From: Siphonodentalium dalli
Lineage: Eukaryota; Mollusca; Scaphopoda; Gadilida; Siphonodentaliidae
Reading direction: 5' to 3'
Length of the DNA stretch: 64,000 bases
Assembly (NCBI GenBank): GCA_032622095.1
Contig: CP136065.1
Location: 58,585,949 to 58,649,948, forward strand
Shown here: piece after piece, positions 1 through 64,000 of the stretch
Numbering within the stretch: the stretch's first letter is position 1
Layout of the letters: each line of letters starts with the position of its first letter
The notes under the pieces: generated by a model
The model's database searches: none
The model's input: only the letters and a program-made list of their open reading frames with translations
Told to the model about the DNA's origin: nothing
Translations under genes and position numbers: made by a program

Positions 1-52
1 AAAAGCGGGTCAAATAGCTACATTAGATACAGAGTAATACATGTCGCAGTAA

Positions 53-258
53 CATCAAAGAATGCCAGACTGCTGAGTACGGATATTTTTGTGCACGGGA
101 TGAAACTACTCATGCTTGAAGATTCCGTGATATCCTACGATTACATAATTTTATCAAAGAACGCCGAATTTCTGAGGCGGGACATTTTTATGCATGGGAT
201 TTTTATGGATGAAACTACTCGTGCTCGGAGATCCCGTGCTATCGTACTATATAATTAA
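53..258. repeat. degenerate tandem duplication, two ~100-bp copies
   Basis: Two adjacent copies start near 53 and 153. Both contain 'atcaaagaa(t/c)gcc', a 'tgcacggga'/'tgcatggga' block, 'gatgaaactactc' and a 'cgtg.tatc' block. The second copy carries a small internal duplication around its 'gatttttatggatg' segment. No coding frame is shared between copies. Confidence 0.65.
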
Positions 259-1248
259 TGGGTCCCTCTGCAGAGTTCATGCAGCTATAGAACAGAGTTT
301 TAGCCAATGTGTTTTAAAATATAATTTTGGCGGGAAATGTGAACATGTGCGTCGTTGATTATGCTTGGGGACCCAGGCGGGACAACGAAACTATTATTGA
401 CCGTACTTTGACTTTGTCTCCGTATTGGGGAGGGGGTATGTGTTTGTCTTTATCCTCCATGTATGTAATATGGTTCAAATGAATGGTGTTGTCACTATGA
501 ATTCCCGCTTTAAAGACTGATTTTGGGACAGGTTCCGTATTATTGTGTAATTAATCACTTTGGGATTTTGTTGAGTATGCATGGCAATATACGCATAATA
601 AGCAATTGCGGTAGTCAGTTTTTGGACTAATAGAGACTATTGAACAAGCTACGCGTTCCGAGTGAAAGATGTCGCTACCATTCGTATTCTGCCGCTATAA
701 ATATACGGAAGCTACTTGAAATTGTAGGAAATACTTTTATTCAATTCTCCTTGCGAGGTATTATTGGTCAATGCATAGATGCTTTTTATTATTTAGATTC
801 ATTATACCTGTCGGAATCTTATTGTAAGTTATAAATTTGTAAACACTCACTGTAACTCGTAGCGTGTTCATTTATATATAGTCTTCAATCAGACGGCAGT
901 CTTACGTGCGTAATTACATGATTAATTATCTGGATACCATCAACAGAATTAATGCACCCACGGAAATGATCGACTTGCATAATATACATCGCTTTGGGTT
1001 GCTTTGTGGGACACTCGGGTGCAAGGAAATGGCTACTTTTCAGTGTCAAATAACAAAATTTTCACCTGACGGGATGAACCATGGTCATCCCGTCGATCCC
1101 ATGGTCATCCCGTCACGGTATGTGTTTCCCCAATACGGACTCATTAATTTCCCCCTGGCGGAAACCCTGATTAAGTGTTAACATTTTGGATCATATGAAT
1201 ATATTTGTACCGGACAGCATGTGCTCTATTCTGAATGGTTTCTGATAT
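259..1248. other. non-coding stretch, no supported gene
   Basis: Open frames of 64 and 91 codons occur on the plus strand (640-834, 906-1181), but they show no domain, no splice context and no compositional shift. The second simply reads across a short local duplication of 'ccatggtcatcccgtc' (1078-1115). I see nothing else here. Confidence 0.5.
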
Positions 1249-2745
1249 GCCAGCAATGAGTAGGGTTCTCTGTAGATATATTCTTTGAGGACCTATGATT
1301 GTTGGTAGATAAAATGGTCGATCGTCACCTGAGGGACAGTGTACATATTGTACCCTCCAAGTGAGACCAACAGACGAAATTAGTTTCCATGGATATTTGC
1401 AAGTTGTTAGGCTTACTTTTCTTCTAATGCAATTCAGGAATTGATATAATTGGAGGAAGCTTGAGACTACGGTGAACTCGGTTTGTCAGTATGACTCTTT
1501 AAGTGCATGAATAACATAGACTGATGCCAGCAATGAGTAGGGTTCTCAGTAGTTACTCTTTGAGGACCTATGATTGTTGGTAAATAAAACTGGTTGATCG
1601 TCACCTGAGGGACAGTGTACATATTGTACCCTCCAAGTGAGACCAACAAACCTAATATAATATTATTAACACTCTGTCTATTCATGATAGTAGGCAACCA
1701 CACTAGGTTTAAAAAAATAAATCCACTCAAAAATTGATGAGTGGTAGGGGATTTTAAAAAATAGCAGTATCCTGTCCGTGGATCCATTCAGTCGGCCAAC
1801 TATAACCATGAACGAATTCATACAATTGTACTTAGATGTACTTCATCTGGATTTTCGCCTCTTTATTTGATCTGTGTATGTTTGTTTAGAGACTGATGCC
1901 AGCAATGAGTAGGGTTCTCTGTAGATATATTCTTTGAGGACCTATGATTGTTGGTAGATAAAATGGTCGATCGTCACCTGAGGGACAGTGTACATATTGT
2001 ACCCTCCAAGTGAGACCAACAAGCCTAATATAATATTATTAACACTCTGTCTATTCATGATAGTAGGCAACCACACTAGGTTTAAAAAAATAAATCCACT
2101 CAAAAATTGATGAGTGGTAGGGGATTTTAAAAAATAGCAGTATCCTGTCCGTGGATCCATTCAGTCGGCCAACTATAACCATGAACGAATTCATACAATT
2201 GTACTTAGATGTACTTCATCTGGATTTTCGCCTCTTTATTTGATCTGTGTATGTTTGTTTAGAGACTGATGCCAGCAATGAGTAGGGTTCTCTGTAGATA
2301 TATTCTGTGAGGACCTATGATTGTTGGTAGATAAAATGGTCGATCGTCACCTGAGGGACAGTGTCCATATTGTACCCTCCAAGTGAGACCAACAAACAAA
2401 ATTAGTTTCCTTGGATATTTGCAAGTTGTTAGACATACTTTTCTTCTAATGTAATTCAGGAATTGATATAATTGGAGGAAGCCCTGAGACTACGGTGAAC
2501 TCAGTTTGTCAGTATGACTCTTAAGTGCATGAATAACATAGACTGATGCCAGCAATGAGTAGGGTTCTCAGTAGATATATTCTTTGAGGACCTATGATTG
2601 TTGGTATATAAAACTGGTTGATCGTCACCTGAGGGACAGTGTACATATTGTACCCTCCAATCAAGTGAGACCAACAAACCTAATACTATTAACCCTCTGT
2701 CGATGCATGATAGTAGGCATGTTTGCTTCCGTTGCAATCCAGATT
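1249..2745. repeat. mosaic tandem repeat, alternating 277-bp and 372/373-bp units
   Basis: The block beginning 'gccagcaatgagtagggttc' recurs at 1249, 1526, 1898, 2271 and 2548, giving spacings of 277, 372, 373 and 277 bp. Every unit shares a first ~125 bp (to 'aagtgagaccaac'). After that, units 1 and 4 carry one tail ('ttagtttcc..ggatatttgcaag') and units 2 and 3 another ('ctaatataatattattaac'). The last unit is truncated and diverges near 2740. The order A-B-B-A-(B') suggests unequal crossing-over of a two-unit ancestor. Minus-strand ORFs inside it are repeat artefacts. Confidence 0.9.
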
Positions 2746-3293
2746 AGTAATAAAAATCGAATCATCAACATTCCCATTACCTTCTCCCTTGGTGTGTTTA
2801 GGCTAACACAATTAGTTATATTAATAGAACATGTTGCTCTCTTGCATCATTACTACATTGAATAATGTTCTAAATAATATTTATAAGCAGCATGGAGTAG
2901 CGTCCTCATTTGATCATCTGTGTGGACATATGAGTGTTGCAAAAGTGGAATGGTTCAAAGACACATGAAGCCAAAAAATATCATGGTTTCAATCTTGAAG
3001 AGCCAACATATCTATCAGTTGACTTTATAACAGGCAGAAAAGAATCAAATTATTCTGATTAGGCCAAAACAAAAATTCTCAGAAATCTCCGCACCGCGCC
3101 TGTGTTGGACCATTTTATTTTGATTTTGGATTCCACTGTAGTTGTAAACCGGGAACATGAAAATAGGAAACTGTCACAAAGAAATTAGTTATGTTTCAAA
3201 TATTGAATAGGAGCTAAATACAACGATGTATGTGTGTGTATTCAACAAAAGAACATAGGCAACGATAACTTATCAGGTATTTTGTCACCACAG
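2746..3293. other. no gene seen; probably intron of the following gene
   Basis: AT-rich sequence between the tandem repeat and the first recognisable exon. No exon with good splice borders was found on either strand. Confidence 0.4.
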
Positions 3294-5421
3294 GCTGTTC
3301 AAACCCCCAAGTTTATTGGTCAAATGGGTTGAAATATTTTGATAAAATATCAGCAGGAAGTTGGATATTGACCTTTGCATAGTAAGTAACCCTCCAAGAT
3401 AGTTTCCCCCCTTGCTATGCTATTGCGATCAAAGGTATGCAAACCCAATCGAAATATAGTGTGACAAGCGGTGTATATTGGCCATGTTTATGATGGTTAT
3501 TTGAAGTTTTATCCATTGTGGTACTGACAGTCTCTAATTAGTTAGTGGAATAAGTGAATCAAGACGTTCTATGATAGTTTGGAAGATCACTTGATCTTTT
3601 CGTTTCGACTGTATTTACGTTCCATATTTTTATATGAATAGGATATGTAGTTCTGAGTAATGCCTATATGATGTTCGGGTAGTACTATGTCATAATTTGT
3701 CATTCTTTGTTTCAGATTAAATAAATTTATATCCATTACAAAGTTCTCCCTAAATTTCTGGACCTGGTAAGGTATAATAACCCATACTTACTATGCCAGT
3801 CTATGGTCAGAAAAAAATAAAACCATCGCTCCCGCATTGATTTTCAAAAAAAAATTCCTGAGAATCAAATATCTTTCTTTTTGTGCCCTATATGAGTATA
3901 TGTCAACATATTCTAATGTACAACATTTTATTGACACAGCCCACAGACTTTGCTGAATGGTATGAACCGATTCTTGGAGCTACTATCAATCACATTCAGG
4001 CGAGATCCCAACAACTTCAGACCAAGAATCAACAAAATGAACTCTGTTAAGGTAGGTGTAGTGGTTATGATGTAAGAGCATGTTCTGTCAAAAAACTACT
4101 TAAGATGATGCAGTGTATCCAATGCACACATTAAATAATAACTGAAGGTTGGTTCCCATATTCACATACTAATATTGGAACAATATGTCCTTCAGCGTTC
4201 TCGTGGTATTCATATTTAACACTTTCATGACGGGAGCTGTGCTGGTGCAGCATTAAAGATCCTCTGCCAATGAATTCTCATATATATGCCAGCCTCCCAT
4301 AGGGAGCCTTGTATATATTAGAGAATGCACTGGCTTAGAAGGTCAAGATAAATATTGTTAGGACAAGGTATTCTCTGATATGTGAGGCTCACATATATCA
4401 GAATGTATTGGCACAAAGTTTTCACAAAATTTCAGGGAGCTCCAGTCACGGAAGGGTTATCCAATTGCACACGAAGTAATTCCCAAAAGTTGAAAATGTC
4501 AACCAGCCATTGAAGCATTCACTCTGTACTACTGTTTTTCTTTTATTTTTCCCTACAGTCTCTCACAAGGCTCAATTTAACTGGATTCGCGATGCGATTT
4601 CCAATTTCTACTAACAATTTACAATGAAAAAACATGTCTTGGTAGGGAATGCTATACAAAATCTACTCAGTGTTGCAAATTTAAAACATTAAATCGACCC
4701 TTGCTCTCATGCTATGGCCTGCAATTATTCCACTTATAACTACTGAAGCAAGTTACAAGTTGTTGATGCGGTCATGTTGACATGGGTGTATGAGCTGATG
4801 ATTAAACCATTACACTGCTGTTCACAATCTGAATACTGTGCTGATGATCTCTTTATGAAGCTCATGAACTTTATCACCTAACAGCAGGAATGACGTTAAA
4901 TCCCCATAAATCAAATCAAAGTCAATACATGATGACTGTCATCAGCTATTGTTCTCCTGCTGTGATCAAGTGACAATATCAGTCCATTAAATTGTAAAAT
5001 AAAAAAATTTAAATCTTAATTTACTCCATTCTAAATTTCAACAATAAATTGAAAATACAAAAGCCGTTTTATTTGTATATCGTGTGGTTTCCATACTGAC
5101 TCGGCTGTAAATTGTGACGTCTATGTGCAAGTTTAAGCGCTGCAGTTCAAAACTTTACTGATTTGAGGTCAGTACTTATATCATAGACTTGTTTAACCTT
5201 AGAAATGCTAGTCATGTGACTCACTCAAAACTATCCAAGCACCAATTTAGTTTCTTCATCGGCTTGAAAAAGTAAATATGTCTAAGCTTTATAATCATAA
5301 ATCTGACATTAATATCTTTTAAATTTTGGATTTGTATTGGACAGATTTCCTTACCTTTTGATATATTTTCCAGGACACTGACCAAAAACGGAGTGGCAAT
5401 TTCTTCTTCCTTGAAGACTGA
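3294..5421 (+). CDS. C-terminal three exons of an unrecognised gene
   Basis: Three exons join in one frame: 3294-3381 (acceptor ..caccacag, donor gtaagt; 28 whole codons), 3940-4051 (acceptor ..ttgacacag, donor gtaggt; 37 codons) and 5374-5421 (acceptor ..atattttccag; 15 codons plus TGA). The first intron is phase 2 and the second phase 0, and both sides match. Junction 1 reads [16 protein letters not shown], and the C-terminus is [10 protein letters not shown]. The segment is soluble-looking, with a mixed aromatic/basic composition (W, Y, F, then [13 protein letters not shown]) and no transmembrane segment. I do not recognise the family. Exon 3294-3381 enters in phase 1, so more exons lie upstream, possibly before the window. 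The second intron contains a TTAA-type MITE. Function is unknown. The evidence is the splice-phase agreement rather than homology. Confidence 0.68.
4216..4460. mobile_element. TTAA-flanked MITE (piggyBac-like ends), intronic
   Basis: The left end is TTAACACTTTCATGACGGG and the right end is ..CGGAAGGGTTAT. These are decayed forms of the inverted ends TTAACCCTTTCATGAC / GTCATGAAAGGGTTAA seen cleanly at 38675-38919. The interior has the family hallmark of paired 'gaattctc/agagaatgca' arms around 'atatatatgcc'. TTAA duplication with CCC-starting ends is the known signature of piggyBac elements. No transposase is present, so it is non-autonomous. Confidence 0.7.
4461..5373. other. intron sequence, nothing else seen
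   Basis: AT-rich intron between two coding exons of the plus-strand gene. 4480-4560 resembles 6510-6595 (shared 'gttgaaaatgtcaaccagcc' block), marking a dispersed repeat next to the MITE in both places. Confidence 0.5.
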
Positions 5422-6134
5422 GGCAAGCTAGTGGAAAATACGGAAAACTCAGTACTCCATGGCTTGGCGGTGAGACGGGGTTGGCCAAGAGACGAAGACG
5501 GTAAACCAGACCCGTTGCTGGTGGTGAATGTTATGTCGAGTCTGGACGATGTCGGCTGTACCAGGTCGAGCTCTTGGTGGGCCGTGGTGGTGGGAATGTC
5601 TTGGGGTCTAGTTTTCCGTAATCCATTCCTCTGTATTATTTTGAATTATAGTTGTTTGTGTGTACAGCATTGGTTTGGTTCAATAATGTCTGGTTTTGGT
5701 CCATTTATTTTTTAAGACTCATTGTGGCTTTTCAAAGGTCAACTATAATATATTGGACTAATTATAGTGCTATTTAATTGTCAGTGTATGTTCCCTGAAG
5801 TTGACCATTGAGGCACTGTCCACACACGCTATGCTATGCATCGGTTACCGACCGTATTTAGGTTGTATCGGCGTCTTTTTGATTGTCACTCACCGAGCGA
5901 GATGATTAACAACCGATTACTTGAGTAAAGATCTACTCAAGTGGAAACGAACAAGAAAGTATCTTTCAAACTATAGGACTAAGACCAAGTCTGGTCATGA
6001 ATTGTCCAGCTAGCTGTGTGAGAAAAAAAAACACACTGATATATAATAACCTAAATGTGGTCGCTACCGATACATTGTGTAGTGTGTGTGTGTGTGTGTG
6101 TGTGTGAAAAGTGTCTGAGTGTAGTGAAACATAA
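5422..6134. other. 3' flank / possible 3' UTR
   Basis: Sequence following the stop codon at 5419-5421. A 94-codon open frame at 5431-5715 lies here but has no support. I see no AATAAA within the first ~1 kb after the stop. A TG microsatellite starts at 6082. Confidence 0.4.
6082..6106. repeat. (TG)n microsatellite
   Basis: About 12 uninterrupted TG dinucleotides. Confidence 0.95.
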
Positions 6135-6136
6135 TA

Positions 6137-6341
6137 CAGTAATGCCCAAAGTAATTGACCACTTAACCACAGCAGAATTATGGGTAATTTTTCAGGATTT
6201 AGTCAGAAATATGGCTTGTTGCCATTCATCGGAGGCGAGAGCTTTCCGATCAATGGCAACAAGCCATATTTACAACAAAATCCTGAAAAATTACCCATAA
6301 TTCTGATGTGGTTAAGTGGTCAATTACTTTGGGCATTACTG
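6137..6341. mobile_element. palindromic mariner-type MITE, copy 1
   Basis: Nearly the whole 205 bp is one inverted repeat. Arms begin CAGTAATGCCC and run through 'attatgggtaatttttcagg' to a centre at 'ggcgagagc'. It is flanked by TA on both sides (6135-6136, 6342-6343). CAGT ends with a TA target duplication are typical of Tc1/mariner MITEs. Other copies are at 20141, 34810, 36827 and 40611. Confidence 0.88.
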
Positions 6342-6429
6342 TAGCTCTTTGTGTAGCTTCCGAGAAAGTACTCTTATTGGAGCTTCCTCATAAATTTCAA
6401 TCCTATTTCCTGTCAATAATTATATCCTT

Positions 6430-6605
6430 ATAACTGTATTCTCTTATATATGCAAGGCTCGCATATATTAGAGAATGCATTGACACAAGGTTTCCAATTA
6501 CACAAAAAGTAATTTTTGAAAGAAGTTGAAAATGTCAACCAGCCATTGAAGCATTCACTCTCTACTATTCTGTTTTTCTTGTGTTCCCCACCCCCCCCTT
6601 TTACA
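6430..6605. repeat. fragment of the TTAACCC MITE family plus linked repeat
   Basis: Contains 'attctcttatatatgc'/'gcatatattagagaatgca' arms and 'gttgaaaatgtcaaccagcc', matching 4380-4560. No intact ends were found. Confidence 0.55.
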
Positions 6606-6608
6606 CCC

Positions 6609-6770
6609 TGCAGAATGAGGTCCCCAGAGGGTGAATTTAGTGATGCTACCCCGCATAGTGGGCTAGCATCACCAAATTCACACTCTGGTGACCTCATTCT
6701 GCTTACATCTCAGAATGAGGTCCCCAGCGTGCTTAAATGACAGACACTATTTCAAGGCTTGTTTGAAGGG
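6609..6770. mobile_element. GAATGAGG foldback element with extra half-copy
   Basis: Inverted arms of 'gcagaatgaggtccccagag' and its complement meet around 'ccccgcatagtgggc'. They are followed by an additional 'cagaatgaggtccccagc' and the outer end 'aaatgacagacactatttca'. It belongs to the family at 11010, 22976, 57310, 62941 and 63790. The ORFs here are palindrome reads. Confidence 0.8.
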
Positions 6771-7435
6771 TGGGTTCCTAGACTAAAATTCAATATTTGT
6801 CTGAAGCCGAATAAACAATATTTTGTGGTGTTAAATCGAACAGGGTATCTTTAACATCTAATTGAAGCTGCCAAAAATTGAAAATTATTTTAAGACTTAT
6901 GAAATATAATAAAAATCCTTGTAACCATAAGATTCAGACTGGCTTCCATTATAAATGAATGGCCATTGTTGCATGGAAGTTATATAATGAAATTTGACAG
7001 AGATGAACACATGCTACATAGATTACTGTAAGAGCTCCTCTGTTCATTTGGAATATAGAATATAGGGAAATGGATTACGGATTACTAGACTAGTTTGGCC
7101 ATGGGCAGACATTCATGCGTAGATATCTTTCTGGGAAAATATGGAAATTCCATGATCATCAATAATAAAGATATTTGAATTTGCATTATATGCAAGAAAA
7201 TCCATATAATTTAATTTATTGTTTTAGAAGATGAATTGATTGTGAGAAATTTCCTCTCATCTCCAATTTATTGCCAAAAGGCCACCTATTAAGGTGTAAA
7301 TTAAACTACATTGTCTATTTATGCTTAAACTTGATATGCCAGATTTGTTTCTTAATTCCATTGGTAGTTATGAAATTCTGGATCAAATTTAAAATTTAAA
7401 GTTTGTCCATCCTCATTGCGATCAAACACTTTTTA
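6771..7435. other. no gene seen
   Basis: AT-rich DNA without exon-like segments or recognisable repeats on either strand. Confidence 0.45.
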
Positions 7436-7679
7436 TTAACCCTTTCTAAACTAAATGGATTCTACCACTCATTCATAAAAGTATACATTGGAGTGCTATT
7501 ATTTATATGGAGGGGTTTTCAGAAAAAATAAATAGACAACAGATAATACAAGTACAGAACAAGTCCTCTTTATTGGAGGGAAATGTTCAAATAATAAGTT
7601 CAACAATGGTCGTTTGTTGAACATGTTATCTGAACATTGATAACTCGCCTGAATGAGAATTTTGTATAGAAAGGGTTAA
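7436..7679. mobile_element. TTAA-flanked MITE, ends CCCTTTCTA
   Basis: Left end TTAACCCTTTCTA and right end TAGAAAGGGTTAA form a perfect 13-bp inverted end including the TTAA duplication. The interior holds 'ggagggaaatgttca' and 'tgttatctgaaca', which are shared with the elements at 16411-18919, 11206-11490 and 37010-37110. piggyBac-like by target site and ends, non-autonomous. Confidence 0.82.
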
Positions 7680-8079
7680 ATTCAATGACAATTTTCCATT
7701 TGTTCTAGTTTTGATGGCCACCATGAAGATGTGTGTTCCAATTAAAACAAACAGCAACATTGAATGAGCGTGTGATACATGTTTATCACTCAGGAACATT
7801 TTGTTAAGCATGACACTAACTGTTGATCTTATGAATTGTACAGTAAATTATATTCATTCATCAAGATTTCAATTTCATCCCTTGAGTCTGGGAGAACCAT
7901 GGATCCTCTACAAGGTTCACTCTGGCGGGATTTTTTTTGGTGATCAATTCTGAATATTTTTGGCCATTTTTCAAATTAAAAACCAAAAGATGGGATTAAT
8001 GAGTAAACTGAAAACAAAAATATAAAGAAACATGCACAAAAATAACTGATCAATTTTGAGTCGGACAATCTTCATTGTT
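7680..8079. other. no gene seen
   Basis: Spacer DNA between a MITE and the dispersed-repeat array. No supported coding sequence. Confidence 0.4.
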
Positions 8080-9745
8080 AGCTTAAAGTTTGAGCTATTG
8101 CCATCCTTTCGTGCATCCATCCTTCAACAATTTCCTTTGGCACTCCCTGCAGGCTGCATCCCTCATCTGATCATCACCAAACTCCCAATGGATCTTCGGG
8201 GTGACCTCTAGATGCCATCAATTTTTTTTCCGAAATTCGTTAAACAAAAATAGCTGCCGGCAGCCATTTCAAATTTGAATCCATCGGCACACCCTGCAGC
8301 CAACATTTATTAAAGAAATGTTTTTGAAAATTTACAGGTATGTTTAGGATCACCTCTAGATGGGAGCTATAAAATTATAACGATTTTCTATGAAAAACAT
8401 GGCTGCCAGCAGCCATCTTGGATTTTACTCTTTGCATGACTAAATCCTTGGGCTCATCCAATTACCACCAAACTTTGTATGGGTCTTCGGGGTGACCTTT
8501 AGATCGGAGCAATTGATTTTTTCCTGAAATTTGATGGAAGAAAAAAAGCATGGCCGCCATCTTTGATTTTACTCTTTGCATTACTAAATCCTTGGGCAGA
8601 CCCTACAGGCCTTATCCGATCATTAATATGGATCTTCAGTGTGTCCTCTGTATGGGAGCCATCTATTTTTCCCGAATTTTATTATAAAAGATTGCCACCA
8701 GCAGCCATCTTTGATTTCAAATTTGAATCCATTGGCGCAGCACGCATTTATTGGACAATTGTTCTGCAAATTTTCAGGCATGTCTAGGATCATCTGGATG
8801 GGAGCCATCGAATTTGAAAAAATTTCTATGAAAAATATGGCTGCCGGCAGCCACCTTTGATGTTACTCTTTGCATGACTAAATCCTTTGGCACACCCTAC
8901 AAAAACCACATCCCTCAGCTAATCATCATCAAACTTTATATTGATCTTCATGGTGACTTCTATGTGGGAGCCATAGACTTTTTTCAATATTAGTAGAAAA
9001 ACATGGTTGCCAGCGGCTATTTTGGATTTTACTCTTTGCAGGCCACATTCCTCATTGGATCGTCGTGAAACTTCATATGGATGTTCAGGGTGAATTCTAG
9101 ATAGGAGCCGTCGATTATTTCTGAAATTCGTTAAATAACATGGCAGCCATCTTTGATTTAAAATTTGATTCCATCCGAACACCCTGCGGCCCACATTTAT
9201 TGGTGAAATGTTTCAAATGAAAATAATTTCATCTACACAGTACAAGAGCTTTACTGTAACTTTTTGGCTTTCCTTTATCATTCTATTCATTGCTCAGCAA
9301 AAAATAAACTTCTTCCCAAGTTGAGATAGTGTCATTGACACTTTCATTTAATTTTGCAGGCAAGATTGTGATCATCTATATATGGGGGAGCTATCGAATT
9401 TGAACAATTTTAGATGAAAATCTTGGCCGCCAGAAGCCATCTTGGATTTTATTCTTTGCATGACTAAATCCTTTGGTACACCCTACAGACACACATCCCT
9501 CATCTGATGATCGCCAAACTTCATATGGATCTTCGAGGTGATCTCTAGATGGGAGCCACCTATTTTGACCGAAATTCGTTGAAAAACATGGCCACCATTG
9601 GCCATTTTAGAATTTACTCTTTGTATGACTAAATCCTTTAAACTTTTGACCAAATGAAATTTTCTTTGGCTATTTTGCAAACATAATTGGCCAGTGGCCA
9701 CCAACAACATGGCCATAATAAAAATATACAAAAGCAACTGACTCA
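8080..9745. repeat. degenerate array of a dispersed repeat ('catggctgccagcagccat')
   Basis: About six or seven diverged units, each containing 'atggctgccagcagccat', 'ttactctttgcatgactaa', 'atcctttggcacaccctac', 'catatggatcttc' and 'tctagatgggagcc'. Unit spacing is irregular (~150-280 bp). The same family occurs at 37600-38690 in inverted orientation. All short ORFs here read the repeat in different frames and are not conserved between units, so I regard them as non-coding. Confidence 0.85.
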
Positions 9746-9934
9746 AATTATGTTTTGTCTGTCCTCATAAATACTTGATCAGATCTCAATGAAATTTGGA
9801 ATGGATGTTTACCATCACAACAGCTCTCAAAGGAGCATTGAGACTCAAAAGTTCACATTTCCTGTTTATATTAGAGTAATTTTCATAGTTTACCTGAAAA
9901 ATCAAAATGTTATCCCTTCTGAATAATGTTGTCT

Positions 9935-10005
9935 ACCATATGCAATGAATATTTCAAATTCAAGAGTGAAAATATGCAATGAATATTTCAAATTCAAGAG
10001 TTTTC
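9935..10005. repeat. short direct duplication (~36 bp x2)
   Basis: 'atatgcaatgaatatttcaa' followed by 'attcaagag' occurs twice in direct succession. Confidence 0.85.
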
Positions 10006-10132
10006 ACTGGAACACTTCCGAGAATTTCTTTGGTGTCAATGTCTTTCAACTTTTGCCTCGATTTGTTGCAAAATGTAAATTGGTGAATATTAGCAGACAC
10101 TAAAAACAATTATTGGCAAAGACTTGATATTT

Positions 10133-10138
10133 TTTATT
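10133..10138 (-). promoter_or_regulatory. polyadenylation signal AATAAA for the CUB receptor gene
   Basis: AATAAA on the minus strand lies about 70 nt past the stop codon at 10207-10209, which is a sensible distance for a short 3' UTR. Confidence 0.5.
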
Positions 10139-10206
10139 ACTTCTAAAAATAACTACTCAGGAAAGTAACATTAACCACCTTAGAATTATGCGTTTGTCAA
10201 AGTTTG

Positions 10207-13200
10207 TTACAAACGGTCACCTCTTGGTATCTCTTGCTCCATTCCCACATGTGTCGCCTCATCATACGTTGGAGGTGGTTCATCTTCAAATGATTCCTCC
10301 ATACTTAAACTTCGTTGAAACTCAATGGTGTGGATGTTAGCATGCAAGAAGTCTTTAACCATCTGCGGAACTCTTGGAGATCTCAATTCAAACTCTTTGC
10401 TCATTTCTAAGTCGCAATTTTCAATTCTGACCTCATGCGTGATGTATGCCTGTTCGGCATTAATGATGACTGGTCGGAAATCTTCATCAGACTGACACAA
10501 ATCTGGGAGATCAGCTCCGTGGACATTACCATATATGGACGTAGTCTTTGGTGGTGGGTGTACTTCGATGGTGTGCTCGTGTGATAAACCTGTCTCGTGT
10601 ATTATGGTATTGAAATTTGATGGCTGAACTTCGATATTCTGCCCCTGTGATGCAGTGGATAATGTGTGTGAGATCTTACACTGTGGCTTGAGCATTATGG
10701 TCCAGATCGGTGTCACAGCTTGAAAGCTAGTACATGATTGTGTAGATCTATTCATACGACCAAATGTCACGGAGTCGCATCGACTTCCGGAGCCCTCGAC
10801 ATAATAGTCCAGTGCTCGACCCGATCGCAGCAGGTTGTTAGTCGGAGCTGTCGTTCTCGCTGGTTGGATTAGTCTTGATTTCTTTGTGTACTTGTGGATG
10901 ACAATACGCAGTGCACATATCAATGCCAGAAAACACATAGTACTGGCAATCATGACTGACACCCTGTACACATAAAACTGTGCCTGGTGACCTGAAAGCA
11001 ATTGTAAACAAGCCTTGAAATAGGGTGTCTTGTCATTTGCAGAATGAGGTCCCCCAGAGGGTGAATTTAGTGATGCTACCCCGCATAGTGGGCTAGCATT
11101 ACCAAATTCACCCTCTGGGAACCTCATTCTGCTAATGACAGACACCCTATCTCAAGGCTTTGATTGTGAAGTACTATAATCAATTCCATTTGATAAGTAG
11201 GCTTTAACTTCTGAAAGGGCCTTGACCCTTTCTTGACTAATTACTCATGGACAAGTAGTTCCCTTAGGAAATTCTCAGAAAATAAGTTCAATAAACGATC
11301 ATATGTCATTTGTTAACTTCATATCTGAACATTTCCCACATGAATAGGAATTCTTCTGCACTTTTTTCGTCTGCTTTTATTTGCTGAATATCCCTCCAGA
11401 TGATTAATAGATTAATCCAACCTCTACCTTTATATCTTGGTGGGAGATTCCATTTAGTAAAATGGTACTGAGGTGACTGGAAATTCAAGATTTGAATATG
11501 CAAGTTGACCCATCTATAAGAAAATGTATTGGCCTAACAAGTTTTATTTAATTTTTTTATAATTGGTTAAAGAATGTAAGAACAAATTATAAAAATTGTT
11601 AGAGAATGTAAGAAAAAATTAAAAAAAAAAATTATAATTAATATAAAACAATTGTTTGGCCAATGCATTCTCTTATATATATATATATGCGAGGCGACCT
11701 ATGGTCTTTACTATATATACTGCTGGAATTCAAAGGCGAGATAATTGCCTTGGATTTGAATCCTAATGGTAATCGCAAAAACTTGAAGGAAGATATTGTT
11801 GTATAGTACGCTCCCTCGTTTATTAGATCAAGTCAATTCCTTTTGGCAGGATAAAGTATAATAGTCCTTAAATCCGGGCAGTGCAGTTCTGGAATGTAAT
11901 CGATGTATGCCAAATTTCATAAATGGTATCTTGTCCAACAAAATAAACTAATGCTTACACAAGTTTTAAAGGCACGGATGGCGTTTGTGATTGTATTGCT
12001 GTTAAAATAGTCATATCCATTAAAACCACCATAAACCGAAAGAATATTAAAATCTAGACTAACTTTTTTCTCATGCAAATCATAAATACCGCATAAATAG
12101 TATGTTATTGTCTAGTTTGTATGCTGTGTTATGTAAACAAAAGCCAAATTCTATTACAGTACAGTATGTAAAGAGTGATGAGCAAAACACTCGGCGGGGA
12201 GACCCCACTAAAGAACTTTAGTTAAAACTGCCACCGTATTGTTTGCAACATACCGACTGGTATAGCACTCGCCAAACAAGATTTTGCTGTTGAATGGGTC
12301 ACTGAATCACTCCCCCCCCCCCACCCTCCCCAGTACTCATCATTCAAACGATTCCACTGGTTAGATGACGTAGCTTTGTTTATAGCAGATTTAGTTTAGG
12401 GAGGCGACATTTTATATCCTTTGAATGAGGACACAAGTGTGGTAGCATCACTAAATTCACCCTCCGGGAACACGAGATTGAATATAAAATGAACTATTTT
12501 TGTAAAATAAGAACCCCCCCCCCCATTGTGATACAAGTCATAGTTACATATGCACATCAATATTTTGAGTTCAATAATAGCTAGGTATGGTATGGTAGCA
12601 ACACAAATTCAGAATATGCTATTAAATTTAATTGGGTATATTTCAAGCATTTCAATTAAATCATGAATGGAATATGTATGTACCAAAATCAGATGTGTTA
12701 GAAAAAATTACCAAGTTTAAGCTTTTCCCGCTGCCTTGCCTCCATGAGCTTCACAGGGCTTATGAAAAAACCACACATTGCCAAGTACGGGGCTTGGGCT
12801 TGTAGGCGTTGATAAAATGTGTTTTTTTTTTATTTAATCTCTTTTTAAAATCAAAATTGGGAAAATCTAATGGTATTTTATCATCCGGCAGGGTAGGGTC
12901 CTGCGAATATTCGAGATTCGATTCGAAAGTCAAATTCGATTCGAAATTGCCAACTCGAAATTTCGAATATACACTGATGGAAAAGTAGGCTGTTTACGGA
13001 CAAGTACACACATCGATCTTAGTTGTTTTTGTACCATTTAATTACAGAAAATGATGTATATATGCACCGTATAATTCTTATTGTACATCGCGATTATATA
13101 TATTAAATATAAGTATAGCCAGCAATTAGCCACTATAGGACTACTAAATACGCCTGAATTATAGCTTTGAACATGGTAGCCAAAAGTTCGGAGATCACCG

Positions 13201-16200
13201 ATGGACCGACAACGCGCGTGAATAATATCTGAGAATTTGAACAACACGTGTTCCCAGCATCGAAAAGTGCATTTTGGCGATGTTTTCTTTTGAAGTTTAC
13301 TTTCAATTTCGGAGCGTTCTTTGACACTTCTTTGACAAAATGTCATCGTTATTCGTGTTTATTTTAAACATGATAAAGCTGCAGGTAGTGCAGGGACTTA
13401 CACGTGAGATGAATTCAACCTGGTGTATAAATTGCAGGCATCTGGGACAATGACCCACCTATGGAATCATCTGTCCAAGAAGCATCCAGCATAACATAAT
13501 CAGGTTACCCTGTGACTGTTGTTGCATCTTCAAGTTTATAACAACGGGTGATTCCGAATGTCGATTTGAAATTTTGCATGTACATGCAAACTGTACAAAT
13601 TTCGCGTGATTTTAGTTCTGATAATCCGTTTAGTGGTTGTATATTAATCGCCGTGACGGCCGCATGGACGTTTTTTTTAAATCTGCCTTTTTTTCTCGAC
13701 AATTATCATTTGAAGTTAATAGTATTGCAATCGACGGTTCATCGCCACATAAGTTATGATGGAACTTCGTGCATGTAGTTGATAGAACGTTTCACAAATC
13801 GTCTAATCGTTGACAAAACATGCCCAATTGAGAATGTAACACACATATATGATTCGATTCGATTTCCAGAATTCGATTCGATCAAAATCTCCAATTCGCA
13901 GGACCCTACGGCAGGGTTACCAGTCATGACACCAAAATGACCGATACTACTCTTTTATAAATGTAAATAGATAGACGATCTCTAATGAGTCCCAATTCTA
14001 TATGAAATTTATTAATCCAATTTAGTGGACAAGGTTAGCAAATTTTGTATAGATTTGCGATGAATTTGAGATCCTTTTTATCAAGGAAAAACGATCTCAA
14101 AACGGCTGGGTTTAAAAAATAGATATTGATTTCCTAATCGCACACCTTCAAGAAAAAATATAGTTCAATTTTAAATTTTTCTTTTCATTTGACAAAATTG
14201 TTCAACCACCCTTATCACCCATGTTTATCTCAGTCAACACTAAATAACGCAACACAAATTGAATATCTTTATTATTATATTCTAATTTACATTGATCGAT
14301 ATCATTGCGCTAAGCTCTTAACGCCACTGCGCGTGCTGATAATACACTTGTGTCTTACTTAAAAAAATATGAGGCTGGATTTATAGGCTAATTATGTGAT
14401 AAATAAAAATCTAGTACCTCTGTATACAAGTGCATCGGGGTGATCTTTGCAGTCATCGGGATCCTTGTTTTTGGATCGAGAGTTGAAGGAGAACACAAAT
14501 CCTTTGCCATTATGCTCAGAGTTGGAGTGGAAGTGTATGTATATATGATTCCTCGCACTAATGATACATACACCTTTCTCTGTACTGTTTGTTGAGCAAT
14601 ATCTTTCCCTCTCTTCAAGATAACTTTCATCTGGAATGAAATTTGTTGGTTGACATTGCTACATCACAGTAATTCAGCTTCATTCAGTTAGAGCTGCTGC
14701 AAAGAAATAAGCTCAGTCGATGTCAGTCAAGAGACTCATTGAAAGAGTTGTGTCCTTTGTAAAATTGGGCAGCAATCATTTGAACTTCTAACAAACTGAA
14801 TGTGGCTGAAATTTGCTGCATGGCAAAATGTTTTGTTTTTATATGCACGTTTTGAAGAAAAAAATGGTATGTTATTGGACCGTCCGTCAGTTCCCTTTTT
14901 TCATTGCTGGATGATGACTATAGTAAGTCTGAACTGAATGGAATGAAATTTAGTATGTGGGTTTACAAGCCCAAAATACAGGTCATGTCCGAATTTGGGA
15001 TCCGCCCACCAAATTTTGCCCGAGTTATGGTCCTTGTCTACTCAAAATTTGCGAATTATTTTGGTTTCTGAATGATAACTTTAATTTAGTTGTCTGACTG
15101 TTTTCAAATTTTGTATGTGGATTAGCAACATGAAAATACAGGTCATGTTTGAATTTGGGTTCAGTCCGCCTAATTTAACCAGAGTTATGGTTCTTGTTGA
15201 CTTATAATTTGTTTTCCGGGTGACGGCTTCAGTTATAGTTATGTTTGTTTTCAAATTTGGCATATGGATTACTCATCATGGCCCTTTGTTGAAATTACCA
15301 TTAGTGTATTTTGCCATGCTCCAGCAATGCTCTTGTTAAAGTCTGAGGTTGCACATTTTGGCATTGGCGAATTTTGACATATTAAAGGGATACTATACTC
15401 AAATGTTGTTGTTGGTTTCTATAGTCTCTGAGTCGTAGAATAAGCTAACCAGATTTCCATTATTTGAAAGTTTGTTGAGAACTAAGTAATGTTATTAATG
15501 GCAGATTAGCCGGAATGCGAAATTGTCGTTGTCGAGTAATTTTTGGACAGTTTTCAAGCAAATGTATCAAATAAATGTTATATTATATGCATAATGGTCC
15601 AATTTACTCATTTAAGTCATTGTATAGTCACTAGTCAGTGAGTGGCTTTAGTTTACGCCCCATATCAACATAATTTTCTATACGATCATGTGTTGCCCAA
15701 TCCACTATCCGTGAATTATTTTGCTTGCGTCTTGTACACAGAAATTTGTAATTCAATTTATGGCTCCAGCCATAAATTAAATTTATATCAAATTATTAAC
15801 TTTGATTTTAAGATAACCTATTAACCTGAACGTTTACAGAATACATCTTCGACTCAAATTACTTAGTTTTCTATATATTATCGATATTAGATCATTGTTA
15901 TCACCGGGAATTTATTGAAAATGGCGTACATTACCCCTTTAAAAGAAGCAGAATCAATTTATATAGAAAGAGTATGGATCTGTCTGTCCGTCCATCTGTC
16001 TGTTCACAATTTTTCTCCCAGACCCCTGGATTGGCGATGCAGGATATCTTGGCGAATGTTATAACAACATTAATTTTTTTCAAATTTTTTTTTTTTAAAT
16101 TGAGCAAGTTCAATAACCTTTTTTTTTTAATTATAACAAATTTTTTTAAATTAATAAAAAAAATGTGTTTAAACTAATAAACAAAATATATGTATATATA

Positions 16201-19200
16201 AAAAAAAAATGTGCGCAAAGCACACAAAGGGGCCTTTGTGCAGGGGCTGCAGGCCCCCACGCCGCTGAATAAACCTTGAGTAGCCTCTCAGCTAGTATTT
16301 TATATTTAAAAAAATGCTTGTAAATGAAGTCGAGAAAGAAATCGGCTTTATTTAAATGTTCTACAGGTGTGACCCTTTGTGTCATCTATTGATCTTTTTA
16401 AAACTTTTGTTTAACCCTTTCTATATTAAATACTCATTGACGAGTAGCTATCCCTTAGGAAATATTCAGATAGGTTGATTGATGAACTTATATTATCTGA
16501 ACATTACCCTCCAATAATTAGGACTCCTTCTGAACATTTATTATTGTTTGGTTGTCTCCTTACATTTACTGAACATCCATACGGATGAATCTCACATTTA
16601 CTGAACACCCATCTGGATGAATCTTACATTTACTGAACACCCATACGGATGAATCTCACATTTACTGAACACCCACCCGGATGAATCTTACATTTACTGA
16701 ACACCCATCCGGATGAATCTTACATTTACAAAACACCCACCCAGATGAATCTTACATTTACTGAACACCCCTCCGGATGAATCTTACATTTACTGAACAC
16801 CCCTCCGGATGAATCTTACATTTACTGAACACCCCTCCGGATTAATCTTACATTTACTGAACACCCCTCCGGATGAATCTCACATTTACTGAACACCCAT
16901 CTGGATGAATCTTACATTTACTGAACACCCATCCGGATGAATCTTACATTTACTGAACACCCATCCAGATGAATCTCACATTTACTGAACACCCATCCGG
17001 ATGAATCTTACATTTACTGAACACCCCTCTGGCAGTGTTCGCGCTGTCGGTAGCCAAATTAGCCAATGGCTAATCTTTTTCGAATTTGGCTAATAAATAT
17101 ATCTTTTGGCTAAACTTTTGGCTAAATTTTGTTTTACCCCAAATGTAGACGGAAAGCATTGAGTCAGTTGTAAGTAATTAGTAACATGATCTCAATGTAG
17201 ATACCACAAAACATAATTATTAATTTGTTACAGTTAATCCTCCCTTTGTTGTTTGGATTATGGACGCATCCAGTCATTGTACCAATTCATATTAATGGCG
17301 ACACTATATAGCACGTATTTATGTCAACGCTATGTTACCAGCGAGTATAAGACAATAGGTTAATCAGCCGAATATGAATGGCGACGGATTAATTTATGAC
17401 TCGTTGATTTCAGAAATAATACAAGGCGAAATGACAGTACGCCTGATGAGTGTGTATCAATACTAAACGCAGTTTCCAGGCTGGAGTCGCTTAGATATTT
17501 ATTGTTACTTTGATATTTGTGAATAATTCTAACTTGCCTTTCTAGTAGCTCATTTTACCTGTTTCTGTGGTTAATTTTGACTGTATATAACGAATTATTA
17601 GCGCAATTAAATTTGGCAAATATTTTTTTAGTTGTTTTTGTGTTGTTTTAATTATGTTTTTATACTGAGTAACAAATAATGTTTAAAGCAAATATTTTAG
17701 TCATTAATTGTGAACCGCCCAGAAAATGAGGATTTAATTTGGCCAAAAACCATTTGGCTAAAGTTTTTTTCATTTGGCTAATAAAATTTTCATTTGGCTA
17801 AACTTTTGGCTAAAATATTTTTCGATCCAGCGCGAACACTGCCCTCCGGATGATAATCTTACATTTACTGAACACCCATCCGGATGAATCTTACATTTAC
17901 TGAACACCCCTCCGGATGAATCTTACATTTACTGAACATCCATACGGATGAATCTCACATTTACTGAACACCCATCTGGATGAATCTTACATTTACTGAA
18001 CACCCATCCGGATGAATCTTACATTTACTGAACACCCATCTGGATGAATCTTACATTTACTGAACACCCATCCGGATGAATCTCACATTTACTGAACACC
18101 CATCCGGATGAATCTTACATTTACTGAACACCCCTCCGGATGAATCTTACATTTACTGAACATCCATCTGGATGAATCTTACATTTACTGAACATCCATC
18201 TGGATGAATCTTACATTTACTGAACACCCATCTGGATGAATCTTACATTTACTGAACACCCATCTGGATGAATCTCACATTTACTGAACACCCATCCGGA
18301 TGAATCTCACATTTACTGAACACCCATCCGGATGAATCTCACATTTACTGAACACCCATCCGGATGAATCTTACATTTACTGAACACCCATCCGGATGAA
18401 TCTCACATTTACTGAACACCCATCCGGATGAATCTTACATTTACTGAACACCCATCCGGATGAATCTTACATTTACTGAACACCCCTCCGGTTGAATCTT
18501 ACATTTACTGAACACCCCTCCGGATGATAATCTTACATTTACTGAACACCCATCCGGATTATTCTTACATTTACTGAACACCCACCCAGATGAATCTTAC
18601 ATTTACTGAACACCCCTCCGGATGATAATCTTACATTTACTGAACACCCCTCCGGATGAATCTTACATTTACTGAACATCCATACGGATGAATCTCACAT
18701 TTACTGAACACCCATCCGGATGAATCTTACATTTACTGAACACCCACCCGGATGAATCTTACATTTACTGAACACCCATCCGGATGAATCGTACATTTAC
18801 TGAACACCCATCCGGATGAATCTTACATTTACTGAACACCCCTCCAGATGAATTATAGACTATTCCAATGTATACTTTTATAACTTGTGGGAGAGTCCAT
18901 TTAGTATTGAAAGGGTTAACAAATTATGCCCGTCACCATCAAAACTCACTGTATTCCTGAACAGAAACATAGTCGTTATCCTCCTCCCCACAGCATTCAT
19001 TGTCTTTATGCAGATCAATGGTGACCAGCTGTAAAACAACTACACTGTCCTCGTCCGGGGCACTTATACGCCATGTGCAGTCGGTGTTCCTGGTAAATAA
19101 GCAATTCACTTTGGTTTAATACAATAATGGCGCATCTAATTAATCATAATTTTTACGAACATTAGATAACTGCCTGTTTTAATACAGTGTCAAATATCCT

Positions 19201-20668
19201 GAAATAGGTTCCATTCCAATAATTCTACATTTTTTTTTATCTGTAAATTGCATAAATTCACATTCAATATTGGTTGGTTAAAAGGTCTAAATGCAGGTTA
19301 ACTGAAATTTTATTATTTCTTAAGAAGCATTATCTCTTCCACAACATTATCTATATAATTTCTTGGCTATGAAATAATAAATATGAATCGAAGACCCCTG
19401 TCCGGACATGCGTCTCAATTAATATTGATTTTATTTGGAATTTTGTTCGTATAAAATAACTCTGTGTGGTTCAATAATGGTCCGTGATATTCACAACCGT
19501 CTGATTTATTTGCGTTTTTTTTTTTTATTTTCAGTTATTTTAATCATTGAAAATAAGCATATGATTCACTCTAGGTCTTATTCACTTGATTCGCACTTAA
19601 TATTACAATAGATACAATCAATCAGAGACATTTTGCAGCTCGCATTCGTCGGAGCATCACGCTGGAGGCCTCTATTTAAAAGTTCTATTTATAGAACAAA
19701 GAAATGTTCCATTAATTGAATAAAATAATATCGTAATAAAATCAATTGATTGATAAAATCATTTCCGGGTAGGGATTTCCAACTCGTATGTATTATTTCA
19801 TACTCAGGAAACTATTTAAAAAAAATGTATTTAAAGAGATAATCCATATTTAATATGGAATGATGTGATGAATGATCAGTTGGAAATCACTTTTATATAT
19901 CAAGTCAACTTTCAAGGACAATTGATTTCCCAGTTAGGCCACAACAATATTATTTGATGGTTTGCAAACCTCAGGGAAAATAATCTCTTGATGGAGGGGA
20001 GATGCTATTAATATTATGACTGAGAGAACGGTTAGGTTTTTTTTAAAACATTTTGTTTGCATATTCGGTAAAAGGGCTGTCGACAGATTTTAAACCATCT
20101 ATTTAAATTGGTTTCACCAAAGGAATGGTGGTACCTTCTACAGTAATGCTCTAATTAATCGACCTCTTAACCACAGCATAATTATGGGTAACTTTTCAGG
20201 ATTTAGTCGGAAATATGGCTTGTTGCCATTCATCGTAAAGCTCTCCCTGAGAGCTTTCCGATGAATGGCAACAAGCCATATTTCCAACTAAATCCTGAAA
20301 AGTTACCCATAATTCTGCTGTGGTTAAGAGGTCGATTAATTAGAGCATTACTGTATAAGAGACCCTGGAGAATAGGTTTGGTTCACAAAAAGAGGAGATG
20401 CCACCACACAGTCCAAAGTGGTAGCAGGACCCTAACCAAATAATTTGACATCCAATTCGATTGATTGCTGATCTATCTCCACAGTTTTTTTCACACCAAG
20501 ATACATGTATATCATAAAAGTAAATCAAATTTAATTAGACCAACCTGTGGTATGTTGGTGACTCAAGTGGGTAAAGAAGGTGCCTGGCAACGGTCTCTGC
20601 TTCAAGGTTTATAATATGGTCAGCAGCGAATTTTTTAGAACCCAACCAACATTCACCGCTATGAAGCA
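10207..20668 (-). CDS. CUB-domain single-pass membrane receptor, last four exons
   Basis: Exons in transcript order: 20668-20545 (124 bp), 19089-18950 (140 bp), 14630-14418 (213 bp), and 10991-10207 (terminal, 260 codons plus TAA). Intron phases 2, 1 and 1 agree on both sides, and all borders are AG/GT. Exons 1-3 encode one CUB domain of about 110-120 residues: GECWLGSKK, LESPTYH, then NTDCTWRISAP, a CUB-like acidic stretch (ECCGEEDNDYVSV), YCSTNS..GVC and IHFHSNSEHNGKGF. That gives the four CUB cysteines and the NxxGF strand. Exon 4 gives a short linker, a ~22-residue hydrophobic helix (MIASTMCFLALICALRIVI) with HKYTKK as stop-transfer, and a ~220-residue cytoplasmic tail with PPPTYDEA near the end. 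PPxY motifs bind WW domains such as those of NEDD4 ligases (family knowledge). The incoming phase-1 acceptor means at least one upstream exon (signal peptide) is missing. I found no convincing candidate. Function is inferred as a cell-surface receptor or adaptor, and the subfamily is unassigned. Confidence 0.87.
11010..11160. mobile_element. GAATGAGG foldback element abutting the CUB gene's last acceptor
   Basis: The outer ends 'aagccttgaaatagggtgtc' and its complement (..gacaccctat..caaggctt) enclose the palindromic 'cagaatgaggtcccc' arms. Its inner boundary is only ~18 bp from the splice acceptor at 10992-10993, so element sequence supplies the region where the branch point and pyrimidine tract should lie. 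Confidence 0.85.
11206..11490. mobile_element. decayed relative of the TTAA minisatellite-bearing MITE
   Basis: Shows the same order of blocks as 16411-18919: 'gaccctttct', 'actcatggacaagtagttcc', 'ttaggaaattctcag', 'tgaacatttcccac', a single 'tgaatatccctccagatga' unit, then 'ggtgggagattccatttag'. It appears to be the unexpanded form: one repeat unit where the 16.4-kb copy has about 46. Terminal TTAA is lost. Confidence 0.7.
11510..11700. repeat. TTAACCC MITE fragment, inverted arms
   Basis: 'ataagaaaatgtattggcc' and 'ggccaatgcattctctta' are inverted arms around an AT-rich centre, ending in an (AT)n run and 'gcgaggc'. They match interior parts of 38675-38919. Confidence 0.6.
11966..12160. 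mobile_element. fragment of a TTAA element related to 42059-42576
   Basis: Starts TTAAAGGCACGGATGGCG. Further in it shares 'agtatgttattgtc' and 'gttatgtaaacaaaagc' with the element at 42059. The far end was not located. Confidence 0.5.
12161..12893. other. intron DNA with two poly-C tracts and a foldback fragment
   Basis: Poly-C runs of 11 lie at 12312-12322 and 12514-12524. 12439-12473 carries one arm of the GAATGAGG family ('tagcatcactaaattcaccc'). No exon was seen. Confidence 0.55.
12894..13908. mobile_element. hAT-superfamily element with BED zinc-finger remnant
   Basis: Inverted ends TAGGGTCCTGCGAAT / ATTCGCAGGACCCTA are flanked by an exact 8-bp duplication CGGCAGGG (12886-12893, 13909-13916). 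That target length and the TAGGG end are hAT hallmarks. Subterminal 'cgattcgaa' motifs repeat on both sides. On the plus strand near 13440-13495 a frame reads GTMTHLWNHLSKKHP and then stops. This is the second half of a BED-type zinc finger (H-x4-5-H) as in hAT transposases. Upstream, 13262-13280 gives a possible SAFWRCF, echoing the BED aromatic block. No DDE/dimerisation domain fits in 1 kb, so this is a deletion derivative. Confidence 0.88.
13965..14115. repeat. dispersed palindromic repeat, family shared with 46760-46945
   Basis: Contains 'tctctaatgagtcccaattc', 'gaaatttattaa', and the end 'gatctcaaaacggctggg'. 46760-46945 shows the same blocks reversed and more complete. Confidence 0.6.
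14116..14417. other. CUB-gene intron DNA, nothing recognised
   Basis: AT-rich, with no repeat or exon identified before the exon that begins (in plus coordinates) at 14418. Confidence 0.5.
14631..15381. repeat. intron with a weak ~160-bp tandem motif
   Basis: Blocks 'aaatttagtatgtgggttta', 'aaatacaggtcatgt', 'gaatttggg' and 'agttatgg' recur near 14947-15060 and 15107-15215, with a weaker third near 15250. The same wording (a 'ttatggtcc' block after a 'cggtt' gap) reappears around 48020-48200. Non-coding. Confidence 0.5.
15382..15942. mobile_element. TTAA element, ends AGGGGTACTGTACGCC, copy 1
   Basis: Left end TTAAAGGGATACTATACTC and right end ..GTACATTACCCCTTTAA. The interior 'ttgttgttggtttctatagt', 'tttcaagcaaatg' and 'catcttcgactcaaattact' matches 51046-51643 throughout. 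TTAA flanks make it piggyBac-like by target. It has no transposase. Confidence 0.8.
15950..16305. mobile_element. Helitron-like or unclassified dispersed repeat
   Basis: Starts with 'atatagaaagagtatggatc' and 'tgtctgtccgtcc', then 'ttctcccagacccc', an A/T-rich centre, a GC hairpin 'ggggctgcaggcccc' and an end 'gctagtat'. The start and core match 62445-62710. A TC..CTAGT arrangement with a 3' hairpin would fit a Helitron, but the hairpin is farther from the end than usual, so the class is uncertain. Confidence 0.4.
16560..17032. repeat. 32-bp minisatellite, left part
   Basis: Tandem units of 'tttactgaacacccatccgg' + 'atgaatct(t/c)aca'. Unit variants differ mainly at 'cat/cct/cac' and 'tta/tca'. 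It continues after the hAT insertion. Confidence 0.95.
17033..17841. mobile_element. non-autonomous hAT element nested in the minisatellite
   Basis: Inverted ends CAGTGTTCGCGCTG / CAGCGCGAACACTG are flanked by 8-bp ccctctgg (17025-17032) and ccctccgg (17842-17849), one mismatch, i.e. a target duplication of a minisatellite unit. Subterminal regions carry clustered 'ttggctaa' motifs at both ends, a typical transposase-binding layout. No coding capacity. Confidence 0.88.
17842..18855. repeat. 32-bp minisatellite, right part
   Basis: Continuation of the array, about 31 units (about 46 including the left part). Some units carry a 3-bp insertion ('gatgataatc'). Strings of identical variants suggest recent local duplications. 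Confidence 0.95.
19090..20140. other. CUB-gene intron, no exon seen
   Basis: AT-rich. 19395-19445 ('cctgtccggacatgcgtctc', 'aattaatattgattttattt') resembles 58235-58290 in the intron of the PERCC1-like gene, so a dispersed repeat is shared. Confidence 0.5.
20141..20353. mobile_element. palindromic mariner-type MITE, copy 2
   Basis: CAGTAATGCTC..GAGCATTACTG arms with TA on both sides (20139-20140, 20354-20355). The two arms are nearly identical over ~100 bp, centred at 'aaagctctccctgagagctt'. It lies in a CUB-gene intron. Confidence 0.9.
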
Positions 20669-20829
20669 CTGAAAAAAACAAGTAAGAAACATTTTACAAG
20701 GATAAGATTTGGAAAATAAACCATGGAAACCAATAGACACCGCGTTGGGGAAATATGACAAAGATTTCTGTTGGGTACCTGGGTATAGGAATAAGAGGGT
20801 TCTCCATTTGGTATGGGGTTTGGGTCGAA

Positions 20830-21010
20830 GAGATTTCCACCTTGGAATTTCCAACTGCAACCCCGCCTTTAAAGTAGACTGAAATTTCCAAGACTGAGAA
20901 ATTCTATATGGACAGTGGACACCCCCTTGAGTTGGAATTTTCCAGCTGATTCCTTAAATTTTTCAAACTAACATCCCCCTGTGGTTGGAAATTTCCAACT
21001 GATTGCAATT
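20830..21010. repeat. 'ttggaaatttccaactg' repeat cluster
   Basis: Three or so copies of palindromic 'ttggaatttccaact'-like motifs are separated by 50-100 bp. The same family is much better developed at 43830-44480, with others near 49270 and 52180. Confidence 0.6.
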
Positions 21011-22975
21011 TCACTCCCCAAAATTTGACCAAAAAAAAGAAACTTTTTTACGTTTGTCTAAAATAATATTCTCTTGTGAGCAACCCAGAGGCGTTATTTC
21101 GCTAAAATCCGATTTGGATTCTGGATTCAGATTACAGATTTGTCCCCGTACGACTTGGTTCGGCAAAAGAACAGACCACAAATTTCCAGAATCAGTAAAC
21201 GAACAGACCGTAATCCTAATTTCGTGGGAATCCGATAGGGATTCGGATTCCGATTACGGACTCAAATGTTCGTAATGTAAACAAACCGAGATTTCGCCAC
21301 CTCAGAGTTTAAAAACACAATAAAACATAAGAATCCGTCTCTTGTGTACAAATTATTGCAGAATATAAACGATCTATATCAAAGAATTTTAAATGCGGAG
21401 ACAAATTTGTTTTATTGAATGTAAACTGGGAGAATATTACTGAAATTAGCCAAATAATAACGCTATTGATAGTAACGCTGGGGGAGCACTTCGGTTGATG
21501 GCGAAGAAATTGCAATTCATTGTTGATTGTCACTTTCATATGTCCATTTCATAATTCCATCCTTAAAATACCGCCCGAACGCATGTCGATTTCGAATTCG
21601 GCGGATACGTCACCATTGACCGAGTTCATATGCACCTGCATGGATATGTCTTCTGCTGTGTTCGTTATTATAATGTTTCTTCTTATTCAAGAAATAGTAG
21701 GATTATATGGTATCGATGGATTATCAGATACACGTATGTACTACCATCTAGTCTTAATGTTATAGCAATTTCATGTTTAACATGTTTTGTTTCGTTAAAT
21801 GCAGTCGTTTTGCACAATAGTCTCTGTATAGAAAACAGACACATGTTCTAGGGACGTGGCTAGAAGTTTCCTCAAATTTACGACCAACTGCACCCCCCCC
21901 CCCCCCCCCCCTTGAACCAAACATCAATCTCACAGGTTCGCAGAATTCAATTTGCTCCCCTTGGAAATATCCAATCTGACAAACACTAAGATTGGAAAAT
22001 TACCAACTTTTACTGGTTGAAAAAAATCAAACAATGAGAACAATGCCAACCTATATATGGTGTCAAATTAATGTCCAACTAATGTTGTGTCATGCATGAA
22101 ATTTCCGACTGCTGGAATGTACCAAAGTTTAGTTTAGATATATTTATTTCAAATATATGTCAAATTTAGTTAACACATGATATATAACACATACATTTGT
22201 TTATACATACAAAGGAATTGGGGGACAAGTACTGACTCACTTAAGGGTACCCCCTCTCCCAAATGTTATTACACTGAAAAAATAAATAATTAGTAATGGC
22301 AAAGCAACGTACATGACTACCAAAACAAGTTGAACATATATACAGATCACTGGACACACCCTCTCCCGAGTTAGTCATAAGTTTGTATATGTATTTATTT
22401 AAAATCGGGTTTGTTTGTTTGTTGCGTTTGTTGGCTTGTACGTATCATTATTTGAAACAGTTAGTCAAAATAATCCTGATTTTCCTCACGTATGAATGAC
22501 TGCACAGCTTAGCAAATTGTACCAAAGTTCGGGGTGGGGGTCGACAAGTTCCGTGTGTTCTTCACAACATCTTCGGAATTTGATTCAGGAGGCCTAGAGC
22601 TGTCATGTTTAGATATGCTTGCCATCATCAATAAACACACTTTAACTTGAAAAAAAGATGCGATTAAGTCGGATTGGCAGCAAATTATGTGCCGTGTATA
22701 CACACATAGGAGAACAGCATGACTTTCACAACAAACATGCACTTTATAACTATAAGATACAAATGATACTTGTGTCAAATACATGAGCCATGTTTGACGC
22801 TGGGGGAGAGTTTCGGAGACCACGTGGATTTCAAAATCTGACCTAGAATCCGAAATTAGCTCCGCCCCCCGTAATCGGCTTTGGATTCTCAATCCGGATT
22901 TTAGCGAAATTACGGCTCAGTGGATTGTTCCACCTCATTATAATCAGGGGTGATCCATTTGGACCATTTGACTCA
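21011..22975. other. no supported gene; upstream flank of the CUB exons
   Basis: The missing 5' exon(s) of the CUB gene could lie here, but I found no signal-peptide exon with a phase-1 donor. A poly-C tract lies at 21893-21911. Short ORFs on both strands (for example 22509-22892 minus, 127 codons) show no domain. 'gaatccgatagggattcgga' at ~21229 and 'gattctcaatccggatttta' at ~22880 belong to a loose inverted pair. Confidence 0.4.
21893..21911. repeat. poly-C tract (19 C)
   Basis: Uninterrupted C run following 'cgaccaactgca'. Confidence 0.95.
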
Positions 22976-23414
22976 CAAGCCTGCAAATAGTGTGCCGTTT
23001 GCAGAATGAGGTCCCCAGAGGGTGAATTTGGTGATGATAGCCCGCTGTGCGGGATAGCATAACTAAATTCACAATCTGGGGACCTCATTCTGCTTAGGAC
23101 TCATCTTCTGGGAAGTATCCATAGTCTCAAATTAACATTTTTAGTAACGTTTTCCCCTTCTCTGAAGTTTCTATATCCCATAATTTGCAAAAGATAAAAT
23201 GGATAATCATGGAGGTGATTAATGGGTGACCGACCATCAGAGACTTCCAACTGGGGAACTTCCATCTGATCTTAGGTCTCCCATTGCAGTTTAGGCCTAA
23301 GCAGAATGAGGTTCCCAGATGGTGAATTTGGTGGCGCTATCCAGCACAGCGTCATAAAATTCACCCTTTGAGGACCTCATTCTACAAATGATAGACACAC
23401 TATTTTCAGGCTTG
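22976..23414. mobile_element. composite GAATGAGG foldback element
   Basis: Outer ends 'caagcctgcaaatagtgtg' and '..cactattttcaggcttg'. Each end carries a full 'gcagaatgaggt..cctcattctgc' hairpin, and a ~200-bp core lies between. The same two-hairpin-plus-core layout is at 57310-57720, so this is probably the full-length form, and the single-hairpin copies are derivatives. Confidence 0.8.
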
Positions 23415-23619
23415 TTGACTGAGCTGTAGTCGTACATAATTGCCACTCATGTGGAAAGTATGTCTTTAAACACTTTACATTCTGGATCCAGTCTAACTCA
23501 AGCTAGACCAATATCTCATTAAAATCAACTCGGTCTAAATACTCCCATGGAATAAATTATTTTAAACGGGATGAATCGCGCCAACGAAATTACTTGCAGA
23601 GAGCCATATGTATCACATC
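23415..23619. other. short spacer, nothing recognised
   Basis: No motif or coding signal stands out between the two elements. Confidence 0.4.
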
Positions 23620-24067
23620 AATATGGAATACTATTAGGGCCACTTCCTAATTGCCGAAAGCGACAAAAGGTGCGCAATTAGTAACGCGCCGAAAGCGACA
23701 AAATGTGCGCCGTTAGTGTGCACTTTTTGTCGCTTTCGGCGCGCGACAAAATGTGCGATATTAGCGCATGTTTCGGCGCGACAAAATGTGCGCCGTAACG
23801 GCGCACATTTTGGCGCGTTACTAATTGGCGCGTTAGTAACGCGCCGAAAGAGAAAAATTGTGCGCCGTTTTGTCGCTTGCCGGAAGCGACAAAATGTGCG
23901 ATATTAGCGCATGTTTCGGCGCGCCGAAAGCGACAAATAGTGCGCCGTTACATTATGGCCGAAACATGCGCTAATATCGTACATTTTGTCGCTTTTTCGG
24001 CGCGCCGAAACATCCGGCGCGCGCCGAAAGTGCCATTAGGAAGTAGCCCTAATAGTATATTCCATAT
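23620..24067. mobile_element. GC-rich inverted-repeat element built of 'cgccgaaagcgacaaaatg'
   Basis: Ends 'atatggaatactattagggc' and 'agccctaatagtatattcca' are inverted, continuing into 'cacttcctaat' / 'attaggaagt'. The interior is an array of direct and inverted copies of 'gcgccgaaagcgacaaaatg' and 'tgcgatattagcgcatgtt', far richer in CpG than its surroundings. Plus-strand ORFs (63 and 73 codons) merely read this repeat. Confidence 0.85.
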
Positions 24068-24569
24068 ACTGCGTATAGAGATTCATGGCATGATATGAAC
24101 ACTCGAGCCACTCTATACGGTCACGACCCCGACTCAATCAATGTCGTGTGTAGGCCGGCAGTATATATATACATCGTCTCAACACTCAGTACTACAACTG
24201 TGTACGTAATGGTCTGTCTTCACTCAAAAATAGCTCACGGTTGACATCCGCGAAGCAAATGTTATTGCTAGAAAATCGATGCCGTGTTTATACATAATGG
24301 ATCCTACGCGTTGCCATGGATTCTCGTATATACCCGACACCCGAGATTGCCATGGATTATCATCGGTAACCAGGGACGCTACCCCGGAAGACAGTCATAG
24401 TATCTATCTCTTATACAGTACTGATTCCTTATTGATTTCGCCCATCGCCCCGTGTGCTCATCTTCAGGAGAACCACTTAAAGATTCCAGGCGCTGTTATT
24501 CCGGTAACACAGGCCGTTTACATCTAGCTATTGTTTTATCTATATCGTGTACATGTAGCAGACTATCTT
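24068..24569. other. no gene seen
   Basis: Higher-complexity sequence with an 82-codon open frame on the plus strand (24279-24527) and no recognised domain. A possible but rejected minus-strand first exon lies at 24250-24300. Confidence 0.4.
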
Positions 24570-24895
24570 GTGTTCCGAAGATGGAGCGAATAAGCGAGAT
24601 CACTGCATGAGTCGAGGCCATAATCCATTCATCCAGCCCCCGTTCCGCGATTTAAGTGCTACGGGTCAAAGTTCTGGCGGTGCAATCCATATATGGAATT
24701 TTTTAATATTCATATAAGGAATTCACGAATATTCAAAAGCTCCATATATGGAATCATGAATATTCAAAAGTTCCATATATGGAATATGCACCTCCAGAAC
24801 TTTGATCTGTAACACTTAAACCACAGAAAGGGGCTGGATGAATCCAAGATTGCTGCGACTCAGTGATCTCACTTATATGCTACATGTATATGTTT
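24570..24895. mobile_element. long imperfect palindrome (MITE-like)
   Basis: The left arm 'gcgagatcactgcatgagtc', 'ttcatccagccccc', 'tcaaagttctggcggtgca' mirrors the right arm 'tgcacctccagaactttga', 'ggggctggatgaa', 'gactcagtgatctcac'. The centre has three copies of 'tccatatatggaat' alternating with 'atgaatattcaaaag'. Target duplication not resolved. Confidence 0.75.
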
Positions 24896-25057
24896 ATAAT
24901 ATAAACACGATTGTTGAATAACTGCCGGTCGAGGTCATTATTTCGAAGAATCGCAAGTTCACAAAATATGTATGACATGTATGTCAGGCCTACCATTCGA
25001 CATAAGTTACGCTTCTATTTCGAAATCATCATTTCTGTTAGTTGTTTACAAGATATA

Positions 25058-25500
25058 ATTATCTTTTATATATACACACGCATTTACCCGATTTGACCTC
25101 GAATTGATCATTTTGAAGGTCGGGGTCACGACTCGACCCGTCCAAAACACTCAGTGGACAAAAGTAACCCCACGTATCAAATTTCGTCGAAATCCCATAA
25201 AAATTCGCGATTTGACCTTGAATTGACCCGATTTCAAGGTCACGTCGCACGGGCAAACGAACATGCTTACGACACTCCCCATACGAAAGTATCCCCAGAC
25301 ACTAATTTTCATCGAAATCCCGTGATACTCGGGCGTTCGACCTTGAAATGACCCGATTTCAAGGTCACGTCGCACGGGCAAATTAATAGGTCCATGCCAC
25401 TCCACGACCGAAAGTACCCCCCACATATCAAGTTTCATCGAAATCGACTCGGCCGTTTTGAGTCCATCGCGAACAGACAGACAAAGAGACAGATTTCCCA
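25058..25500. repeat. 'gacccgatttcaaggtcacg' degenerate tandem repeat
   Basis: Four unequal units carry 'tgaccttgaattgacccgat', 'tcaaggtcacgtcgcacggg', 'cgaaagtaccccccacatat' and 'catcgaaatc'. The last runs into 'cagacagacaaagagacaga'. A further partial copy lies at 25637-25700. This wording is widespread in marine invertebrate repeat DNA (recollection, not searched). Confidence 0.75.
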
Positions 25501-26149
25501 AAATATATAATAGACTAGCAGGTTAGCCCGCCACTGGCGGCGTTCGTCAGAAACATGAAATGTTTTAATTATTTTAAAAAAAAAATTAGTTTCAAATTTT
25601 TTTAATTAATTTTTTCATTTAATTTTTTGTTTTTTACCCGATTTGACCTTGAATTGATCATTTTCAAGGTCAGGTCGGGGTCACAATTTAACCCATCCAC
25701 GACACTTCCCGTGGGTAGCAAGTTTGAGCTCAATCAGTTCGAGTCTATAAAGGACACATACATATATATCATTTGTGGGTACCCGTTTCAAGGTGAAGAT
25801 CACCTAGGGCGGAAAAACTGACCCGATCCGCGTTACTAGGAAGCCCTACGTACGTAAGAATCACACAACACGCTCATGTCTGTATACTAACGCACACGCC
25901 CAGACCCAGACGTACGAATCACATTACGCACATACGCTCTTTATCAACTACACTGCGGATAGGAACGCTCTTTAACTATCAACGCTATTAACCCCCGCAG
26001 TGCCGTTTGCGGTGATTTTGATGATTGGGAGTGGCGAATGAGTGCTCAGAGCTTCTCCAAAACGCCGCAACGACCATTCCCTTGGTTTTTTACCGTTAGA
26101 TGGGAAGTTTGAGCTCAATCGAGCCAGCCGTTTTGGAGTCTATAGCGAC
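25501..26149. other. repeat-derived DNA, no gene
   Basis: Contains a hairpin-like 'gcccgccactggcggcg' (25527-25543), A/T runs, a partial unit of the previous repeat, and 'gagctcaatcgagccagccg' (26111-26130) as in 25728-25745. No coding signal. Confidence 0.5.
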
Positions 26150-26158
26150 TATATATAT

Positions 26159-26191
<33 letters not shown>
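26150..26191. repeat. (AT)n microsatellite with 'acatac' interruption
   Basis: About 18 AT dinucleotides. Confidence 0.95.
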
Positions 26192-26477
26192 CGTAGTTCT
26201 CAAAATATATAGTAGAAGAGAAGATATAGCTGTTGAAAGTGACATTAATTTAAACTCCATTTAATTAAAGTGATAGTACTGTTATTTCTATATGAAATTA
26301 TTCTTGCCCAGAATAATCGGATTGCCATGGTGGCGCGCGCACCAGCAAACCCAGGCCTTCATCGTAAATCGGTGTTTAGATATTGCAAGCATTGGTCGAA
26401 GGGTCAAGGGTCAGAAAGACCAGAATGCATCATCAATCTAAAAATAATGCTGACGGACAGGCATTAATAATATAAAA

Positions 26478-26817
26478 ATGGCGGAACGTTTAAAAAATAG
26501 ATTTGGAAGCGATCCGGTGGCTGTTAATTGTTCATGCGGGAATGTATGCACGTGGAGGAAGTCGGCCATGCACGTCTCGTTCGTTGCGGACATCGTGTCC
26601 CTGTTTGGATGCGGGGACATTTTGCAGCAGAGGCTGCAAATGTGGAACAAGCAAAATGAGCTGTCAGAACCAGCCCAAGATTGGCAAGAAGAAAGGGTCG
26701 ATTTTGTCGGCAGAACTTGGGTTGTCAAGTAGCGAAGACGATGCCGATGGTGAAAATGTCGAAGATGTCGTCGTGGAAAAAAAAAGAGGTAAAAAATTGT
26801 ACCGCTCTTCGCTATAA
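26478..26817 (+). pseudogene. cysteine-rich CXC-like coding segment, apparently frameshifted
   Basis: ATGGCGGAACG at 26478 is in good start context and opens a frame with NCSCGNVCT, then loses pattern. A second frame (open from 26503) picks up CTSRSLRTSCPC, LDAGTFCSRGCKCG and CQN, followed by a KKK basic patch and an acidic serine stretch (LSSSEDDADGEN) and a stop at 26815. The cysteine spacing C-x8-C-x-C-x6-C-x3-C-x-C-x6-C resembles CXC/tesmin-type zinc-binding repeats, also seen at the C-terminus of many invertebrate transposon-associated proteins. The N-terminal CxC and the rest lie in different frames, so a one-base shift near 26555-26575 is likely (decay or assembly error). An alternative is that the second frame is an exon with an unseen upstream acceptor. 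Function is not assignable. Confidence 0.5.
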
Positions 26818-27270
26818 AATTGAAATTGATATCCACACAAATTCCAACAGGCAATATTAAAAAAAAAAATTTAGGCCTTACTCTTGTCGTCTTGAAGTTG
26901 AAGGTCTCGTTATTCACCATTCAAATAGTACTAGCAGTATATGTAGCATGTGCAGTGTTGCTGTTAGTACTAGTAGGCCTACCAAAAAAATATAATAATA
27001 CTGTAATATTTTTCATGACCATGATTGTGGAAAATTTTCCCAGATTGAATAAATTACAGGCCCAAATAATAGTAGGGTGGATTTTTTTTCCCACATTGAG
27101 TTTCCAAAAGTTATTCTCAGATGGGCTAGTTACTATCAACGGAAAATCAAATATATAAGTTCTCTAATTGATTAACAGTATTTTATCTGCACAATACATG
27201 TAAGTCCATAATTTTGATGCGAAGTTGATCGGAAGTGGGCAACTATGGGAGGCCCTTTTCACATTTATTA
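26818..27270. other. 3' flank of the CXC segment, nothing firm
   Basis: A 112-codon plus-strand frame (26820-27158) is hydrophobic by AT-rich chance. No other signal. Confidence 0.4.
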
Positions 27271-27274
27271 TTTA

Positions 27275-27440
27275 TTTGCGCTTAAGCGCAAATCATTTGC
27301 GCTTAAGCATAAAACAATTTGCCCTTAAGCACAAAACAATTTGCCCTTAAGCACAAATCATTTGCACTAAAGCGCAAATATGTGTCTATCAATTTATTTG
27401 CTCTTAAAGCGCAAATCATTTGTGGTTAAGCGCAAATACC
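27275..27440. repeat. 'tttgcgcttaagcgcaaat' palindromic motif cluster 1
   Basis: Seven or so copies of (c/g)(g/c)cttaagc(g/a)caaat, each a near-perfect palindrome around CTTAAG. More copies lie at 28490-28615, 28755-28810, 29050-29190, 30045-30175, 33390-33420, 41750-41990 and 42600-42635. Confidence 0.8.
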
Positions 27441-28705
27441 TAGCACTCCCTTACTTCCCTCTGATTGTGAATGATTGAGTCCATCTCATAGTAAATTATG
27501 ATGGGCCCATAGTAATAGCCCCATACAGACTCGAAGTTGAAGAAAAAACATATATCCATGTCAGCATCTCTGTCCCTGGTCAGTGGTGTCCCAGGAATTG
27601 GTGTCTCACTCCCAGAGCTCTAGTATATTTTATTAAAGGGATATCTCCTGCACAGATATATACCATTTCCATGGCCATAAAAAGGGAATTAAGGGTTACT
27701 ACTATCTAACTTACCCATAAATTATTGGCATGACCTGGTGTATCAACTAGCAACACAAGAGGAGCATTGGGCTAATTTTAACCTGTTTTAATTGGCCTGA
27801 GTACTCAACAGTCAACTGTGAGTGTGTGTTCAACAAGGATAATCCCTAATTACATATTAGCATCCATCTATCCAAAGAATTTATGTCTCCTTCCCGGAAC
27901 TCTAGTAATTTTTTGTATGATGTTTTTTAATGTATTATTGCACAGATTTGGGCCCTTACTATGGTCATATACTATAGCATGCATGTGGTGTCACTGCATG
28001 AGGGCTTGCTTACCTCATGTGGTTTACTTATTGACTTAAATCAGAGGAAATAACCCTATTTTCATATTATCAGCATCCCTGTCAAAAAAGATTGGTGTCT
28101 CATTCCTGGAGCTTTGGTGTCTCAGTCCTCGAGCTCTAGTTCTTTTTATTGCACAAATCTATAGTATTGCCATGGTCATATAGTTCCACCAAGGGCTTGC
28201 TTCCCTCATATGGTGTGCCTGTATACTCGAAAATTGAGGAAAATCAAAGTCGCCCCGACTAATACAGAATAACTAATATATACTGAAGATATTATAATGC
28301 TATCACGAGTCGCTCCAACTAAAACAGAAGGTGATACTATTGCGAGTCAGCCATTTTGATAAAGAAGTTGGGCTAGCTCCCTACCCATCCAAACCAATGA
28401 AACCAAGAGGTGATATGTCAATAGGAGTTAATGCTAAGTTATGGAGAAACCTATTTATTCACCAGGGGTGTTTAGTTACCTATAACCATGAATTGCGCAT
28501 AAGCGCAATGATTGCACTGAAGCGTAATTATTTGCGCTTTAGCGCAATTAATTGCACTTAAGCACAATTGATTACGCTCAAGTGTTAAGTGCAATTGATT
28601 GTGCTTAAGCAGAAATTAATTATTAAATGTGAATATGGCCTCCCATACACTTAAGCATAAATCAAATTCCAGATCTCAAAACTCCCCTGGGGCTGAAATG
28701 ATGGG

Positions 28706-28706
<1 letters not shown>

Positions 28707-28739
<33 letters not shown>
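28707..28739. repeat. poly-G tract (33 G)
   Basis: The longest dG run in the window, preceded by 'gaaatgatgggc'. Confidence 0.95.
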
Positions 28740-29279
28740 CTTTCATATTTATTATTTATTTGCAAATATTTGCACTTAAGCATAAATCATTTGCACTCAA
28801 GTACAAATATGCGTCTAACAATTAAATACCAAACTTGCTCTCCCTTACTTCCCTCTGATTGTGACTGATTTGAGTCAATCTCATAGTATATTATCATGGG
28901 CCCAAAGTAGTAGCCCCATACAGACTCAATAGTTGAAGAAAATTTCTGTCCCTGGTGTCCTAATAAGTGCCTCACTCCCAGAGCTGTAGTATATTTTATT
29001 AAAGGGACATCTCCTGCACAGATATATACCATTTCCATGGCCGTAAATAGGCAATTAGGGCTTAAGCGTAAATAAATGATAAATGTGAAAATGCTTGAGA
29101 AATGAGGGTAAATAAAATATGCTTAATAAGTGTAGATCAATTATACCTAAATGTAAATTAGTTATGCTTATACATAAATAATTACACTCCCATAGAGCTC
29201 CCCCTCAAGCTGAAATTGATGCAACCACATATATTGTCTGCATACCAGTAGAATCTTTCAATGGCAGATATTATATACC

Positions 29280-29300
29280 GGGGGGGGGGGGGGGGGGGGG
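29280..29300. repeat. poly-G tract (21 G)
   Basis: Follows 'gatattatatacc'. The paralogous position in the second copy is 30266-30284. Confidence 0.95.
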
Positions 29301-30265
29301 TGTAATACGAAATTTACAGGAAGGTATTTCGGGGTGGGTGACCCATGCAAATGTTTTACTTTGAGCACTTATTTGACATTTGTAACAGATAAAAACACAT
29401 TTTGAGTATTTATAACAACAAAAATACCATATGTATGGTACTGGGACCTCATATGGCCCTTAGTGCAGTGGAGATGACATTAATCTATGTCTTTTTGCAT
29501 ATGGGACGGTGGGGTGAAAAAATTCCTTCAACACACTTCCCTCTGATTGTGAATGATTTGAGTCAATCTCATAGTATATTATCATGGGCCCAAAGTAGTA
29601 GTCCCATACAGACTCAATAGTTGAAGCATTTCTGTCCCTGGTGTCCTAATAAGTGCCTCACTCCCAGAGCTGTAGTATATTTTATTAAAGGGACATCTCC
29701 TGCATAGATATATACCATTTCCATGGCCGTAAATAGGCAATTAGGGGTTACTGGGGGTTTGCTTCCCTCATATATGGTGTACTTATTGACTTGAAATAGG
29801 GGGGAAAACCCCTATTTTCATAATATCAGCATCCCTGTCCCCAAGAATTTGTGTCTCCATCCCTGAGATATAGTATTTTTATAAAAGAGACATATCCTGC
29901 ACAGATCTATACCATTCCCATGGTCATAAAACATCTTGGGGTTACTGGGGGATTGTTTCCATCATATGGTGGGTCTATATAAACTTTATTGATGTGTTTA
30001 GGCCTGTGCCATTTGAAATTAATTCATGGGGGAATCAATGTTTTGAGCTTAAGCGTAAATAAATAATAAATGTGAAAATGCTTGAGGAATGAGGGTAAAT
30101 AAAATATGCTTAAGTGTAGATCAATTATACCTAAATGTAAATTAGTTATGCTTATACATAAATAATTTCACTCCCATAGAGCTCCCCTCAAGCTGAAATT
30201 GATGCAACCACATATATTGTCTGCATACCAGTAGAATCTTTCAATGGCAGATATTATATACCGGA

Positions 30266-30284
30266 GGGGGGGGGGGGGGGGGGG
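30266..30284. repeat. poly-G tract (19 G)
   Basis: Follows 'tatataccgga'. It marks the breakpoint between the end of one duplicated block and the start of the 918-bp duplication. Confidence 0.95.
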
Positions 30285-30289
30285 CCTTA

Positions 30290-31208
30290 GTGCAGTGGAG
30301 ATGACATTAATCTATGTCTTTTTGCATATGGGACGGTGGGGTGAAAAAATTCCTTCACCACACTATTACAAAAGAACCTTCCAGAAACGTAAAACTTAAA
30401 TAAATAAACTTGTCTTGATGTCGCTAAGGCCTAAAAAAAAAAATACCTTTGTTGTAGCTAACGAGCTAAAAAAAATTAGGGTAGGTAGGTAGGCTTAACT
30501 TCTTTTTTTTTGTTAACTTTTTTTTTTCCAGTATCTTTATAAATAACTGAATAATATTCAATCTTACATATGCTTATTTACAGATATACTAGTCTATATA
30601 CTAATATAGTCTTTGATAATCCTAATATTTCCCATATGGTCTGGCGACAACTGGAGTCAGTCCAGCACCACTGCACTGTTCACATATTGGAGTGACTGTC
30701 TTGTACCGATCTCTTAAGGATGGCTTCACAACACCACCTTCTCCTCCGCATTCAGTGAAGGATCTAGGTATTTTTGGGGGACACCTGTTTTTGGGCAATG
30801 ATATGCCGAAGGCATAACCTGAAGGCCTGAGCGAAGGAATGCTTGAGAAGGGTGACCCCCTGATGATGGTGGGGGTTTTCCCCCTGGAAAGTTTTTGAAA
30901 ATCCATTGCATTTAGAGCTAATCTAAGGCTCTTTGAGTTAGTATTTTGAATTTTACTGAGAGGCCAATTTGATCAAGTTTCTCAAGTATAACTTTGGAAC
31001 TTTTTTATATATGTATGGATTGGAAATGCTTATAAGTTATTGTCAGATATCTTTTGGTTCAATGGATTATGCTTATCCTGCTTGAAATGAGACTTGCTAT
31101 TATCACTCTAATTCATAAATAGGCTATTTTATAAAATTCAAGTGAGACACATACCGTACATAATATACTACATGTACATGTAGGACATGTAGTACAGAAA
31201 TACTACAT
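30290..31208. repeat. 918-bp tandem duplication, copy 1
   Basis: Begins 'gtgcagtggagatgacatta' and ends 'acagaaatactacat'. It is essentially identical to 31209-32126 apart from a T-run length and an added A. A third, truncated start copy lies at 29468-29530. Confidence 0.95.
30622..30906 (-). CDS. 94-codon ORF of unknown status, copy 1
   Basis: The open frame ends in PSLRDRYKTVTPICEQCSG and ARPYGKY. It contains SFTECGGEGG and a CxxC (ICEQC). Composition is more protein-like than other frames here, and the C-terminal half could be a terminal exon with an acceptor near 30791 on the minus strand (aaaaacag). There is no recognised domain. It may derive from a dispersed element because it sits in repeat-rich DNA and is duplicated exactly in 31540-31824. 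Confidence 0.35.
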   Translation of the reverse strand: MDFQKLSRGKTPTIIRGSPFSSIPSLRPSGYAFGISLPKNRCPPKIPRSFTECGGEGGVVKPSLRDRYKTVTPICEQCSGAGLTPVVARPYGKY

Positions 31209-32126
31209 GTGCAGTGGAGATGACATTAATCTATGTCTTTTTGCATATGGGACGGTGGGGTGAAAAAATTCCTTCACCACACTATTACAAAAGAACCTTC
31301 CAGAAACGTAAAACTTAAATAAATAAACTTGTCTTGATGTCGCTAAGGCCTAAAAAAAAAAATACCTTTGTTGTAGCTAACGAGCTAAAAAAAATTAGGG
31401 TAGGTAGGTAGGCTTAACTTTTTTTTTTTGTTAACTTTTTTTTTTCCAGTATCTTTATAAATAACTGAATAATATTCAATCTTACATATGCTTATTTACA
31501 GATATACTAGTCTATATACTAATATAGTCTTTGATAATCCTAATATTTCCCATATGGTCTGGCGACAACTGGAGTCAGTCCAGCACCACTGCACTGTTCA
31601 CATATTGGAGTGACTGTCTTGTACCGATCTCTTAAGGATGGCTTCACAACACCACCTTCTCCTCCGCATTCAGTGAAGGATCTAGGTATTTTTGGGGGAC
31701 ACCTGTTTTTGGGCAATGATATGCCGAAGGCATAACCTGAAGGCCTGAGCGAAGGAATGCTTGAGAAGGGTGACCCCCTGATGATGGTGGGGGTTTTCCC
31801 CCTGGAAAGTTTTTGAAAATCCATTGCATTTAGAGCTAATCTAAGGCTCTTTGAGTTAGTATTTTGAATTTTACTGAGAGGCCAAATTTGATCAAGTTTC
31901 TCAAGTATAACTTTGGAACTTTTTTATATATGTATGGATTGGAAATGCTTATAAGTTATTGTCAGATATCTTTTGGTTCAATGGATTATGCTTATCCTGC
32001 TTGAAATGAGACTTGCTATTATCACTCTAATTCATAAATAGGCTATTTTATAAAATTCAAGTGAGACACATACCGTACATAATATACTACATGTACATGT
32101 AGGACATGTAGTACAGAAATACTACA
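31209..32126. repeat. 918-bp tandem duplication, copy 2
   Basis: See copy 1. Beyond 32126 the sequence continues with 'acatgtacatgtagtacaga', a palindrome-rich stretch that probably served as the crossover region. Confidence 0.95.
31540..31824 (-). CDS. 94-codon ORF of unknown status, copy 2
   Basis: Amino-acid identical to the ORF at 30622-30906. Identity between copies reflects recent duplication and is not evidence for selection. Confidence 0.35.
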   Translation of the reverse strand: MDFQKLSRGKTPTIIRGSPFSSIPSLRPSGYAFGISLPKNRCPPKIPRSFTECGGEGGVVKPSLRDRYKTVTPICEQCSGAGLTPVVARPYGKY

Positions 32127-33508
32127 TGTACATGTAGTACAGAAACAATGTACATGTATTAAGGTAGTAATGACTATATATGGTACTAATCTCTATGTTA
32201 ATTTTTCATTTGGTATTATGAGATCCCACTTGATAACCAGGTTGATTTGATCAAATTGTTAATGTTCCTGTGCTGTAATTGATTGAAATACTGAAGTCTG
32301 AACGCTGAATGATAACATACCGGTACCTGAACTCAAATTATTTGAAGTTTTCACAGATGAAAGCTAGATAAAGCCAAACATACTTTACAGTATGATTCCA
32401 ACTGTTAAACTTAAAACTTTTTGTAAACTTAAATTTCTTATGTCAATATATATAAATATATAAATGTTTTGCATCTTGTTATGATATGAATTGGGACCTA
32501 AATTAAAAAAAAAAAAAATTTAATTAATTTTTTTTTGGTCAAATTTTTGTTTTGTGCAATGGCAATAAAAAGTTTAGGGTCGGGGTTTAAAATAGGGTCG
32601 GTCGGGTTAGCGGAAACAGACGTATTTTTTTTAGGCCTAATGCATAGATCATTGTGTGAATGGAAAATGAGCGAGCAACTGACATTAAATGTCACTATCA
32701 ACGGATAGAAAGTATCTGACTATCAATGGGTAAAAGATATCTGTCATCAGTGCATCAAGCCAATCAGTGAATTATTTGCTTGTCTATCAACTAAGATGAT
32801 CTCTGGCAAGACCTAAAGTACCCAAGTCTGATAGAGTGATGTGACTATGTTTATTTCCATCAAAACAGCTTCTGAAACAGGTTAAACTGTTATTTGAACT
32901 AAATGAAATAGATCATTCCCAGTCATATGAGTAATATCAGTACAGCTTTATTCAGTTTTGAACCAAATTTAGTGAAATTTGGGAGGTGGATGTAAACAAA
33001 TTGGGAGTAAAAAACATATTGGTTTTGCAGGTTTGGTGGTGATGGGTCCCCGAAAATGCCAGATGCAAAAAAAAATTCATTCCTTCCTGCAAATTTTTGA
33101 CTACCCCCATCCCCCTGCTCCGCCTACAATCTTTGCATCAGCTTATACCATTATACCTGAGGTAAGATAGCCGAAGAACCCAATCATGCTTCAGGATAAG
33201 CTAATTTATTGTGCTGCATAAATCATATATGCTAAGCATAGTCAGTTAATAAATGTTAACACATCCTCCAATAAAGGGGTTTCAGTTTTTAATTTTCCAA
33301 CAATTGGAAAGATATAGGTACCAGTTGAAAAAAAATTCCAGAGTATATGCAAAGTTAATGCACATTTACTGATATATGCTAATTATGATAAAACAATTCA
33401 ATTAAGCTTTAAGCATAAATATATTGCTCTGAAGTATCATTGTATTATGGTAAATCATAATTCAGTTACTCTTAACCACCATTGTTTGTTTTACCTCTCT
33501 CACATTGG
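32127..33508. other. no gene seen
   Basis: AT-rich. 32500-32640 holds a repeat with 'gggtcggtcgggttag' and A/T runs, related to 'tagggtaggtaggtaggc' at 30480 and 31395. Nothing else was recognised. Confidence 0.45.
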
Positions 33509-33779
33509 ATAAAATGGTATGACATAAATGGTATCAGTGTGTGGAGCCTTCCCCTATTAGTTGACTCAAAGACTGAGATACTACTATGTCAAAGGTTTCA
33601 ACTTGAGCGGAATTCTGAGAGAGCATGTCTGAAATATGTGTGAGTGAATTGTGCTTCAGTCTAATTCATGAGAATGGATTACTCTTATTAAGCGAACCAT
33701 TATTTCGCTTAAGACAGCCAAGGGTATAATAAGTGACGGCATTGCCCACACTGATACCATTTATGTCATACCATTTTAT
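33509..33779. mobile_element. MITE with perfect 33-bp terminal inverted repeats
   Basis: Left 33509-33541 begins ATAAAATGGTATGACATAAA. Right 33747-33779 is its exact complement. The interior is unremarkable. Flanks (cacattgg / cagctaat) show no clear target duplication, so the superfamily is open. Confidence 0.75.
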
Positions 33780-34809
33780 CAGCTAATACTGGTAAATGTG
33801 AATTCGGGTCCCACATACTCTAGGAATACACACACCGCTGCACACTGTGGGTCAAATATAGACAAATTTTGACAAAAATCAGCTCAAATAAGGTTGAAAA
33901 CAGACATTTCTCTAAATATCAGTCATGTGACAAATATTCAGGTTGCTACATGTACCAATTATTATTGTTGCAACACATGCCGAAATAAATTTATGAACTA
34001 AAAAGATCTTAAATCAGTTTGAAAATAAGCATAAGTCTAGTAGATCTGAAATTTTGAAATGGCTGAAACCCAAACATGGCTGATGAATCTTAAATACATG
34101 AAAATATCTAGGGTTATGTTAATTAGCCTTGATAATAGTGCAAGGTTACCTCTAAAGTGCACATAATTTATCTGATCATTGTGCGAGTATAAACAAAAGT
34201 TTTACATTTTTCAACATATAATGAATTTCCCTTTCAAAATATAGTCCATATATCAATGTATATGGATTTCTATGTGTTTTTTCCCTTTCAAAATTCATGT
34301 GAACTCTATTATTCTGATTTATATGCAACTGTGCATGGATGCACTGGAAGCCCTTGTGGCAGATATTTTTGTATCTGTATTTCTGGCATGGGGGATGTCC
34401 TAGGCATTGATTGAACCATAATTTGTGTGAATAAATGGTTGCTATGGCTCCCTAATGTTCTCGTCTTGTGGGTAGAGTTTGAAAAATCTTCAAAAATGAG
34501 GTCCTGTGACCTGTCCCATCATGTATGGTCATAGAATGGTGCACAGGACCTAAATCATGAATATGTTAGATTAACACAACTGATAGTTGTTTTAAATACT
34601 ACTTCCTGGTCACAAATGCTTGAAACATATGTTTTGTGTCCATGCTTTAAACCAGCAAGGACCATGACTGGTAAATATAATGTTTAATTAGGTGAATAGC
34701 TATTGGACTCACAGAGAGTGATAATTTGATGGATTTAACAAGTCGCAGTATCAGTATAATAAGTTGTGAACTTGTGAGGCAGATGTTGGGTTAAATTAGC
34801 CAAGTTATA
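33780..34809. other. no gene seen
   Basis: Single-copy-looking AT-rich DNA without exon-like segments. Confidence 0.45.
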
Positions 34810-34921
34810 CAGTAATGCCCTAAGTAATCGACCTCTTAACCAAAGCAGAAGTATGGGTAACATTTCAGGATTTAGTCAGAAATGTGGCTTGTTGCCATTC
34901 ATCAGAAAGCTCTCCCCGAGA
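34810..34921. mobile_element. half of a palindromic mariner-type MITE
   Basis: The left arm from CAGTAATGCCC to the centre 'gaaagctctccccgaga' is present. The right arm is missing and the sequence changes abruptly to 'ttcactacc'. Confidence 0.85.
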
Positions 34922-36826
34922 TTCACTACCTTTATACATTTCTATTTTCAGACTATATTAATGATGGAGAACGAGAGATGTGGTTAACTCATCAGGACAA
35001 ATCATTATAATGTAATAATGTGAGTACCATAATGATAAGCATAAATGATTATTGTATTTTGCATGCAGATCTTTAGTAACATCAACAATCAGCACTGACT
35101 GGTACATGTAGCTGTATATGTAGCCATAAATCAATGACTTTTGGGATAAAAACATATTTCTATATAATCTACTTTTGTTGATATATTAAAGAGATTAAAC
35201 TACTAACTAATACCAATATTAGTGATAATGACTTTTTTTGGTGAACAAATTTGACTTTTTTATATTAATCCCAGAGACTACAATTATCTGCTGAAGTAAA
35301 AATTTATGATGTTGTATATAGACTGTTTTTACTTTTGTCACATTCTCAGGGTCAAAGTATCCTGATTATAGAATATATTCTTCAGTCATATTTAAATTTG
35401 TGCAGTACATTGTACTATTTTTCGCTAGTGTGCATTTATTATTCACATGTGTATAGCTAAATCATGGTTAGATATTTTAAGTTGAATTTCTTCTAAAATA
35501 TAAACATATATATTCCAGACTGAAGGAATTTTTGTCAAGATGATCTTTAATATGCACAAGTATTTTTAGCGATAATGAAGAACTGAAATTGTCATCATAT
35601 ACAAAAATATTTGTAAGTTTAGAAGTCGCTCAGAATTTAAAATAGAGCGAAACATAGTACTGCACAAATTCAAATATGAGTAAGGTACATGTATACAATT
35701 GATATACAGGGGATCCTAGTAGTTCAGTCAGTATTGGGCATGAATAAGGAATCAGAATTCCTAAATGAAAAGATGTGTACTAGTATTTAAATATCATACA
35801 TGTATATGGTACATGTATATTTATTCCAAAAATATATAGCATATTTAATTTGTTGTAGACAATTATATCATCTCAGCCATAGAGCTTTCTCTTCCAGAAT
35901 CATTCCGATAACCAAGATGGACACAGTTTAAATTGAAAAGCACAGTATGACATCATTTGAACTAACCATTGCTTGATCTGCATGTTAATCAGGAATGAGA
36001 TTTTCTTCATGGCATTGCTGAGAAAGTGCATCGAACATAGCAATATATCTTTTTCAATATCATTGTCATTATTGTGTTACTTCACAAAACTGCTGGTAAC
36101 ATTGTAAGAATGTAATGATTGTACATGTGGCAATTCGCTAAATTCAAGTGTGTTTAAAGAACTGCAGTTGTGCAATTACTTGGAGTCTTGTCCTTCCAGC
36201 CATATCTACATCTCTCTCTCCATTAGAACCTATAATAGAACGATAACAATATTTTATGTTATAGAAACCAACATCACTATATAAAGGAGACTGGTGCTGC
36301 CTAACTCATGGAGTGTGTGACTCACTGGAATTGGCGTCAAGTTTTGGATAGCAGATCTTGAATGTTAGTAACCAGAAAAAGTGAATAGTTTCAGTCGAGG
36401 CCAACAAACAGTGCAAAAGACAATAACTTTCAGTTTAGTTTAATTGTTATTCTCATTAAAATTATAAAATAACAATTCTTGTAATATCAATCCACCAGCA
36501 ATGTTATATATTAAGGTTGGCAAAATTGTAAAGTTTGATGTCTAATCTATACTGGCCTTTAGTGAAGAATTGAATATGAGGTCACTCTCCCTCAGACAAA
36601 ATTTGTTACAACAACAGACATTTTATGAAACTTGTTTTGATAACATGATTATATAAGTGCAGTTATCATCAAAACATGAAAGAAACATATATGCTGTCTC
36701 ATATATTCATCCCTAGATATTGAATCACATAAAATACATGTGCCACTGCCAAATAAATTGTGTTCTAAACATCGTAATATTTTTGTCCCACAATATATAT
36801 TTCTAGTGACGGAAATGTCTGTTGAG
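34922..36826. other. no gene seen
   Basis: About 1.9 kb of AT-rich DNA, with 'acatgtatat' clusters near 35690-35820. No coding or repeat structure I can defend. Confidence 0.45.
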
Positions 36827-37006
36827 TGGTGCCTTTTAACTTCTTAACCAAAGCAGAATTATGGGTAACTTTTCAGGATTTAGTCGGAAATATGGCTTGT
36901 TGCCATTCATCGGAAAGCTCTCCCGAGAGCCATATTTCCGACTAAATCCTGAAAAGTTACCCATAATTCTGCTTTGGTTAAGAGGTCGATACTGAGGGCA
37001 TTACTG
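36827..37006. mobile_element. palindromic mariner-type MITE, shortened right arm
   Basis: The right end ..GGGCATTACTG is followed by TA. The left end is decayed (GTGGTGCC for CAGTAATGCC). The right arm has lost about 20 bp beside the centre, so the hairpin is asymmetric. Confidence 0.75.
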
Positions 37007-37009
37007 TAT

Positions 37010-37115
37010 GTCTATTATTCATTTGGAGGGAATTCAGGATACACCAACAGATAGAAAATATCCTAAGGGAACTACTTGTCACTGAGTATTTAGTAAAGAA
37101 CCTTTGACAAGCTGA
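37010..37115. mobile_element. fragment of the TTAA (CCCTTTCTA) MITE family, inverted
   Basis: 'catttggagggaattcagg', 'aaatatcctaagggaacta' and 'ttgtcactgagtatttagta' are the reverse complement of blocks at 11225-11300 and 16430-16470. It directly abuts the mariner MITE. Confidence 0.65.
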
Positions 37116-37599
37116 GCTGTAGATATAAACTACATCAGTTATAACAAAAAAATGTTTCAAATGTCCGCTCTCAGAATTCTAATGTACATGTATGTACCTG
37201 TCAATATTCTAGTGGTGCAATCCTCAAACCATGCTGACACCCATCGGTCTCAATCATTCTTTCATTCCTTCTATTTATATTCTGTGCATGGACTGGGCTA
37301 CAAGTGCATGAACAACTGATCTGAAATATAAGAAAAGTTGATTTAATTTTTGGTTTAACATGAAACGGCATACATTTTTAAATACTTTTCTGTCAGAAAA
37401 GAATATCTATAACATCATTGGAATATTGAATAAAGAATGTGCATCATATAAGATGACATATGATATGGTGTGAGATGTGCTGCAATTGGTTTGGAATAAA
37501 AATTCATTTTGTCCATTTTGAGTTTTTGACCATCAGCCATGATTTTGGCCGAATAACCAAAAAATGACTCGATCTCATCCATGACAAATTTCACAATGA

Positions 37600-38690
37600 T
37601 CTGACAAAAGATGCGACCTGTAACCCTGGCCAAAGGATTTAGTCATGCAAAGAGTAAAATCCAAGATGGCTGCCAGCGGCCATGATTTTTGGCCGAACGA
37701 CCCCACTAATGTAGCCGAATGACCCCAAAATTACTCATTCCCCATCTCCATGTCAATATTAACATCCGTGACAAATTTCATGATGATCCAACCAAAGGTA
37801 CGACCTGTAGGCTGTGCCAGAGAATTTAAGTCATGCAAACAGTAAAATCTAAGATGGCTGCCAGTGGCCATTTTTTTGGCCGAATGACCCCAAAGTTACT
37901 CGTTCGCATCTACATGTCATTGTTAACATCCGTGACAAATTTCATGATAATCAGAAGAACAGTACGACCTGTAGCCCGTGCTAATGGATTGAATATTGAA
38001 ATCCAAGATGGTCGCTGGTGGCCATGTTTTTTTTCTTCAGAATGACCCCAAAATGAACGGTTCTAGTCTAAATGTTGATATCAACAGCTATGTCAAATTT
38101 CATAATGATCCGACCACAAGTAGCACCTGTAGCCTGTATTGTTGACGAATCACACACACACATACGCACACACAGACGACAAAGCCATGGCAATAGCTCA
38201 AACTTTACAAAGTAAAGTTCAGCTAATAAAACAAATGGTTGGGTTAGTCTTAACTAACATATATGTGAGCCAGAGAGGCCCATTTCACATTTATTCTTCA
38301 GGCGAAAACTATACATGTGTTTCTGGTAATAAACGGTCATTGAAAAATATGGGTGGCCCAGGTGGGAAGGTGGTGTTTTCATTTTTAGCTCAACTTTACT
38401 TTGTAAAGTTTTAGCTATTGCCATGGCTTGGTATCGTCGTCCGTGTGTGTGTGTTTGTGTGTGACTCTTCAACAATTTCCTCTAGCACGGGCTACAGGTC
38501 GTACCTTTGGTCATTATAAAATTGGATCATTATAAAATTTGTCATAGCTGTTGGCATTGACATGTAGATGGGAAAGAGTCATTTTGGGGTCATTCAGCAA
38601 AAAACATGGCCACCAGCAGCCATCTTGGATTTTACTCTTTGCATGACTAAATCCTTTGGCACGGGCTACAGGTCGTAACCCTTTTATGAC
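37600..38690. repeat. inverted pair of 'gatggctgccag' repeat arrays
   Basis: On the left, three or four units read 'aaaatccaagatggctgcc', 'gaccccaaaattactc' and 'gacaaatttcatgatgatc', ending 'catggcaatagctcaaact'. On the right, from 38390, the same sequence runs in the opposite sense: 'agctattgccatgg', '(tg)n', 'gccatcttggattttac'. A ~170-bp non-repeated centre separates them. This is a large foldback of the 8080-9745 family. Confidence 0.8.
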
Positions 38691-38919
38691 TGGAGCCATG
38701 CTGGTTCAGCATTAATGATCCTGTGCCAGTGCATTCTATTATATATCGAGCCTCGAATATATAATAGAATGCACTGGCTTACAAGGTCAAGGTAAATATT
38801 GTTAAGCCAATGAATTCTCTTAAATATAAGAGAATGCATTAATTCTCTTAAATATAAGAGAATGCATTGGAACAGGGTTTTCACAAAATTTCAAGAAGAT
38901 GCAGTCATGAAAGGGTTAA
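38675..38919. mobile_element. TTAA-flanked MITE, best copy of the CCCTTTCATGAC family
   Basis: Ends GTAACCCTTTTATGACTG and CAGTCATGAAAGGGTTAA. The interior contains nested hairpins of 'gcattctattatatat'/'atataatagaatgca' and a direct repeat of 'attctcttaaatataagaga' at 38815-38868. Confidence 0.82.
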
Positions 38920-40610
38920 CCCGAAGAAATTCACCTTGATAGTTGAAGTTTTGGACATCTTACTTCTACAAAGATATTAAACTTAAAATATCATGACAAA
39001 CCTATGTCTCATATACCGGTACTCGATAATTTCCTAACAGGTCACTGAACAGGTATGGGGGGGGGGGAGATAAAAGGACCTGAGTATCCAATTACCACCT
39101 AGTAGCTACATATGAGAAAAAATTAACTTATGATTTTATTGCTTATTATTGCTTTATATAGTCATGAAATGGTGAGAAATTAACTTTATTGAGTTGATTG
39201 TGTTGGTGTTTGGATGGATGGGTGCTACCCAAGTATGAGCAGGCTGATTATAATCCCCCCCCCCCCCCCACTCACGCAGAAGCTACATCAGGGAAATTTC
39301 CAGGGCTGTTTTGATAGCTGTTACAGGTATGGGTGCCCAAACTTGAGAAGCCCAAATGACCCCAAATTCCCAGTGGACAGTATTGAATCAACCTGAATTT
39401 TCAAGGCAATTCAACAATAAGCGCTGTATTAACAAATCTGCATGTTGAATTTTTAAATCAGAAATATTATGTCCTATTTATAATATATGCGTCTGTATCT
39501 GTGTTGGTTCGGTGTAGAAGCCGTATTTTAAAGTTATATTGGGATACCGCTACATATCCTCTGCTGGAAACAGGTGTCCCCAAATTATCTCTGGATTCTT
39601 CCCTGAGCTACATTTGAGAATTTTTGGACTATATAAAGCAAAATAAGTGATAATCAGGACTTGGTATCTCCCCCAATCCCCAACTTAATAACCTTTTTCT
39701 CGGATGAAGTATATAAAGCAAAATAAGCGATAGATGATGTTTTGGTCATATGCAGCTACTAGATGGGCGGCGCAGGGGGGGGGTCGGAATTTTTTTTCCA
39801 GGCACGTATAATGGGGTGGGTGGGTGTCTCTTTGGTCCAAAAAGCAGTTTTTTCCATATGCCAAATTTTTTTTCCATTCCTGCTATTGAGTCTTATTTTT
39901 ATGTGTTTTGAACAGAAACGGGTCATATATAGTTAATAGTATTAATGCTATGCTACATATAGAGGTTATCAGAAGTTGGATCAGTTGCACAATGGCCAAC
40001 AATAACCCAAATTCAACTTGATAGAACTAGAAACTGCGCTATTGGAAAAATAAAATTTAATCAGGATTCCATCTACTGATACACCAAAATAAGAATAACT
40101 ATGCAGAACTCAGCTGAAAATAAGTAATAAAATGAAAGCACACTTGACCATATGTGACATGGAAATAAAGATATAATAAATAATGGAATAAAATAGACTT
40201 TTGACAACGTAAAACATAAAATCTTAACAAATAAATTGAAGGCCAGCCAGGCCAGCTTGAACAATTTCACATTGTTTTCCATGTTAATGTGGATCAGCTT
40301 GTAATGTTAATCACAGTAACGAAGATTTTATCGTCACTGATATCGTGAGCAAAAAAAGAAGTGAAATTGGGCTATCCATCCATATTATTCCCAATTATTA
40401 CGAAGCCTATTACTTCAGGCAGTGGCTACCAGCCTGCCATTACACGCTATAACATGTTTCCTCAGTTCTGGTTTCTGAGATGCCCCAAGAAGAGTAGCGC
40501 GGTTATATCATGGTTATGTTTGGTATTAGCATTATTCTTCAAACTGGGATGAACTGGGATGAACAGTTGTATTTCCACATGTTTTGATAAACAATTTGAT
40601 TCCAGCAATA
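38920..40610. other. no gene; several dG/dC-tract repeat fragments
   Basis: Poly-C lies at 39255-39269. A repeat with 'gggcggcgcaggggggggg', 'cggaattttttttccagg' and 'gggtgggtgggtgtc' lies at 39765-39870, and it recurs at 41160-41400, 47355-47550 and 48880-49000. 39595-39730 holds a short direct repeat ('actatataaagcaaaataag' twice). No supported ORF. Confidence 0.5.
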
Positions 40611-40823
40611 CAGTAATGCCCTAATTAAACGACTCCATAACCACAGCAGAATAATGAGTAATTTTTCACAATTTAGTCGGAAATATGGCTTGTTGTCATT
40701 CATCGGAAAGCTCTCACCGAGAGCTTTCCGATGAATGACAACAAGCCATATTTCCGACTAAATCCTGAAAAATTACCTATTATTCTGCTGTGCTTATGGA
40801 GTCGATTAATTAGGGCATTACTG
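40611..40823. mobile_element. palindromic mariner-type MITE, full length
   Basis: CAGTAATGCCCTAATTAAAC.. and ..TTAATTAGGGCATTACTG, flanked by TA on both sides, with arms matching over ~100 bp. Together with 20141-20353 it is one of the two least damaged copies. Confidence 0.9.
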
Positions 40824-41159
40824 TATATCACATAGCAAATATCAAAATATCAAATAATCTGAAATTTGTTGTACCGGTACCATGTATTATGTAGAATACT
40901 CAAATGTGATTATGTGACTTAACTAGATCATGTGACTATATATTATGAAAATGAATGTTAATAAAAACTTTGGCACTCTGTCTATATATCCCTTGAAATG
41001 TGATTATGTTGACACATTTCTTGATTAATGACACTTATATGATAAATTCAAATAGTATCGTTATCTCATTATGCACTGTTCTATTCAAATATCGCGCAAT
41101 AAATTATGATAATGCAGGATAATCAGCTATTTGGTTGCTCAATTGATAATTTTCTCAAA

Positions 41160-41460
41160 TTTAGGGGGGTGGGTGTCCAAAACTGACCGGAAAAAACTTC
41201 CTGAAACGGAAAAAAAAAGGGTGGGTGTCCAAAATTGCCTGGAAAAAAAGGCCGGAAACGGAAGAAATTGGGTGGGTGGGTGGTCCGAGGCCGGAAAAAA
41301 TTAAAATCATCATATGTGCCTGGAAAATTTTCCGACCCCCCCCCCCCCCCCCCCCTGGGCGGCGGAGAAGATTCTCAGTCCTGGGTATCTCCCCAGAGTC
41401 CACCCCCTCACAAACCCAGACTCAACCAAATTTTTCTCAGACATAGTTAATGTCTTGCCA
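41160..41460. repeat. 'gggtgggtgtccaaaa' repeat with poly-C tract
   Basis: Tandem 'gggtgggtgtccaaaa(c/t)tg' units with 'cggaaaaaa' spacers, then 'ttttccgac' and 20 C (41336-41355), then 'tgggcggcgg'. ORFs on both strands here (71-80 codons) are low-complexity reads. Confidence 0.75.
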
Positions 41461-42058
41461 TATCATCACTATATAAAGCAAAATATGTGATTTTGAGGGT
41501 CAAATAAGTGGAAAAATATTATGTGGGTGGGAGATACCAATGTTGGTAGAGGAAAATTGTTCCACTTGTAGTCCACAATTTCCTAACAGGTACACAGGAT
41601 ATATACCCATCCCTGTTAACTGCATATGTTCAGCAGTTCTTATGATATTGGTTGTGGTAATGCATATTTTGGGAGGAGATATAACAAAACAAAAGACACC
41701 CATATGTAAGGCCAAGTGATAATCTGACAGATTTGATTTGATCTTAAAGTGCCTTAAGCGGAATTAATTTATTTGCTCTTTTAAAAGTAAAATTCATCTA
41801 TTTGAGCTTGAGCATAAATCAGATTGTCTAGAAATAAAAAAAAGAGTGAATTAGACTCTGAGAAAGGAATTACAAATAGGTGGACTAGTATATATTATTA
41901 AATACATGTATGATAGTCTCATGTCTTATTTACACTTAAGCGCAAATGATGTGCGCTTAATTGAGCTCAAATAAATGTTTTTTTTACATAGAGCATAATT
42001 AAATGATTGGGTCTATGAACACCTTTCATGTATGGTACATATTCCAGATACAGATAAT
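41461..42058. repeat. 'cttaagcgcaaat' motif cluster, otherwise nothing
   Basis: Scattered palindromic CTTAAG motifs at 41745-41990, as in the 27-30 kb region. No gene. Confidence 0.5.
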
Positions 42059-42576
42059 TTAAAGGTACGGTTGGCCTTGGCGGTGGGTATACTGTGAAAA
42101 TATTTCCACCCTTCGAAAACCGCCACAAAAATAAAGAACATCAAAATGTAGACAGACTTTGTCCATATACAAATAAGAAATATCGCATAAAGAGTATGTT
42201 ATTGTCAAATGTTTGACCATTGTTATGTAAACAAAAGCATAAAAAGTAACTTTTCTGGTGTTTGTTTATATTATGATGGTAAACATAAAGAGCGTTCTTT
42301 GTTGGTGAATTCCTGATATGGAACTAATAAAGAGCGTTTATGCCATTTGTGTGTGTGATTAGCCAGTTCAAGAGTTGCATTAATATTGTGCTGTCTTCTG
42401 TAACACAATCAGGCTCTTGCTTAGGTAAAATATTGTAGGTCTTTATGATAACATGCTGTTTACGTGATGGTCATGGTATATATGAACGAAACTGTATGCG
42501 TTTTAATGTTTTTCTGTTTACGGTGATTAGAACAAATATCAATATTTTCGACAACTAAGGCCTCACATGCCTTTAA
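42059..42576. mobile_element. TTAA element with AAAGG..CCTTTAA ends
   Basis: Begins TTAAAGGTACGGTTGGCC and ends CACATGCCTTTAA. TTAA lies at both borders. A partial relative is at 11966-12160. Confidence 0.55.
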
Positions 42577-42639
42577 TAGCAATTTGAATGTGCAAATGAT
42601 TTACACTGTTTACATAATTTGCACTTAAGTGCAAATGAA

Positions 42640-43290
42640 CAGGTCATGGTGAACCAACGATCGACCTTTATTAGACTAATCGCTATAGAATAGACCGATT
42701 GGTCATTCATCATATGCAGGCATTGGGGATAAGTCGAGTCACTCTGAACTGTTCTATAGTGGTAATTATATTACATCCAATACTTAAAAAGAGATAATTC
42801 TAATTTCTGTTGAAAGACACGGAATAATTATTTACTGAATATATTCAATATAAAGATAGACTGATCAGTTTTATACAGATCAACCAGTGGTTCACCGAGA
42901 CCTGCAGATGATTGTTGAGCTTCGGTACATTCAATGCGATTATTAATAAACATGCAGGTCTGGGTGAACCACCAATAGATCTTTATTTAGACTAATCGAT
43001 CTAATATAGACTGGTCTTACACCACCTAGATGCATCTGAGATAAGGGGAGTCACACTAAACTGTTCCATGATATCGTTCAACTTGGTAACTACTTAAAAA
43101 CATTTGGATTTCTTTTGAGAGAATGAGATTATAAATAAACGTTTAAAAATCTTCAAACAAACACCATTTAAATATTCAAGAATTGGAGTGAGCACCTCTC
43201 GGCTACTGACAGTGACTGACTCGGCATGTCAGTGTCAGCCATGTTTTATTGGATTTCGATCAATTGGTGTTCACCCAGACCTGATATTTA
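42640..43290. repeat. ~310-bp degenerate tandem repeat
   Basis: 'ggtgaaccaacgatcgacct', 'agactaatcg', 'atgcaggca.tggggataag' and 'gagtcactctgaactgttc' at 42650-42760 recur as 'ggtgaaccaccaatagatc'.. at 42963-43070. A third partial copy is near 43225-43285 in the opposite sense ('caattggtgttcacccagac'). Confidence 0.65.
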
Positions 43291-43829
43291 AATGTGAATT
43301 TGGGCTCCCTTTCCCATACAATTTAGTAAGACACAAACTTACGCAACCTTCCAAGTCTGCATGGGGTTGACATCAGCCGATATACTGCAACGTATTCATC
43401 GATCAGTTCATGCCAATAATGGAAACTTGTTTGTGACTCGTCTTCCATTCCAGATCATTCCAAGTTCAACCTGCTGGCTGCTGTCAACTGTCTAGGATTA
43501 CTTGAGTACCGGTACGATTAAACGGACATTGACCGTGGAATGTCGCATTTCCATATCACATAAGCGTTGCTAGTATAATTTCTGCAATATATGCTGTCTT
43601 TGTGGTGCGAATTTCTCACAACAAACGTCGTTAACTTGGAAAGTAACATGATGCGGAAGTTACAATTTATGGGTTTTCCCAACCCGGAGGTAAACAAATC
43701 AGACAGTGCTTAAAGTCACGCAGTCGGAGGACATCGCGTGGCGAAGGGACTGAACTCTGTTTTGCAACTTGAGATCGACGTACCACCGGTCATCTGAGTA
43801 CTATCCCTTTAACTAACTGGAGGTTTGAA
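43291..43829. other. no gene seen; slightly GC-richer tract
   Basis: 43690-43800 is unusually rich in CpG for this window, but no exon, TATA box or initiator can be defended. Confidence 0.35.
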
Positions 43830-44480
43830 ACCTGAACTTGAACTCAACAGTTGGAAATTTCATACCTGCCAAAACATTAGTTGGAAATTTTCACACCAAC
43901 AAAAATTGAAAATGTTCTTGTAGTTTGATTTTCAAACAATTTATTGTAGGGAATTAACTGTTTTTGGGCCAATATTTGTATATTTTACTATTTTTTGTCA
44001 AAATTTTGGACTGAAATGGTCATCAGTTGGAAATTTTCCAACCTTGGGGGGGGGGGGGGGGTGACAGGTTGGAAATTTACAACACTTGGAAAGCTTGTGT
44101 CCTGGTCCCTCCCCCGTGGCCAGTCAAAAACTGCTAGTTAATATTGTCATACATTTGGTCAACATTGTCATTGGAATTGTCATCAGTTGGAAAATTTCCA
44201 ACCTAAGTGGGGGTGTCAGGTTTGAAATTTCCAAATCTAGGAAGGCTTGAGGCTAGTCTAGATGTTAGGATTTTGCGATTTTCTTGTTCAGATTTCAAAA
44301 TTTTCGCATTGTCATTGTCCCTCCCCCGTGGCCAATACAAAACTGCTAATTAATTAACAAAGCAATATTTTACTACATTTGGTCAAACTTGTGGACTGAA
44401 ATGGTCATCAGTTGGAGAATTTTCCAACCTGAGAGGGAGTATGAGGTTTGAAATTTCCAACACTATAGGAAAGCTTCAGT
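43830..44480. repeat. 'atcagttggaaattttccaa' tandem repeat (~210-bp period)
   Basis: 'aatggtcatcagttggaaat' followed by a G-rich block and 'ggaaatt..caacac' recurs near 44015, 44178 and 44405, with related motifs from 43850. A 16-G run lies at 44046-44061. The core is a palindrome (TTGGAAATTTTCCAA). It ends with 'gaggccagtctagatg'. Confidence 0.75.
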
Positions 44481-44538
44481 TGAGGCCAGTCTAGATGCTA
44501 GGATTTGCGATTTTCTTGTATAGTTTAAAAAATTTTCT

Positions 44539-44574
44539 CACACCGGGCCGAACAACCATGTTCAGCCCGGTGTG
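44539..44574. other. strong stem-loop
   Basis: CACACCGGGCCGAAC, loop aaccat, GTTCAGCCCGGTGTG: a 15-bp stem with one mismatch. No T run follows on either strand, and no role is known. Confidence 0.8.
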
Positions 44575-44639
44575 TCCTGTTCTCGCGCCCGTAGCCGTGT
44601 GCATTTGTCTGGAGTTAGACCACTAGATGTTAGGATATC

Positions 44640-46760
44640 TGAATGTTCTCATACCGGGAATATAGAACCATGGTTTATGAATATATAGGGTGTTAGGCCT
44701 GAGCACTGAGGTGCAAGGGGGTGCAAATGGAATTATGCAAAACTTGTGTTTGATCTGATTCTGATTCAAGGGGGAGGGGTGCAGTTGGAAATTCCCCCCA
44801 AGGTGGACACACCCCAACTGAGACCCTCTAGCCACGTCCCTGCTTGAACTACGCTCGCTTTTGTTATATCCATGCAGATCCGTTCTTGGGGTTCAAAAAT
44901 ATACATCTCTTTATTTTCTCCAATTCAGGAGAGTATGTCTGAACACAAAATGAACACACGAAATAAGCGATAAACATGCATTTACAGAATAATATGAAAT
45001 GAAAAGTCAGATATACGCTTCTGCGATATATACTACGATCATATAGCATGCAAAACCCACCGAATTCAATCTGTTCCCGATGTTGTAAAAATAAAGAGCG
45101 TTTGTGTAATTTCTGTGCCAAATTGAAATGGTTATGACTTTGGCATTTTTTTGTGCAGAGTATATATAAAGCACCTTGATGACTTGATAGATTTTGTGTA
45201 TTAATTTATCGACATATTATTTTATCCGTCCGCCGAACTTATACATAGACGTAAGTTGGAGGTTCAAATGAACCATTTCCATTTAATTGCTCAAATTCAA
45301 ATTGTACAATGAGTGGTGGCACATCGCGGGCATGCATACTAATGACTTACCTCGTTGGGCCGAACCCCCGAGAAAACTGAGTATGAAGATTGCAATCCAT
45401 GGATATATTGTTGTTTTCACCATCTCCTTACTCCCACATGCACCTGGATATAAATTTTAACAACTGGGTTAAATAGAAGTATAATGGAAGTATAATTTAA
45501 TAACCCATTCATGTCTCAAAGTATTCTGAAATTCAGTTCTAACAGTATGTAGTTAAGTGACCAGTTAATAGACCACCCCCACTCTCGGAGGGGAGGTGTA
45601 CTGGGTTGACCGCGTCTGTCAGTTTGTCCGTCCGTTTGTCCGTCCGATCTCCAATGATGTATATATATAGGCCTTGTGAGCCTGCATGTGAGATGAGATG
45701 AATTTAACAAAAATGCTCTTTAAAAAAACACTTCTCCGATATGACGGAGAATTCACCTAACAAGTGTCCTTTGGTGGCTACGTCCGCCCGGCTTGATAAC
45801 TCAACTGCGCCCGTCAGTAATTCGTCAGGAAGTTTGTCAGTCCGTCCGGCTTGACAACACAACTGCGTCCGCCAGTTTAACAGTCCGTTTGTTCGCCCGT
45901 CCGTAACTCGAACAAATATGAACCAATTTCAACAATTTTTGGTTACTTGCCACAATATCTCAAATAAGTGAGCCAACCAGGTTTGTCCCGATTGTTTTTT
46001 GCAGTGGATAAATGTACATAAATTATAAAAGTCTGTAAAAATATCAGCAATAAGAAGAACATGGAGAAATAGATAAACTTTGTTCTGATATTCATTACTA
46101 TACAATCATGTAGTTATCCAAAAACGAAACTTTGAAAGTTCTAGCCATCCTTATGTAAACAAAGATGTAACATGAACGTGCCACAGTGATTTGCATGTCG
46201 ACAAACATCGCTGATCGCATAGTAATATTTAGTCTGAATGTGATTTTCAGAATATTTTTCAATGGTTTGACCTTTTTCCAATGTTTACTGTCAGGTTTTT
46301 ATTAAACTTTGGTATCTTTTTGTGCAAATTTGACTTTTATCGGTAATTCCACTGTTTTCGTATTAATAACAATTATTTTGACACGAATATCACTATTAGA
46401 GAGTTATTAATAATTAAAATATGTCAATATGTCGTTTTTTATATTTTATCACGTAATTTGCCCCTAAACCCGGCCTCAATTTTGTAGTAGGATACCTGTA
46501 TCGGCACGCGCAATGACGTAAGTACATAGCGCAATGATATCGATCAATGTTATTATTATGTTAATTAGAATATAATTATGATATATAATTTGTGTTGGGT
46601 TATTTAGTTTTGATTGTGAGATAAACATGGGTGATAATGGTGGCTGAACAATTATGCCAGCATGAAAAGACACATTTAAAATGGATCTATATTTTTTCTT
46701 GAAGGTGTCTTTACTTCCTCTTTGGTTGTGATAAGGAAATCAATATTATTATTGTTTTAA
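44640..46760. other. no gene; repeat fragments
   Basis: 44700-44845 belongs to the 'ttggaaatt' family and ends 'gaccctctagccacgtccct', wording shared with 52360-52380 and 21850. 45590-45910 has repeated 'ccgtccg' and 'gtcagtttgtccgtccgttt' stretches. Minus-strand ORFs up to 85 codons lack support. Confidence 0.45.
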
Positions 46761-46945
46761 CCCCAGCCGTTTCGATATCGTTTTTCCTTGCTAAAATGTG
46801 ATTATGGGATAAAAAGGATATAAAATTCGTCGCAATTCTATGCGAAATTTATTAACCTCGTCCATCAAATTTGATTCGAATCGAATTTAGTGCACTCGGT
46901 TAATACGTTTCGTATAGAATTGCGACTCATTAGAGATCCTCTGTA
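46760..46945. repeat. palindromic dispersed repeat (partner of 13965-14115)
   Basis: 'cgcaattctatgcgaaattt' and 'acgtttcgtatagaattgcg' are inverted, ending 'actcattagagatcctct'. The start 'accccagccgtttcgatatc' matches the far end of the 14-kb copy reversed. Confidence 0.65.
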
Positions 46946-49140
46946 TCTGAACATTTCCTCATCAATGAATACAAGAAAACCATAGTCAGAAATGGTAACG
47001 CGCTCAAGATCATATATTATATACACATGATTGTAATTATAGAATATAAAATATATTGGTTTCGCGAATGACCAACTCAGAATTCCGTTAAAATAACAAT
47101 AACAACCAGCACCTAATTAACGAACTCGGCCGTCTCCGACCACAACCATCAGTGGGCTGCAGAACGAAAAAATATATATAAAAGTTGAAATATAAGACTT
47201 ACAAATTATCTTTTAAATTTCTTTTATTGGTAATTGACATAGCTTGTCACAAACAAAAAATCAACATTATTGGCATAATAATGTAAAGGACGAAATTGAA
47301 ATTCCCAACTACACCTTTTACCGGACTCGGCCTCCTGGTCGCGCAGTTCGACTTTTAAACCGGAAAAAAACAATTATCTATAAATAAAATGCCAATGGGA
47401 CCAGGGGGGGGGGGGGGGGGTCTGGAAAAAATTTGCACATATAGGGCCCAAAAAGTTTTTTTCCGACCTCGAGGGACCCACCACCCCATTTTTGCCCCCA
47501 AAAAAAAAAAATTCTCCAAAATTTTGGGGACCCACCCCCCGTTTCTCATGTTTTTTTAAGCCGTTCTTCAATAACTGTGTTAACTGCCTTACTAATTGGT
47601 AAACACAGATCATAAAAACGAAAAATATACTGTATTTCCATGTGTTTTCAGTATCTAACAACAATATTAATTAAGCATTGTGTATATAGGTACACTATAT
47701 GTCACAAATTGCCCTAGACCCCATTATAGCCTTAATATATCGAGTGTGTTGTGTCTGACAGAGAACACTGGCCAGTGTAAATAGTGGTAAACAGGTCAGG
47801 GGTTCCACAATTATATGTGCATGACCAAAGAACTCTTTAGTCTTATCCAATGGGATGGGGTGGGGAGGGGAATTGTTTTTTGGTTAGGTATACACATAGA
47901 TATATGGTTATTATACTGCCCGATATTAGTCGGCGGGTATATAGTTGACGTCTCGAGCCGTCTGTCCGTACAAACATTTTGAATTTTAACTCCAGAGTCA
48001 GTTGTCATATTTGATGCCCTATGGCATGGTGACGGACCAGAAATGGGGGACGAATATGCATAATATCGCGGGTTGTGACCACTAATGCCTACCAGAGTTA
48101 TGGGCCCTGTTTGAAATTCAGTCCATACAAAGATTTTGCAATATAAGTTAAGTGTCGGTTGTCAAATTTTGATGTGGTTTGGTATGGTGATAGACCAGAA
48201 TGAAGAATTGAATGTCATTTCTCAATGCATCTGAATGCATCACATTATTTCAGTTCATCTATTTGTAAGTGATAACAGTATACAATTAGTATTTTCGTCT
48301 TGTTGAGCAGTAAAGCTCCCAGATGAAGTTCGGAAATTCAATGAGAATAGCATCACCTTCATTTGGGATTGTCTGAGCAATAAACAGTAATGTCATTCAT
48401 CATAACCAATTCAGTTTTATCTGGATAATTGTTGCAAATTAACATTACTAGCAATCATTCAAGATGAGAAATAACCAGAAGAAATTAATTTGATTACATG
48501 CCAGAACAAGACAGTATTTCAGACATTAGAAATTTATGAGATACCCTTTTCAATTTCATGTTATGCAACAATCAGGTTAATGATATATACTAGTAGTCGT
48601 CATTGAGTATTCACCATGTAGTATCCAATTTGTGATAAGAACTTTTTTGTTTTATTACTTTTATTCAGATAATACAACTGGGTAATATATTAATTTTGTT
48701 AATACGGTGGTCCACTGTGAAGTGGTCCGGGATACTGTGAAATCCAGAATGTTGCTAAATCTGAGGCTAAAGAGTCACTTTAACTGCCTATATAGCCCTA
48801 TACCAACAAGCATGGTAATAACATGCTTACAAACAACATTACATGGTCACCACTTGTAAATTGTTTGAAAAAAAACCCATTTTGGAAAAAAATTACAAGC
48901 ACCATTTTTTCCGCCTCTGGACCACCCACCCACCCCGGTCCTATATACGGATTTTTTTTTGCAGACCCCCCCCCCCCCCTGATGGGACCACGGCTATCAA
49001 GAAATTGCCGAATAGTATATACACGCGCGCTATAATGAATCCTTAATTTCTGCATTTGTATTATCTTTTCGAAGGCATGTTGTCTGCTTTTGTTACCCGA
49101 TCATCCCTCAGATAAAGCATAATGAATACTTGTCCACTAC
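46946..49140. other. no gene; two poly-G/C-tract repeat copies
   Basis: 47355-47550 contains a 17-G run (47404-47420), 'tctggaaaaaatttgcacat' and 'cccaccaccccatttttgcc'. 48880-49000 contains 'accacccacccaccccggtc' and a 14-C run (48966-48979). Both belong to the 41160 family. Short ORFs cross these tracts. 48020-48200 echoes the weak tandem motif at 14950. Confidence 0.5.
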
Positions 49141-49144
49141 ATTG

Positions 49145-49202
49145 TGTAGGTCTACTATTATAACTGAATGGGAGAATCCATTTAGTGTATAGAAAGGGTT
49201 AA
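49145..49202. mobile_element. right end of a TTAA (CCCTTTCTA) MITE
   Basis: 'gaatgggagaatccatttag' followed by TGTATAGAAAGGGTTAA matches the right end of 16411-18919. The left part is absent. Confidence 0.7.
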
Positions 49203-50127
49203 AACAAATTTATACCATTCGACTACATATAGTATAGAGTGTTAAGCATGCTAAAGTCATTTGCACCCATTGAGTTGGAAATGCACAACTATTACATTAA
49301 ACTTCCAACTGGTTAGAAAGACCCAAACTTAATTAACCCCTAATGTTCGATAATTTCCAACTTACTGTCAAGAAATTGCTAGATTTACACAAACATTTTC
49401 AGAAAAAAAATTGGGCGGAAGGACGAATTTTATTTTTTATAATTTATTCTTCGTAACATAAATTGTCATGGATATTTCTAGATGTTGAAACAGTCTCCTA
49501 TCTTATATAATACAAGGTTATTTAGATTGTCCAATTTGATAACAAAAAATAGACTGATTAATGCGTCATTGAAATGTAGTTGGACGGTTAAGGCATGAAG
49601 AAAAGGTTTACATAAAAGATACCCAAATGAAAAAAAAAATTAGGGGGGGGGGGCTGCAAAATAGGATCGCAAAGGAATGTAAATCTAGCAATGGGCAAGA
49701 CGCAAGAAATACTTGGCGGAACACAATTGGTTGCATAAATGTCTTGTTTATCAAGCAGAACCCATTTGCATGCATGGAGCTGTGCTTTAAATCGTTTTCC
49801 CTTACCTGATCCAGATTCCAGGCCATTTAATCCAGCACATCAACGATTCTAGGGTCAAGACTGGCCCGTGCCATCTTCATATCGGTTGAATGTCTATATT
49901 ATAGGCACGAGGTACCAATAATTGCTGTCTATACCCGGTATATTTATGACGTCGTCGGAATCAATTGACAACAAATGAACTCGTTTGCATCGGATTCCGT
50001 GACAATATAATAATTTGCTGGAAATGTGTAATTCTGAATGTAACGAGAGCAAAGAGAATCGATACAGATCAATGAAAATCGTTCTAATCACGACGAGACT
50101 GTCGACACGAAAGACGCGCTCGCCAAG
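49203..50127. other. no gene seen
   Basis: Includes 'gttggaa' repeat fragments (49270-49370) and an 11-G run (49643-49653). No supported coding sequence. Confidence 0.45.
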
Positions 50128-50275
50128 TCAATATACGGGGTATATTATATAGGATCATGCAGTCAATATACGGTGTATATTATATAGAACCATGCAGTCA
50201 ATAATATACGGGGTATATTAATATTATATAGGATCATGCAGTCAATATACGGGGTATATTATGAATATAGGACAG
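50128..50275. repeat. short tandem repeat 'gtcaatatacggggtatatt'
   Basis: Four units, each 'cagtcaata(ta)tacgg(g/t)gtatatta' plus 'tataggatcatg'. Unit length varies from 33 to 46 bp by (ta) insertions. Confidence 0.9.
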
Positions 50276-50496
50276 CGTAAATAACTCTTTGTAATTATCT
50301 ATATTCATATGAATTCATGAGAATAAATCATAACCAACCTCAGGTATACCCATTATAAAAACAAGACAACATGCCGAGATCTATCTGATCGCCATCGTTT
50401 TTTATTATCAATAGTTGAGAGCAAATCGTGATCAATCATGAAGATCTACATTACAGAAGGGTAAGGAAAATATATCAGAAAACACAGATTTTCAAT

Positions 50497-50850
50497 TTAA
50501 AGGAGTACTGTACACTAAATTTTGCCATTTATGGGGCCATCTCCTTTTATACTCAACAGAATATATGGCACAAATGAATGAATTTGAGTCATGGATTAGT
50601 GCAAAATACACTCATGCGCTCTATGAATGATGCACACACCATGTTTATTATAATGAAAATGAATAAATGGCTGAAGTCATAAATTCATTTTCATTATAAT
50701 TACCATGTTTTTTGTATCGTCCATTAAACACATGAGTGTATTTTTCACTAATCCATGGCTCAAATTCATTCATATGTTGCATATATTCTGTTGCGTATAA
50801 AAGGAGATGGTCCCCTAAATGGATGAATTTAGTGTACAGTACCCCTTTAA
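50497..50850. mobile_element. palindromic TTAA element with AGG(A/G)GTACTGTAC ends
   Basis: TTAAAGGAGTACTGTACACT / AGTGTACAGTACCCCTTTAA. The arms stay inverted over ~150 bp each ('cctaaatggatgaatttag'-like outer, 'ttataatgaaaatgaat' at the centre). It shares ends with 15382-15942 and 51046-51643 but is otherwise unrelated. Confidence 0.85.
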
Positions 50851-51045
50851 ATATTTCACATGCAATTACAATTTGGTGATTATAAGTATATAGTAACATA
50901 AATATATTATTTTTCAATATTTAGTGATTCACACGGTTTATGTAGAAAGAGTTGAACCATGTTGCAGATGAGATTACATGTTTTTGGTTCATCATTTTTC
51001 AATATGATTAAGAATTTCGGTTGGTCGGCCATATTATTAAAGGTC

Positions 51046-51643
51046 TTAAAGGGGTACTGTACGCCAAATGTTGTTGTTGGTTTCTATAGTCTCCGAGTCG
51101 GAGAATAAGGTAACAATTTTTTCATTATTTGAAAGTCTGTTGAGTACGAAGTAGTGTTACGGATGACAAATTTACCGGAATGCAAAAATACAAATTGTCG
51201 TTGTCGAGTAATTTTTGTACAGTTTTCAACCAAATGAATAAAATAAAAGTTATATTATAGGCATACTATAGTCCCATATAATCATTTAAGTTATTGTATC
51301 GTCGCTAGTCAGTGAGTGGCTTGAGTGTTCTCCCCGTATCATCATAATATTTTAAGTGATCGTGTGTGCGATCGGTTTAACAATCCAGTATCCCTCAATT
51401 ACTTTGTTTGATTACGGAAATTCGTAATTTAATTGACGCCATTTTATGGCTCCAGTCATAAATTCAATTTACATCATATTATTAACTTTTAAATTATAAA
51501 ATTTTAAGATAGCCTATTAACCTGAGCGTTTACAGAATACATCTTCGACTCAAATTACTTATGTTTCTATATATTATCGATATTAGATCGTTGTTGTCAC
51601 CGGAAATTTAATGAAAATGGCGTACAGTACAGTACCCCTTTAA
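51046..51643. mobile_element. TTAA element, ends AGGGGTACTGTACGCC, copy 2
   Basis: Left end TTAAAGGGGTACTGTACGCC. Right end GGCGTACAGTACAGTACCCC + TTTAA. The interior aligns by eye along its whole length with 15382-15942. The right end has an extra 'acagt' repeat. Confidence 0.85.
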
Positions 51644-51649
51644 TATTGT

Positions 51650-51800
51650 CGCTTATTTCCGTGAATAAACGCTCTCTTAGATTTTTATAATTGGGACATC
51701 GCAAAATGAAGTGATCTTCGGTTTCTACCTACGTTCCGTCCACACTTTTTGCAAATTCGCTCATCAGCGGGTACTTTAGGTTTAGGTGATGTGTTTACAA
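51650..51800 (-). pseudogene. non-LTR retrotransposon C-terminal fragment, frameshifted
   Basis: The minus strand reads NTSPKPKVPADERICKKCG in one frame and, after a single-base shift near 51724-51730, VETEDHFILRCPNYKNLRER + LFTEIS. C-x2-C..H-x4-C with 'HFILxCPxY..LR..LF' is the zinc-binding tail found at the C-terminus of many LINE-type reverse-transcriptase proteins. No RT or endonuclease domain is nearby. The fragment lies just beyond the TTAA element at 51643, suggesting insertion into or next to an older LINE. Clade not assigned. Confidence 0.75.
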
Positions 51801-52440
51801 ACCTTTTAATTTAGGACATGCAACCACTGTAACGTGTCCCTTTAATACGCCCACTCGTGCAGACGTAAGCCATGCAGTCGCCACGAGGGCGCCTTTATAC
51901 TATGTAATGAACAATGAAGTAAGCGATTGATATATAATTCGAAGATTTATCTTCAGATATTAGTAAATTTGTTTGCATATAGAATTTATAATGACCATAA
52001 ACTTTTTAAATGGGGCTTTTTATTGCCGGATTAAAGTTCAACAACTCGATCCCGGTATAGAGAACAAAAAAGCCGTTGGATGCTTTACTTGACAATTTGT
52101 CTTATCTCGAGGGCTTGTGCTTGAAAACTGGTGAATGATATTGATTTTGAGAATTACCTGGAATAGTTTGTAACTGAAATGGTTACCGATGGGAAATTTC
52201 CAATGATAGCAGTGATGATAGCGGGGTGTTACGTTGGAAATTTTCAACAATATGAAAGTTTGAGGTGCAGTTGGAAAATTCCAACCCAAGGATGATGCAA
52301 ATGGAATTTGGAATTTCTCTGACATTGGAAATTCAAAGGTGGACACCCACAGCGAAGACCCTCTGGCTACGTCCCAGACTACCTGAGATTGTCCTACCAA
52401 GTTATGCCATGCACACATCCCTTTGATTTTCATTTAACTT
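51801..52440. other. no gene; 'ttggaaatt' family fragment
   Basis: 52180-52380 holds 'gatgggaaatttccaa', 'ttggaaattttcaac' and 'gaccctctggctacgtccca', part of the family at 43830-44845. The 131-codon minus ORF here reads this repeat. Confidence 0.5.
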
Positions 52441-52445
52441 GTGCT

Positions 52446-55400
52446 ATTACTAGACGGCACCTATCGCTATTACTATACGTCACATAAATATTACCAGACG
52501 GCACCTATAGCTATTAATATACGGTACTTATAGCTATTACCAGACGGCACCTATATTTATTACTATACGGCACATAGCTATTACCAGACGGCACCTATAG
52601 CTATTACTACACGGTACTTATAGCTATTACCAGACGGCACCTATAGTTATTACTATACGACACTTATAGCTATTACCAGACGGCACATATAGCTATTACT
52701 AGACGGCACCTATATATATTACCAGGCGACACTTATAGCTATTACTAGACGGCAGCTATTGCTATTACCAGACGGCAGCTATAGCTATTACCAGACGACA
52801 CATGTAGCTATTATACTAGACGGCACCTATATATATTACCAGACGACACTTATAGCTATTACTGGACGGCACCTATATATATTACCAGACGACACTTATA
52901 GCTATTACTAGACGGCAGCTATTGCTATTACCAGACGGCAGCTATAGCTATTACCAGACGACACATGTAGCTATTATACTAGACGGCACCTATATATATT
53001 ACCAGGCGACACTTATAGCTATTACTAGACGGCAGCTATTGCTATTACCAGACGGCAGCTATAGCTATTACCAGACGACACATGTAGCTATTATACTAGA
53101 CGGCACCTATATATATTACCAGACGACACTTATAGCTATTACTGGACGGCACCTATATATATTACCAGACGACACTTATAGCTATTACTAGACGGAACAT
53201 ATAGCTGTTAATATACGGCACCTATAGCTATTACAGACGGCACCTATAGCTATTACTGGACGGCACCTATATATATTACCAGACGGCACTTATAGCTATT
53301 ACCAGACGACACTTATAGCTATTACCAGACGACACTTATAGCTATTACCAGACGACATATATAGCTATTACTATACGGTACTTATAGCTATTACCAGACG
53401 GCACATATAGCTATTACTAGACGGCGCATATAGCTATTAATAGACGGCGCATATAGCTATTACTAGACGGCACTTGTACTAAATTATAGCTATTACCAGA
53501 CGGCAGCTATAGCTATTACTATACGGCACTTATAGCTATTACCAGACGACACCTATAGCTATTACCAGACGGTACTTATAGCTATTACCAGACGACACCT
53601 ATAGCTATTACCAGACGGAACATATAGCTGTTACTATACGGCACCTATAGCTATTACTGGACGGCACCTATATATATTACCAGACGACACTTATAGCTAT
53701 TACCAGACGACACTTATAGCTATTACCAGACGACACATATAGCTGTTACTATACGGCACTTATAGCTATTACCAGACGACACATATAGCTATTACTATAC
53801 GGTACTTATAGCTATTACCAGACGACACCTATAGCTATTACCAGACGGTACTTATAGCTATTACTAGACGGCAGCTATAGCTATTATCAGACGGCACCTA
53901 TAGCTATTACCAGACGGCACCTGTAGCTATTATACTAGACGGCACCTATATATATTACCAGACGACACTTATAGCTATTACCAGACGGAACATATAGCTA
54001 TTACTAGACGGCACCTATAGTTATTACTAGACGGCACATATAGCTGTTACTATGCGCACATATAGCTATTACAGACGGCACCTATAGCTATTACTGGACG
54101 GCACCTATATATATTACCAGACGACACTTATAACTATTACCAGACGACACATATAGCTATTACTATACGGCACTTATACTAAGTTATAGCTATTACCAGA
54201 CGGCAGCTATAGCTATTACTATACGGCACCTACAAATATTACTATACGGTACTTATAGCTATTACCAGACGGCAGCTATAGCTATTACTATACGGCACCT
54301 ACAAATATTACTATACGGCACTTATAGCTATTACCAGACGGCACCTACAAATATTACTATACGGTACTTATAGCTATTACCAGACGACACCTATAGCTAT
54401 TACCAGACGGCACTTATATATATTACCAGGCGGCACTTATAGCTATTACCAGACGACACATATAGCTATTACCAGACGACACATATAGCTGTTACTATAC
54501 GGCACTTATACTAAGTTATAGCTATTACCAGACGGCAGCTATAGCTATTACTATACGGCACTTATAGCTATTATCAGACGGCACATATGGCTATTACTAT
54601 ACGGCACTTATGGCTATTACCAGACGGCACCTACAAATATTACTATACGGCACTTATAGCTATTATCAGACGACACCTATAGCTATTACCAGACGGCACT
54701 TATATATATTACCAGACGGCACTTATAGCTATTACTAGACGACACCTATATATATTACCAGACGACACTTATAGCTATTACCAGAAGGCACATATAGCTA
54801 ATAATAGACGGCGCATATAGCTGTTACTGGACGGCATCTATATATATTACCAGACGACACATATAGCTATTACCAGACGACACATATAGCTATTACCAGA
54901 CGACACATATAGCTGTTACTATACGGCACTTATACTAAGTTATAGCTATTACCAGACGGCAGCTATAGCTATTACTATACGGCACTTATAGCTATTATCA
55001 GACGGCACATATGGCTATTACTATACGGCACTTATGGATATTACCAGACGGCACCTACAAATATTACTATACGGCACTTATAGCTATTATCAGACGACAC
55101 CTATAGCTATTACCAGACGGCACTTATATATATTACCAGACGGCACTTATAGCTATTACTAGACGACACCTATATATATTACCAGACGACACTTATAGCT
55201 ATTACCAGACGGCACATATAGCTAATACTAGACGGCGCATATAGCTGTTACTATACGGCACTTATACTAAATTATAGCTATTACCAGACGGCACTTATAT
55301 ATATTACCAGACGGCACTTATAGCTATTACTAGACGACACCTATATATATTACCAGACGACACTTATAGCTATTACCAGACGGCACATATAGCTAATACT

Positions 55401-56556
55401 AGACGGCGCATATAGCTGTTACTGGACGGCACTTATACTAAATTATAGCTATTACCAGACGACAGCTATAGCTATTACTATACGGCACCTACAAATATTA
55501 CTATACGGTACTTATAGCTATTACCAGACGGCACATATAGCTATTACTATACGGCACTTATAGCTATTACCAGACGGCACCTATAGCTATTACCAGACGA
55601 CACATATAGCTGTTACTATACGGCACTTATACTAAGTTATAGCTATTACCAGACGGCACATATAGCTATTACTATACGGTACTTATAGCTATTACCAGAC
55701 GACACCTATAGCTATTACCATACGGCACCTATAGCTATTACCAGACGGTACTTATAGCTATTACTAGACGGCAGCTATAGCTATTACCAGACGGCACCTA
55801 TAGCTATTACCAGACGGCACTTATATCTATTACCAGACGGCAGCTATAGCTATTACCAGACGGCTCCTATAGCTATTACTAGACGGCAGCTATAGCTATT
55901 ACCAGACGGCTCCTATAGCTATCACCAGACGGCACATATAGATATTATGAGACGGCACATATAGCTATTACTAGACGGCACATATAGCTATTTCCAGACG
56001 GCTCCTATAGCTATTACCAGACGGCACATATATCTATTACTAGACGGCACATATAGCTATTACTATACGGCACATATAGTTGTTACTGTTCGGCACCAAT
56101 ATCTATTACTATACGGCACTTATAGCTATTACCAGACGGCACCTGTAGCTATTACCAAACGACACCTATAGCTATTACTAGACGGAACTTATAGCTATTA
56201 CCAGACGGCACATATAGATATTACCAGACGGCACCTATAGCTATTACTAGACGGCACCTATAGCTATTACCTGACGACATATATAGCTATTAATAGACGA
56301 CATATATAGCTATTACTATACGGCACCTATAGCTATTAACAGACGGCACCTATTGCTATTACTATAAGGCACTTATATCTATTATTAGACGGCACCTATA
56401 TAGCTATTACTATACGACACATAAAGCTATTACCAGACGGCACATATAGCTATTACTATACGGCACCTATACAGCTATTACCAGACGGCACCTGTGGCTA
56501 TTACCAGACGGCACATATAGCTATCACTAGACGCCGTAGACGGCACCTATCGCTAT
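52446..56556. repeat. 4.1-kb satellite array of 23-bp units
   Basis: Roughly 175-180 units of 'tagctattaccagacggcac' + 'cta' with variants 'ctagacgg', 'tatacggc', 'cgacact', 'tatatatatt' and 'ctacaaatatt'. Variants are organised in higher-order blocks: a ~424-bp block starting at 54502 is repeated almost exactly at 54926, and a ~126-154 bp block is repeated at 52728, 52882 and 53008. A 10-bp insertion ('ctaagttata' or 'ctaaattata') marks units near 53471, 54171, 54502, 54926, 55261, 55431 and 55621. Because 23 is not a multiple of three, open frames are rare and accidental. Confidence 0.97.
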
Positions 56557-56559
56557 ATT

Positions 56560-57309
56560 ACCCCAAACTCCATGCAGGGTTTATCTCCATTGATGACATG
56601 ATCAGAAAGAAGTATGAACGTTCGTGCTGGTAGAGACTGCTATTTACCCACCCTTGGTGTGTGAGAATCGTATAATATAACAGGGTGTATTCAGTCTGGG
56701 TACATTTATGATGGCAAATTCTTTTGTCGAGTATTTGACTCAGAATTATTACTTAATAGTCGCAAACGATATAAAATGTAGGGAAGAGGAATTGGTATAT
56801 GGGTCTTCCCTGAATTTTTTATATTGTTTCCGATAAAAGTAATAATTCGGTGTCGAGTAAATGCCTTTATATACAGATAATTTTTTTGAATTATTCGAGA
56901 TTTCGAAGTACTCGAAAAAGTGAAATTAAGCAAAAACTATAACGGTATTTTTCTTGGCAGGTTGGTTCAGTTGTATTGGGGGTTTACACTTGTATTTGGG
57001 TTTATAATTGTATTGGGGTTATATCGTCGCGTTTCAGCCGCTGGGCTTCATCGCGACGTTGTCAGTTTTATGTGCAGAGGAAAACCACTCCACGGCCCGT
57101 TGAAACCACCGATAGCGGAAAGCAACTGAAAACGTGACCAGATACACGAATCACTTTGTTCGGATCGAGATCACAAAGTGGGCCTTTAATATGGGTTTAG
57201 AACCAGCTTTGACGATATCACAATTGACTAAGCACTGGCTCGTGTGGGTGGAGAGAAAGTAGACAGTCATGTTGGGGCAAGATAGATTGTGTCTGCATGT
57301 GACGACGAA
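56560..57309. other. no gene seen
   Basis: Spacer between the satellite and a composite foldback element. A 69-codon frame at 56920-57129 has no support. Confidence 0.45.
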
Positions 57310-57720
57310 TAGCCTGCACATAGTGTGTCTGTCATTTGCAGAATGGGGTCCCAAGAGGGTCAATTTAGTGGCTAGAATCACCAAATTCACACTCTGGGAA
57401 CCTCATTCTGATTAGACCACATCTTCTGGGAAGTATATATAGTCTACATTGTTATTTTTTCCCTTCTCAGCCTTCTGGGAAAGTTCTATAGGCCTATATC
57501 CCCTAATTTGCAGAAGATAAAATGCATAATCGAGAACTTCAACTGTGGAACTTCAATCTGATCTTAGGTCTCCCATGCATTATATCAGTTGAGGCCTAAG
57601 CAGAATGAGGTCCCCATAGGGTGAATTTAGTGATGCTATCCCACACAGCGGGCTAGCATAACTAAATTCACCCTCTGGGGACCTCATTCTGCAAATGACA
57701 GACACACTATTTGCAGGCTT
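57310..57720. mobile_element. composite GAATGAGG foldback element, second full copy
   Basis: 'agcctgcacatagtgtgtct' .. 'agacacactatttgcaggct' ends. Two 'gcagaatg(a/g)ggtccc' hairpins flank a core ('cttctgggaagtatatatag', 'gatcttaggtctccca') that matches 23095-23300. Confidence 0.82.
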
Positions 57721-58108
57721 GGACGACGGTCATATCAACCGAAAGCACCCATTTCCTTTTATTGATATAGCCACATAATTTTCTATCAATTTGTCACAAA
57801 AGTGACACGAATCAATTTTCGATCAACTTTGTCTCGGGTGTGTGTTTTCAGTGGTTGTCGGGAAAACCCAGCATATAAATGTCTTATCTTTCGGCGTGTT
57901 TGGTTTTGTCGCGATCGAGGATATGCTCTTGGTGTACTTTCGGCTATCAGCTAGGTGTTAGTTTAGTGGCTAAGCCCTGCAATGATACGTGATCAATACT
58001 GGTCGAACTTATCTGGATCACGTTACACGTGTAGAGGGGATATACTGACCAACTGACTTCACTCCGGTACTCTTACACTCTCTATTCTATTTCCGACCGG
58101 GCTCAAGT
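57721..58108 (+). promoter_or_regulatory. probable promoter / 5' leader region of the PERCC1-like gene
   Basis: Immediately precedes the non-coding exon that ends at the donor at 58156. It is somewhat CpG-richer than its surroundings and free of repeats. I see no convincing TATA box. The transcription start is not determinable here. Confidence 0.35.
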
Positions 58109-58778
58109 ATGGATGCGTTGTTCTGCGACGCAGGACACGGTCGCCATTTTGACATGTAAGTATGTAAATATAGTATATCTCTTCCTAGTAAGTGTTATAT
58201 AGATTCGGGATATAACATAACAGATATGAATTGGGAGCACCTGTCCAGAAAAGCTTCTATCAATTAATATCGATTTTATTTATAATTTTCTCTTGTCACT
58301 ACCTTCTAGTGGGAAAGGAAATGGGGCTATTTTGAGACCAGAGATCTCGCGGAAACGTTCTGAGATTACCTACAGGGGGAGAACTCTTATTAGCACCCAC
58401 AATCAAGGCGAATGTTATTTCAACTAAGATATTTCACTGGGAATTACGCTCAGCTGGATAAGAAATAAACCACCTTAAAATTTGCAGGAAGATAATCCGT
58501 TTTTTTTTTACATCTGCCAATTTCGGGGACCCACCACCTCCAAACCTGAAAAAAAATGTTTATACTCCTAAATTTGTTGTCCCAAATTTCACTAATTTTG
58601 GTCTGAAACAGTACTGCATAAAAAAACCAACTTGAATCGCTCATACCACTGGGAAATTATCCCCTTTAGTCCAAATGACTGTTTAACCAGCCTCTGTCTC
58701 CAGGCATGTCCTAACGTGCTTGTATATTGTAATTATCCTGTCTGCTTTTTCAGGTCAATTTTGGGAATATCACGGTGA
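58109..58778 (+). other. upstream ORF 1, spliced across the 5' intron
   Basis: ATG at 58109, 15 codons (MDALFCDAGHGRHFD), then a GT donor at 58156 (catGTAAGT) and an acceptor at 58751-58753 (tttttcag). The frame continues MSILGISR and stops at 58776-58778. If the exon is transcribed as predicted, this 23-codon uORF precedes the main start. Confidence 0.4.
58156..58753 (+). other. 5' UTR intron of the PERCC1-like gene
   Basis: Donor GTAAGT and acceptor (tctgctttttcag) are near-consensus. It includes a dispersed segment (58230-58290) shared with the CUB-gene intron at 19395-19445. A 64-codon minus ORF inside has no support. Confidence 0.55.
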
Positions 58779-58780
58779 AC

Positions 58781-58807
58781 ATGCTTGTGTCAAACACTCA
58801 CAACTAG
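58781..58807 (+). other. upstream ORF 2 (8 codons)
   Basis: ATG CTT .. AAC TAG, ending three bases before the main start codon. The TAG is in frame with the main ORF, so translation of the main protein cannot begin further upstream in this exon. Confidence 0.5.
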
Positions 58808-58810
58808 GGA

Positions 58811-59656
58811 ATGGAAGAACATCGATGGTTATCTCTTAATAACAGACATTCTGGTAGCGAGCAGACGACACATTGTGTTCCCACCACTGTTATCAAGAGA
58901 ACACCTGTAACGGAATGGAATCGTCACGTTGTACCTTTTAGAACCCAGGGAAGTGATTCGGATGAGTTTAGTGATCATGATTCCCATTATTCGGAAGATT
59001 TCGCAGACGAACCGCAGGAATCAGCAAATTTCGAGGAATCAGAGGATACACAGTGCCTATTATCATTTCTCAAAAATGTGGATTCAGATATCCAGAAATT
59101 CTTCGGAAAGAAAAACGACAAAGGTGACTCTTGTGAAATATATGAGGATAAATGGATCTCAACGAAATCCGGACGCGAACTTTATTATGACGAGCTTCTT
59201 AAAATAGCGAAGGGAGATAACGGCGAAATCGTAGGAAAGAACAGTGCAAATCAAAATGGAGGCCGAACTACGTACTCTGGGACGATGGACCCAAAGAAGG
59301 GTCTAGGACCCTTTAGTGAGTTGTTTGAATATGGATTGTATTCGTTCTACGGAGATCAACAGTTGAACAAAAGTGCGAAACGTATGGTGCTAAAACGCGC
59401 CAACAGTTTAGTGCCAATGTCGGGAAGGAAGTTTCCAATTTCATTTTGGCGGGAACCTCAACCTGGTTGCCGTGGAAATGCGCGTGAGAAAGTGAAACCG
59501 ATTACTGCCAGCTTGAACATGTTGCATCCTACATATCCTCCGGATTTCAGTGATCTGCTCCAAAGTTGGACGGGTGAAGTTCTGAACACTGGAAATCACA
59601 GTAGCGGTGATTGTTCTAGCGATACAAGTCTAATATCTAGCGAATCTTCAGTGTAA
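58811..59656 (+). CDS. PERCC1-like protein, 281 aa
   Basis: A single coding exon from ATG 58811 to TAA 59654-59656, with an in-frame TAG just upstream fixing the start. Layout: a polar N-terminus (1-45); an acidic serine/aspartate stretch (SDSDEFSDHDSHYSEDF, 48-64); a conserved-looking block LLSFLKNVDSDIQKFFGKK (83-101) and CEIYEDKW (108-115), SGRELYYDELLKIAKG (120-135); GPFSELFEYGLYSF (166-179); KFPISFWREPQPG (207-219); PPDFSDLLQSW (243-253); and a Ser-rich tail. From memory, vertebrate PERCC1 has the same order of motifs (..DIQ.(Y/F)FG.K, SARELYY, ELFEYG, P.SFW.EP, PDFSDLL..W). PERCC1 is needed for enteroendocrine cells in mammals, and its molecular role is unknown. No signal peptide, membrane helix or known catalytic motif is present. 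A 5' exon ending at 58155 and a 598-bp intron are predicted. The 29-bp minisatellite starts ~210 bp after the stop. Confidence 0.72.
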   Translation: MEEHRWLSLNNRHSGSEQTTHCVPTTVIKRTPVTEWNRHVVPFRTQGSDSDEFSDHDSHYSEDFADEPQESANFEESEDTQCLLSFLKNVDSDIQKFFGKKNDKGDSCEIYEDKWISTKSGRELYYDELLKIAKGDNGEIVGKNSANQNGGRTTYSGTMDPKKGLGPFSELFEYGLYSFYGDQQLNKSAKRMVLKRANSLVPMSGRKFPISFWREPQPGCRGNAREKVKPITASLNMLHPTYPPDFSDLLQSWTGEVLNTGNHSSGDCSSDTSLISSESSV

Positions 59657-59867
59657 CATGTTATATGAAAAATGTTAATTTATCCTAAGTGTGGATATAT
59701 TTAGATCTGCTTCATTGAAACAAGTTATTTTAGAGCCCACACTTTTTCTGTAAGATTATTATTTTAACACTTGACGACCATTTGTTTAGCTCAACAATTT
59801 GTTGAAGCCCTTACGAATTTAAAAGCCATATTTCAAAATTGTACTTTGAAACCCCTTGTTTATTTGC
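59657..59867 (+). other. 3' flank / UTR of the PERCC1-like gene
   Basis: AT-rich, no AATAAA seen before the minisatellite, so either a variant signal is used or the transcript reads into the repeat. Confidence 0.4.
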
Positions 59868-60727
59868 TATGATGCTGGTGGGTCCTGCTACATGTAAGCT
59901 GCTATGATGATGGTGAGTCTTGCTAATTTGCTATGATGTTGGTGGGTCCTGCTAATTTGCTATGATGTTGGTGGGTCCAGCTAATTTGCTATGATGGTGG
60001 TGAGTCCTGCTAATTTGCTATGATGTTGGTGGGTCCTGCTAATTTGCTATGATGGTGGGTTCCGCTGAATTGCTATGATGCTGGTAGGTCCGGCTAATTT
60101 GCTATGATGTTGGTAGGTCCGGCTAATTTGCTATGATGTTGGCTGGTCCTGCTAATTTGCTATGATGTTGGTGGGTCCTGCTAATTTGCTATGATTTTGG
60201 TGGGTCCTGCTAATTTGCTATGATGTGGGCAGGTCCTGCTAATTTGCTATGCTGTTGGTGGGTCCTGCTAATTTGCTATGATGTTGGTGGGTCCTGCTAA
60301 TTTGCTATGATGTTGGCGGGTCCTGCTAATTTGCTATGATGTTGGCAGGTCCTGCTATGATGTTGGCGGGTCATTCTATGTTGCTCGCGGGTCATGCTAT
60401 GTTGCTCGCGGGTGCTGCTAATTCACTATGCTGTTGGTGGGTCCTGCTAATTTTCTATGATGATGGTCCTGCTAATTTGCTATGATGTTGGTGGGTCCTG
60501 CTAATTTGCTATGATGTTGGCAGGTCCTGCTAATTTGCTATGATGTTGGCGGGTCATGATATGTTGCTATGATGCTCGCGGGTCCTGCTAATTTGCTATA
60601 ATGTTGGCGGGTCCTGCTAATTTGCTATGATGTTGGCAGGTCCTGCTAATTTGCTATGATGTTGGTGGGTCATGCTATGTTGCTATGATGCTCGCGGGTC
60701 CTGCTATGTTGCTATGATGCTGGTGGG
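59868..60727. repeat. 29-bp minisatellite
   Basis: About 29 units of 'tttgctatgatgttggtggg' + 'tcctgctaa'. Some lack the 'aattt' segment ('gctatgttgctcgcggg' variants from 60370). G-rich on the plus strand. Confidence 0.96.
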
Positions 60728-61216
60728 GCAAAATGATGATGTTAAGAAAAAGTGCCTTTCACAGCATTAGCCTATTCATCGATATCAGAAAGAGCAAGTG
60801 GTTTTATGAATCATTCATGAACATATAGATTTAAAAATATTTTCACCATGGCTACTATGGGGTTTACAAAATGACAGGAATAGCCATCTTGATTATAGTT
60901 GGTCTGAAACCAAAAGCGCCATTATTAAAATATTTCACAATATATCTTATAATGTTTTACACACAATGGATTTTCCACCACTCGTTCAGATTGGCTGAAG
61001 ACTGGGAAAATGACAACTTTTAGAAAAATGAACAGTCCAATTTCTTAACAATCATTTTGACCCACCAGCATCATAGTAATTCATAAGGATCACTTAGCCA
61101 GGGGTGTTTTAAGTATTTCTTCTCTTTGACAATGTGAATGATTTGGCTTTAATGAAAGCATCTGCTCCTCCAGTTTCAAAAAGTTGTCTTTTTGTGCAGG
61201 AGATATTGGTCGATCT
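60728..61216. other. no gene seen
   Basis: A stray minisatellite-like echo ('acccaccagcatcatag') lies inverted at 61060-61077. Nothing else. Confidence 0.45.
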
Positions 61217-61320
61217 TTAACCCTTTCATGCCTAGAGATTAATGAAATTTTGCGAAAACCATGTGTTAGTGCATTCTCTTATATATGCTTGATATGCGCC
61301 AGGGCTCTTTGATCACCATT
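61217..61320. mobile_element. left part of a TTAACCCTTTCATG MITE
   Basis: TTAACCCTTTCATGCC at the start, then 'gaaattttgcgaaaaccatg' and 'gcattctcttatatatgc'. The right end is missing. Confidence 0.65.
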
Positions 61321-61494
61321 AAAGTATAGATATATCGTATGTGGTCTTGCTCTCCACTCGATTTGTTTTGGTAATATGCCACCCTTAGAAATGAGCAAAA
61401 AATCTTAAATCAATATCAATATGGATGCCACCTTATCCACATTCTATGCGGACACTTTTCCTTGTTTAACATCCGAAACAATTTATAAGAAATA

Positions 61495-61649
61495 ATAACC
61501 ATTTCATGATGGGAGCTGAATTGGTGCAGCATTAAAGACCCTGTGCCAGTGCATTCTCTTATATATGGTCGACTCGTATATATATAAGAGAATGCAATGA
61601 CACAGGGTTTTTGTGAAAATTCAGGATGCTCCAATCATCAAAGGGTTAA
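61495..61649. mobile_element. TTAA-type MITE, CCCTTTCATGAC family
   Basis: 'ATAACCATTTCATGATGGGAG' start, trimmed here to its family block 'catttcatgatggga', hairpin 'cattctcttatatatgg'/'tatataagagaatgca', and end AATCATCAAAGGGTTAA. A compact (~155 bp) version of 38675-38919. Confidence 0.75.
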
Positions 61650-61679
61650 GGAAAAACATGTGTGGGGTGAAAACAGTCC

Positions 61680-61701
61680 GGGGGGGGGGGGGGGGGGGGG
61701 G
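61680..61701. repeat. poly-G tract (22 G)
   Basis: Follows 'gaaaacagtcc'. Confidence 0.95.
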
Positions 61702-62444
61702 CAAGGTGGGGCAGGAGTGCAAATATCGACCAATATCTTTAAACATCACTAAACACAAAGGTGCAAACTTGCTCATTTGAAACTTTAAGAGATCTTTTGA
61801 GTCATGTAGCTCTCTCTACCAGTGAATGGAGTAAATGCCTTGTTTGCAGAACGGATATACCGGTGTGATAGACTTATCCAAATTTAAATGGTGTTATCAA
61901 TTGGGCCATTGGTCTCAGCCATATCTACTACAAATTTTTCACAATAAGCAAACATACCAAATGATAAACTGATGGTCGGGGCATACTTAGCCAATGAGAG
62001 TTTGTGAAAGGGCTAAACTGTTGCTTAGCCTATAATACAAGCGAAAGCTAACATTTACACTACATCTTAATGGCAGGTGCTTTATCTTGTCACCAGCGTG
62101 GTGGGAGATAGTCCAGAGAAAACATGACTGTCACTGAGCTGCCAAACAAACTTACAACTTACATCTTAGTTGACACTTTCACTACCAAAAACAGCAGAAG
62201 CAGCTGAGCTTGTGGAGGGGGTTATAGTAGGGGAGGAGAGGATACACAGGGGGGACACATCCCCACTTTATATGATAGTATTATATAATACTGTCATATT
62301 TTGAATCTATTTTGCCTCCTAGTTTGACTGCCAAAGTGCACCAAATTGAACCCATTTTTCAAAATTCCCCAGGGGCAGCATAACCCTGGACTACCTAGTG
62401 TTTGCGTCACACTTATCTTTTTACTGTGGCTACTCATCTGGATC
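61702..62444. other. no gene seen
   Basis: Unremarkable DNA without defended exons or repeats. Confidence 0.45.
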
Positions 62445-62710
62445 ACATCTATATATATAAAAGAGTAGGATCTGTCGGTCTGTTCGTGATTTTTCTCCCA
62501 GACCCCAGGACCGATTTCAGCCAAATTTGGTGTGGTAACTCGGGGTACCCCGACTAATGTTATAACCGTGTTAGTTTTTTTAAATTTAGATTTTATAAAC
62601 AAAAATTTGACATTAAACATTGAGCAAGGACTAAATTCAAAAATTTTAATTTGAAAAGTTTTAAATGAAAAAAAAAAAAATTTTAAACGATCAAAATGTG
62701 CGTGAAATGC
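62445..62710. mobile_element. Helitron-like / unclassified repeat, copy 2
   Basis: Begins TCTATATATATAAAAGAG, then 'taggatctgtcggtctgttc', 'tttctcccagacccc', 'agccaaatttggtgtg' and A/T-rich DNA. It matches the 5' half of 15950-16305. The TC start before an AT run is consistent with a Helitron 5' end but not proof. Confidence 0.4.
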
Positions 62711-62940
62711 AAAAACCAACACATTAATATCTCAATTATTATCATTTTCCCATGCTATTATGACTGATAGCATGATTCGGTGAGAAGTCTTGTACATTTT
62801 CCGTAAAAAACTTGTCCGCAGGTTCGTAAAGCAACTAATTAAATTGGTGTCTCCTTAATTGAACTTTTTATCTGAATAGCCCTACAATTGAATGAATTGG
62901 ATTGGAAACAAGGAACTACCCATAATCTAGCATCTAGTTC

Positions 62941-63197
62941 AAGACTTGACATTAACATAGTGTGTCTGTCATTTGCAGAATGAGGTCCCCAGACGGTGAA
63001 TTTATTGATGCTACGCCGCATAGCGGGCTAGCATCACCAAATTCACCCTCTGGGGACCTCATTCTGCTTACACCTCAGTAGATTGAGGTCCCCAGAGGGT
63101 GAATTTGGTGATGCTAGCCCGCTATGCGGGGTAGCATCACTAAATTCACCCTCTGGGGACCTCATTCTGCAAATGACAGACACCCTATTTCAAGGCT
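62941..63197. mobile_element. GAATGAGG foldback element, two hairpins with short core
   Basis: 'catagtgtgtctgtcatttg' start and 'caaatgacagacacc' + 'ctatttcaaggct' end. Two near-perfect 'gaggtccccaga' hairpins are separated by only ~15 bp ('cttacacctcagtagatt'), i.e. the composite form with its core deleted. Confidence 0.82.
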
Positions 63198-63217
63198 AGC
63201 ATCTAGTTAGTGATGGC

Positions 63218-63400
63218 TTAACCCTTCCATTACTGAATCTTCCTGAAATTTTGCGAAAACCCTGTGCCAATGCATTCTCTTATATATGCCAGTCTCCCAC
63301 ACGATGCCTCCCATATATAAGAGAATACATTGGCTTAACACTATTTACCTTCACATTGTAAGCCAGTGCATTATATTATATGCGAGGCTGTTCTCACTAT
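63218..63400. mobile_element. TTAACCC MITE, partial
   Basis: TTAACCCTTCCATTACTG start, 'gaaattttgcgaaaaccctg', hairpin arms 'gcattctcttatatatgcc'/'catatataagagaatacat'. The right end was not found, and it fades into 'gcgaggctgttctcac'. Confidence 0.6.
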
Positions 63401-63789
63401 GACAACACATTGTTATAAATATCCAGGGTCTGTGCTGGCCCAAAATTTACTTTTACCAAATCTTTGCCAAATGAAAATATCTTTTGCCGAATTACCTACA
63501 AAGTTTAATTATAATCTTTGATATCAGGCCGAAATTAAGGGGTTTATGGAACATCGATTCATACAGTTGACAATGACCACTTGTAATAATTCCATTGTTC
63601 TAGACATTCCATTTAAGAGCAATGATTCAATCCTGGTGTAGCTGTAATTATTAATAATTTTTGTCCATTCGGTGGATTATCAACAAACAATAAACCATTC
63701 ACCCGTCAATATAAGGTCTACATCAACTTACAAACACCCATAAACAAAGGGGATTAGTTGTGATCAAATCACCATTATACTCATCAAGC

Positions 63790-63912
63790 CTGAGTTTAGT
63801 GTGCCTGTCATTTGCAGAATGAGGTTCCCAGAGGGTGAATTTAGCATTGCTATCCCACATATCGGGCTAGCATCACTAAATACACCCTCAGGGAACCTCA
63901 TTCTGTTTAGGT
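63790..63912. mobile_element. GAATGAGG foldback element, left half running off the window
   Basis: 'agcctgagtttagtgtgcct', one complete 'gcagaatgaggttccc..ggaacctcattctg' hairpin, then 'tttaggtctgg' as in the core of the composite copies. The second hairpin would lie beyond 64000. Confidence 0.75.
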
Positions 63913-64000
63913 CTGGAAAGTTTATTTATTATCAAATTTCTATATAAACTTCTTCACATAGATTCCATTTCTTTTTTAGTTTAGTTTCTCTATATCCCCA

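Follow-up and report, generated by a model that had tools for sequence, protein, structure and literature searches.

A predicted single-CUB type I membrane protein with a PY motif in its cytoplasmic tail in the scaphopod Siphonodentalium dalli

What kind of protein is encoded by a gene whose exons, save the last, are hidden from a search for long open reading frames (ORFs), and does its single CUB domain stand alone or form the membrane-proximal end of a larger receptor? These questions arise from a sequence-only reading of a 64,000-nucleotide stretch of the Siphonodentalium dalli genome, in which four segments had been joined into a CUB-containing membrane receptor. We refer to this whole stretch (C5:58585949-58649948, in a genome of 2.23 Gb assembled into nine contigs) as the window and give positions within it; the gene and its parts lie on the minus strand. 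The locus is a single-copy animal gene coding for a cell-surface protein, and a genome search with the four-exon protein as the query returned the locus itself and no close paralogue at E values up to 1. The model that we describe comprises a signal peptide, one CUB domain, a 32-residue stalk, one helix and a tail, in a type I protein of 444 residues.

Exon structure of the gene

The four exons occupy positions 20545-20668 (exon A), 18950-19089 (exon B), 14418-14630 (exon C) and 10207-10991 (exon D). They join with phases 2, 1 and 1, as had been proposed: all three junctions are of the GT-AG type, and the frame is continuous down to the stop at 10207, with an AATAAA polyadenylation-like signal 69 nt 3' of the stop codon (10133-10138). 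Exon A, which is defined by its GT-AG borders and its frame, is entered in phase 1 and left in phase 2, and it carries the N-terminal part of the CUB region, including C31. Exon B encodes the CUB core, from C70-T-W-R-I to NDYVSVQEY, and is left in phase 1; its donor reads GTGAGT, and ending the exon there keeps the frame. The end of the CUB domain (C124 and the NGKGF strand) and most of the stalk are contributed by exon C, also left in phase 1, and exon D adds the end of the stalk, the membrane helix, the cytoplasmic tail and the stop codon. Exons A and D are each unique in the genome.

The earlier statement that only the last exon is visible as a long ORF is correct. Most of the gene is invisible as ORFs, and exon D lies in an open frame of 314 aa; when the window was shuffled 100 times by a Markov model, the longest frame had a median of 142 aa and a maximum of 232 aa. 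We also applied a frame-specific coding score based on position-specific dinucleotides, for which 20 of this genome's CUB exons served as the training set, and compared the exons with random stretches of the same length. Exons B and C each rank in the top 0.7% and exon D in the top 0.03%, whereas exon A (10%) and the signal-peptide exon described below (24%) are not decided by the score. Raw sequence alone can yield a correct multi-exon gene, even one that is mostly invisible as ORFs.

Several repeats lie between the exons and elsewhere in the window. The intron that separates exons B and C consists largely of a 32-bp minisatellite (consensus CTTACATTTACTGAACACCCATCCGGATGAAT; 16559-18853), which stops some 100 bases short of exon B. 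At about 17027-17844 the minisatellite is split by an unrelated insert with TTTGGCTAA-type repeats at its ends, perhaps a mobile element. Two inverted-repeat elements, at 11040-11150 and 62977-63170, have AGAATGAGGTCCCC..GGTGAATTTAGTGATGCTACC in common and are likely MITE-like; the first sits a short way upstream of exon D, in the C-D intron. A 4.1-kb tandem array at 52443-56533 consists of about 176 copies of a 23-bp unit with a 46-bp higher-order period. On the plus strand, a 281-aa open frame at 58808-59653 (start codon at 58811) matches Pfam TEADIR3 with an E value of 6e-5; its 23.5 bits fall slightly short of the cut-off of 26. This frame is probably a TEAD co-regulator gene, and molluscs have been reported to have PERCC1 relatives (PMC9710580). 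A search with the hemocyanin family PF14830 yielded no match.

The 5' end and the first intron

The first codon of exon A is incomplete, with only its last two bases present, and an upstream exon ending in phase 1 is therefore needed. Every upstream ATG of this strand was examined for two features, a hydrophobic signal core and a donor of the required phase, and a single candidate was left, at 45351-45423 (MVKTTIYPWIAIFILSFLGGSAQR). It has a start codon in a strong Kozak context (AAGGAGATGG), a predicted signal peptide (MVKTTIYPWIAIFILSFLGGSA) and a strong donor (AGG/GTAAGT), and it ends in phase 1, as exon A needs. Used as a genome query, this single-copy exon returned only itself. It joins exon A in frame, and the resulting coding sequence comprises five exons and 1335 nt (444 aa) in a single frame with no internal stop. 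About one in 60 Markov shuffles yielded a candidate at least as good (top score 14.43 versus 13.85 here); because shuffled sequence can outscore it, we interpret the candidate as the probable signal-peptide first exon of the gene, short of proven. An in-frame genomic stop lies just 5' of the ATG with a CAG acceptor between the two, which makes an intron in the 5' UTR possible. In this model, phase-1 introns flank the CUB region on both sides, so that it forms a symmetrical module between the signal-peptide exon and the exon encoding the helix and the tail.

The predicted first intron spans 24.7 kb. In its 148 ORFs on the minus strand (minimum length 40 aa), we detected no convincing extracellular Pfam domain, in a scan that shorter exons and non-Pfam domains could escape; the same was true of 64 minus-strand ORFs farther upstream (minimum length 44 aa) and of 56 plus-strand ORFs. 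In particular, LDLa, TSP1, EGF, Sushi and a second CUB gave no match in the 148 intron ORFs or the 64 upstream ORFs, in which very short exons are not represented, and none of the window's six frames contained a motif pattern for LDLa, EGF or Sushi. A search of the first intron for exons by splice-site score returned nothing, but its thresholds would miss the genuine exons B to D too, and we therefore do not treat it as evidence. The probable signal-peptide exon, in the right phase, and the lack of a recognised extracellular domain in 148 intron ORFs weaken the earlier suggestion that further domains might come from missing 5' exons.

Two other features of this intron deserve mention. The best match among the 148 ORFs was to PPTA (prenyltransferase-alpha) at 44867-45205 on the minus strand, with an E value of 8.5e-4, under the curated cut-off; we attribute it to chance, as the frame stops right behind the match and no GT donor precedes that stop. 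A direct duplication on the minus strand has left two open stretches, each of about 115 aa and almost identical to the other, at 30625-30972 and 31543-31923, some 950 bases apart.

These data bear on the possibility of a larger receptor with several domains, of which the CUB would be the membrane-proximal one, either a TSP1-CUB protein like Golden goal (Gogo) or a NETO/LRP12-like protein with LDLa and additional CUBs, in which case further exons would lie farther 5' or have gone unrecognized and the signal-peptide exon at 45423 would be a coincidence. The great length of the first intron, the frequency with which shuffled sequences match or surpass the candidate exon and the blindness of ORF-based scanning to short exons are all compatible with such a receptor, and Drosophila Gogo, which crosses the membrane once and has one CUB and one TSP1, provides a precedent (PMC2377342). 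Against it stand the scans of the intron and upstream ORFs and the motif patterns, which revealed none of the domains that it calls for, as well as the single first-exon candidate to pass, with its strong Kozak context, strong donor and required phase. We consider a larger receptor unlikely and retain the five-exon model with a lone CUB domain.

CUB domain, membrane helix and tail

The joined exons match the Pfam CUB profile (PF00431) with a score of 51.6 bits, where 21.4 is the cut-off, and an E value of 1.4e-13, over residues 38-136 of the four-exon product and profile positions 20-110. Exons B and C lie inside the match, whereas only the last residues of exon A (TYHR) do. The joined product also scores 37.8 bits with a profile derived from eight of this genome's own CUB exons. 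Among Protein Data Bank entries, the sequences closest to it belong to the CUBs of neuropilin-2 and PCPE-1 (E values of 2e-4 to 5e-4). The NxxGF strand of the sequence-only reading is present as NGKGF in exon C, and its claim that all four CUB cysteines are encoded stands in part: C70, C98/99 and C124 align with the profile, but C31, the candidate for the first cysteine, precedes C70 by 39 residues and falls outside the matched region, and the first cysteine appears not to be canonical.

In the numbering of the 444-residue protein, the signal peptide spans about residues 1-22, the CUB domain extends to about residue 161, and the stalk (162-193), helix (194-215) and tail (216-444) follow. The ectodomain contains seven cysteines (31, 70, 98, 99, 124, 134 and 173) and two N-glycosylation sites (residues 113 and 127). 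With an odd number of cysteines, one of them may be unpaired or may link two chains into a disulphide-bonded dimer. Contrary to the earlier reading, the CUB domain does not abut the membrane: the stalk, with the extra cysteine C173, separates it from the helix.

Calcium-binding CUB domains (cbCUBs) have three acidic ligands, the E of a DxE strand, the D of YD and the D of SD. We take the H of DLH, the D of NDY and the N of HSNS to be the equivalent sites in the domain described here. Alignment with CUBs of the same genome indicates that the E is replaced by H and the last D by N, and that the D of NDY is kept; with two of the three ligands replaced, a calcium-dependent binding site is unlikely. 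Judged by its sequence, the CUB domain is divergent. Elsewhere in the genome, CUB exons form dense clusters at C7:9.69-9.93 Mb and 10.56-10.74 Mb, one entirely on the plus strand and the other entirely on the minus strand, which suggests that CUB genes form a large tandem family, part of which has been duplicated in inverted orientation.

The membrane helix (VSVMIASTMCFLALICALRIVI; 10897-10962, residues 194-215) reaches a 19-residue hydropathy peak of 2.35 and is followed by HKYTKKSR, positive inside. Together with the signal peptide, it gives the protein a type I topology, as judged by hydropathy and motif. The cytoplasmic tail comprises 229 residues, not the ~220 estimated earlier, and is probably disordered. 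The predicted PPPTYDEA is indeed there, read directly as EPPPTYDEA (10255-10281, residues 421-429), and its PPTY (residues 423-426) conforms to L/PPxY; it is the one PY motif of the tail. Among shuffled tails, [PL]PxY occurred in 5% and [PL]PxY[DE][DE]A in 0 of 20000, the latter being a descriptive figure, as this pattern was picked after viewing the sequence. The tail also includes YGNV (10522-10533, residues 337-340), a possible YxxPhi endocytic signal by pattern match only.

Commissureless (Comm) and PRRG4 bind Nedd4 via their PY motifs, and the extended PY motif of Comm, GLPSYDEAL, to which EPPPTYDEA bears a resemblance, is essential for its function in midline crossing (PMC5578492); CYYR1 binds WWP1 via PPxY motifs (PMC11399591). 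Exons encoding HECT domains exist in the same genome. As Nedd4 binding by Comm has been reported to be important for endocytosis at the neuromuscular junction and not for Robo sorting (PMC5578492), the role of the PY motif may differ in the protein described here.

Relation to known proteins and proposed function

The sequence-only reading could match this combination of CUB domain, membrane helix and tail to no named family, and we found no closer one either. The architecture is not without parallel, however, since two near-identical genes of the same genome, C3:289213501 and C3:289521498, also encode a signal peptide, one CUB, one helix and a cytoplasmic tail. In a one-to-one comparison, they show weak similarity to this protein in the signal-peptide/CUB part (22% identity, E value of 2e-5); unlike the gene studied here, they are intronless, hold the CUB whole in one frame and encode another tail, without PPxY. 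The two genes (289.21 and 289.52 Mb) lie in opposite orientation, 0.31 Mb apart.

Among named membrane receptors, LRP3/10/12 combine CUBs with LDLa repeats, and LDLRAD3 has a PPxY tail and LDLa repeats. The former resemble this protein by their CUBs and the latter by its tail, but both differ from it in their LDLa repeats, of which we found no pattern in six frames of the window and no Pfam match in the scanned ORFs. Golden goal has one CUB, a single membrane pass and a tail with no catalytic domain, like this protein (PMC2377342), and a TSP1 before the CUB, a domain absent from the scanned ORFs, which very short exons may escape. PRRG1-4 and Commissureless share with it a single pass and an extended PY motif (LPSYDEAL in Comm, PPTYDEA here; PMC5578492), whereas the PRRG ectodomain is a Gla domain and not a CUB; the CYYR1 tail carries several PY motifs instead of one. 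Single-CUB proteins have been described as widespread among animals (PMC4890752), and this, with the two intronless genes, places the protein among known kinds of membrane protein, as an ordinary if uncharacterised receptor or sorting adaptor.

We favor, with a probability of about 0.55, a single-CUB type I receptor or sorting adaptor resembling PRRG4 and Commissureless, whose PY motif would recruit NEDD4-family ligases. We infer that the CUB domain would bind either a ligand outside the cell or a partner receptor's ectodomain, using a surface independent of the usual calcium site, and that the PY motif would engage the WW domains of NEDD4-family ubiquitin ligases. The protein and its bound partner would then be ubiquitinated, internalized and sorted to endosomes.

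The protein could instead be an auxiliary subunit of a channel or neurotransmitter receptor, its CUB holding the partner, its tail serving as an anchor and its PY motif merely setting turnover. NETO1/2, SOL-1/2 and LEV-10 are likewise type I proteins with extracellular CUBs, and LEV-10, SOL-1, SOL-2 and Neto have such a role in invertebrates (PMC9083331); neuropilin-2 is also among the nearest solved CUBs. NETO, SOL-1, SOL-2 and LEV-10, however, have two to five CUBs, mostly with LDLa (PMC9083331), and neither a second CUB nor the LDLa that accompanies two CUBs in NETO and SOL-2 was found in the scanned ORFs, very short exons possibly excepted, so that we regard an auxiliary subunit as improbable. 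That the gene is a decaying copy, or a set of mis-joined ORFs with no product, is very unlikely: exon A and the signal-peptide exon lack a decisive coding signal, but five exons share one frame that is stop-free over 1335 nt, exons B to D bear a coding-frame signal and the genome holds no second copy to serve as the parent.

A decidedly speculative extension of the receptor or sorting-adaptor reading is that the gene might represent a lineage-restricted family in which a single calcium-independent CUB is coupled directly to a sorting motif of the Comm/PRRG type. Such proteins would be CUB-based counterparts of Commissureless, clearing partner receptors off the cell surface. Should the sorting role prove false, the gene would encode one more uncharacterised CUB membrane protein. 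If it is true, the PY-motif adaptors that determine which receptors remain at the cell surface would gain a member with a CUB ectodomain.
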